From positions 1-31,640 of IMG/VR virus record IMGVR_UViG_3300027963_000026: a stretch of 31,640 bases of DNA. The stretch is one strand, 5' to 3'. The position numbers were made by a program, and so were the translations under genes. This DNA comes from a virus. A model generated the notes under the pieces. It did not search any database. It was not told where the DNA came from and saw only the letters and a list, made by a program, of their open reading frames with translations. Positions 1-31,640 of this stretch are shown here, piece after piece (within the stretch, counting starts at the first letter, position 1; each line of letters opens with the position of its first letter).

Positions 1-331
1 CAAAAGAGATAGGGTTTGGTTCGTTGCCCACTCCGACAGCATCGGATTGGAAGGGGGGATGTACGAGAGCGGGAGAGAACGCAAAGTTTCAAGACAGTAT
101 GCTACAACATTACATCCACGCAAGACACGGGATTGTTGGGAAAACTTCCCAACTCAGCCCCCAATTTATAATGGAAATGATGGGATTCCCACCCGATTGG
201 ACACTATCTCCGTTCCTAAATGGAGAATCGAGTCAGTCAAAGCTGGAGGAAACGCAATCGTCCCACAAGTTGCACACCAAATATTTAAAGCAATACAAGA
301 ATATGAGCGATGTAACGGTAGGGGATTATAA
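1..331 (+). CDS. dcm: C5 cytosine DNA methyltransferase, 3' part (continues from window end)
   Basis: This is the C-terminal part of a cytosine-5 DNA methyltransferase whose first part lies at 31062-31640. Joined through the 127-bp overlap the gene is 260 codons. The piece here opens with motif VIII (KRDRVWFVA), then a very short target-recognition segment, then motifs IX-X: RLDTISVPKWR followed by GNAIVPQVAHQIF, which closes the cofactor site. The enzyme transfers a methyl group from S-adenosylmethionine to cytosine, probably to protect phage DNA from host restriction. It is small for the family because the recognition domain is only about 40 residues. Its GC content (about 48%) is far above the sequence just after its stop (near 30%). 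A second open frame overlaps it in the +1 frame. Confidence 0.9.
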   Translation, partial: KRDRVWFVAHSDSIGLEGGMYESGRERKVSRQYATTLHPRKTRDCWENFPTQPPIYNGNDGIPTRLDTISVPKWRIESVKAGGNAIVPQVAHQIFKAIQEYERCNGRGL

Positions 332-539
332 TATATATCCGGAATTAAAATTAAGGTCGGTAGATAAATTAAAAATAGTTTCTATATTTGAAGAATATAC
401 AAATCAGGATATTAGTGTTATGGAGTTATCTAAAAAACATAACGTACCATTTCAGAAATTATCTTGGCTAATAGAACAACACTTATTACCTACAAGAGCA
501 GAAGAAACAAGAATAATAGCATTACAATCAAAAGTATAA
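3..539 (+). CDS. Overprinted +1-frame protein over dcm, fused to an HTH tail (3' part)
   Basis: This frame is open from 31204 at the window end, across the circular junction, to the stop at 539: 282 codons if started at ATG 31204. About 213 codons lie on top of the methyltransferase gene in the +1 frame. The translation here reads EIGFGSLPTPTASDWKGG, then GKTSQLSPQFIMEMMGFP, then DWTLSPFLNGES. These look like family-conserved protein sequence, not a random shadow. I recall, unchecked, that C-termini of this kind occur in entries annotated as cytosine methyltransferase from Bacteroidetes elements. After the methyltransferase stop at 331 the frame continues alone as a small helix-turn-helix domain. 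That part can also start separately at ATG 303. It could be a translated overlapping gene, a frameshift product or, less likely, a non-coding shadow. Its biochemical role is unknown. Confidence 0.5.
   Translation, partial: KEIGFGSLPTPTASDWKGGCTRAGENAKFQDSMLQHYIHARHGIVGKTSQLSPQFIMEMMGFPPDWTLSPFLNGESSQSKLEETQSSHKLHTKYLKQYKNMSDVTVGDYNIYPELKLRSVDKLKIVSIFEEYTNQDISVMELSKKHNVPFQKLSWLIEQHLLPTRAEETRIIALQSKV
303..539 (+). CDS. Small helix-turn-helix protein
   Basis: This 78-residue protein starts at ATG 303, inside the last codons of the cytosine methyltransferase, and ends 9 bases before dnaB. The middle, around residues 24-60, reads KLKIVSIFEEYTNQDISVME then LSKKHNVPFQKLSWLIEQHL. It has the helix-turn-helix pattern of small phage or transposase-like DNA-binding proteins. 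It is in the same frame as the overprinted frame above it, so it may be made on its own, as the tail of the longer product, or both. Position between the methyltransferase and dnaB suggests a regulatory or replication accessory role, which is inference. Base composition falls sharply to AT-rich once the methyltransferase ends. Confidence 0.7.
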   Translation: MSDVTVGDYNIYPELKLRSVDKLKIVSIFEEYTNQDISVMELSKKHNVPFQKLSWLIEQHLLPTRAEETRIIALQSKV

Positions 540-548
540 ACCACAAAA

Positions 549-1904
549 ATGAAACCAGTTAAACAATTACCACAAGCAGTCGAGATAGAAGATGCTATTT
601 TAGGAATATTACTTGACCAACCTAAAGCACTACACTCGGTGATTTCTAAATTGCCAATAGATGCTTTTTACTCTCACAAGAACCAAGTAATCTACAACGC
701 AATTAGCGAACAATTTTCTGCATCACGTCCAACCGATTTAATCTCTATAAACTCAAAGCTACAAGCCGAGAAAAAGTTAGATTCTATTGGTGGTATAAAT
801 ACCTTAATGGATTTGACAGCAGGAGTAGTAAATACATCCTCTCTTGAATATTATGTTGATATTGTAAGCGAAAACTACAAAAGAAGGCTTGGTATTATAA
901 AAGCAAGTGAACTTGTAGATAAACTTTACAACGGAGATGAGATGGTGGATAACCTATCTTTGGCAAATGAGCTTACTTTAAGCCTTTCTAACGAAACATC
1001 TAACGTAGGTGGCATCCATATATCCAATTCTTTAATTGAGTTGATTAGAGAGCAGGAAATGGAGTTAAACGGAGAGTTTAGTGGTTGCAAGAGTGGATTT
1101 AAGGATTTAGATAAGCAAATTATAGGATTTAAGAACCAACAGGTTGTAATTGTTGCAGGTAGACCTGGAATGGGCAAGACAACTTTTGGGATTAATATTG
1201 CCTATCGTTTAGCAAAGCAAAATACACCAGTAGGCTTTTTTAGTTTAGAGATGAGCCATACCGAATTAACAAAGAAGTTTGCTGCTATTGAAACACAAAT
1301 ATCTAACTCAAGGATTAGAGAATTAGAAGAAAGTAAGTTACAAGAATATTTTACGAAATCTCAAAAGTTAGGAGCATTACCAATCCATATTGACGATAAG
1401 CCAAACGCATCTATTGACGACATCAGAGCAAGAGCAATTACAATGAAACGTCGCCACGACATTAAACTTATTGTTATCGACTATATACAACTAATAAACG
1501 TAGGCAAGAGCAAAGGCAATAGAGAGCAGGAGATTTCCGAGATTAGTCGTAAGATAAAGTTATTGGCAAAGGAATTAAATATACCGATTATCGCCATCGC
1601 ACAGTTATCACGACAGGTAGAAACATCTGACCCTAAAATACCTTTCCTACACCACTTGAGAGAATCTGGTAGTATTGAGCAAGATGCGGATATGGTATTG
1701 ATGTTGTGGAGGGCAGAATATTACGATTATCCCGAATTTGAGTTTGACGGTAAGATGGAGGATAGTAAAGGTAAATGTGTTTGCTTTGTACGCAAGAATA
1801 GAAATGGAGAAACTGGAAGGGTATTATTTAGAAATAATTTAGCACTATCTTCTTTCTACGATACAAGTGTTGAGAATTTTATTAAGCCTAATTTTGAATT
1901 TTAA
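549..1904 (+). CDS. dnaB: Replicative DNA helicase (DnaB family)
   Basis: A 451-residue DnaB-type hexameric helicase that unwinds DNA 5' to 3' at the replication fork. The N-terminal helical domain covers about residues 8-150, starting LPQAVEIEDAILGILL. The RecA-like motor follows: Walker A GRPGMGKT near residues 204-211, Walker B IVIDYIQLI near 307-315, the QLSRQVE motif near 352-358 and the SGSIEQDADMVLML motif after it. Length matches bacterial DnaB (about 450-470). It lies shortly downstream of the lambda-O-like initiator, so the phage likely brings its own helicase instead of recruiting the host's through a loader. No primase or DNA polymerase gene was found, so both must come from the host. 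Confidence 0.97.
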   Translation: MKPVKQLPQAVEIEDAILGILLDQPKALHSVISKLPIDAFYSHKNQVIYNAISEQFSASRPTDLISINSKLQAEKKLDSIGGINTLMDLTAGVVNTSSLEYYVDIVSENYKRRLGIIKASELVDKLYNGDEMVDNLSLANELTLSLSNETSNVGGIHISNSLIELIREQEMELNGEFSGCKSGFKDLDKQIIGFKNQQVVIVAGRPGMGKTTFGINIAYRLAKQNTPVGFFSLEMSHTELTKKFAAIETQISNSRIRELEESKLQEYFTKSQKLGALPIHIDDKPNASIDDIRARAITMKRRHDIKLIVIDYIQLINVGKSKGNREQEISEISRKIKLLAKELNIPIIAIAQLSRQVETSDPKIPFLHHLRESGSIEQDADMVLMLWRAEYYDYPEFEFDGKMEDSKGKCVCFVRKNRNGETGRVLFRNNLALSSFYDTSVENFIKPNFEF

Positions 1905-1928
1905 TTATATTAGCAAAAATTATTGATT
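1890..1928 (+). promoter_or_regulatory. Possible promoter, TATATTAGC element only
   Basis: A TATATTAGC element lies at about 1906-1914, just after the dnaB stop and about 15 bases before ATG 1929. The same nonamer serves as the -7 element of three better-supported promoters in this genome. Here there is no TTG or TTTG 20 bases upstream, so the call is weak. Confidence 0.3.
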
Positions 1929-2114
1929 ATGGAACAAGAAAAAGCATTAAAAGTATTATTAGAAGTGGCATTGGTTGCCCAGTCAAAAGGAATTTTATCA
2001 TTAGATGATGCAGTTGTAGTAAAAGAAGCATTTGACGTAATTGTAAAAACCTTGCCACAAGAAGAACCGGTTGTTGAAGAAGCTGTGGTTGCAGATGACG
2101 TTCAAGAGAATTAA
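1929..2114 (+). CDS. Small acidic hypothetical protein
   Basis: A 61-residue protein started at ATG 1929; a TTG two codons upstream is also in frame but less likely. The first 45 residues are helical and hydrophobic in pattern (ALKVLLEVALVAQSKG). The C-terminal tail is strongly acidic (EEPVVEEAVVADDVQEN). It follows dnaB after a short gap that contains a TATATTAGC element. It overlaps the next gene by 20 bases. I do not recognise the family. Confidence 0.75.
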   Translation: MEQEKALKVLLEVALVAQSKGILSLDDAVVVKEAFDVIVKTLPQEEPVVEEAVVADDVQEN

Positions 2115-2301
2115 CTACAACATTGAGCTATTAGAATTAGTAAAAGATTATCTTTTAGCCAATCCAGATGTTAGATTTTGCCAAGCATTATATGCTCTTG
2201 GTATTGTTGATAAGCAGGATAGGTTTTATGAAGAGTCATCTAAAACATTAGCAAGATTAAGAGCCAATTTAGAAGACGAGTATGAAGACGACTTATACTA
2301 A
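2095..2301 (+). CDS. Conserved small phage protein, unknown function
   Basis: A 68-residue protein from ATG 2095, inside the end of the previous gene. A start further upstream is open but would enlarge the overlap. The core IELLELVKDYLLANPDVRFC then QALYALGIVD, followed by FYEESSKTLARL, resembles a small protein common in phages of many hosts. Its function is not established. The C-terminus is acidic (EDEYEDDLY). The next gene overlaps it by 20 bases, typical of the tight packing of this operon. Confidence 0.8.
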   Translation: MTFKRINYNIELLELVKDYLLANPDVRFCQALYALGIVDKQDRFYEESSKTLARLRANLEDEYEDDLY

Positions 2302-2506
2302 AATAGAAGAACTTATTGGCAGCGAATGGCAATTTAGTCAATCAACAAAGGAGAGGGTTAAATTAATAAAAGTAGATAAGGCAAAAACTAAACTATCAGG
2401 AAAGGTACTTACATTTTCCCATATTGATTTAGACAAGCCTAATTTTGAAACAAACGAGCTTTATTTTAAACAAGATTTTTTAATTTGGGCAGATAGAATA
2501 AAATGA
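2282..2506 (+). CDS. Hypothetical protein, 74 residues
   Basis: The start ATG 2282 lies inside the last codons of the preceding gene, and the stop overlaps the next start as ATGA. The sequence alternates short strands and charged turns (SEWQFSQSTKERVKLIKVDK, then KLSGKVLTFSHIDLD), which suggests a small beta-barrel. No known motif was recognised. It belongs to the compact gene string between dnaB and the pyrophosphohydrolase. Confidence 0.7.
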   Translation: MKTTYTKIEELIGSEWQFSQSTKERVKLIKVDKAKTKLSGKVLTFSHIDLDKPNFETNELYFKQDFLIWADRIK

Positions 2507-2640
2507 GAGTATTGGAAGCATTAGTAGATGAAATATCAAGGCAAAAGAAAATTGACGCTTTGATGAAATTGAAACAAGTTAAAGAACAAGAGTTAAAAGA
2601 AATTAGAAAGGCATTAAGATTAGTAATTCAAAAGCGATGA
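2503..2640 (+). CDS. Very small helical protein, 45 residues
   Basis: This reads from ATG 2503, overlapping the previous stop by 4 bases, to TGA at 2640, which overlaps the next start as ATGA. The translation is almost entirely heptad-like and charged (MRVLEALVDEISRQKKIDAL, then KEQELKEIRKALRL), predicting one long helix or a coiled coil. Both junctions are translationally coupled, which supports it as a real gene despite its size. Function unknown. Confidence 0.7.
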   Translation: MRVLEALVDEISRQKKIDALMKLKQVKEQELKEIRKALRLVIQKR

Positions 2641-3065
2641 GCATAGAGGATAGCTTCAAGTACAAGTACAATTATATTCAGGATGAGTCGTACCAGAAAC
2701 ATTTAGACGAAAAGCATCCAAAGAATGTAAGCAATGTAATTAATACCGAGCGTATTTTTGAAAGTGGCAGCAAGAGAGATGATGATACCGATAAGCCATT
2801 AGTAAACCACTTAACTGCATATACTCGTTTACGATTTGGTTACTTACTTCGTGAAGGTGCTAATAAATATGGGAAGAATAACTGGCAGAAAGGTCAGCCA
2901 ACTGAAACTGCATTAGAAAGCCTACACCGGCATTTAGCAAAGTATGAGATGGGAGATAGAAGCGAAGATCACTTGTCGGCTATTATATTTAACGTACAGT
3001 TGATCCTAAAGAATGAAGAGAAAGAAGGAATAAGTGTTGATAGTTTTTATAAGAAAGTTAAATAA
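2637..3065 (+). CDS. dATP/dGTP pyrophosphohydrolase-like protein (MazG/MazZ-type fold)
   Basis: A 142-residue protein. The central and C-terminal parts carry the pattern REGANKYGKNNWQKGQP, then ALESLHRHLAKYEMGD and EDHLSAIIFNVQLIL. This resembles the all-alpha nucleotide pyrophosphohydrolase N-terminal family that includes phage dATP/dGTP diphosphohydrolases. Acidic and histidine residues in those helices would hold magnesium and the dNTP. Likely role: adjusting or clearing nucleotide pools during phage replication. In phages with 2-aminoadenine DNA a related enzyme (MazZ) is paired with PurZ, but no PurZ is present here, so a Z genome is not implied. It is the last gene of the forward operon. 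Confidence 0.75.
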   Translation: MSIEDSFKYKYNYIQDESYQKHLDEKHPKNVSNVINTERIFESGSKRDDDTDKPLVNHLTAYTRLRFGYLLREGANKYGKNNWQKGQPTETALESLHRHLAKYEMGDRSEDHLSAIIFNVQLILKNEEKEGISVDSFYKKVK

Positions 3066-3093
3066 GATTTAGTATTTTTGGTTGTGGTTATCG

Positions 3094-3155
3094 CCCAAAG
3101 GGTTTTTTCATTGGTTTCCCTTTTGGGTAAAGATTGGGGGCGATTAGCCCCCTTT
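3094..3155. terminator. Convergent terminator region with two hairpins
   Basis: Two hairpins fill the gap where the forward operon meets the reverse late operon. The first pairs CCCAAAGGG (3094-3102) with CCCTTTTGGG (3118-3127), with one bulged base. The second is GGGGGC, loop GATTA, GCCCCC (3136-3152), followed by TTTCTCGTTTT. The second looks like a rho-independent terminator for the forward transcript. The pair may act in both directions. Confidence 0.6.
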
Positions 3156-3161
3156 CTCGTT

Positions 3162-3551
3162 TTACACCTCCGCAATTTCTATAACCAACCTATCTTCACC
3201 TTCCTCGTAACAATAACTTAATTCCTTAACGTACTTTACATTATCGTCTAAAAATATTTGTCCTTTAGCAAGGTCTAAAAAGCACTTGGCCCATAAGCCA
3301 CATTTATTATCTAAATCCCAATTTTTTAGATTACGACGATATATTAATTTAATCTTAACTGGCTTTTCTATAAGACCTATTTCTGCAAACTCTTTACACC
3401 AAAGAAACTCTTTAAGTTCCTGCACAATTTTCTGCCTAACTGAATAATGTATCCCAGCATAAATAGCATTGTAACCAAGATAAATCTTACGCTTCTTGAC
3501 CTTGCCAATCTCGATGAATGTAGGAGGATTATCATATACTAACCTAATCAT
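3162..3551 (-). CDS. rusA: RusA-family Holliday junction resolvase
   Basis: A 129-residue endonuclease of the RusA type, which cuts four-way DNA junctions made during recombination or replication. The diagnostic acidic residues are visible: NWDLDNK at 77-83 and DD at 102-103, followed by YVKELSYCYEE and DRLVIEIAEV at the C-terminus. Length fits the family (about 120-135). It is the last gene of the late operon, away from the other recombination genes on the opposite strand. Its expression late in infection would suit clearing branched DNA before packaging; that timing is inference. Confidence 0.9.
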   Translation of the reverse strand: MIRLVYDNPPTFIEIGKVKKRKIYLGYNAIYAGIHYSVRQKIVQELKEFLWCKEFAEIGLIEKPVKIKLIYRRNLKNWDLDNKCGLWAKCFLDLAKGQIFLDDNVKYVKELSYCYEEGEDRLVIEIAEV

Positions 3552-3736
3552 TTTTGTATTGATAAAGCATCTAATATTGCGTCTATCTCATTACATATCT
3601 TTACTTGCAAAGCATACTTTTGAGGAGCATTACTATCTTCAAGAATTGTTAGCATTTCAGTCAAGGTCATCATATATTCGGCTAAATCGCCAAACGTAAG
3701 CCTTTCATCATTCTTTGGTTTTTCTTTTAAATCCAT
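3548..3736 (-). CDS. Hypothetical protein, 62 residues
   Basis: A small helical protein between the phosphoesterase and RusA, overlapping both (10 bases upstream, 4 downstream). The sequence, including LTFGDLAEYMMTLTEMLTIL and VKICNEIDAILDALSIQK, predicts two amphipathic helices. No family was recognised. Tight overlaps support it as a coupled gene of the late operon. Confidence 0.7.
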   Translation of the reverse strand: MDLKEKPKNDERLTFGDLAEYMMTLTEMLTILEDSNAPQKYALQVKICNEIDAILDALSIQK

Positions 3737-4479
3737 TCTATTTTACGACCTAAATCCATTGGAATAAATAACCCTATTTTACCATCTATAACTATACCAC
3801 AACCAAGTGTAGGTCTTTTAGCAAATTGTTTAGCATAAGCCACAGCATAAGCATTTACATCAAGTCCACAGCCTACGTTTAAGCCAAATATCATATCTCT
3901 ATCACTTGCACTATACATAACTCCACCAAAAGAATGGATATGGCCGATAACTGTTGATTGGCGATTATCCTTTGCTCTATTTAAAGCTCCCATCTGACCA
4001 CTACTTCCTGTTCCGTGAGTATATAGAACATTATCAATTTCGTGGGTATAATCCCATTTCCAACCTTTAGGATAACCCATAATATCGTTATAGGTCTTCA
4101 TCATTGACTTCGGTAAACCTGCTGTTTGCATCTTCCTAAAAGGCAAAGCCGAGTGGTTTCCAATACAACCATAAACCTCTGGAAAGGCAGTCCACCATTT
4201 CTCGTGTTCCTTAATAGCCAATTCTAATTCGTTACCTGCCGAATGACCATCAGGATCAGTTTCGTGGTAGCTTATAGCGTGGAAATCCGTATCATCACCA
4301 ATATCTACAATAGTATCTACTTGGAACTTGTTAAATACCTCGTAAATAAATTTAAAATAATCCGGATGAGTGAAAGGTGCGTGGCGGTCGCCAATAATAC
4401 CTACGACATTAGAGTTTCTAAAACTTCTAACTAAATCGTATTCACCAGAATTTAATCTTGGACGAAAGTTCTTTTGCAT
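3727..4479 (-). CDS. Calcineurin-like metallophosphoesterase
   Basis: A 250-residue protein with the ordered metal-binding motifs of the calcineurin-like superfamily: GDRH at 30-33, GDDTDF at 61-66, GNHS at 107-110, HGTGS at 155-159 and GHIH at 179-182. These bind two metal ions and hydrolyse phosphodiesters or phosphomonoesters. The normal GNHD/E motif is GNHS here, a small deviation. The substrate is unknown; phage members of the fold may act on nucleic acid or nucleotide second messengers. It lies at the distal end of the late operon, and its start lies inside the end of the lipoprotein gene. Confidence 0.85.
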   Translation of the reverse strand: MQKNFRPRLNSGEYDLVRSFRNSNVVGIIGDRHAPFTHPDYFKFIYEVFNKFQVDTIVDIGDDTDFHAISYHETDPDGHSAGNELELAIKEHEKWWTAFPEVYGCIGNHSALPFRKMQTAGLPKSMMKTYNDIMGYPKGWKWDYTHEIDNVLYTHGTGSSGQMGALNRAKDNRQSTVIGHIHSFGGVMYSASDRDMIFGLNVGCGLDVNAYAVAYAKQFAKRPTLGCGIVIDGKIGLFIPMDLGRKIEWI

Positions 4480-4939
4480 ATTTAATTGCGTTTGATTTTA
4501 ACACTAAAGTAAGAACTATAATGCTAATAATCAAGAAAATAAAGAAATCTGTGTAATTAAAGTTTCCTTTGGCGACAACTGACTTTCCTTTTTGTTTAAT
4601 AAATACGTTTCTATATTCCACTTTTTTCTCGTAAATTTTGATTGGAATGGACTTTTCTCCCTGTATTGATAGGATACTATACACCCCTTTCTTATAGGCT
4701 ATCTTAACTTTACCTTTACCATTTGTTGATAAATTAATAATAGTATCTTTTAGTGGTTGAGTAAAAGAGTAGGATATTGTATCACTTTTTAAGGTAATAA
4801 TAGTATCTACGATTCTCTCGGTAACTATCTTTGTGTTATCAATATAAAGGCTATCTGTCTTTGTTACTATTCTTGTTTTGAAGATACCGCAAGAAGAAAG
4901 TAATAATAGCAAGAAGCATAAACTATTTCTTATCGCCAT
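4442..4939 (-). CDS. Lipoprotein with C-terminal membrane anchor, candidate unimolecular spanin
   Basis: A 165-residue protein. The N-terminus is a lipoprotein signal: basic start, leucine-rich core and lipobox LSSC, giving a lipidated Cys17. Near residues 130-150 is a second hydrophobic helix (FFIFLIISIIVLTLVL), then a basic tail (KSNAIKYAKELSSKIKFW). The region between is rich in beta-strand patterns. An outer-membrane lipid at one end and an inner-membrane helix at the other is the architecture of a u-spanin such as T1 gp11, which fuses the two membranes at the last step of lysis of Gram-negative cells. It sits next to the lysozyme and holin-like genes. An alternative is an unrelated membrane lipoprotein. 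Confidence 0.65.
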   Translation of the reverse strand: MAIRNSLCFLLLLLSSCGIFKTRIVTKTDSLYIDNTKIVTERIVDTIITLKSDTISYSFTQPLKDTIINLSTNGKGKVKIAYKKGVYSILSIQGEKSIPIKIYEKKVEYRNVFIKQKGKSVVAKGNFNYTDFFIFLIISIIVLTLVLKSNAIKYAKELSSKIKFW

Positions 4940-5102
4940 CTTTCGCTTGTAATAAACCTATACCTATACCAATAGTAACTGCTGAATCTGTCCAATTAGT
5001 TTTGCCCATAAGAACAGAAACAATACCACCAACAATTAATCCCCATCCAATAGCACTTGTCTTCCAACTCTTGCCTAATAACTTAAATAATAATTTTTCC
5101 AT
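4923..5102 (-). CDS. Small holin-like membrane protein, 59 residues
   Basis: This short gene reads from 5102 down to a stop at 4923, overlapping the lipoprotein gene by 17 bases. A basic amphipathic start (MEKLLFKLLGKSWK) is followed by a glycine-rich hydrophobic stretch (IGWGLIVGGIVSVLMG), a second mildly hydrophobic stretch (SAVTIGIGIGLL) and a charged end (QAKDGDKK). Size, topology and position between lysozyme and lipoprotein fit a holin that permeabilises the inner membrane, but no specific family was recognised. Confidence 0.7.
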   Translation of the reverse strand: MEKLLFKLLGKSWKTSAIGWGLIVGGIVSVLMGKTNWTDSAVTIGIGIGLLQAKDGDKK

Positions 5103-5245
5103 TACTTTCCTTGCCCCCTATATTTTTTAGTGTATAATTTAGATTGTTTTAATTTAGAAGCTCCTTTTTTAGAATGGCGACCTGGTCTTTTTCTTTTAGG
5201 CTTCTTCTTAAATAATTTAATATCTGCTACTTTTGCTCTTGCCAT
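5102..5245 (-). CDS. Small highly basic protein, 47 residues
   Basis: The gene runs from ATG at 5245 to a stop whose last base is 5102, sharing one base with the next start. About 40% of residues are Lys or Arg (LFKKKPKRKRPGRHSKKGAS, then KLKQSKLYTKKYRGQGK). The pattern is like small basic proteins often found near phage lysis or structural genes; function is unknown. It might bind nucleic acid or be a minor structural component. Spacing of one base to the lysozyme gene upstream supports it as part of the operon. Confidence 0.75.
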   Translation of the reverse strand: MARAKVADIKLFKKKPKRKRPGRHSKKGASKLKQSKLYTKKYRGQGK

Positions 5246-5246
5246 C

Positions 5247-5699
5247 TTATTTGCCTAAATATAATTGGTATTCTCTTTTTCTTCTGTTTAGTAAAATTGG
5301 TTTACCTCCTGCATTCTTCCACATCTCAAAGGCAGCACCTATCGTAGGGTCATTCGGATTAGCATTAACTTTTTTTACTAACGTAGATTTATTAAATGCT
5401 CCTGTGCCAATGTTAAAGCAAAGGCTAACCAAAGCGTCAAACTGATTCTGATTTATATCATCACGAGTATGGGCATACACACACATCTCATAATGCTTCA
5501 AAACATTCTGGAATAGGATATAAGCACGTTCCTTTGTAATAGGCTTATCGGTCATTTTAACCTTCGTACCGTCTTCGTAATAGGTAGAGCCAATACCAAT
5601 CGTAGGAACTCCTGCACTACACTTATATGGCTTTAAAACAAGTCCTTCTTCTTTGGCAATAAACTCCAAACCTTTTTTACTTACTTTTTTAATTTCCAT
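5247..5699 (-). CDS. Endolysin, GH24 lysozyme (P1 Lyz-type triad)
   Basis: A 150-residue glycoside hydrolase 24 lysozyme that cleaves the MurNAc-GlcNAc bond of peptidoglycan. The catalytic stretch EEGLVLKPYKCSAGVPTIGI starts at residue 17. By alignment to T4 lysozyme, Glu18 is the general acid, Thr33 matches Thr26, and the position of Asp20 is Cys27. The spacing E-9-C-6-T equals the Glu-Cys-Thr triad of phage P1 Lyz. There is no N-terminal signal or SAR helix, so release through a holin is expected. The C-terminal part (NQFDALVSLCFNIGTGAF, then LNRRKREYQLY) is also typical of the family. Confidence 0.93.
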   Translation of the reverse strand: MEIKKVSKKGLEFIAKEEGLVLKPYKCSAGVPTIGIGSTYYEDGTKVKMTDKPITKERAYILFQNVLKHYEMCVYAHTRDDINQNQFDALVSLCFNIGTGAFNKSTLVKKVNANPNDPTIGAAFEMWKNAGGKPILLNRRKREYQLYLGK

Positions 5700-5983
5700 T
5701 ACTTTAATAAATCTGTGATTATTTTAATTGCTCCTACTCCAATAAGCGTAATCAATGCCCAAAGATAATTCTTGTATTTCTTGAACTCATCTCTCAAATC
5801 GTAAAATGACTTTTTTGTTTCTCTATAATCCCTAACCAAACCTTTGCTATCTGGGTCTAATGGACTACCTGCTAATAGGTCGTGAATATCTTTTACCATT
5901 ACCTTCATCTCCGATAATTGGTGCTTTAGGTTTTCTATTTCTTCAGCCATTGTATCAAGCCTATTTTTTTCGTGGGCAGTCAT
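5699..5983 (-). CDS. Coiled-coil protein with C-terminal membrane helix, lysis-associated
   Basis: A 94-residue protein. Residues 1-40 form a charged coiled coil (AEEIENLKHQLSEMKVMVKD), a linker follows, and residues 70-93 form one membrane helix (YLWALITLIGVGAIKIITDL). This layout resembles small holin or XhlA-like proteins of lysis cassettes. It overlaps both the tail protein upstream and the lysozyme downstream by one base, so it is translationally coupled. A role in lysis is inferred from topology and position only. Confidence 0.75.
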   Translation of the reverse strand: MTAHEKNRLDTMAEEIENLKHQLSEMKVMVKDIHDLLAGSPLDPDSKGLVRDYRETKKSFYDLRDEFKKYKNYLWALITLIGVGAIKIITDLLK

Positions 5984-8319
5984 TATGAGATTACTGTTTG
6001 ATTTACTACTGTTTTTCCTGTTGAATCTGAAAATTTAGATGAGTATAATAAAGCATCGTATGTTGCATTTTTAAGGTCTATACTATAATCCAATAAAGCA
6101 AAATTAACACTATTATAACTTGTAATTTGATAACTAAATTTACGACCTATAAATAAACTTGCATCTGACTTAAAAGTACCTTCTATTGTAACATTAGACA
6201 AACCTATATTTTTTAATATTGCAGATGATATATTACCTAATTGTGTTTTTAAAGATGCGTAAGATATATTTGCACAACCTATATTTTGATAACTTAAAGC
6301 TATACCACTTGCAGGGTTATTATAAGCATCAAATATATTATTACCATAAGAACCTGCTACATACATTGGATTTTTAGCCTTTGCATCTCCTAAAGTAAAT
6401 AATGTAGGTGGTACATATTTTTGAGATTCGCTAATAAATACACCAGATTCTAAACTAAATGAATTATCTGAATTTACAAAACCATCAAATTTAGTTATAA
6501 ACTTTTGTGATGTTGGAAGTCCTGTAATTATAGAACCTTTAAATGTTTGAAGATTACAATACTCTACAAATAATTGATATGGGTCGGTCGCAGAAGCAAC
6601 AGTTAAGTTTCTATATGGTTGGTATTGTCTTATTTTTATCTTTGCATTATCGGGAATATCTAATACTCCTTTTATATCATAGTAAATTTTATCTGAATCA
6701 TTACCAAGATAATTTGGTATTAGTGTTAATGGTAGACTACCTGATGCTGTTGGAGTATACCCTGATTCAAATTTATTATTAGTATAGTTATAATAGAATG
6801 TTGTTTCAACACCATTTTCATCATTAGCAATTAAAACTAATGCTACAACAGGTCTTGGTCTATAATTAAATTGATTTATAGTACCACCAGTAGGAGGTAA
6901 ATTTTTTAATCTACCATCTGTCCAAGCTAAATAAGAAAAAGAAAATACATCACCAGAAGAAACACTAAATTCCTCACTATCTATATATACACCTAAATCA
7001 AAACCAGCCTGATATTTTGCAGGAAATTTAGTTGCATAATTAGTTCCAAATGATTGAGTTTTTAATAACGCATAAGGATAAAATGGTCTTGCCTGTATTG
7101 TATTTGGTTGTGCATCTATACCTTGATATATTAATTCACGACCACTTGGTTCATACCAACTATTTACAGCATAATAAGAACCTGCACCTGTATATCTTGC
7201 AACTTCAGATACAGATGACATATTGTAATTTGGAGTATTGTAATTTAAAGATGCGGAATTAGATATTACAACATTTTCAATAGGATAATTAAACCTAATT
7301 GTTTGGCTTCTTCCTATATTTGGCAAAGTTGAATTTAAGGGTCTTATAGGGTCATACTCACTTGCATAAGCATAAAATGAATATTCAACTTCATCGGTTG
7401 CAACATCATAATTATCTACTGTATATTCAATGGTATCTACATTTTCAGTTGTATTATTTACAAGAGAATCGTAAGACCTTATATGCAATATATTATTTTT
7501 ATAGAAAGCAATTAATCCAAATTGAGAACAAAGACCTTCTAAAACTTCAAATAATGTTTTATACTTTCCAAGCTCTTGTAAAAAAGCATTTTTCTGTATA
7601 AGCATTGAACTTAAATCAATAGTTGAATTGACTGTTGCTCCATTACCATTAACGTAAGATTGTGTTAAAGAATATGGAAATGGATATTCTAAAGAAACTT
7701 TATTTGTTATATAGGAAAAATAACAACACCTCATTATTACATCAAGCAAAGATATTTTATCACTTGGAAAGTAACGTATTAAATTAGTATTACCAGCTTC
7801 AAAATTGTAAAATCTATTAATCTTCATTAATCCAAAATCGGAAAATTGAAGTGAGAATGTTATAGGTGCTATTTCACTTAATGAAACATCTGTATTATAT
7901 ATAAAATAACCCTGCCAAATTATATTATAACTACCACCATTCTTTATCTTAACTTCTAATAGAAATGTATCAAAATTAGCAGTAATAAATTCCCTAATAT
8001 CAAATCCACTTTCAGAAAATATCTTTTGATAGGTTTCCCAAATGTTTTCGTTAGGAGTCCATTCATCAGTACCAAGACCTTCTCCAACATAATTAAATAA
8101 TAGATTTAAAGTAGCCTTTGTAGCAATAACTGGTCTGTAACCACCATTACCACCATCGCTATCAGTTTCTATAACTAAAGGAGTTCCTGTTCCACTAACC
8201 TCGTGTACAAAACCACTATATCCTTTTTTATAGATTGTGGCTATGTATTGACCAGTAGTATTTTGGTAAACATCAGAAAATGTTAATGTATATTTTGCAC
8301 CGTATCCTGTAAATGCCAT
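5983..8319 (-). CDS. Large tail protein, probable tail tip or baseplate hub
   Basis: A 778-residue protein directly after the tape measure gene, where siphoviruses encode distal tail and tail-tip proteins. The N-terminal region (YGAKYTLTFSDVYQNTTGQY, then a segment ending WQGYFIYNTDVSLSE and FSLQFSDFGLMKINRFYNF) matches the pattern of tail-hub proteins I associate with Bacteroidetes phages. The rest is rich in Asn, Ser, Tyr and beta-strand patterns, as expected for a receptor-facing protein. No enzymatic motif was seen. A single protein here may combine the distal-tail and tail-associated functions that other phages split. Confidence 0.75.
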   Translation of the reverse strand: MAFTGYGAKYTLTFSDVYQNTTGQYIATIYKKGYSGFVHEVSGTGTPLVIETDSDGGNGGYRPVIATKATLNLLFNYVGEGLGTDEWTPNENIWETYQKIFSESGFDIREFITANFDTFLLEVKIKNGGSYNIIWQGYFIYNTDVSLSEIAPITFSLQFSDFGLMKINRFYNFEAGNTNLIRYFPSDKISLLDVIMRCCYFSYITNKVSLEYPFPYSLTQSYVNGNGATVNSTIDLSSMLIQKNAFLQELGKYKTLFEVLEGLCSQFGLIAFYKNNILHIRSYDSLVNNTTENVDTIEYTVDNYDVATDEVEYSFYAYASEYDPIRPLNSTLPNIGRSQTIRFNYPIENVVISNSASLNYNTPNYNMSSVSEVARYTGAGSYYAVNSWYEPSGRELIYQGIDAQPNTIQARPFYPYALLKTQSFGTNYATKFPAKYQAGFDLGVYIDSEEFSVSSGDVFSFSYLAWTDGRLKNLPPTGGTINQFNYRPRPVVALVLIANDENGVETTFYYNYTNNKFESGYTPTASGSLPLTLIPNYLGNDSDKIYYDIKGVLDIPDNAKIKIRQYQPYRNLTVASATDPYQLFVEYCNLQTFKGSIITGLPTSQKFITKFDGFVNSDNSFSLESGVFISESQKYVPPTLFTLGDAKAKNPMYVAGSYGNNIFDAYNNPASGIALSYQNIGCANISYASLKTQLGNISSAILKNIGLSNVTIEGTFKSDASLFIGRKFSYQITSYNSVNFALLDYSIDLKNATYDALLYSSKFSDSTGKTVVNQTVIS

Positions 8320-10106
8320 TAGAAGTAATTTTTTCTATTTTTTGATGCTCTGTCTAATAAGATAACTAAATCGTTACCACTAATTCTTGCACTTAATTGA
8401 CCACCCATATCTCCACCAATGCTACCACCTATTATTTTTGTTAATTTATCTAATGGAGCAACTACTTCGGGGTTATTTCTTGCACCGGGATATTCACCTA
8501 TTAATGCGTTTGTAGGGCCACTAACGATACCACCTGCTGCGAATGGTCTTACACCTCCATAATTACCACTCATAGCATTTGATGAATTACTACCACTATT
8601 ATTTGAACCTGATTTTGAAATTGCTCCTGCCCTACCTCTTGCATAACCTGCTAATGTTAATAATGCAACACCTGCTGCAATGGCAACTACTGGATTTAAA
8701 CTTTCTAATGAAGCCTTGATAGCTTTTACACCAAGACCAACTCCAATAGCTAACTCTCCTAATTGTTGGGCAACAGTTGCAAGAGAACCAAGAAATGCAG
8801 CACCAGCAGCGTTAGCAATATTTCCACCAGTTGCAATAGCTTCACCAACAGCCATAAAACTTGATGATATGGTTGCTACAATACCATTTTGAAGAATATT
8901 TGTAATTTCATCATTTATTCCCCACATTGCATTTGTAAAATCCCTTAATCCTAAAAGATTCTTTGTTTCAACCTTTCTTGTAAAGAATTTATCCGCCTCT
9001 TTATTTATTTTTTCAAATGGCTTTGCGTTATTTATATCACCGAATGTTTTTGTGATTTCTTTTAATGGCTTACCACCATCTAAATTATCTACAACAGCTT
9101 TTGTATATTTTGCAATTTCTGCCCATATATTAGCATTTCTTTCATTTAATATATTTGTATCTGATGTAGAGTTATAAATAACTTGGTCTAAATCAAAAAG
9201 TTCTTTTTTAAGTACAGCTTGTCTTGCGAATGATTTTTCAGCTTCTGCATTTATAGCTACTGAACCAGGAGTAGCACCTGTACTAACTCTTACAGCATTA
9301 GGATCAACTCCAGCTGTTTTACCTTGTTCAATAAGTAACTCATTTTGCTTTTGAATAGATAAATTCCTTGCTTCTAAAATCCTTGTATTATTATCTAATA
9401 TTCTTGATGCGTTGGCTACTATTTTATCTTTACCAGCCTCTGCAATAGCAACACCATAAATACTATCCCTTAAACCATTATAAGCAGCCTCGTTTTTACC
9501 TAAAGCTATTTGTTCAGCACTTAAATTTGCAAATGTAGTTGGGTATTGGTCTTGAAGTCCCTTTGCTGCTTTTAATCTCAAATACATTGAATTTGAAACA
9601 TCGGTAGCAGCTCTATAAAGCATATCAAGGCTTGTTACCTCATCCAATGCAGCCTGTCTACCTCTTAATTGTACTTCAGTTGTGTCTTCTAAACTTTCTC
9701 TCCATTCATCAATAGATTGTTTATTTTTATCAACAGCATTTGAAGAGTATGCCCAAATTGTTAATCCGGCAGTTAGAATTGAACCTAATATTGATAGTGC
9801 AGTACCAGCAGCACCTGTTAATCCAGCCAATAAAGTTAATTGGTCAATAAGGATAGGAATGTTATTTGATATAGCAAGTAATCCCAACCCGAATGATTGG
9901 GAAAAGAAACCAGCATCACGAATAACTTGACCAAAAGCGAAGGCGGCTAATCTTCCTCTATTGGCTTCTCTTTCTAATGCTTTTGTAGATTTTGCAGCAC
10001 CATCAACAGATTTATCAAATTGAGCTAACGTAGATTGAGCTTCGCCAATAGCTTTTCTTAATCCTTGTAAATTGGCATTTATGGTTACCTGAAAATTACT
10101 ATCCAT
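8319..10106 (-). CDS. Tape measure protein
   Basis: A 595-residue protein with the composition of a tail tape measure. An N-terminal helical region starts INANLQGLRKAIGEAQSTLA. Several long hydrophobic helices follow (IPILIDQLTLLAGLTG; AAGAAFLGSLATVAQQLGEL; VAIAAGVALLTLAGYARG). The C-terminus is Gly/Ser/Asn rich (SGSNNSGSNSSNAMSGNYGG) and ends GLVSGPTNALIGEY-like, as in many tape measures. At roughly 0.15 nm per residue it would set a tail of about 90 nm, which is an estimate. It follows the tail assembly chaperones, the standard order. The hydrophobic segments may insert in the membrane at DNA entry. Confidence 0.93.
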   Translation of the reverse strand: MDSNFQVTINANLQGLRKAIGEAQSTLAQFDKSVDGAAKSTKALEREANRGRLAAFAFGQVIRDAGFFSQSFGLGLLAISNNIPILIDQLTLLAGLTGAAGTALSILGSILTAGLTIWAYSSNAVDKNKQSIDEWRESLEDTTEVQLRGRQAALDEVTSLDMLYRAATDVSNSMYLRLKAAKGLQDQYPTTFANLSAEQIALGKNEAAYNGLRDSIYGVAIAEAGKDKIVANASRILDNNTRILEARNLSIQKQNELLIEQGKTAGVDPNAVRVSTGATPGSVAINAEAEKSFARQAVLKKELFDLDQVIYNSTSDTNILNERNANIWAEIAKYTKAVVDNLDGGKPLKEITKTFGDINNAKPFEKINKEADKFFTRKVETKNLLGLRDFTNAMWGINDEITNILQNGIVATISSSFMAVGEAIATGGNIANAAGAAFLGSLATVAQQLGELAIGVGLGVKAIKASLESLNPVVAIAAGVALLTLAGYARGRAGAISKSGSNNSGSNSSNAMSGNYGGVRPFAAGGIVSGPTNALIGEYPGARNNPEVVAPLDKLTKIIGGSIGGDMGGQLSARISGNDLVILLDRASKNRKNYF

Positions 10107-10419
10107 TGTTGTTTAATTTGTTAGCGACTTTCTCAAAGTCCTCTTTGCTTAATGGTTCTTGCTTTGGCTTTTTGGGTTTGCCAAGATTATCAGTCCACAA
10201 TGGCATAAGTTTATCAGCAGCTTTTTGATCGTGCTTCTTACCTACATTTGTATTATACAACATAGCTATAATGCTACGAGTATGTTCCCATTGCTTTGTT
10301 TCTTTCTTTATATGACCATAGACCAACCGGTTATAGTCAGCCCAAGTCATATCGTAAAATTGGTCGGGGAGAAGTCCTATCTCACCTATGGCGAAGTCTA
10401 AAACGTCCCCCCAGCCTAT
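10099..10419 (-). CDS. Tail assembly chaperone, frameshift extension (gpT-like)
   Basis: This frame supplies the second half of a fused chaperone. Its first ATG is at 10350, but conserved sequence extends upstream of it: IGWGDVLDFAIGEIGLLPDQ then FYDMTWADYNR, where the family pattern GEIGL-P-FYDMT spans the ATG. It therefore is not a free-standing gene. It is reached by a -1 shift at A AAA AAA (10425-10419), giving a 227-residue fusion of 121 plus 106 residues. The product corresponds to lambda gpGT, which recruits tail-tube subunits to the tape measure. It overlaps the tape measure start by 8 bases. Confidence 0.88.
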   Translation of the reverse strand: MGWGDVLDFAIGEIGLLPDQFYDMTWADYNRLVYGHIKKETKQWEHTRSIIAMLYNTNVGKKHDQKAADKLMPLWTDNLGKPKKPKQEPLSKEDFEKVANKLNNNG

Positions 10420-10425
10420 TTTTTT
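10416..10425 (-). promoter_or_regulatory. Programmed -1 ribosomal frameshift site
   Basis: Seven A residues (reverse strand, 10425-10419) are phased as A|AAA|AAA in the gpG-like frame and are followed at once by TAG (10418-10416). Slipping back one base gives ATA GGC TGG, opening the gpT-like frame of 106 codons. Phase, stop position and gene order match known tail-chaperone frameshifts. Confidence 0.85.
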
Positions 10426-10781
10426 GGCTTTACAGAACTTGGTTTAGATGAAGCCTCTATTGCTTGGTTTGTTTCTATAACACCTTGAGATAATTGTGCT
10501 GATTGTTCAAACACTTGGATAATTTCAGTTATCTGTGTCATAGGCATATCATCTACCCAAAGCAATACTTCATCTTGTGTAAAATCCTCTATTTCTTTTT
10601 TAATAAAGCAGTTGTTTTTAAGTCCACAATAAACCAAATCAGCACATAGCTTAATAGGGTTTTGTTCGTTAAACTCTGCAACTCCAGTATTATTGATTTT
10701 AGAGTATTCCATTAATGCGTAATTGCCAAACTTGACACCACGCTTTTTACCACCTAATTCTAATTGAATGTAACCTGTCAT
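10416..10781 (-). CDS. Tail assembly chaperone (gpG-like)
   Basis: A 121-residue protein between the tail-tube gene and the tape measure, the position of lambda gpG. Motifs: GKKRGVKFGNYALMEYSKI near the N-terminus and a mid-region FTQDEVLLWVDDMPMTQITE. Its last codons are CCA AAA AAA TAG, so the stop directly follows a slippery A AAA AAA heptamer. Most ribosomes would end here and a minority shift to -1 to make the longer fusion. The usual molar excess of the short form fits tail assembly in other siphoviruses. Confidence 0.88.
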   Translation of the reverse strand: MTGYIQLELGGKKRGVKFGNYALMEYSKINNTGVAEFNEQNPIKLCADLVYCGLKNNCFIKKEIEDFTQDEVLLWVDDMPMTQITEIIQVFEQSAQLSQGVIETNQAIEASSKPSSVKPKK

Positions 10782-10828
10782 AATTTTTCTTCGTTAAATA
10801 AATGTGGCTATCGCCCGAAGAAGTTTAA
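10782..10828 (-). terminator. Hairpin after the tail-tube gene (attenuator-like)
   Basis: Reading on the reverse strand, TTCTTCG pairs with CGAAGAA. Inside lies a smaller GGC-GATA-GCC hairpin, and an A/T stretch follows just before the chaperone start. This could cut readthrough, or trim the transcript, between the abundant tail-tube gene and the low-need chaperone gene. Confidence 0.5.
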
Positions 10829-11236
10829 TTAGGATACAGTAGATTGGGTTAATGCACCTGTTCCTTGAAAAGATACGCTGAAACCAGCAGGACTTTCCAT
10901 ATCAGCAGTTTGTGAGATAGAAGTAATGAATGCGTTACCGCTCAATAACATATCACCAGCAGTTGCAGTAGAAAAAGTTACAGCTACAGCAGTACGAGCA
11001 ATTAATAAAGCTACAAGCTCATCAGTTTCTACTTTTGCATCAGTTGCATAATCCACAAGACCATCAGAAGATAAAGTGAAAGAACGCACACCTGCGAAAA
11101 ATTCTGACCAACCTGCTGAATCTTTAGTGGTTGCATCTGGTAAATCTACCGATAGTTCTAAACTTGCAGTAGTTGCTTTTAGTAGAGCTACACCGCCTAC
11201 TTTGATTGTTAAATTTGTTCCGTTAATTAAAGCCAT
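10829..11236 (-). CDS. Major tail (tube) protein, second copy
   Basis: A 135-residue tail-tube protein. The core KDSAGWSEFFAGVRSFTLSS then DGLVDYATDA is the same as in the adjacent upstream gene with scattered changes. The C-terminal SPAGFSVSFQGTGALTQ is a typical tube-protein beta-strand ending. The product stacks as hexamers around the tape measure. It is preceded by a 25-base AT-rich gap and followed by a hairpin. Its position next to the chaperones, as in other siphoviruses, makes this copy the best candidate for the main tube subunit. Confidence 0.85.
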   Translation of the reverse strand: MALINGTNLTIKVGGVALLKATTASLELSVDLPDATTKDSAGWSEFFAGVRSFTLSSDGLVDYATDAKVETDELVALLIARTAVAVTFSTATAGDMLLSGNAFITSISQTADMESPAGFSVSFQGTGALTQSTVS

Positions 11237-11261
11237 TTTTTTGTTATTTTAAAGTTTAAGT

Positions 11262-11681
11262 TTATGCGATTGTTTCTAAAAAGATTTCTGTGCCTTGTAA
11301 TGTGCCTGAATACGTTACTACGTCCTCCATAGGGCCATCAATAGTTAGTGATGATACATATACATACCCATTATAAATTAATGCACCAGGAGTCGCAGGA
11401 TTAGCTGCTGTGAACTTTGCTAAAAATTTAGTTTTGTTCTCAATAGCAGTTTCTAACCAAGCAGGATCAATATTGTCTGAATAATCTACAAGACCTTCAA
11501 AGTCCATTGTAAAACTTCTTGATCCAATAAGAAATTCGCTCCATCCGGCACTATCTCTTGAGGTTACATCGATTGTATTTGCTTCTACGTTTAATGTAAA
11601 GCTACGAGAGTGTCCAAATGCTCTGTTGTTTACTCCATCAAGTACATAAAGTACAAGGTCTGTTCCGTTTACTAATGCCAT
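11262..11681 (-). CDS. Major tail (tube) protein, first copy
   Basis: A 139-residue paralogue of the next gene downstream. Shared features are the start MAL-NGT, the block RDSAGWSEFLIGSRSFTMDF with EGLVDYSD after it, and the ending TYSGTLQGTE. Identity appears moderate, so the duplication is not recent. It lies one base from the tail terminator gene. The two copies could build alternate rings, form a tube and a decorated or terminal ring, or act in different tail segments. The sequence does not say which. Confidence 0.8.
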   Translation of the reverse strand: MALVNGTDLVLYVLDGVNNRAFGHSRSFTLNVEANTIDVTSRDSAGWSEFLIGSRSFTMDFEGLVDYSDNIDPAWLETAIENKTKFLAKFTAANPATPGALIYNGYVYVSSLTIDGPMEDVVTYSGTLQGTEIFLETIA

Positions 11682-11682
11682 T

Positions 11683-12111
11683 TTATAATTGTTCTACTAT
11701 ATTTCTAATTCTAATTACTTTTCTTACTTCGTAAAAGCCATCATATTGACTTTCTATATAATTTGTTGACTCAAGGCTATTTGTTATAACCTTAAAATCA
11801 GCAGAAGCATCAGGCAAAGAACTACGATTTAAAAGTAGTAGCATTACTTGATTTGATATATTATCAGCATCTGATTTGGTATAATTCGTTCCGTCAGTAC
11901 CTGTAAAAATTTGTATCGTTACAACACAATTATTATTGAAGTTTGTCTTTGTACTTTCGTCTATAACACTAATATTTGATATTTGTATATAGGGATAAGT
12001 AGCAGTATCAGGAACATTATCGTAAGTTGGAACATTACTACCACTTAAAGTAACACTCCCATTCAATTTATTAAAATAAGCCTTTCTTAAACTGAAGCCT
12101 ACGTCTTTCAT
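11683..12111 (-). CDS. Tail terminator / tail completion protein
   Basis: A 142-residue protein in the place of the lambda gpU-type tail terminator, just before the tube genes. Patterns: N-terminal helix VGFSLRKAYFNKLNG, then YPYIQISNISVIDES, VVTIQIFTGTDGTNY, and a closing strand FYEVRKVIRIRNIVEQL. The order of one helix, strands, a helix with many small polar residues, and final strands fits the DUF3168-like tail completion fold. The assignment rests mainly on position and fold-like pattern. Confidence 0.7.
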   Translation of the reverse strand: MKDVGFSLRKAYFNKLNGSVTLSGSNVPTYDNVPDTATYPYIQISNISVIDESTKTNFNNNCVVTIQIFTGTDGTNYTKSDADNISNQVMLLLLNRSSLPDASADFKVITNSLESTNYIESQYDGFYEVRKVIRIRNIVEQL

Positions 12112-12112
12112 A

Positions 12113-13663
12113 TTATGCTTTTAAATCGCCAGTTAAGTACCACTCATCAGTATTTGTTTTGGTAAGTTTTACCTCTGCATATCTTGCATATGGTTGTCTT
12201 ACACTTGAACGAGTTCTTAATGTTACTCCAGTATCTCCACTAAATGTTGGTACACCAGCACCACCTTGAACAAACCAAATTTGAGTTCCAATAGGGAAAG
12301 CAACCGAAGCGTTTGTAGGTATTGTTACTGCTATTGCACTACCAGAAGTTGTTTCAAAAAAACTACCTTTATCATTTAAACCTAATGTGAATGCAGTACC
12401 ACTTGAAGCACGCATTATAATATTGTGGTCTAAACCACCATTCACTTGAACAAGGTTTGAGTTTCCAGTTATTGCAGTAGTAGTACCAAACAACACCTTA
12501 CCATCTGCTTGTATTCTTTGTCTTACGGTTGGTGTTCCAGTTACTTGGTCAGTAGCAAAATCTAAATAAGCATCGGGTGAAGTATCTAATGCGTGTGCAG
12601 AAATATATGCCTTTACACTACCACCAGGAGCAGTAGCATCACTACTATAAAATTCAATTTTACCAATTACTTGGTTTGCAGCAGTAGTTGTATCGGTATC
12701 TACAAAACGTAAAGTATTATTTTCTCCACTATTATTATCTCCAGTAATTTCTAAACGCTTTGTTGCAGTTGTAGTACTACCTACATTTAGCGTTCCACTT
12801 GCACCAATATCTGCAATGCTTAATTTACCACTTCCAGTTATATTAGTAGCACCACTTAAAGCACCACCCATTGCTATTGTAGTTGAACCACTTAAAGCAC
12901 CAGCATTTGTAATACCTCCATTATTATTATTTATACCACCAATAACACTAAGACCTCCCGCATTAATACCAATACCTCCACCTTGAATAGCAAGTCCCGA
13001 ATATATTGTTGTAGCACCACCAGCTATTACTTTAAACGTATAATCACCATCTCCTAAATAACCAACTCCAAAAGTAGCACTACCACTATCAATACCAACA
13101 ACACTTCCAGCTTGAGTTATTAAAGAGTTAGTTATTGTATTTGAAGAATTAAACAAAGGAATATTAGCAGTAGTTCCACTACCACCAATTTTACCATTAA
13201 AAGTATTCCAATTGGTAGATGATAAATAACCATCAGTCGATGTTGTTGCTTGTGAAATACTTAAAGTTCTATTCGCACTCAAATCACCACCACCACTTAA
13301 TGGTGCAGTAGTAGATATGCTTCGTGTAGTAGCAACCTTGTTATTGAACGTAGTCCAATCGGTAGAAGTTAAGTACCCATCAACGCTTGTGGTCGCAGCA
13401 CCTAATTTGCTTTTAATCGTAGCGTTTGTTTCATCACCAGTATTGGTATTTGATGAAGTTCCACTAAAATTACTTGCAGATAAGGTAGATGATACTGCTA
13501 ATGTACCAGTAATACTTGCAGATACTGTCGATAAACTTAACGCACTATTGTTACCTAATCCATCAGTAATTAATTTTAATGATGAGGTTAGTGGGCCGTT
13601 ATCCGTTACTTTTAATAAGGCATCGTATGAAGATGCTATGGTTTGTCCTGTTAATGAAGCCAT
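12113..13663 (-). CDS. Fibre-like repeat protein (tail or head fibre)
   Basis: A 516-residue protein very rich in Gly, Ser, Thr, Ala and Asn. Two copies of a motif, TTSVDGYLTSTDWTTFNNK at 91-109 and TTSTDGYLSSTNWNTFNGK at 140-158, are typical of phage fibre shafts in this host group. A later part (IEFYSSDATAPGG, ISAHALDTSPDAYLDF) resembles fibre or needle domains, and the C-terminus (VKLTKTNTDEWYLTGDLKA) forms a small beta cap. It probably is a trimeric receptor-binding or capsid fibre. It sits between head-tail connector genes and the tail terminator, not with the tail-tip gene, and has its own promoter directly upstream, so it may be a swapped-in cassette. Confidence 0.75.
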   Translation of the reverse strand: MASLTGQTIASSYDALLKVTDNGPLTSSLKLITDGLGNNSALSLSTVSASITGTLAVSSTLSASNFSGTSSNTNTGDETNATIKSKLGAATTSVDGYLTSTDWTTFNNKVATTRSISTTAPLSGGGDLSANRTLSISQATTSTDGYLSSTNWNTFNGKIGGSGTTANIPLFNSSNTITNSLITQAGSVVGIDSGSATFGVGYLGDGDYTFKVIAGGATTIYSGLAIQGGGIGINAGGLSVIGGINNNNGGITNAGALSGSTTIAMGGALSGATNITGSGKLSIADIGASGTLNVGSTTTATKRLEITGDNNSGENNTLRFVDTDTTTAANQVIGKIEFYSSDATAPGGSVKAYISAHALDTSPDAYLDFATDQVTGTPTVRQRIQADGKVLFGTTTAITGNSNLVQVNGGLDHNIIMRASSGTAFTLGLNDKGSFFETTSGSAIAVTIPTNASVAFPIGTQIWFVQGGAGVPTFSGDTGVTLRTRSSVRQPYARYAEVKLTKTNTDEWYLTGDLKA

Positions 13664-13676
13664 TTTTTATTTTTTG

Positions 13677-13708
13677 CTAATATAGTTAAATTTTTTAACT
13701 TTTACAAC
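13677..13708 (-). promoter_or_regulatory. Promoter for the fibre-like gene
   Basis: On the reverse strand TTG (in GTTG, 13708-13705) is followed after exactly 20 bases by TATATTAG (13684-13677) and C. An A-rich leader of 13 bases precedes the ATG at 13663. Spacing and -7 element are the same as at two other promoters in this genome. Confidence 0.72.
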
Positions 13709-13724
13709 ATTTTTTTTCAACAGA

Positions 13725-14219
13725 TTATTTAAAGAATCCTCTTATAAATTTCATTCCTTCCAAGTCAATAGTATTTAAAAAATAATACCTTCCTTGTATT
13801 GGTTGTTTATTTCTAAATTTAATACTTGGACTCTTATAAGGTGCAGCTACCGATAATGTATCAATACCACTTTGCCAACCTGTTAATATTCTTAAACTAT
13901 CACTTGGACTTTGACGAGTACCAAATTCAAGGTATATAAATTCTTTTATTGGTCTTGCTGTTGCAATTCCGGTAATGCTATTTTTTCCATTATACATTTT
14001 ATAGTATATAGGATTTCCAAGTAGAGTAATATTACCATCTTGGTTGTTAGAAGCATATTGTCTATTTGTAGTATTTGTTATTGTACTAACAGCTTCCTCT
14101 ACTTTCTCCTCTGCTCTTGATTGTATTCTCTCAACCCATTTGTTTAGGTAATACATAACTCTTGCAGATGATCCACCTTTGCTATTTGTACTCGCACTAT
14201 AACTTTTTGATATTGCCAT
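13725..14219 (-). CDS. Head-tail connector, HK97 gp10-like
   Basis: A 164-residue protein of the neck or tail-completion group. A helical N-terminus (MYYLNKWVERIQSRAEEKVE) is followed by a block ARPIKEFIYLEFGTRQSPSD, in which the EFGT element is characteristic of HK97 gp10-like proteins. The C-terminus ends in PIQGRYYFLNTIDLEGMKF. It overlaps the head-closure gene by one base. It probably joins the capsid connector to the tail. Confidence 0.8.
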   Translation of the reverse strand: MAISKSYSASTNSKGGSSARVMYYLNKWVERIQSRAEEKVEEAVSTITNTTNRQYASNNQDGNITLLGNPIYYKMYNGKNSITGIATARPIKEFIYLEFGTRQSPSDSLRILTGWQSGIDTLSVAAPYKSPSIKFRNKQPIQGRYYFLNTIDLEGMKFIRGFFK

Positions 14220-14620
14220 TAATTACGTTTCCAAGCTACAATTCTTATATAATATCTTTTCTCATCGTCTAATCTAACAGAATGAATGATATAATCATCA
14301 CCTCTATATTTTATCTTAAACTTCTTATCTATACTACCGGTATCATCACTCCAATTAGTCAATATATTATTCCAAATGTTATCAGTTCCATAAGTTAATC
14401 CACCTGAACGATACCTAATTGTAAATAGATATTTATTGTTTATAACCCTCTCTCCACCTTCAATAAATAAATCTCCATCAAATGGCTCAACCCTCGCTAA
14501 TGTTGTTGTATATAGCGTATAATTAGGTTTAGTGCCACCTGCTGAATCAGTAGTTAATGAAAAGTTATAAAACTCTACAATTTCTCTGAAATCTGATATT
14601 TTGTAATCTGATCTTCTCAT
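14219..14620 (-). CDS. Head closure / head-tail adaptor protein
   Basis: A 133-residue protein of the SPP1 gp16 or HK97 gp9-like adaptor type. The patterns IVEFYNFSLTTDSAGGTKPN, LARVEPFDGDLFIEGGER, YLFTIRYRSGG and the closing YIIHSVRLDDEKRYYIRIVA are usual for this beta-barrel family. One-base overlaps on both sides place it in the connector cluster. It would plug the portal after packaging and accept the tail. Confidence 0.85.
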   Translation of the reverse strand: MRRSDYKISDFREIVEFYNFSLTTDSAGGTKPNYTLYTTTLARVEPFDGDLFIEGGERVINNKYLFTIRYRSGGLTYGTDNIWNNILTNWSDDTGSIDKKFKIKYRGDDYIIHSVRLDDEKRYYIRIVAWKRN

Positions 14621-15165
14621 TAAAACATTACTATTCTACGATAACTATTAGCAGTTTTTTTAGCACTATTTGATAATTCAGTAACACTACCCTCAATCGT
14701 ACTTTCTCTATATTGGAAATCTATTGCTACTTGTTTCATTATAGCAACCTTTAAATCACTTGGCAAAGAAGTATAACCTGCTACATATTGAATTTCAATA
14801 GGAGTATCAATACCAAAGAAGCGAATATTTTTAAAGTTATTTCCTGTAATTAGATAATCAGTTCCTGCTGTTAGCGTAGTTTTAGTACCACTTTCGTCGA
14901 TAGATTTAACGTGGGTAATTGATTGAATAGGCCCATAAGGAATATCAATATTATCAGAAACTTGTTGAAATGTAGAAACTAATGTTTTAGTACCAAAAGT
15001 ACAACCTGTATATCTCTCAAGATTTGTTCTTGCCGATGAAATTAAAGTAGCAATTAAGCTATCCCAAGAACCATAATCAATATTAAGATACTCCTTCATA
15101 GTGGCAACGCTAACCGGCTCACTTGAAATATCGTTAGTAATTTGTACGTCTAATCCTAAAGTCAT
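14620..15165 (-). CDS. Head-tail connector, gp6-like
   Basis: A 181-residue protein with the hallmark helices of the gp6/gp15 connector family: VATMKEYLNIDYGSWDSLIA, then a segment ISSARTNLERYTGCTFGTKT, a central beta region ending PIEIQYVAGYTSLPSDLKVA, and a final helix AIMKQVAIDFQYRES. It forms the ring below the portal. Coupled by one base to neighbours on both sides. Length is typical for the family. Confidence 0.9.
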   Translation of the reverse strand: MTLGLDVQITNDISSEPVSVATMKEYLNIDYGSWDSLIATLISSARTNLERYTGCTFGTKTLVSTFQQVSDNIDIPYGPIQSITHVKSIDESGTKTTLTAGTDYLITGNNFKNIRFFGIDTPIEIQYVAGYTSLPSDLKVAIMKQVAIDFQYRESTIEGSVTELSNSAKKTANSYRRIVMF

Positions 15166-15386
15166 TATTTAGTTTTTTTAATAGTTTTTAATTCTTTAGT
15201 TTTTACTTCTTCCTTTTCTTCCTTCTCTACAACTTCCTCTTCAACAGCACCTAATACTTTTACTAATTTTCTTGCTACAAGCATTTCTGCTCTCTGGCTA
15301 TCAACTACAAATTCCTCCCCTACTAAAACAGGTCTATCAAGTTCAACATCTCTGTAATTGTAGATTACTTTTACTTTTGTTTCCAT
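15165..15386 (-). CDS. Small protein after the capsid gene, charged tail
   Basis: A 73-residue protein. The first 50 residues (VKVIYNYRDVELDRPVLVGE, then FVVDSQRAEMLVARKLVKVL) look like a small fold common just downstream of capsid genes, where an RAE-LV element recurs. The remainder is a run of Glu and Lys (EEEVVEKEEKEEVKTKELK). A connector or capsid accessory role is possible, but nothing in the sequence proves it. A hairpin separates it from the capsid gene. Confidence 0.75.
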   Translation of the reverse strand: METKVKVIYNYRDVELDRPVLVGEEFVVDSQRAEMLVARKLVKVLGAVEEEVVEKEEKEEVKTKELKTIKKTK

Positions 15387-15400
15387 AATTTATATTTTTT

Positions 15401-15442
15401 GAAAGTAGGGGGGAAGACGATTCCCCCAGTATAAATACTTTC
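15401..15442 (-). terminator. Strong nested hairpin just after the capsid gene
   Basis: On the reverse strand, GAAAGTA (15442-15436) pairs with TACTTTC (15407-15401), and inside it GGGGGAA pairs with TTCCCCC across a TCGTC loop. A run of six A follows instead of U, so as a rho-independent terminator it is imperfect. It may stabilise the capsid mRNA 3' end or limit readthrough. Confidence 0.65.
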
Positions 15443-15458
15443 CAAACTACTTTAGTAA

Positions 15459-16529
15459 TTAGGCAACGTTACCTAAATCAGCAAATACGAATGCGTCAAG
15501 ACGATCGATAGCCAATACTTCACGAGCCTCAACGCGGCAAGTAACCAAGTTTTTCTGAACGTTATCAGAATCTTGCTCGAAGAATTCTACCATTAAATCG
15601 TCAACAACAACACGCTTTGCATAGTTCCAATCACCTACTAATACTTTATCATCAGCGATGAAAGAAGACTTGTAAACTGGGATACCAGCGATAGCGATAT
15701 TACCATTAGCGTCGATAGTGAAACCACCTGGTACTGAATAATCAGCAGGTTTAGTGGTTACTAATCTTGCCCATTGCTTAGGATTAACTACGATACCATT
15801 TACGTTAAAGTCATTAGCCTCTAAGTTAGCAACATAATCAATGATTTGCTCAGCATCTACGGTAGCAGAAGTGGTAGTAGAACCAGTTGCAGCACCTGAT
15901 AAATCGGTGTAGAATTTAGAATCTTCAGCTTTGTAGAAATCACGCAATAACATTTGTGGCAATGCAGTTTGCAAGAAAGGTAAATCTTGTAACATTGATT
16001 TGTCAATACGAGCAAAACCAGCAATGTAACGAGCAGTGTAAGTAACAGCAGTTAAATCGTAATCGATTTGAGTTTTAGCATCACCTGGAGTAGACTGAAC
16101 TGAGATAGAACCTTCAGTACCAGTTTCACGATATAGGGTGTAGATACCAGTCGCAGAAGAAACAGCAGGAATTAAATCTCTGAAGTTAATTTTACGATTA
16201 GGAACCATAGCAACACCTGGCTGATAGGTACGCATAGCATCACCAGTCAAGTTGTTAGAAACAGTCATATTACCAACTGCCTTTAAGTTAAATTTTACTT
16301 TGTTACCCAAAGATACTTCTTTAATTGAGTCAAAGTTTTTAGCGATTAATTCGCCAAAAGAGTTAGAGAATGATTTTTCTTCCATTTTGTTTTCGGTAGA
16401 TTTTTGTAATTTAATTTCGATTTCATCAAGACGATTCTCAATCGCTTGTGATTTTTCAGTTAATTGTTCAGCAACCTCTGTTTTAAGGTTCTCGTTAATT
16501 AACGATTTTAATTGTTCAACTTTTTCCAT
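15459..16529 (-). CDS. Major capsid protein, HK97 fold
   Basis: A 356-residue HK97-type capsid subunit. The N-terminal 50 residues are a charged coiled coil (EQLKSLINENLKTEVAEQLT) matching the scaffold-like delta domain that the protease removes. The fold proper shows RKINFRDLIPAVSSATGIYT, LPFLQTALPQMLLRDFYKAE, a peripheral domain (DFNVNGIVVNPKQWARLVTT), and the closing VEFFEQDSDNVQKNLVTCRV followed by EAREVLAIDRLDAFVFADL. The gene overlaps the protease gene by 14 bases. GC is higher here than in nearby genes, consistent with codon selection for high expression. Confidence 0.95.
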   Translation of the reverse strand: MEKVEQLKSLINENLKTEVAEQLTEKSQAIENRLDEIEIKLQKSTENKMEEKSFSNSFGELIAKNFDSIKEVSLGNKVKFNLKAVGNMTVSNNLTGDAMRTYQPGVAMVPNRKINFRDLIPAVSSATGIYTLYRETGTEGSISVQSTPGDAKTQIDYDLTAVTYTARYIAGFARIDKSMLQDLPFLQTALPQMLLRDFYKAEDSKFYTDLSGAATGSTTTSATVDAEQIIDYVANLEANDFNVNGIVVNPKQWARLVTTKPADYSVPGGFTIDANGNIAIAGIPVYKSSFIADDKVLVGDWNYAKRVVVDDLMVEFFEQDSDNVQKNLVTCRVEAREVLAIDRLDAFVFADLGNVA

Positions 16530-17352
16530 TTTGATAACTTTCTATTAGTGAATTTAATATTAACTCGTACTCATCTTCTTCAGTTGGTGCTTCAACAGGA
16601 GTTTCCATAACTGGTTCTTCCATTGGCATTTCTTCAGAAGGCACAACTTCATCTTCAGGCATAACCTCATCTTCTGTCGGGTAAGATTCCTCGTGAGTAT
16701 CTTCTATTTCGATAGTAACTGTAACACAGCTCTTATCTTCAGATGGCTCAGGAGTATCTACTGACACTTCTTTAAATGATTCTAATTCTTTATGAAGTTG
16801 TAATAGTTGGAGTTCTAATTTTAAAAATGTTTCGTCGGTGTATTTACCGTTCTTGATAGCCTTTAGGATATTATCCATCATTTGGCTCACGCTTTCGTAA
16901 GATTTCATACCTGTAATTGGAGTCATTTCGTTAGCACCCCAGCCTTGTAATGAAGAACCTTCATATAACTTAACCTCCGAGATTTCGTTATAGTGTCCTT
17001 GCTTCTTTTGTTTAATTGTTACAAATCCGATTGAATGTTCGTTGATAAGACCATCTTCTACCATTAACAAGAAATCACGACCCAAAGTATGGCGACCTGC
17101 TTTACTTTCGTAATATAAACCCTTATTGTCTTCTGTTAGTGATAAAATTTTACCGACCGCTTTAGTAGCATCGTGGTCTAATAAATGGCGAACTCTTTGG
17201 AAATTCTCTTGTATGGTTTTAGTAAATGCTCCCTTACGGATAACATCACCATCACTATCCATATTGTCAAATGATGAGAAATAACCGGTTACAATTCCTT
17301 TTTTAACATCCACATCAGAGATGCCTTGATTTAAGTTTTTGTAAATTAACAT
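16516..17352 (-). CDS. Prohead maturation protease (HK97 family), long acidic C-terminus
   Basis: A 278-residue serine protease that trims the capsid scaffold. The catalytic elements are visible: VTGYFSSFDNMDSDGDVIRK near the N-terminus, His60 in LLDHD, and Ser107 in NEHSIGF. The standard domain ends near residue 150 (GWGANEMTPITG). The last 125 residues carry a coiled coil, then a strongly acidic run (EEDEYELILN region with many Glu and Pro), which could act as an extra scaffold or be cut away. It lies between the GIY-YIG gene and the capsid gene. Confidence 0.92.
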   Translation of the reverse strand: MLIYKNLNQGISDVDVKKGIVTGYFSSFDNMDSDGDVIRKGAFTKTIQENFQRVRHLLDHDATKAVGKILSLTEDNKGLYYESKAGRHTLGRDFLLMVEDGLINEHSIGFVTIKQKKQGHYNEISEVKLYEGSSLQGWGANEMTPITGMKSYESVSQMMDNILKAIKNGKYTDETFLKLELQLLQLHKELESFKEVSVDTPEPSEDKSCVTVTIEIEDTHEESYPTEDEVMPEDEVVPSEEMPMEEPVMETPVEAPTEEDEYELILNSLIESYQNGKS

Positions 17353-17359
17353 ATCTTAT

Positions 17360-17827
17360 TTATCTATTTGTTTTAATTTTTAAATATCTATCAATCGAGC
17401 TTTTTGATATATCATATTTGATAGATAAATCTTTTTGTGAATATTTTCCAGTAGCATAATCACTTTTTAATTTATCTATTAAATCTATTGATACTTTATA
17501 AACTCCCTTATTTTTTGCAACAATTCCTTTATTGGCACTATAATCCCCACCATCCGTTGCATTTATTAATTTTACTCCCAAATCTCTAAGAGTTTTAATA
17601 TAATATATTTCCCTATCTTTTGCCTCTTTGGCTGTCTTTATACCATCCTCAATGATAAATGCCATTATGCTATTACCATATTTTTTAATCCAATTTACCT
17701 TATGCGCATTATGTCTAAAATCACACATATGCTGTTTTAGTCTATGTTCAATACTTTTAGATGTCAATCCAACATATCTAATATTAAATGGATTATCAGC
17801 TAATGCATATATTTTAAAATCAGGCAT
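17360..17827 (-). CDS. GIY-YIG homing endonuclease, free-standing
   Basis: A 155-residue protein with a GIY-YIG nuclease domain: KIYALAD at 5-11, RYVGLTS at 17-23, catalytic Arg29 in EHRLKQH, and Glu73 in DREIYYI. The C-terminal segment (YSQKDLSIKYDISKSSIDRY) is a helix-turn-helix for DNA binding. It has invaded the space between portal and protease genes; its start overlaps the portal end by 8 bases. Such enzymes spread by cutting related phages lacking the gene. It is AT-rich relative to its neighbours, in keeping with recent acquisition. No intron boundary was seen. Confidence 0.88.
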   Translation of the reverse strand: MPDFKIYALADNPFNIRYVGLTSKSIEHRLKQHMCDFRHNAHKVNWIKKYGNSIMAFIIEDGIKTAKEAKDREIYYIKTLRDLGVKLINATDGGDYSANKGIVAKNKGVYKVSIDLIDKLKSDYATGKYSQKDLSIKYDISKSSIDRYLKIKTNR

Positions 17828-19751
17828 TTTCTATCTCTTTTAACTTTCTTTGCGCCCACTCAATTCCCTCTCTTCCTCCCCAAGCATCTACCATCAATCC
17901 ACCACATCCTTCTTCGTAAGGGATATTTTCGTGTTGTAGATGTCTAGCAAAACTTGCCATTCTTGCAATGGTATCACGACTAATGTTTTCTCTATTGGCT
18001 AACTGATTTGCTCTTTGCTTTCCAACAGGAGTACCACATTCGCCCCAACCATTCTTTTCTGCCCAAGCCAAAGCACGTTTTGCATTGTCAGTTGCTGCTT
18101 GTGGGTAATCGTTATAAGTTTCTGCTTTTTGATTAGGCTTCTTTGCGTATGCTTCTAAAAAACGAGTTACAAAGCTCATAGCAAAAGCATTTTCATTGCC
18201 TCTTAAATTTTGCTCACCAAATACTCTGATACCTGTTGCAAATACTTCTTCTAACTTACCAACCGTTACTCTCTTGCCTGGATTGTTCTTATTGAACTCG
18301 GTTACCATTGACTGAAATTGTGCTAAAGGCTTTTCTTCCATCTTAACACTTGCTTGTGCTTCAGCAATACCAACTGCTTGTTCAATAGGGTCAATGTTCA
18401 TAGAGTCGATAGGCTTAACCTGAATACTCACATAAACCTTATCCATATTCGGGTCTTCGTTTCTACCATAACCCATTTCTTCAAGTTTCTGATTTGGTGT
18501 AAGCCACCAAGCACGTTCAAGATACTGTATTTGTTCTTTCTTGTCCTCTTGCAGCTCTGGGAATACACTCAAATCAAAATCCAAGAAGTAGTCTTTACCA
18601 TCTGACCTCTTATAAGGCTCTACAAGCCACTTATTCAAGTCATACCTTGCAGATATTAGTTCAGGTAAAATAGCGTCGCTAATCAAGGCTTTACGAGCCT
18701 CGTACATATTATTATAGGTCTTATTGTCTGGGTCATTTAGCAATGCAGAGTTAATCTTATAAACATTACATATTTGACGCAAACTCATTTTTTGTGAGTC
18801 GATAATAGCCAAGTCAACAGGAGAAAGTCCTAATTGTTGCCATCCGATTTTTGCAGAAGATATTACTATCTTTCCTTGATTATCAACACCACTATTTTCG
18901 GTCTGCCACTTACGTTGTAATTCGTATGCTTGTTCAGGACTCATCCCATCATCGCTATTATCATACAAGATACCCATAGCACCTGTATTTTGGAATAGCT
19001 TAACACTTGCGGTTTGAGCATCGTTTGATTGTTGCAATACTCTTAATGCAGCACGAAGTGGAGATTGTCCATAAAGGTGAGAACCTTCAGTAGAATAATC
19101 GGGATTCCAATATTTCGAGTGCATCACCTTCTCGGCAGGTAAATCTTGACTATCGTATTTTGTAGTTAGGGTATAACCAGAAACAGGGTCATAACGACCA
19201 TTACTGATAATTCTAACCAAGTGTGCAGGTAGGATATAAAGTTGTTTAAACTTACCGGCATTTGCACCAGTTACAGGCCCAACCCCATACATATATGAGT
19301 TACCTGTAATTAACTTAAACCCATAGTAGTTATCCATAAACTCGTAATACGATTGTAATTCGTTCGGGTTTAATAGGGTTTGTACTATTGGATTGTTATT
19401 ATTTACTTCTTCTAAAGCCTTTGTTCTTAAATGAAGTGCTTCTGCAACATCTTGTGATTTAGAGATATTAGAAGTAAATGCCTTATATTTTTGGAAGGCT
19501 CTATCGTCTTTTACCTCATAAAGAATAGGAGGAGCAGTCGCTGCCTTTCTCGTTATCAAGTTGATGGCTGCATATACGTCAGCATTATACTGATAGCCTT
19601 TCTCGACATAGGTTTGAAATGTATCTTCACCAAATACAGGAGCTTTCCCAATCTGATTGAAAATCATTTGTGCATACTTGGGGTCTATACCCTTTTGAAC
19701 CATTATTGGTTGCTGTGGCTGTTTAGCCTTTAAAAAATCGAATAATCCCAT
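17820..19751 (-). CDS. Portal protein with an extra C-terminal domain
   Basis: A 643-residue portal of the HK97 gp3 type, the dodecameric ring through which DNA is packaged and ejected. Portal features run from YQYNADVYAAINLITRKAAT near residue 55 through YYGFKLITGNSYMYG to LRQICNVYKINSALLNDPD. The typical portal length is near 420. From about residue 490 there is an unrelated extension, containing YPQAATDNAKRALAWAEKNG at about 549-568, GTPVGKQRANQLANRENIS at 573-591, and AWGGREGIEWAQRKLKEI at the end. This Trp- and Arg-rich module looks like a separate domain found on some phage head proteins; its function is unknown. Confidence 0.93.
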   Translation of the reverse strand: MGLFDFLKAKQPQQPIMVQKGIDPKYAQMIFNQIGKAPVFGEDTFQTYVEKGYQYNADVYAAINLITRKAATAPPILYEVKDDRAFQKYKAFTSNISKSQDVAEALHLRTKALEEVNNNNPIVQTLLNPNELQSYYEFMDNYYGFKLITGNSYMYGVGPVTGANAGKFKQLYILPAHLVRIISNGRYDPVSGYTLTTKYDSQDLPAEKVMHSKYWNPDYSTEGSHLYGQSPLRAALRVLQQSNDAQTASVKLFQNTGAMGILYDNSDDGMSPEQAYELQRKWQTENSGVDNQGKIVISSAKIGWQQLGLSPVDLAIIDSQKMSLRQICNVYKINSALLNDPDNKTYNNMYEARKALISDAILPELISARYDLNKWLVEPYKRSDGKDYFLDFDLSVFPELQEDKKEQIQYLERAWWLTPNQKLEEMGYGRNEDPNMDKVYVSIQVKPIDSMNIDPIEQAVGIAEAQASVKMEEKPLAQFQSMVTEFNKNNPGKRVTVGKLEEVFATGIRVFGEQNLRGNENAFAMSFVTRFLEAYAKKPNQKAETYNDYPQAATDNAKRALAWAEKNGWGECGTPVGKQRANQLANRENISRDTIARMASFARHLQHENIPYEEGCGGLMVDAWGGREGIEWAQRKLKEIENA

Positions 19752-21131
19752 TTATATAACGTACCATTTACGTTCCTTACCAAATCTTGTAAAAAAAGCA
19801 CAGCGAACCGCATCTAAACAATGGTTAAAGTTGTCGATTGGAGTATTGGTACTTTCTCCGTTCTGCATTATCCATTGGTAATTTTTTACCTCTGTTGCTA
19901 AATTTTTACTTCTTTGTGTATAGAACACTTTATATTCTTTTAGTTTATTTATTCCTGCCAATACAGAACCTTTGCCTTTCTTCTGTGGTTTGACGTTGAA
20001 ATTCAATCGTAAGTCAGCTATTGACTTTGGTTCTGCACTATCTGCAAATATTTCAGCGTATGGGTCAACCCCATTTTTCTTTAAACTATTAGCAATATCT
20101 TTATTTGTCATTTTAGTTGCATAAAACAATTCATCAAGATATATACTCTCGCCAACCTTTGCCATCCTAACACAAGCAGTAGGGTCATTAGTAAATCCAA
20201 AGTCAAGACCATAAAACACTTCATCCACATCGGGAAAAGTATCGCACATCTGCCAATCTGGATAAACCAAACTTTCAGTTGCAGGTCTTGGGTCTTGCTG
20301 ATAGAGTGAATTAAAAATGATAGGACTTGACTCCTTAATCTTTTCTAATCTCTCTGCGGATTGTCTATCTTCCCAAAGTGCTTCTCCAACCTTTCTTTTA
20401 TCGTAACTCCTACCATCATCCTCACTTTCTCTTAAAGCAGGTAGGGTAATTATATGCCAATCATTATCTCGCTTCTCCGCACGTCCAAGAGGATCATCAT
20501 TATCCCATCTTGTAGCGATTAGTAATTGTTTACCATTATTTTGAAGCCTACTCTCGGCTACCGAAGTAAACCAATCCCAAACCGTTTCTCTTACGTTTAA
20601 TGACTTTGCTTCACTATAATCTTTTATCAAGTCATCGCAAATCAAAACATCCACACTAAATCCGGTAAGCGAACCACCTGTTCCAACTGACTTTAGATAA
20701 CCTCTTTTGCCTATAACCTCAAACATATCGTTGTTACGAATAGCCTCACCACTTCTTGGTTTAGCCAGTTTAGTTTCAGGGAATATCTTACGATACTCGG
20801 CACTATCTATAATCTTTTGTACCTCCCTATTGAATCTTGATGCTAAATCAGCTGTATAGGAAGCGATAACTATTTTTAAGTCAGGGTTCACTCCGAGCAG
20901 GTAGGCGGGATATAGTTGGGTCGCCAGAGTGGACTTGCCATGTTGCGGAGGCATAGAAATCATTAACTTTTTATCATCGTCATCTCTATACAGCGTCATT
21001 AGCGATTCCATAATATGGGAATGAAACCAAGTCGCCTCAAAATCTTTTTTAATAAACCTTACAAAGAACGAGAAGTCATTACGTGCTAAATCAATAGCAG
21101 CAGACTCCAACAAATCATTATCTATCTTCAT
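19752..21131 (-). CDS. terL: Terminase large subunit
   Basis: A 459-residue DNA-packaging motor. ATPase: adenine motif near WFHSHIMESL, Walker A PPQHGKST at 61-68, Walker B VLICDD at 162-167, and the RWDNDDPLGR coupling segment at 208-217. A QQDP motif lies at 278-281. The RNase H-like nuclease domain shows YGLDFGFTNDPTA with Asp310, a second acidic site in IFADSAEPK (Asp364) and a third in the LDAVRCAF helix near the end. It follows the small subunit with a 14-base overlap and leads directly into the portal gene. The packaging mode (cos, pac or other) cannot be read from this protein alone. Confidence 0.97.
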   Translation of the reverse strand: MKIDNDLLESAAIDLARNDFSFFVRFIKKDFEATWFHSHIMESLMTLYRDDDDKKLMISMPPQHGKSTLATQLYPAYLLGVNPDLKIVIASYTADLASRFNREVQKIIDSAEYRKIFPETKLAKPRSGEAIRNNDMFEVIGKRGYLKSVGTGGSLTGFSVDVLICDDLIKDYSEAKSLNVRETVWDWFTSVAESRLQNNGKQLLIATRWDNDDPLGRAEKRDNDWHIITLPALRESEDDGRSYDKRKVGEALWEDRQSAERLEKIKESSPIIFNSLYQQDPRPATESLVYPDWQMCDTFPDVDEVFYGLDFGFTNDPTACVRMAKVGESIYLDELFYATKMTNKDIANSLKKNGVDPYAEIFADSAEPKSIADLRLNFNVKPQKKGKGSVLAGINKLKEYKVFYTQRSKNLATEVKNYQWIMQNGESTNTPIDNFNHCLDAVRCAFFTRFGKERKWYVI

Positions 21132-21597
21132 TCAATACACTCCCAGTTAAGTACCTTTCGGCTAATTGACGCTTCAACTCTTCATCCATATCGCTAACGT
21201 CTACTTTTGTGGTTTGTGTGGCTTGTATTTCTACGTTTTGTTTATCCGACCAACCATAATGGTTCTTTAGGGCAAAAATAGCCATAGTCGCATTAGTTTG
21301 GTTTTTCAACGCTGATTCAAAAATCCTATTCTCAAATCTTTGCTTTATATATTCAATACGCTCTAACTCGTATTCTAATTCCCTTCTCTTGCAAATCTGT
21401 TGGAGAGAACTCCACTTGCTTACCGTCATCCCTGCTACCTCTAATGCAGAACCCATTGTCATTATCGTTGGGTCTTCGGTAACTCTCTCTATCTCGTCAA
21501 TCTTGATATTTATATCCTCCAAGCTCATAAGTTCAGGCTTCATTGGGATCAACCTTGTTCTATCGCTTCGAGTTAATGCTTTTATATCTTCAAGCAT
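21118..21597 (-). CDS. terS: Terminase small subunit
   Basis: A 159-residue protein directly upstream of the large subunit. A DNA-binding helical region (ALEVAGMTVSKWSSLQQICK) is followed by an oligomerisation helix (YELERIEYIKQRFENRIFES) and the typical segment NATMAIFALKNHYGWSDKQN. The tail is acidic and mixed (VDVSDMDEELKRQLAERYLT). It recognises the packaging site and delivers DNA to the motor. Position and the NHYGWSDK pattern make the call firm. Confidence 0.9.
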   Translation of the reverse strand: MLEDIKALTRSDRTRLIPMKPELMSLEDINIKIDEIERVTEDPTIMTMGSALEVAGMTVSKWSSLQQICKRRELEYELERIEYIKQRFENRIFESALKNQTNATMAIFALKNHYGWSDKQNVEIQATQTTKVDVSDMDEELKRQLAERYLTGSVLNEDR

Positions 21598-21600
21598 AGA

Positions 21601-21858
21601 TTAAAATATATGGTCGTTAAAGCAGTCTAATATAAATTGTGCTGTAAATGGATAACCAGTAGAATGAGGGCCAATATCAGTAACTTGGTCAGCCTGTATT
21701 CTTAAATTTACATTAGGGCCAACAAGTTCAACGTGAGTACCAGCATCATTTATAGTCCCAATAACAAAAGTATTGTTCTTATTCATAATAATAATATCCT
21801 TCTTACCAGTTTCGGTAATAACAACACCATTATTAACTACATTTATAGTTATTGCCAT
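21601..21858 (-). CDS. Small beta-rich protein, first gene of the late operon
   Basis: An 85-residue protein, the first gene after the late promoter. The sequence alternates Val, Ile, Asn and Thr in short strands (ITINVVNNGVVITETGKKDI, then VELVGPNVNLRIQADQV), followed by a helix (PFTAQFILDCFNDHIF). I do not recognise the family. Its position ahead of terminase suggests a structural or packaging accessory role, which is inference. Confidence 0.7.
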   Translation of the reverse strand: MAITINVVNNGVVITETGKKDIIIMNKNNTFVIGTINDAGTHVELVGPNVNLRIQADQVTDIGPHSTGYPFTAQFILDCFNDHIF

Positions 21859-21876
21859 CTTTTTTAATTAACGAGG

Positions 21877-21908
21877 CTAATATACAAATAATTTTCGTAA
21901 AAAGCAAA
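21877..21908 (-). promoter_or_regulatory. Late operon promoter
   Basis: On the reverse strand TTTG (21908-21905), exactly 20 bases, then TATATTAG (21884-21877) followed by CC. The first late gene starts at 21858. The arrangement follows the Bacteroidetes promoter form, with a -7 element ending TTAG instead of TTTG. It would drive the 18-kb structural operon. Confidence 0.75.
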
Positions 21909-21974
21909 TATGTTGATAATTAATTACACCGAGTTGCTTCAAATGGGGTATAATTATAAATTTGTCAACAATAC

Positions 21975-22005
21975 TTGCATATTAATTAAATTTTACTTAT
22001 ATTTG
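21975..22005 (+). promoter_or_regulatory. Early-type promoter, forward operon
   Basis: TTG at 21975-21977, 20 bases, then TATATTTG at 21998-22005, an exact match to the Bacteroidetes TAnnTTTG element. It points away from the late promoter and reads toward the HNH gene. Confidence 0.75.
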
Positions 22006-22018
22006 TTTCGTAAATTGA

Positions 22019-22028
22019 ATTGCGCAAT
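22019..22028. promoter_or_regulatory. Palindrome near the start of transcription, candidate operator
   Basis: ATTGCGCAAT is a perfect 10-bp palindrome about 14 bases downstream of the TATATTTG element, close to where transcription should begin. It could be bound by a repressor or be part of the leader. The role is inferred from position only. Confidence 0.3.
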
Positions 22029-22103
22029 AATTCAAGAAAAACATTATTACCCCTGATAGTGGTTAGGATTGCGCCCTTTCCGTTTGATGGGGTTTGTTAT
22101 TTA

Positions 22104-22460
22104 ATGAGAACTGAAAACAATTTTAAAAAGATAGAAAGCGATTTCTACGAAACTTGGAAAACAAGAGCAATTGTATTATCTGAAATAGGGATGACATATC
22201 CTGAATATCTAAATTCAGAACACTGGAAGAAACTAAAAGAAAAGGCATCTAAGAGAAAGGTGTATCAATCGTGTCAGATTTGCAAATCAAAGCAAAATAT
22301 AAATCTACACCACAAGCATTATAGGTTTCTTATGCACATACACGAATTGCATTCAATAATAGCTCTATGCGAAAAATGCCATAACAAAGTTCACGACTTA
22401 GCTAGAGAAAAAAATAAGTCAGTTAGAGAAGCAACATTAATATTGATTAAGACTTGTTGA
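22104..22460 (+). CDS. HNH endonuclease
   Basis: A 118-residue HNH nuclease. The ATG at 22104 was chosen; a TTG at 22020 is in frame but would add a leader-like, poorly conserved 28 residues. Zinc-type cysteines lie at 57 and 60 (CQIC) and 89 and 92 (CEKC). The HNH core is NINLHHKHYRF around residues 66-76, with CHNKVH at 92-97. Such proteins near terminase genes can help cut DNA at packaging in cos phages, or be free-standing homing nucleases. It is transcribed away from the terminase here, so neither role is certain. Confidence 0.88.
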   Translation: MRTENNFKKIESDFYETWKTRAIVLSEIGMTYPEYLNSEHWKKLKEKASKRKVYQSCQICKSKQNINLHHKHYRFLMHIHELHSIIALCEKCHNKVHDLAREKNKSVREATLILIKTC

Positions 22461-22468
22461 TAAAATAA

Positions 22469-22500
22469 TTTGCTTATTAATTAAAAAATACATATATTAG
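22469..22500 (+). promoter_or_regulatory. Promoter driving a putative small RNA
   Basis: TTTG at 22469-22472, exactly 20 bases, then TATATTAG at 22493-22500 and C. It has the same form as the late promoter. No ATG with a usable frame follows within 200 bases, so the product is probably an RNA. Confidence 0.72.
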
Positions 22501-22504
22501 CGTC

Positions 22505-22716
22505 ATTATTATTAACCTCAAGGCTTAAGAGGTGGAAGAGCTGAACTTTAACTCAAAAGGTTATTGGAACGAGCAAATATGGTTATGACCTAGCAATAGA
22601 CAACGTAACCTGTATAGAGTTTGATGGGGGGGGGGTATTTTTCTCTTAGCAACCACATTATTATTAAAAACTCTACTCGTTTTTGCGTTAGCAAAAATAG
22701 CAAGTCGATGACTTGC
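22505..22716 (+). ncRNA. Candidate structured non-coding RNA
   Basis: Downstream of a good promoter lies about 210 bases that can fold. CCTC pairs with GAGG across 9 bases. AGGTTATTG pairs with CAA-CG-TAACCT (two bases bulged), enclosing a GGT-TATG-ACC hairpin. TAGAGTTT (22615-22622) pairs with AAACTCTA (22668-22675) around a 10-G tract. Two tight hairpins follow: TTTTTGC-GTTA-GCAAAAA (22680-22697) and GCAAGTC-GAT-GACTTGC (22700-22716). No reading frame of note exists. The family is not one I recognise. Confidence 0.45.
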
Positions 22717-22905
22717 GACTCCCCTTATTTCCAAGTTCCCATTTTTTCTACTATAAATTTTACCTTCCCTATATACCTATCTATTTTTCTATTTTAGTAT
22801 TTAGTATTCCCCCCTATCTATTTTTCGGACGCTATAACATATATGTAAACAGACCTAATTTATGCTGGGTTGTATAATTATGGCAAGCACCGGTAGTTAA
22901 AAAAG

Positions 22906-23022
22906 TTTCGCTAAAGTTTTTTTTATTGCGCTAAAGTTAAACCAAAGGGATTGCTTAAACAGTTAAACTAATTGCTTAAAAGTTAAATTTTATTTTAGAT
23001 CGGTATACCTATGTACCTATGT
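22906..23022. repeat. AGTTAAA repeats followed by two CCTATGT motifs
   Basis: Imperfect repeats begin at about 22906 (TTCGCTAAAGTT), 22926 (TTGCGCTAAAGTTAAAC), 22951 (TTGCTTAAACAGTTAAAC) and 22972 (TTGCTTAAAAGTTAAAT), spaced 20-25 bases. CCTATGT then occurs at 23008 and 23016. The same order of motifs returns near 24981-25130. Confidence 0.55.
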
Positions 23023-23205
23023 CCATATTGCTTTTTAGTTAAACAATTAACTTGTAATTAAATTGTCATAGAAATGTCATAAAGTATTATTGATCTTATT
23101 TTATTTTAGAATATAATATATTAGTTATATATTTACATCAGTAAAGGGGACAAGGAAAGAGCTCTTTTACTCAAAACAAACTAAAAACAATTAAAACTTA
23201 AAACA

Positions 23206-23358
23206 ATGAAAGCAAACACAAACACAAAAACAAAAGGCGAAAAAGTATTTTTCGGTATTTTATTTACACTGGTAGCAACCTATATTCTTTGGACTGTTAG
23301 TACAATGTTTATATCGTACGATCAATACGCTAACCTTTTAAAATCTATTTTAAACTAA
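23206..23358 (+). CDS. Small membrane protein, 50 residues
   Basis: A hydrophilic Lys/Thr/Asn-rich start (MKANTNTKTKGEK) is followed by one membrane helix (VFFGILFTLVATYILWTVST) and a short polar end (SYDQYANLLKSILN). It is the first gene after the long non-coding region, with an A-rich leader typical of the genome. Function unknown. Small membrane proteins at this position in early operons often modify the host envelope or defence; nothing here is specific. Confidence 0.7.
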   Translation: MKANTNTKTKGEKVFFGILFTLVATYILWTVSTMFISYDQYANLLKSILN

Positions 23359-23405
23359 CTAACATTAATTAATCAATCAATCACAAACATTTAAAAACCA
23401 AAATT

Positions 23406-23717
23406 ATGAGAAATTTTAATAAATATCTATTCTTGCAAGATTTAATGACAAATCTAAAAACAGAAATTGAGAAATACAATGTTGATAATATGGACTCAAT
23501 AAATATCTTAATTGATGAAATAATCAATAACGAGTGTACTTATACCTCTGATTGTTTTGAAATTTGTATAGAGTTAGATGCTACAGATTTTAATGCATAT
23601 ATGTGGCCTGTAAATAATATAGAGCAATTGGCTTTTGTTGCGTTGTATGATTTTGTACACGCAGAGTTTGACTATTTAAAAATCAATGAATTAATAGAAA
23701 ATAAATTAAACGCATAA
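23406..23717 (+). CDS. Hypothetical acidic protein, 103 residues
   Basis: A soluble protein with many Asp, Glu and Asn (NMDSINILIDEIINNECTYT, then CFEICIELDATDFNAYMWPV) and a C-terminal helix (YDFVHAEFDYLKINELIENK). No motif was recognised. It is part of a string of small early genes separated by AAACCAAAATT-type leaders. An antirestriction-like DNA mimic is conceivable from the acidity, but this is speculation. Confidence 0.7.
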   Translation: MRNFNKYLFLQDLMTNLKTEIEKYNVDNMDSINILIDEIINNECTYTSDCFEICIELDATDFNAYMWPVNNIEQLAFVALYDFVHAEFDYLKINELIENKLNA

Positions 23718-23734
23718 CCCTAAAAACTAAAATT

Positions 23735-23914
23735 ATGAAAAAATTTAAAGTAGGTATCAAAAAAATAACTGACTGTAGTTACGAGTACAATGTAGAGGCG
23801 AGCTCATATGATGAGGCTGAAGCAATTGTATTAAAGAGATTAAAAGAATCAGAATCTAATGACGATATGCTGGTCGAGTATGAGATCAATTACACCACAG
23901 AAATAAACAAATAA
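23735..23914 (+). CDS. Hypothetical protein, 59 residues
   Basis: The gene runs from ATG 23735 to TAA at 23914. The sequence MKKFKVGIKKITDCSYEYNV, then EASSYDEAEAIVLKRLKESE, reads as two strands, one helix and a last strand, a pattern of small phage beta-alpha proteins with an EA-S-EEA element. Its leader AAACTAAAATT resembles those of neighbours. Function unknown. Confidence 0.7.
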   Translation: MKKFKVGIKKITDCSYEYNVEASSYDEAEAIVLKRLKESESNDDMLVEYEINYTTEINK

Positions 23915-23921
23915 GACAATA

Positions 23922-24020
23922 ATGAAAGATAAAATAACACTAAAAACGGCCTTAATAGTGATAGGCTTTTTTTCAGCAATTGTAATAACTAACTTAATAG
24001 CTAACTTAATAATAAACTAA
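23922..24020 (+). CDS. Very small membrane peptide, 32 residues
   Basis: After a basic start (MKDKITLKT) nearly all residues form one membrane helix (ALIVIGFFSAIVITNLIANL). It lies 7 bases after the previous gene and 1 base before the next, so it is well spaced for a coupled gene. The small size leaves doubt. Confidence 0.5.
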   Translation: MKDKITLKTALIVIGFFSAIVITNLIANLIIN

Positions 24021-24021
24021 A

Positions 24022-24600
24022 ATGAAAAAATTAACCAATGCACAATTATTAAAAATATCTAAAAATTTAGATAAATATTTTAATCTATCGAACGACGAAC
24101 AAATTACCGACGGTTTAAATTGGTATAAAGCTGCGAATACCTTTTGTATTGAAACGGCAAAGCAATTTAATACGACGTCGAGCGTAGTTGCATCTATAGT
24201 TTCGGCATTAAGCCCTCGCAATAAATGGCATACTAATTTAAAAGATACAATAACCGTATTAAATGCAGTTAAAAATAATTTAGGCCCTACGGATATAAAA
24301 GTTAGTACATTTCATAGCAATAAATTTAAAGCCTTTGCAATTGCAACCGGCAAAACTGAAATAACAAATGAAAGCCGCAAAACGTATTCTTTTGTGCGAA
24401 ATGTCGGCCAATTAGATGCGGATCGTGTTACTATAGATGTTTGGCATCTTAGGGCCTGTTTTGGTGAAACGATGGGATCAATTGGCAAATTAGCATATGA
24501 CCAAATAGAAAGCCTAACAATTAGAAAGGCCAAAAGGTTAGGGATTAAAGGTTATGAATACCAGGCAATTATATGGGGATCAATTCAATCTAATTTTTAA
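24022..24600 (+). CDS. DNA glycosylase-like phage protein (HhH-GPD-like, uncertain)
   Basis: A 192-residue protein. The N-terminal half holds ITDGLNWYKAANTFCIETAK and VVASIVSALSPRNKWHTNLK. The C-terminal half holds TYSFVRNVGQLDADRVTIDV then WHLRACFG. The pattern GLNWY-A, ALSPRNKW-N and VTIDVWH recalls a phage family predicted to have a helix-hairpin-helix DNA glycosylase-like fold (I recall DUF7178; not checked). If so it could act on modified or damaged bases. Asp in TIDVWH would be the candidate catalytic residue. A strong terminator follows its stop. Confidence 0.6.
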   Translation: MKKLTNAQLLKISKNLDKYFNLSNDEQITDGLNWYKAANTFCIETAKQFNTTSSVVASIVSALSPRNKWHTNLKDTITVLNAVKNNLGPTDIKVSTFHSNKFKAFAIATGKTEITNESRKTYSFVRNVGQLDADRVTIDVWHLRACFGETMGSIGKLAYDQIESLTIRKAKRLGIKGYEYQAIIWGSIQSNF

Positions 24601-24608
24601 ATTAATAT

Positions 24609-24629
24609 AAGGCCTTAGGGCCTTTTTTT
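24609..24629 (+). terminator. Rho-independent terminator
   Basis: AAGGCC, loop TTAG, GGCCTT, then TTTTT: a perfect 6-bp stem and a U tract 9 bases after the stop of the glycosylase-like gene. It closes the transcript of the small early genes. Confidence 0.85.
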
Positions 24630-24980
24630 ATCCTGTTTCAGGTGAATTTAAAGCGGATCGTTACCGTTTACAGGATCTAAACTAAAATAAGCCGATATAA
24701 AGGCTTAAAATTTGTACATTGATAAATTATACCAAAAATAAATTTAGATAGCTTATAACTGTTTAAAATACGTCCATACTATTTTTACCTATTCATACCA
24801 GTTAAGATGAGTTAAAATAAAGCCTTATAAGCAACTCAAATTTAAAATAATAGTAAGGTATTAAATACAAAAGATAATTGAATAGAGGGCCTTAAAATAG
24901 GCTTAAATTAAAAATGATGTACAACAAAGTAAGAAAGGAAACACAAAATTTAGATAAAGAAAGGAGAAAATACTACTTAA

Positions 24981-25060
24981 CTAAAAGTTAAAATTATAAA
25001 CTTAAAATTAAATGTATTAATTAAAAGTTAAAATTGTTAACTAAAATTTAAAATTGGGTA
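24981..25060. repeat. 20-bp periodic repeats, TAAAAGTTAAAATT type
   Basis: The block TAAAAGTTAAAATT occurs at 24981 and 25021 and as TAAAATTTAAAATT at 25041; a weaker copy starts at 25001. Starts fall on an exact 20-base grid, about two helical turns. Such phasing suggests a protein binding one face of the DNA. Confidence 0.65.
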
Positions 25061-25081
25061 AAATTTACCAAAATTGGCACT

Positions 25082-25203
25082 ACTATGTGATTTTTGAATA
25101 CCCCTATGTGATTTTTGAATATACCTATGTACTTTCCGATTTCCGAACTCCTGGCTATTTTTGGATAGGATCAAACGATTTTTGGATAAACAATTTTTGA
25201 ATA
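25082..25203. repeat. 21-bp repeats CTATGTGATTTTTGAATA and related copies
   Basis: CTATGTGATTTTTGAATA starts at 25083 and 25104; a third CTATGT at 25125 leads into a diverged copy. The core ATTTTTG(A/G)ATA returns at about 25157, 25178 and 25193. Most spacings are 21 bases. The block ends 44 bases before a promoter and may be its operator or an iteron set. Confidence 0.7.
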
Positions 25204-25246
25204 TATATTTTACGAAAAACTTAACAATAATTTAACACAAAATAAT

Positions 25247-25278
25247 TTTGTAGTTATAAAACTAATACCTTATCTTTG
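25247..25278 (+). promoter_or_regulatory. Strong Bacteroidetes-type promoter
   Basis: TTTG at 25247-25250, exactly 20 bases, then TATCTTTG at 25271-25278, a perfect match to TTTG-N20-TAnnTTTG. It would drive the replication operon starting at 25320. Confidence 0.85.
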
Positions 25279-25319
25279 ACAATAACAAATTAATTAATCA
25301 ACAAAAAAAACCAAAAAAA

Positions 25320-25739
25320 ATGACACAATTACTAAACACGATCAACAAGAGAGATTTACAGGATGTATATTCTTTCTTAAAACAAATTGGCCACGACTTA
25401 TCGGGAGTGGAAACTATTACACCTGCTACCTTGTATAACGATACGGATGGCAAACCAGTTGTAGAGCTTGAGGTATATTCTGATGAATCTTACCCATATT
25501 ACTTTACCCTACCCCAAACGATTTTCGAGAAGTATGGTAACGAATTTTTTGAACAGGAGTTGCAATTTTTGGAAGTTGACGCTGATTGGAACGATTCCTT
25601 AAAAGTTATCCTATCATCAGAATCACCGGTTATTACCTGGTATGAGGATTATGCCGACAAAAGAGATAAAGTTGCTTGTAGCCAATACTTATTAACCCAA
25701 TTTTTGAACGATTTAACATCAGAACTTTTATTAGCTTAA
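25320..25739 (+). CDS. Hypothetical protein, 139 residues
   Basis: First gene after the strong promoter, with leader AAACCAAAAAAAA directly before the ATG and no Shine-Dalgarno sequence. The protein is acidic and soluble: a helix (LLNTINKRDLQDVYSFLKQI), strands (VVELEVYSDESYPYYFTLPQ), a helix (FEKYGNEFFEQELQFLEV), and a C-terminal helix (YLLTQFLNDLTSELLLA). No family recognised. Being first in the operon suggests high early expression. Confidence 0.75.
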   Translation: MTQLLNTINKRDLQDVYSFLKQIGHDLSGVETITPATLYNDTDGKPVVELEVYSDESYPYYFTLPQTIFEKYGNEFFEQELQFLEVDADWNDSLKVILSSESPVITWYEDYADKRDKVACSQYLLTQFLNDLTSELLLA

Positions 25740-25741
25740 TT

Positions 25742-26011
25742 ATGGAAACCAAAAACAAAGGAAAAATCTTCAGCGTAAGATTTGTAAAGAAAGACGGTAC
25801 TACCCGATTTATGAAATGTAGAACAGGAGTTACCGCAAAATTAAAAGGAGGCGAATTGCCTTATGATCCTACGAGCAAAGGATTGAAACCAGTTTTCGAT
25901 TTGGCTTGTAATGATTACCGAATGGTAAACCTAAATACCGTTTACGAAGTTAGCTTCGGTGGTAAAGTTTACCTAAATGACAAAGCAAAAGAATTATTAA
26001 TCACCCTATAA
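25742..26011 (+). CDS. Small SH3-like beta-barrel protein, WYL-unrelated
   Basis: An 89-residue protein with the pattern FSVRFVKKDGTTRFMKCRTG, KLKGGELPYDPTSKGLKPVF and NDYRMVNLNTVYEVSFGG. This series of strands matches a small SH3-like barrel protein that I associate with Bacteroidetes phages and mobile elements. It may bind nucleic acid or a host protein; the role is not known. It starts 2 bases after the previous stop. Confidence 0.75.
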   Translation: METKNKGKIFSVRFVKKDGTTRFMKCRTGVTAKLKGGELPYDPTSKGLKPVFDLACNDYRMVNLNTVYEVSFGGKVYLNDKAKELLITL

Positions 26012-26021
26012 ACCAAAAATT

Positions 26022-26348
26022 ATGACAACCTTAACAAACATTTATTTCGGAGGCGAGAGCTTCAAACAACAATTTAATCAATTAACCATTAAACCCAAAA
26101 ATGAGATGGAAACACATTTAAAAGAAAAGTATGACGATTTACAGAAATTAACTGATTTAGGCTTTACTAATGTAGAGGCCGGAGATTTTTGCTACTATTT
26201 TGACTGCGATGGATATACTTATGTGGTAGATGAAGTTTACGATACCGTAAATGAGAATATAAACTACGCTACGATAATTAGTGGATGCTGTGGTGAAGAA
26301 GTGGATAGCGATTGGATGATTTGCCCTAATTGTAAAGAACACGTCTAA
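26022..26348 (+). CDS. Hypothetical protein with a C-terminal zinc ribbon
   Basis: A 108-residue protein. The last 20 residues carry the pairs CC and CPNC in SGCCGEEVDSDWMICPNCKE, which would bind one zinc ion. The N-terminal part is mixed alpha-beta and acidic (LKEKYDDLQKLTDLGFTNVE, then YYFDCDGYTYVVDEVYD). Its stop shares a base with the next start (TAATG). A small zinc-ribbon protein may bind nucleic acid or RNA polymerase, but there is no direct evidence. Confidence 0.75.
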   Translation: MTTLTNIYFGGESFKQQFNQLTIKPKNEMETHLKEKYDDLQKLTDLGFTNVEAGDFCYYFDCDGYTYVVDEVYDTVNENINYATIISGCCGEEVDSDWMICPNCKEHV

Positions 26349-26617
26349 TGGAAGCAGGAGATTTAGTTTTATGTGTATGTGATTTTGAGAAATTTGTAAA
26401 TCACTACGATCACGAGGTAAATTACCCGCTGCCAGGAAAGTATTACACAATTAGAAAAGTAAGAAACATAGAAGAAGATAGTATCGTATTTTTGGATGAG
26501 GTAATAAACCAGAAGATAACAACAGGTAAGTATGGACGAACCGAAATTGGATTTCAAGGTAGTTGCTTTGTAAAGATACCATCCCCTGATATTTCTGAAT
26601 TAACAAATTTATTATGA
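26348..26617 (+). CDS. Hypothetical protein, 89 residues
   Basis: Starts with MEAGDLVLCVCDFEKF, then PLPGKYYTIRKVRNIEEDSI and EIGFQGSCFVKIPSPDIS. This spacing (GD-V near the start, GK-Y-TI, G-F-KI near the end) looks like a small SH3 or KOW-type barrel of a kind common in phage operons. It is coupled to both neighbours by overlapping stop and start codons. Confidence 0.72.
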   Translation: MEAGDLVLCVCDFEKFVNHYDHEVNYPLPGKYYTIRKVRNIEEDSIVFLDEVINQKITTGKYGRTEIGFQGSCFVKIPSPDISELTNLL

Positions 26618-26775
26618 GCAAGACAAAATTATTAATAGACCATAGCTTCACACCTATTGAAGTATCAAGAATGAAGTATTACAGGTTACTTGAAGAGCAA
26701 ATACTATTTAAAGCAAGTAAGCAAGAGCCGAAGCCTAAAAGATTTTTTAACCTATTAAAAAGAACAGCAATATGA
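26614..26775 (+). CDS. Small basic protein, 53 residues
   Basis: ATGA overlaps join this gene to both neighbours (26614 and 26772), strong support for translation. The sequence is helical (PIEVSRMKYYRLLEEQILFK) with a basic tail (SKQEPKPKRFFNLLKRTAI). No family recognised. Confidence 0.7.
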   Translation: MSKTKLLIDHSFTPIEVSRMKYYRLLEEQILFKASKQEPKPKRFFNLLKRTAI

Positions 26776-27113
26776 TTATTACAAAAGAACAGGGCGAAAA
26801 AATAAGAAAGTCCCTTGCAAAAATGAAGATTCTCAATCGACTAATGGATTTTGAATACAATATGGAAATGCCGGATGTAGCAAAGTCATCCCTGGTAAGA
26901 AACCACGTCGCTAAATTGAAGACATCAATACAACAAATAGAGATCAACCTAAACCACGTTATTCGTACAAAAGAATCGGACGTATTAGATGAGTTCTGCG
27001 GGGAGTTATTGGATAGCCTTACTATCTTATCAATGATGAGTTTAGAGTCGCTACAATCGTTTAATAATGACCTTAAAGAGTTTTTAAAACAACAAGAAGA
27101 TGAGATTAAGTGA
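26772..27113 (+). CDS. Helical hypothetical protein, 113 residues
   Basis: Nearly all helix in pattern (EQGEKIRKSLAKMKILNRLM, then HVAKLKTSIQQIEINLNHVI), with a final amphipathic helix ending in LKEFLKQQEDEIK. It may form a coiled coil dimer. It overlaps the following repressor-like gene by 14 bases. Function unknown. Confidence 0.72.
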   Translation: MIITKEQGEKIRKSLAKMKILNRLMDFEYNMEMPDVAKSSLVRNHVAKLKTSIQQIEINLNHVIRTKESDVLDEFCGELLDSLTILSMMSLESLQSFNNDLKEFLKQQEDEIK

Positions 27114-27315
27114 TTATCGTAAAAATAGAGGCTTAACGCAAGGCGAAGTAGCCAGTAGAATGGGAGTTACCCAAGTTTATGTGAGTTTGATAGAATCAAG
27201 ACAAAACCCAACGATAAAAACATTAAGAGCTTATTTTAATGCAATGGGATATACGCTTGACCTTGAGCCGAAGTTTGTAGGCTATAACGCACTAACAAAA
27301 AGAAAAGACAAATAA
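27100..27315 (+). CDS. XRE/Cro-family helix-turn-helix regulator
   Basis: A 71-residue DNA-binding protein with the standard HTH_3 layout: LSDYRKNRGLTQGEVASRMG, then VTQVYVSLIESRQNPTIKTL. Recognition helix residues are QVYVSLIE. There is no second domain, so it is Cro-sized and not a CI-like repressor. It may bind the palindrome or the periodic repeats upstream of this operon, but no target is proven. With no integrase present, a lytic-cycle timing role is more likely than lysogeny. Confidence 0.9.
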   Translation: MRLSDYRKNRGLTQGEVASRMGVTQVYVSLIESRQNPTIKTLRAYFNAMGYTLDLEPKFVGYNALTKRKDK

Positions 27316-27353
27316 TTATTAACAATTTTAACTTAAACTTAAACAATTTAACA

Positions 27354-27500
27354 ATGGATGCAAATTTAGCAAAATTAATCGAGAACCAACAGGATGAAAT
27401 TATGGCTTTGGAGCAAGAACTCGCAGAAAAAGCAGAAATTATCAGAAATTTAGTAAATATTATTAACAAACAAGAGGAAATTATCAACAAAAATTCGTAA
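27354..27500 (+). CDS. Small coiled-coil protein, 48 residues
   Basis: Read from ATG 27354 to TAA 27500. The sequence is one long heptad pattern (LAKLIENQQDEIMALEQELA, then EKAEIIRNLVNIINKQEEII), predicting a coiled coil. It lies 9 bases before the ERF gene, and the leader ACTTAAACAATTTAACA is A/T-rich like others here. It may be a partner of a neighbouring protein. Confidence 0.65.
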   Translation: MDANLAKLIENQQDEIMALEQELAEKAEIIRNLVNIINKQEEIINKNS

Positions 27501-27509
27501 ATTAGAGCT

Positions 27510-27956
27510 ATGAAAGAATTAATCAAAAAAATGGTGAAGATTCAAAGTGAATTAAAAGCACCAAAGAACCAGGTAAACAGTTTTGGTAAATACAAGTATA
27601 GGTCTTGTGAAGATATTATCGAAGCGGTTAAACCACTACTGGCAAAAGAAGGATTGTATATGAATATTTCCGATGAGATTGTTGAGGTTGGAGGTAAAAA
27701 CTATGTGAAGGCGGTGGCAACAATTTTTGATGGAGAGAATGTGATAACATCTTCGGCAGTTGCAAGAGAATCTATCGACAAGAAAGGAATGGATGATGCA
27801 CAGCAAACCGGAGCGACAAGCAGTTATGCTCGAAAATATGCACTCAATGGGCTTTTTGGAATAGATGATCAAAAGGATGCAGATGCTACCAATACTCACG
27901 GTAAGGACTCACAACCTGCCAAAGTTTTTCAACCTTCCAATAATTTTAACCTATAA
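27510..27956 (+). CDS. erf: ERF-family single-strand annealing protein
   Basis: A 148-residue ERF recombinase that anneals complementary DNA strands. The family marks are present: VNSFGKYKYRSCEDIIEAVK near residues 22-41, the central strand KNYVKAVATIFDGENVITSS, and the conserved DDAQQTGATSSYARKYALNG at 95-114 followed by LFGIDDQKDAD. It is paired with an exonuclease one gene downstream, as in lambda Red-like systems: the nuclease makes a single strand and ERF anneals it. It can also help circularise the genome on entry. Confidence 0.95.
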   Translation: MKELIKKMVKIQSELKAPKNQVNSFGKYKYRSCEDIIEAVKPLLAKEGLYMNISDEIVEVGGKNYVKAVATIFDGENVITSSAVARESIDKKGMDDAQQTGATSSYARKYALNGLFGIDDQKDADATNTHGKDSQPAKVFQPSNNFNL

Positions 27957-28129
27957 TGGAAAAAAGCATATTAGGATGGGTACTGATTACCACATCGGCA
28001 CTAATTTTTGGAAAAGCGTTTAGGCTTTTAGACATCGAGTGGTTTTGGGCCTTCTTCCCTTTTATCTTTACTATGGTGTTATCAATTATTTTCTTACTAT
28101 TAACCAATAAAAGCAATGGAAAAGAATAA
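27956..28129 (+). CDS. Small two-helix membrane protein, 57 residues
   Basis: The ATG shares a base with the ERF stop and the end overlaps the nuclease gene by 14 bases. Two hydrophobic segments (SILGWVLITTSALIFG and WFWAFFPFIFTMVLSIIFLL) are joined by a short basic loop (KAFRLLDIE), and a polar end follows. Placement inside a recombination pair is odd for a membrane protein. It may act on host envelope or defence; this is inference. Confidence 0.7.
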   Translation: MEKSILGWVLITTSALIFGKAFRLLDIEWFWAFFPFIFTMVLSIIFLLLTNKSNGKE

Positions 28130-28772
28130 ATATATTCCTCACGGTTCTGAAGAATGGCACAAGGTCAGAAGTGGTAGGTTTACTCCAAGTGAACTCCATA
28201 GATTAATGGTAGAGCCAAGAACAAAGTCAGAGCTTATTTCCGAAGGTGCTAAAACATATATTAAAGAAAAGGTTGCAGAAACTTTAACTGTCGATATAAG
28301 CAATGAGAAAATGTTTAGAGGTAATGAGGCTACCGAATGGGGGAACTCTTACGAGAACGAAGCCATCCAAGTATTTTCTGAATTTATTAACCAACCTATT
28401 ATCCCCAGTGGATTTATAATTTATGATGAGAACTTTGGTGGAACCCCTGATGGTGTTTGTGAAGATGGTACTTTTGGTATCGAAATTAAGTGTCCTTACA
28501 ATATCGCTATTCATTTGGATAATCTTCTTCTCGATTCGGATAGTTTTAAGAAATACCGTAAAGAATATTATTGGCAAATTCAAGGCTATTCTTTATTAAC
28601 CGGAATTGAAGATTGGTATTTTGTTTCTTATGATCCTCGTCAGATAAAGTATAATTTAAAGGTATTGCCGATAAAAAGAAATGAGGATGATATACAATTA
28701 ATAAAAGAAAAATTAGGACTTGCAATAGAATATAAACAACAATTAATTAATAATTTAAAACAACAAAAATGA
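28116..28772 (+). CDS. Lambda-exonuclease-like recombinase nuclease (YqaJ family)
   Basis: A 218-residue PD-(D/E)XK nuclease, which digests one DNA strand to give ends for the ERF protein. N-terminal family mark GSEEWHKVRSGRFTPSEL at 10-27; Glu80 in GNSYENEA; Asp112 in GGTPDG; Glu123 and Lys125 in GIEIKCP; and the final YYWQIQGYSLL with Gln154. Length is typical for phage YqaJ/lambda exonuclease proteins. It overlaps its neighbours on both sides. Confidence 0.94.
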   Translation: MEKNKYIPHGSEEWHKVRSGRFTPSELHRLMVEPRTKSELISEGAKTYIKEKVAETLTVDISNEKMFRGNEATEWGNSYENEAIQVFSEFINQPIIPSGFIIYDENFGGTPDGVCEDGTFGIEIKCPYNIAIHLDNLLLDSDSFKKYRKEYYWQIQGYSLLTGIEDWYFVSYDPRQIKYNLKVLPIKRNEDDIQLIKEKLGLAIEYKQQLINNLKQQK

Positions 28773-29044
28773 GTACAACAAAACAAACCCAGTATTGTGG
28801 TGGAGCAAATCAGTTAGGCGAAGATTTACTAATTGACTTAAACCTTAACCAACTAAAGCAAATTTTGTCAAATGCAGAAAATGCTAAATTCCAAAGAACT
28901 TTTACAACAAAGGATGGAGTGGAAAATGTTACAATTAAGCTAAAGGCTGTTAAGTTAAAAGAGCCAAAGCAATACCAAACACATTTCCTATGCTTAAATG
29001 ACTATGTTAAAGGCGAACAAAAAAACGACGACCTCCCTTTCTAA
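28769..29044 (+). CDS. SSB-like protein with an SSB-type acidic tip
   Basis: A 91-residue protein following the recombination nuclease. The body has strands with Lys and aromatic residues (KFQRTFTTKDGVENVTIKLK, then AVKLKEPKQYQTHFLCLNDY). The last five residues are DDLPF, which imitates the DDDIPF tip by which bacterial SSB recruits repair and replication proteins. Together with position this suggests a small single-strand binding or SSB-mimic protein. The fold itself is not one I can assign with certainty. Confidence 0.65.
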   Translation: MSTTKQTQYCGGANQLGEDLLIDLNLNQLKQILSNAENAKFQRTFTTKDGVENVTIKLKAVKLKEPKQYQTHFLCLNDYVKGEQKNDDLPF

Positions 29045-29435
29045 AATTAAGTTTACAGAGGATTATCGTTGGAGCTTAGCATTTGAAGCTATTAATGAGT
29101 TGACTGGAGCAACCCCGAACGCACTACGACGTGCAAGTAGGGTAACTCCTCTTCCTGCTTCGAGAATGATAATTTCTTATGTGATGTATAAAGAGTTGTA
29201 TATGACTCCCGAATACATTTCGCATCAACTTAACAAGGATAGGACAGCAATTTATTTTTATGTAAAGGTAATGGACGAGTATAAGGATAAAACTCCTTAC
29301 AAAGAATATTACGAGGCTTACAGAGAATTATTTTATAGGAAGATAACCTTGCTTGGATATGTTTGCACTTGTTGTGGAGCATTAGAACCAGCGATTAAAG
29401 GAGATAAATTTTTAAAACCAAAGACAAATGAATAA
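28998..29435 (+). CDS. DnaA domain IV-like DNA-binding protein with Cys-rich end
   Basis: A 145-residue protein. Its middle (ASRMIISYVMYKELYMTPEY, then ISHQLNKDRTAIYFYVK at about 73-89) follows the helix-turn-helix of DnaA domain IV, where R-DHT-V becomes KDRTAI. It lacks an ATPase. The end carries YVCTCCGALEP (residues 121-131), possibly metal-binding. It overlaps the SSB-like gene by 47 bases; ATG 29004 is an alternative start. Its stop lies within a 21-bp direct repeat that flanks the next gene. It may bind DnaA-box-like sites or the origin. Confidence 0.75.
   Translation: MTMLKANKKTTTSLSKIKFTEDYRWSLAFEAINELTGATPNALRRASRVTPLPASRMIISYVMYKELYMTPEYISHQLNKDRTAIYFYVKVMDEYKDKTPYKEYYEAYRELFYRKITLLGYVCTCCGALEPAIKGDKFLKPKTNE
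29412..29432 (+). repeat. 21-bp direct repeat, left copy
   Basis: Starts TTAAAACC and ends CAAATGAA; identical to 30058-30078. It contains the end of the DnaA-like gene and the ATG of the adenine methyltransferase. Confidence 0.9.
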
Positions 29436-30084
29436 TATTTTAATTAATGGAGATTTCAGAGATTATGAATATCCTAAAGGTATAACTATTACAGACCCTC
29501 CATATAATCAAAACTACCATTATAGTAATTATAAAGACAATTTAAAAAAAGATGAATATTTATTATTATTATCTTCAATAAAAAAACCTTGCGTTATTAT
29601 ACACTATCCAGAGGAAACTATAAATTTACTTCCTAATATTTTTGGAAAATGTGAGCAAGTTGTTTCTTGGGTTTATAATTCTAATACAGGTAAACAACAT
29701 AGGCTTATTTCTTGGTGGGGTTGTAAACCAGATTTTTCTAAATTGACACAACCTTATAAAAATCCAAATGATAAAAGGGTAAAAAAATTGATTGAATCTG
29801 GTAGAAGTGGTGCTAAATTATATGATTGGTGGGAGATACAGCAAATTAAAAATGTTAGTAAAGAAAAAACAGAGCATCCTTGTCAAATACCAGAAGAGGT
29901 TATTAAAAGAATTTTATTGACAACAGTAAATAAAGATGAAACAGTAATAGACCCATTTTCTGGAAGTGGAACTGTTTTAAAAGTATGTAATGATTATGGA
30001 TATAATTCAATAGGATATGAAATTGATAGTAAATATTGTGATATAATTAAACAAAGATTAAAACCAAAGACAAATGAAATTTAG
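29428..30084 (+). CDS. DNA adenine methyltransferase (class beta)
   Basis: A 218-residue S-adenosylmethionine-dependent methyltransferase of the N6-adenine/N4-cytosine group. The catalytic motif IV is DPPY at 23-26, and the cofactor motif DPFSGSGT is at 175-182. This order, catalytic motif first, defines class beta. KTEHPCQIPEEVIKRIL (147-163) is also typical. It modifies phage or host DNA, probably against restriction. The gene is more AT-rich than its neighbours and is bounded by a perfect 21-bp direct repeat, so it looks like a mobile cassette placed between two DnaA-like genes. The recognition site cannot be read from sequence alone. Confidence 0.92.
   Translation: MNNILINGDFRDYEYPKGITITDPPYNQNYHYSNYKDNLKKDEYLLLLSSIKKPCVIIHYPEETINLLPNIFGKCEQVVSWVYNSNTGKQHRLISWWGCKPDFSKLTQPYKNPNDKRVKKLIESGRSGAKLYDWWEIQQIKNVSKEKTEHPCQIPEEVIKRILLTTVNKDETVIDPFSGSGTVLKVCNDYGYNSIGYEIDSKYCDIIKQRLKPKTNEI
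30058..30078 (+). repeat. 21-bp direct repeat, right copy
   Basis: Identical to 29412-29432. It spans the last codons of the methyltransferase and the ATG (30074) of the following gene, so both copies place an ATG and a K-P-K-T-N-E reading at the same point. Confidence 0.9.
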
Positions 30085-30436
30085 AGAATCAGAAATTAAC
30101 AGGCTATCGGATGCTTGTTGCAAAGAATTTAACGTAAATATTGATGACTTTTTTATTAAAAGCAGAAGAAGAATTTTAGTGGATGCGAGGAGAACATTTT
30201 TCCATATCATTAAAAACTTTTACGATATTAACGAATTAGAGATGAGTATATCTTTACCTTTTAATTACCATAGAACTACAATTATGTTTCAGGTAGATTG
30301 TGCAGATGATCTCATAAAGTTTGATAGTAAATACCTTGAAAAATATAAGAAGGTTTATAAGAGCTTTACTGGAAGTAACTTTGAGGTCAAAGAACCTAAT
30401 AAAAGAAATTACAAAAAGAAGTTTAAACAAAATTAA
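30074..30436 (+). CDS. Second DnaA domain IV-like DNA-binding protein
   Basis: A 120-residue protein. VNIDDFFIKSRRRILVDARR at 21-40 and NYHRTTIMFQVDCAD at 64-78 fit the two-helix signature of DnaA domain IV, in which a basic loop and a DHTTV-like helix contact DNA. There is no ATPase domain. The C-terminal tail is basic (KEPNKRNYKKKFKQN). It starts 10 bases inside the end of the adenine methyltransferase and ends just before the initiator gene, so it could assist origin binding or control. Confidence 0.78.
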   Translation: MKFRESEINRLSDACCKEFNVNIDDFFIKSRRRILVDARRTFFHIIKNFYDINELEMSISLPFNYHRTTIMFQVDCADDLIKFDSKYLEKYKKVYKSFTGSNFEVKEPNKRNYKKKFKQN

Positions 30437-30438
30437 TA

Positions 30439-31065
30439 ATGAGTGGCTATTATTATACCCTACCGGCAGATATTTTTTATGACAAAAAGTTATCGGTAAA
30501 CGCTAAACTATTGTTTTGCCTAATAGCCAATTTTTGTAATAAGTATGGGAAATGCTATGTAAGTAATAAGCACTTGGGAGAAACTTTGGATAGGTCGGAA
30601 TCTACCATTTCTCGGCTTGTTTCAGAGCTTGTAGAAGCAGGTTATTTGAACTCAATAGTAGATAAAAACGATAGCAATAAACGCACTCTTACCCTATACG
30701 CAAAAATGCCTATACCTATACGCAAAAATGAGGATACCTATACGCAAAAATGCGAAGATAATAATACTATATATAATACTACTAAACTTAATATATTCAA
30801 AGAGGTAATTTCTTATTTAAACGAGAAGGCAAATACAAACTTTAAAGAAAGTAATAAAGCCAACCAAAGAATGATAAGTGCAAGGATGGATGAAGGCCAT
30901 ACATTAGAAGATTTTAAAACAGTAGTTGATAATATGGTTGCTAAATGGAAAGGAACAGAATGGGAACAATATTTAAGACCACAAACTTTATTCCAAGCAA
31001 GTAAATTCGAAAATTATCTTAACTTTGTAAAACAAGAACCTAAAACCAATAAAATTATAATATGA
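30439..31065 (+). CDS. Lambda-O-like replication initiator
   Basis: A 208-residue two-domain protein. Residues 1-85 are a winged helix-turn-helix (DKKLSVNAKLLFCLIANFCN, then LGETLDRSESTISRLVSELV). A linker at 86-115 is encoded by the iteron cluster. Residues 120-195 form the phage C-terminal domain (VISYLNEKANTNFKESNKAN, then ARMDEGHTLEDFKTVVDN and QYLRPQTLFQASKFENYLN) known from phage replisome organisers. It should bind the iterons in its own gene, melt the adjacent AT-rich segment and load the phage DnaB. Its stop overlaps the methyltransferase start as ATGA. Confidence 0.9.
   Translation: MSGYYYTLPADIFYDKKLSVNAKLLFCLIANFCNKYGKCYVSNKHLGETLDRSESTISRLVSELVEAGYLNSIVDKNDSNKRTLTLYAKMPIPIRKNEDTYTQKCEDNNTIYNTTKLNIFKEVISYLNEKANTNFKESNKANQRMISARMDEGHTLEDFKTVVDNMVAKWKGTEWEQYLRPQTLFQASKFENYLNFVKQEPKTNKIII
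30693..30752. repeat. Three 22-bp iterons, probable replication origin
   Basis: CCTATACGCAAAAATG occurs without error at 30693, 30715 and 30737, a period of exactly 22 bases. Since 22 is not a multiple of 3, the copies are read in three different frames (YAKM, IRKN, TQKC), so DNA and not protein is under selection. An AT-rich stretch (30758-30805) follows and could be the melting site. This matches the layout of ori within lambda O. Confidence 0.85.
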
Positions 31066-31640
31066 AACACGGATCACTTTTTTCAGGTATCGGAGGATTT
31101 GAACTTGCTGCCCAGTGGATGGGATGGGATAATATTTTCCATTGCGAGTGGAACGAGTTCGGACAAAAAGTATTAAAATATCATTTCCCTAAATCAATAA
31201 GTTATGCAGACATTACAAAAACAGATTTCTCTATTCACAGAGAAACAATTGACATTCTCACAGGAGGATTCCCTTGCCAACCATACTCAACAGCAGGAAA
31301 AAGGCTTGGAAAAGAAGACGAACGCCATCTATGGCCCGAAATGTTACGAGCAATTCGAGAGATTAAACCACGTTGGATTGTGGGCGAAAACGTACTCGGA
31401 CTTATTAATTGGTCAGAAGGGTTGGTATTCGAAGAGGTGCAATCTGACTTGGAAGCTGAAGGGTACGAAGTACAACCGTATGTACTTCCAGCTGCAAGCG
31501 TTGGTGCACCCCACAAAAGAGATAGGGTTTGGTTCGTTGCCCACTCCGACAGCATCGGATTGGAAGGGGGGATGTACGAGAGCGGGAGAGAACGCAAAGT
31601 TTCAAGACAGTATGCTACAACATTACATCCACGCAAGACA
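31062..31640 (+). CDS. dcm: C5 cytosine DNA methyltransferase, 5' part (continues at window start)
   Basis: N-terminal 193 codons of the 260-residue methyltransferase whose end is at 1-331. Visible motifs: I (SLFSGIGGFELAA at 4-16), IV with the catalytic Cys (GGFPCQPYSTAGK), VI (GENVLGL) and VIII (KRDRVWFVA). The ATG overlaps the initiator stop by 4 bases. The cytosine is held by the ENV motif and attacked by the Cys of PCQ. The gene is interrupted only because the circular genome was opened here. From codon 48 on it also contains a long open +1 frame. Confidence 0.95.
   Translation, partial: MKHGSLFSGIGGFELAAQWMGWDNIFHCEWNEFGQKVLKYHFPKSISYADITKTDFSIHRETIDILTGGFPCQPYSTAGKRLGKEDERHLWPEMLRAIREIKPRWIVGENVLGLINWSEGLVFEEVQSDLEAEGYEVQPYVLPAASVGAPHKRDRVWFVAHSDSIGLEGGMYESGRERKVSRQYATTLHPRKT
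31204..31640 (+). CDS. Overprinted +1-frame protein within dcm (5' part)
   Basis: The +1 frame is open from 31201 onward, and its first ATG is 31204. Stops lie just upstream (31174, 31198). The translation starts MQTLQKQISLFTEKQLTFSQ and continues NAIYGPKCYEQFERLNHVGL, WAKTYSDLLIGQKGWYSKRC and NLTWKLKGTKYNRMYFQLQ. This reads as structured sequence with many Trp, Tyr and Cys. I recall closely similar stretches in proteins of Bacteroidetes phages, but that was not checked. The frame continues across the circular junction to 539. No strong ribosome-binding signal is visible, so translation could be coupled to or shifted from the methyltransferase. Confidence 0.5.
   Translation, partial: MQTLQKQISLFTEKQLTFSQEDSLANHTQQQEKGLEKKTNAIYGPKCYEQFERLNHVGLWAKTYSDLLIGQKGWYSKRCNLTWKLKGTKYNRMYFQLQALVHPTKEIGFGSLPTPTASDWKGGCTRAGENAKFQDSMLQHYIHAR
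31514..31640. repeat. 127-bp terminal overlap, identical to 1-127
   Basis: The last 127 bases repeat the first 127 exactly. The length and the fact that a gene reads through it point to assembly overlap of a circular or circularly permuted genome, not a biological terminal repeat. True genome length is 31,513 bp. Confidence 0.9.

Follow-up and report, generated by a model that had tools for sequence, protein, structure and literature searches.

In M.EcoHK31I, the small gene is reportedly nested within the large one, in a different reading frame. M.EcoHK31I (YGGCCR; Lee, Kam and Shaw 1995) is a two-polypeptide cytosine-5 methyltransferase whose large subunit carries motifs I–VIII and X, motif IX being found only in the small subunit (PMC3404938). 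Single-chain enzymes such as M.HhaI and E. coli Dcm keep motif IX and the TRD together in one polypeptide and one frame, and enzymes of the M.AquI type have motifs IX and X in the small subunit.

The phage locus analysed here resembles M.EcoHK31I in layout and motifs, its dcm gene (hereafter alpha) carrying motifs I–VIII and X and an open reading frame in the +1 frame inside dcm (hereafter beta) carrying motif IX. It differs from M.EcoHK31I in that the pair is phage-borne, no restriction enzyme was recognised nearby and the beta stop codon has been lost in this phage. In the literature, the large subunit of M.EcoHK31I is predicted to contain the TRD; here the TRD would lie mainly in beta, the corresponding stretch of alpha being predicted to be disordered. 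The class itself is not new, M.EcoHK31I dating from 1995 and an 'internal gene' having been noted in some phages; its spread and under-annotation are what deserve attention. In the open-access literature we found no description of such an overlap in phages or of its spread, and what did turn up was limited to mentions of EcoHK31I and the 'Mte8' label.

Layout of the two frames in a circular phage contig

The window, that is, the whole stretch of 31,640 nucleotides that was analysed (IMG/VR record IMGVR_UViG_3300027963_000026), is one circular phage contig with an exact 127-bp terminal repeat (31514–31640 = 1–127), position 31513 joining to position 1. Its gene content includes terminase, portal, tail, ERF, YqaJ exonuclease, N6/N4 methyltransferase, replication initiator and DnaB genes. 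The second DNA methyltransferase (PF01555, N6/N4 type) is located at 29428–30084, about 1 kb upstream of dcm and near the ERF/YqaJ recombination genes.

All features of the dcm locus are on the + strand. Joined across the junction, alpha extends from 31062 to 331 and encodes 260 aa; its 5′ part (frame 0) is located at 31062–31640 and its 3′ part at 1–331, with the stop codon at 329–331. PF00145 matches residues 1–168 of the product (E=1.3e-45). Beta begins in the +1 frame relative to alpha at its own ATG (31204–31206), occupies 31204–31640 and continues after the junction as SLPTPTASDWKGGCTRAGENAKF...KTSQLSPQFIMEMMGFPPDWT up to a stop codon at 539, giving 282 aa on the joined sequence. An earlier sequence-only reading had described this frame as open from ATG 31204 through the circular junction to 539, overlapping about 213 dcm codons, and the joined sequence confirms it. 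The protein-like blocks quoted in that reading are present in the +1 translation, and the contrast in GC content that it noticed (about 48% against near 30%) also stands, with 0.456 in the overlap and 0.278 at 303–539 (0.336 for the whole window), the figure of 48% being slightly high.

The same reading treated the 282 codons as one protein, and we found no support for this length as a conserved product. The conserved beta product comprises about 190–204 residues, ending in ...EETQSSHK followed by a stop in one homologous locus (L009) and in ...EVTQ followed by a stop in another (L089). In the window, the 3′ part of this conserved product is located at 1–302, to about residue 193–204, as placed by an alignment with 77 homologs; this is where homologs stop. 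Beyond the beta stop, L089 harbours a 78-aa gene whose start is the equivalent of ATG 303 and whose product is 46% identical to that of the window ORF at 303–539, a separate gene that shares the beta frame. The beta stop is absent from the window (region 237–539) and from an identical contig (L008/L088). The 282-codon frame is therefore due to the loss of this stop, which lets beta run into the separate 78-aa gene; judging from the uninterrupted frame, it is possible that the two are made as a 282-aa fusion. The 78-aa gene shows a weak match to phrog_21480 (E=0.05).

Distribution of methyltransferase motifs between alpha and beta

Motifs I, IV, VI, VIII and X are all carried by alpha in frame 0, which agrees with the earlier assignment of IV, VI, VIII and X to the dcm frame. 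Motif X (GGNAIVPQVA) is encoded at 245–274, so that the M.AquI-type feature, motif X in the small subunit, was not found here. No MGFP-type motif IX is present in the alpha translation. Sequence comparison with M.HhaI gave a match over residues 5–169 of alpha, covering motifs I–VIII only (E=7e-23). The AlphaFold2 model of alpha consists of the large domain, a disordered stretch (residues 167–202) and a C-terminal helix (residues 239–255) bearing motif X; Foldseek aligned it with M.HhaI (E=1.4e-14) over about 180 columns of this 327-residue protein.

Motif IX is found only in beta, at 150–200 (QLSPQFIMEMMGFPPDW). When beta was compared with ten single-chain enzymes by hhalign, the one local match obtained was motif IX exactly (E=0.0099, 22 columns, with a probability of only 4%). 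Its position relative to motif X is canonical: the distance from the MG of beta to the GN of alpha is 22.7 codons, and the corresponding distance is 20–24 codons in 11 of 13 single-chain enzymes and 30 in the other two. The pair thus shares with M.HhaI and E. coli Dcm the same catalytic domain and the same IX-to-X spacing.

Beta belongs to phrog_1008 ('DNA methyltransferase'; E=6e-20 over residues 14–127, plus a second stretch), and the similar entries labelled as methyltransferases that the sequence-only reading had mentioned are therefore real. Members of this family include Paenibacillus phage Lily gp63 ('g62 internal gene'), E. coli phage K1ind1 ORF28 ('Mte8-like') and C-terminal methyltransferase genes of mycobacteriophages. 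Lily gp63 and K1ind1 ORF28 also overlap a cytosine methylase gene from inside, in the +1 frame; lengths, LPTP module numbers and host phyla differ between beta and the other members. In the mycobacteriophages Charm (gp80/gp79) and Severus (gp77/gp76), as in the window, alpha carries motifs I–VIII and a +1 gene carries LPTP and motif IX (L376:1174–2200 and L377:1183–2176). However, their layout is M.AquI-like: alpha ends past motif VIII and the +1 gene contains the TRD, IX and also X, whereas the window keeps X in alpha. Beta matches Charm gp79 by hhalign (E=1.6e-6). Since LPTP, IX and X are on one chain in the Charm and Severus +1 genes, this match connects beta with the C-terminal methyltransferase half.

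The region of beta preceding motif IX is variable (24–149 in the window, beginning with an LPTPTASD module at 24–47) and probably target-recognising. In most members it contains one to five LPTP..D-type modules, and beta length rises with their number, as if tandem duplication of recognition modules had taken place in the hidden frame.

It is very likely, in our view, that alpha and beta are the two polypeptides of a split, M.EcoHK31I-type cytosine-5 DNA methyltransferase, produced from overlapping genes. Alpha would provide the SAM-binding, catalytic large domain with motifs I–VIII, and motif X past the disordered stretch. Beta, starting at its own ATG inside alpha, would contribute the variable portion of the small domain together with motif IX. 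We infer that the two chains associate, completing the small domain and giving one active enzyme in which beta recognises the target, and that this enzyme methylates the phage DNA. It would most likely be an orphan methyltransferase that shields the phage from host restriction; of the genes examined, none was recognised as coding for a restriction enzyme. No natural alpha–beta fusion that could have been modelled as a complex was present among the loci searched. One candidate (L183) was rejected because that part of the metagenome assembly is duplicated and filled with Ns.

Alternatively, beta could be a real overprinted protein with a job unrelated to methylation, for example a small regulator or an anti-restriction protein. 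Beta indeed has no Pfam or NCBIfam match and no confident fold when modelled alone. The AlphaFold2 model (78 homologs) reached a pLDDT of 53.6, with only a hairpin at residues 80–100 and a few helices modelled. The sole confident part is this conserved hairpin block, CNLTW...YFQL (31438–31494; pLDDT 88–89), which includes the invariant residues C79, W83, R92 and L97. A Foldseek search of the PDB with the beta model gave no meaningful structural match, and searches of PDB sequences with the beta profile and with motif IX alone gave nothing relevant. This poor lone model is compatible with a subunit that depends on its partner, yet it is not evidence for one. Against an unrelated job stand the motif IX match and its spacing to motif X, the lack of this motif in alpha, the homology to the mycobacteriophage genes and the constant co-occurrence of beta with alpha, and we consider such a job improbable.

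Selection on both frames and maintenance of the beta start codon

An ATG for beta could be located close to its predicted position in 150 of 156 loci. We had expected one fixed codon, and it occurs at either of two neighbouring codons. At the pyrimidine-ending alpha codon that must end in T to provide the beta ATG, we counted 111 T and 2 C, against a background of 123 to 173 (p=7e-31). The beta ATG is therefore maintained through synonymous choice in alpha.

This result bears on a possible programmed ribosomal frameshift from alpha, which the sequence-only reading had offered as a second option. Such a frameshift would produce an alternate C-terminus with the TRD and motif IX, with no separate initiation, and would account for the presence of motif IX in the +1 frame exactly at its single-chain position. 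It would leave the active maintenance of the ATG aside, however, and the conservation of beta begins in its N-terminal half, far upstream of motif IX. In addition, the beta frame contains a TAA one codon 5′ of ATG 31204 in the window, and a +1 stop usually within about 10 codons upstream of the ATG in homologs. A frameshift would therefore be confined to a tiny window, and we give this explanation an even slimmer chance than an unrelated job for beta.

The third codon position of alpha is the second position of beta, so that a synonymous third-position change in alpha almost always alters a beta residue. Among 138 non-redundant alpha genes, pair identity of the third base at four-fold dcm sites was 0.73 inside the overlap and 0.41 outside (p=8e-9), and 26 invariant four-fold site classes were found inside the overlap versus none outside. 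In 329 close pairs, the fastest-evolving position was the third position of alpha both before beta (0.254) and after beta (0.360). In the motif IX block, the fastest was the third position of beta (0.201, versus 0.082 and 0.091 for the two others), and the DNA there therefore evolves as a beta gene. Along the gene, the codon-position signature thus passes from alpha-type to mixed, then to beta-type at motif IX, and back to alpha-type; the variable region shows no clear alpha codon signature.

The openness of the +1 frame was evaluated in 80 homologous loci gathered by the dcm protein only, so that the +1 frame played no role in their choice. It was open in all 80, with a mean of 222 codons against 87 expected from synonymous codon shuffling (highest single p, 0.02). 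The window dcm has 213 open +1 codons against 81 expected, a length reached by none of 200 synonymous shuffles. The +2 frame of the 80 homologs is as open as expected (39 codons versus 43), and the three reverse frames are also near expectation. This answers the earlier caution that length alone is no proof, a reverse frame being open in the window too: across the family the reverse frames behave as expected, unlike the +1 frame. None of 13 single-chain cytosine-5 methyltransferases had a +1 frame significantly above expectation. Openness by itself is nevertheless not proof, because the single-chain enzyme of Streptococcus phage CHPC1148 (L378:1201–2064) has a +1 run of 141 codons against 64 expected.

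The view that the open frame merely follows from the sequence of the dcm protein and the base composition, without yielding a second product, could draw on this enzyme and on the longish +1 runs that alpha residues alone permit. It can practically be discounted in view of the synonymous shuffles in the 80 homologs, the frozen four-fold sites, the maintained ATG and the free-standing beta copies described below. The +1 stops in homologous dcm genes, or the lack of conservation beyond that forced by dcm, which had been proposed as signs against a true overlapping gene, were looked for and neither was found. Beta is a true overlapping gene with both frames under selection, as the sequence-only reading had suggested.

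An ordinary single-chain dcm split by indels, or by an assembly or sequencing error, would explain why motifs IX and X are in different frames of an ORF that spans the contig junction. This has almost no chance of being correct, given that the independent identical contig (L008/L088) has the same sequence with no junction there, and that alpha and beta overlap solely in the +1 relation in 241 of 244 loci, a layout recurring in many samples as well as in cultured phages and bacterial genomes. An out-of-frame homing endonuclease in the style of the ShiLan domain offers a similar setting, that domain too being concealed within a phage methylase gene in another frame (PMC11855218). It is scarcely credible here: ShiLan inserts as a mobile element and codes for a nuclease, whereas beta has no match to HNH or other nucleases in Pfam, PHROGs, NCBIfam or PADLOC and is a fixed overlap over conserved catalytic motifs, found in nearly all homologs and not sporadically.

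Spread of the pair and free-standing beta copies

Two beta queries matched 61 and 229 phage records, respectively, and among the matches listed most records carry a single methyltransferase annotation. Beta matches were also found in plasmids and in many Bacteroidota genomes. Beta is a real protein, conserved in hundreds of related phages and rarely annotated there. With a single methyltransferase annotated, half of the enzyme is absent from annotation and from specificity prediction. The missing half is probably the one that sets specificity, and alpha expressed alone from such genes may yield an inactive enzyme.

A broader generalisation, to which we give even chances, is that a large class of phage 'dcm' genes, from Bacteroidota, Bacillota, Pseudomonadota and cyanobacterial elements, consists of alpha/beta pairs. 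The DNA from motif VIII to motif X would then be mainly a beta gene, and it is the hidden frame that would encode target recognition and in which it would be repeated and exchanged; the alpha reading of this DNA would be a passive linker, and some hosts would keep an extra beta as an alternative specificity subunit.

INDEPENDENCE from alpha is seen in two bacterial genomes, Edaphocola (L231) and Bacteroidetes 43-16 (L238), where alpha is directly followed by an extra beta that no alpha frame overlaps. These third genes (L231:3812–4396 and L238:3999–4565) are intact and devoid of the first 50 residues or so. The two copies are 51% identical, with pN of 0.37 versus pS of 0.75 and the third position evolving fastest, which indicates purifying selection. 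We conclude that beta is an independent protein, and the free-standing paralog is possibly an alternative specificity subunit. A further candidate for a solo beta (L366) was rejected, as alpha reads over it.

With both products conserved, the start codon kept, free-standing copies and a clear functional idea, beta is a very well supported overlapping gene of phages. With the extra beta of these two genomes and the different split in mycobacteriophages, the origin of this arrangement can be tested directly.

As a separate observation, an Anabaena plasmid (L169:1–2898) carries an annotated 'hypothetical protein' in which beta is extended in frame by a long C-terminal stretch, the overlapping alpha being unannotated.
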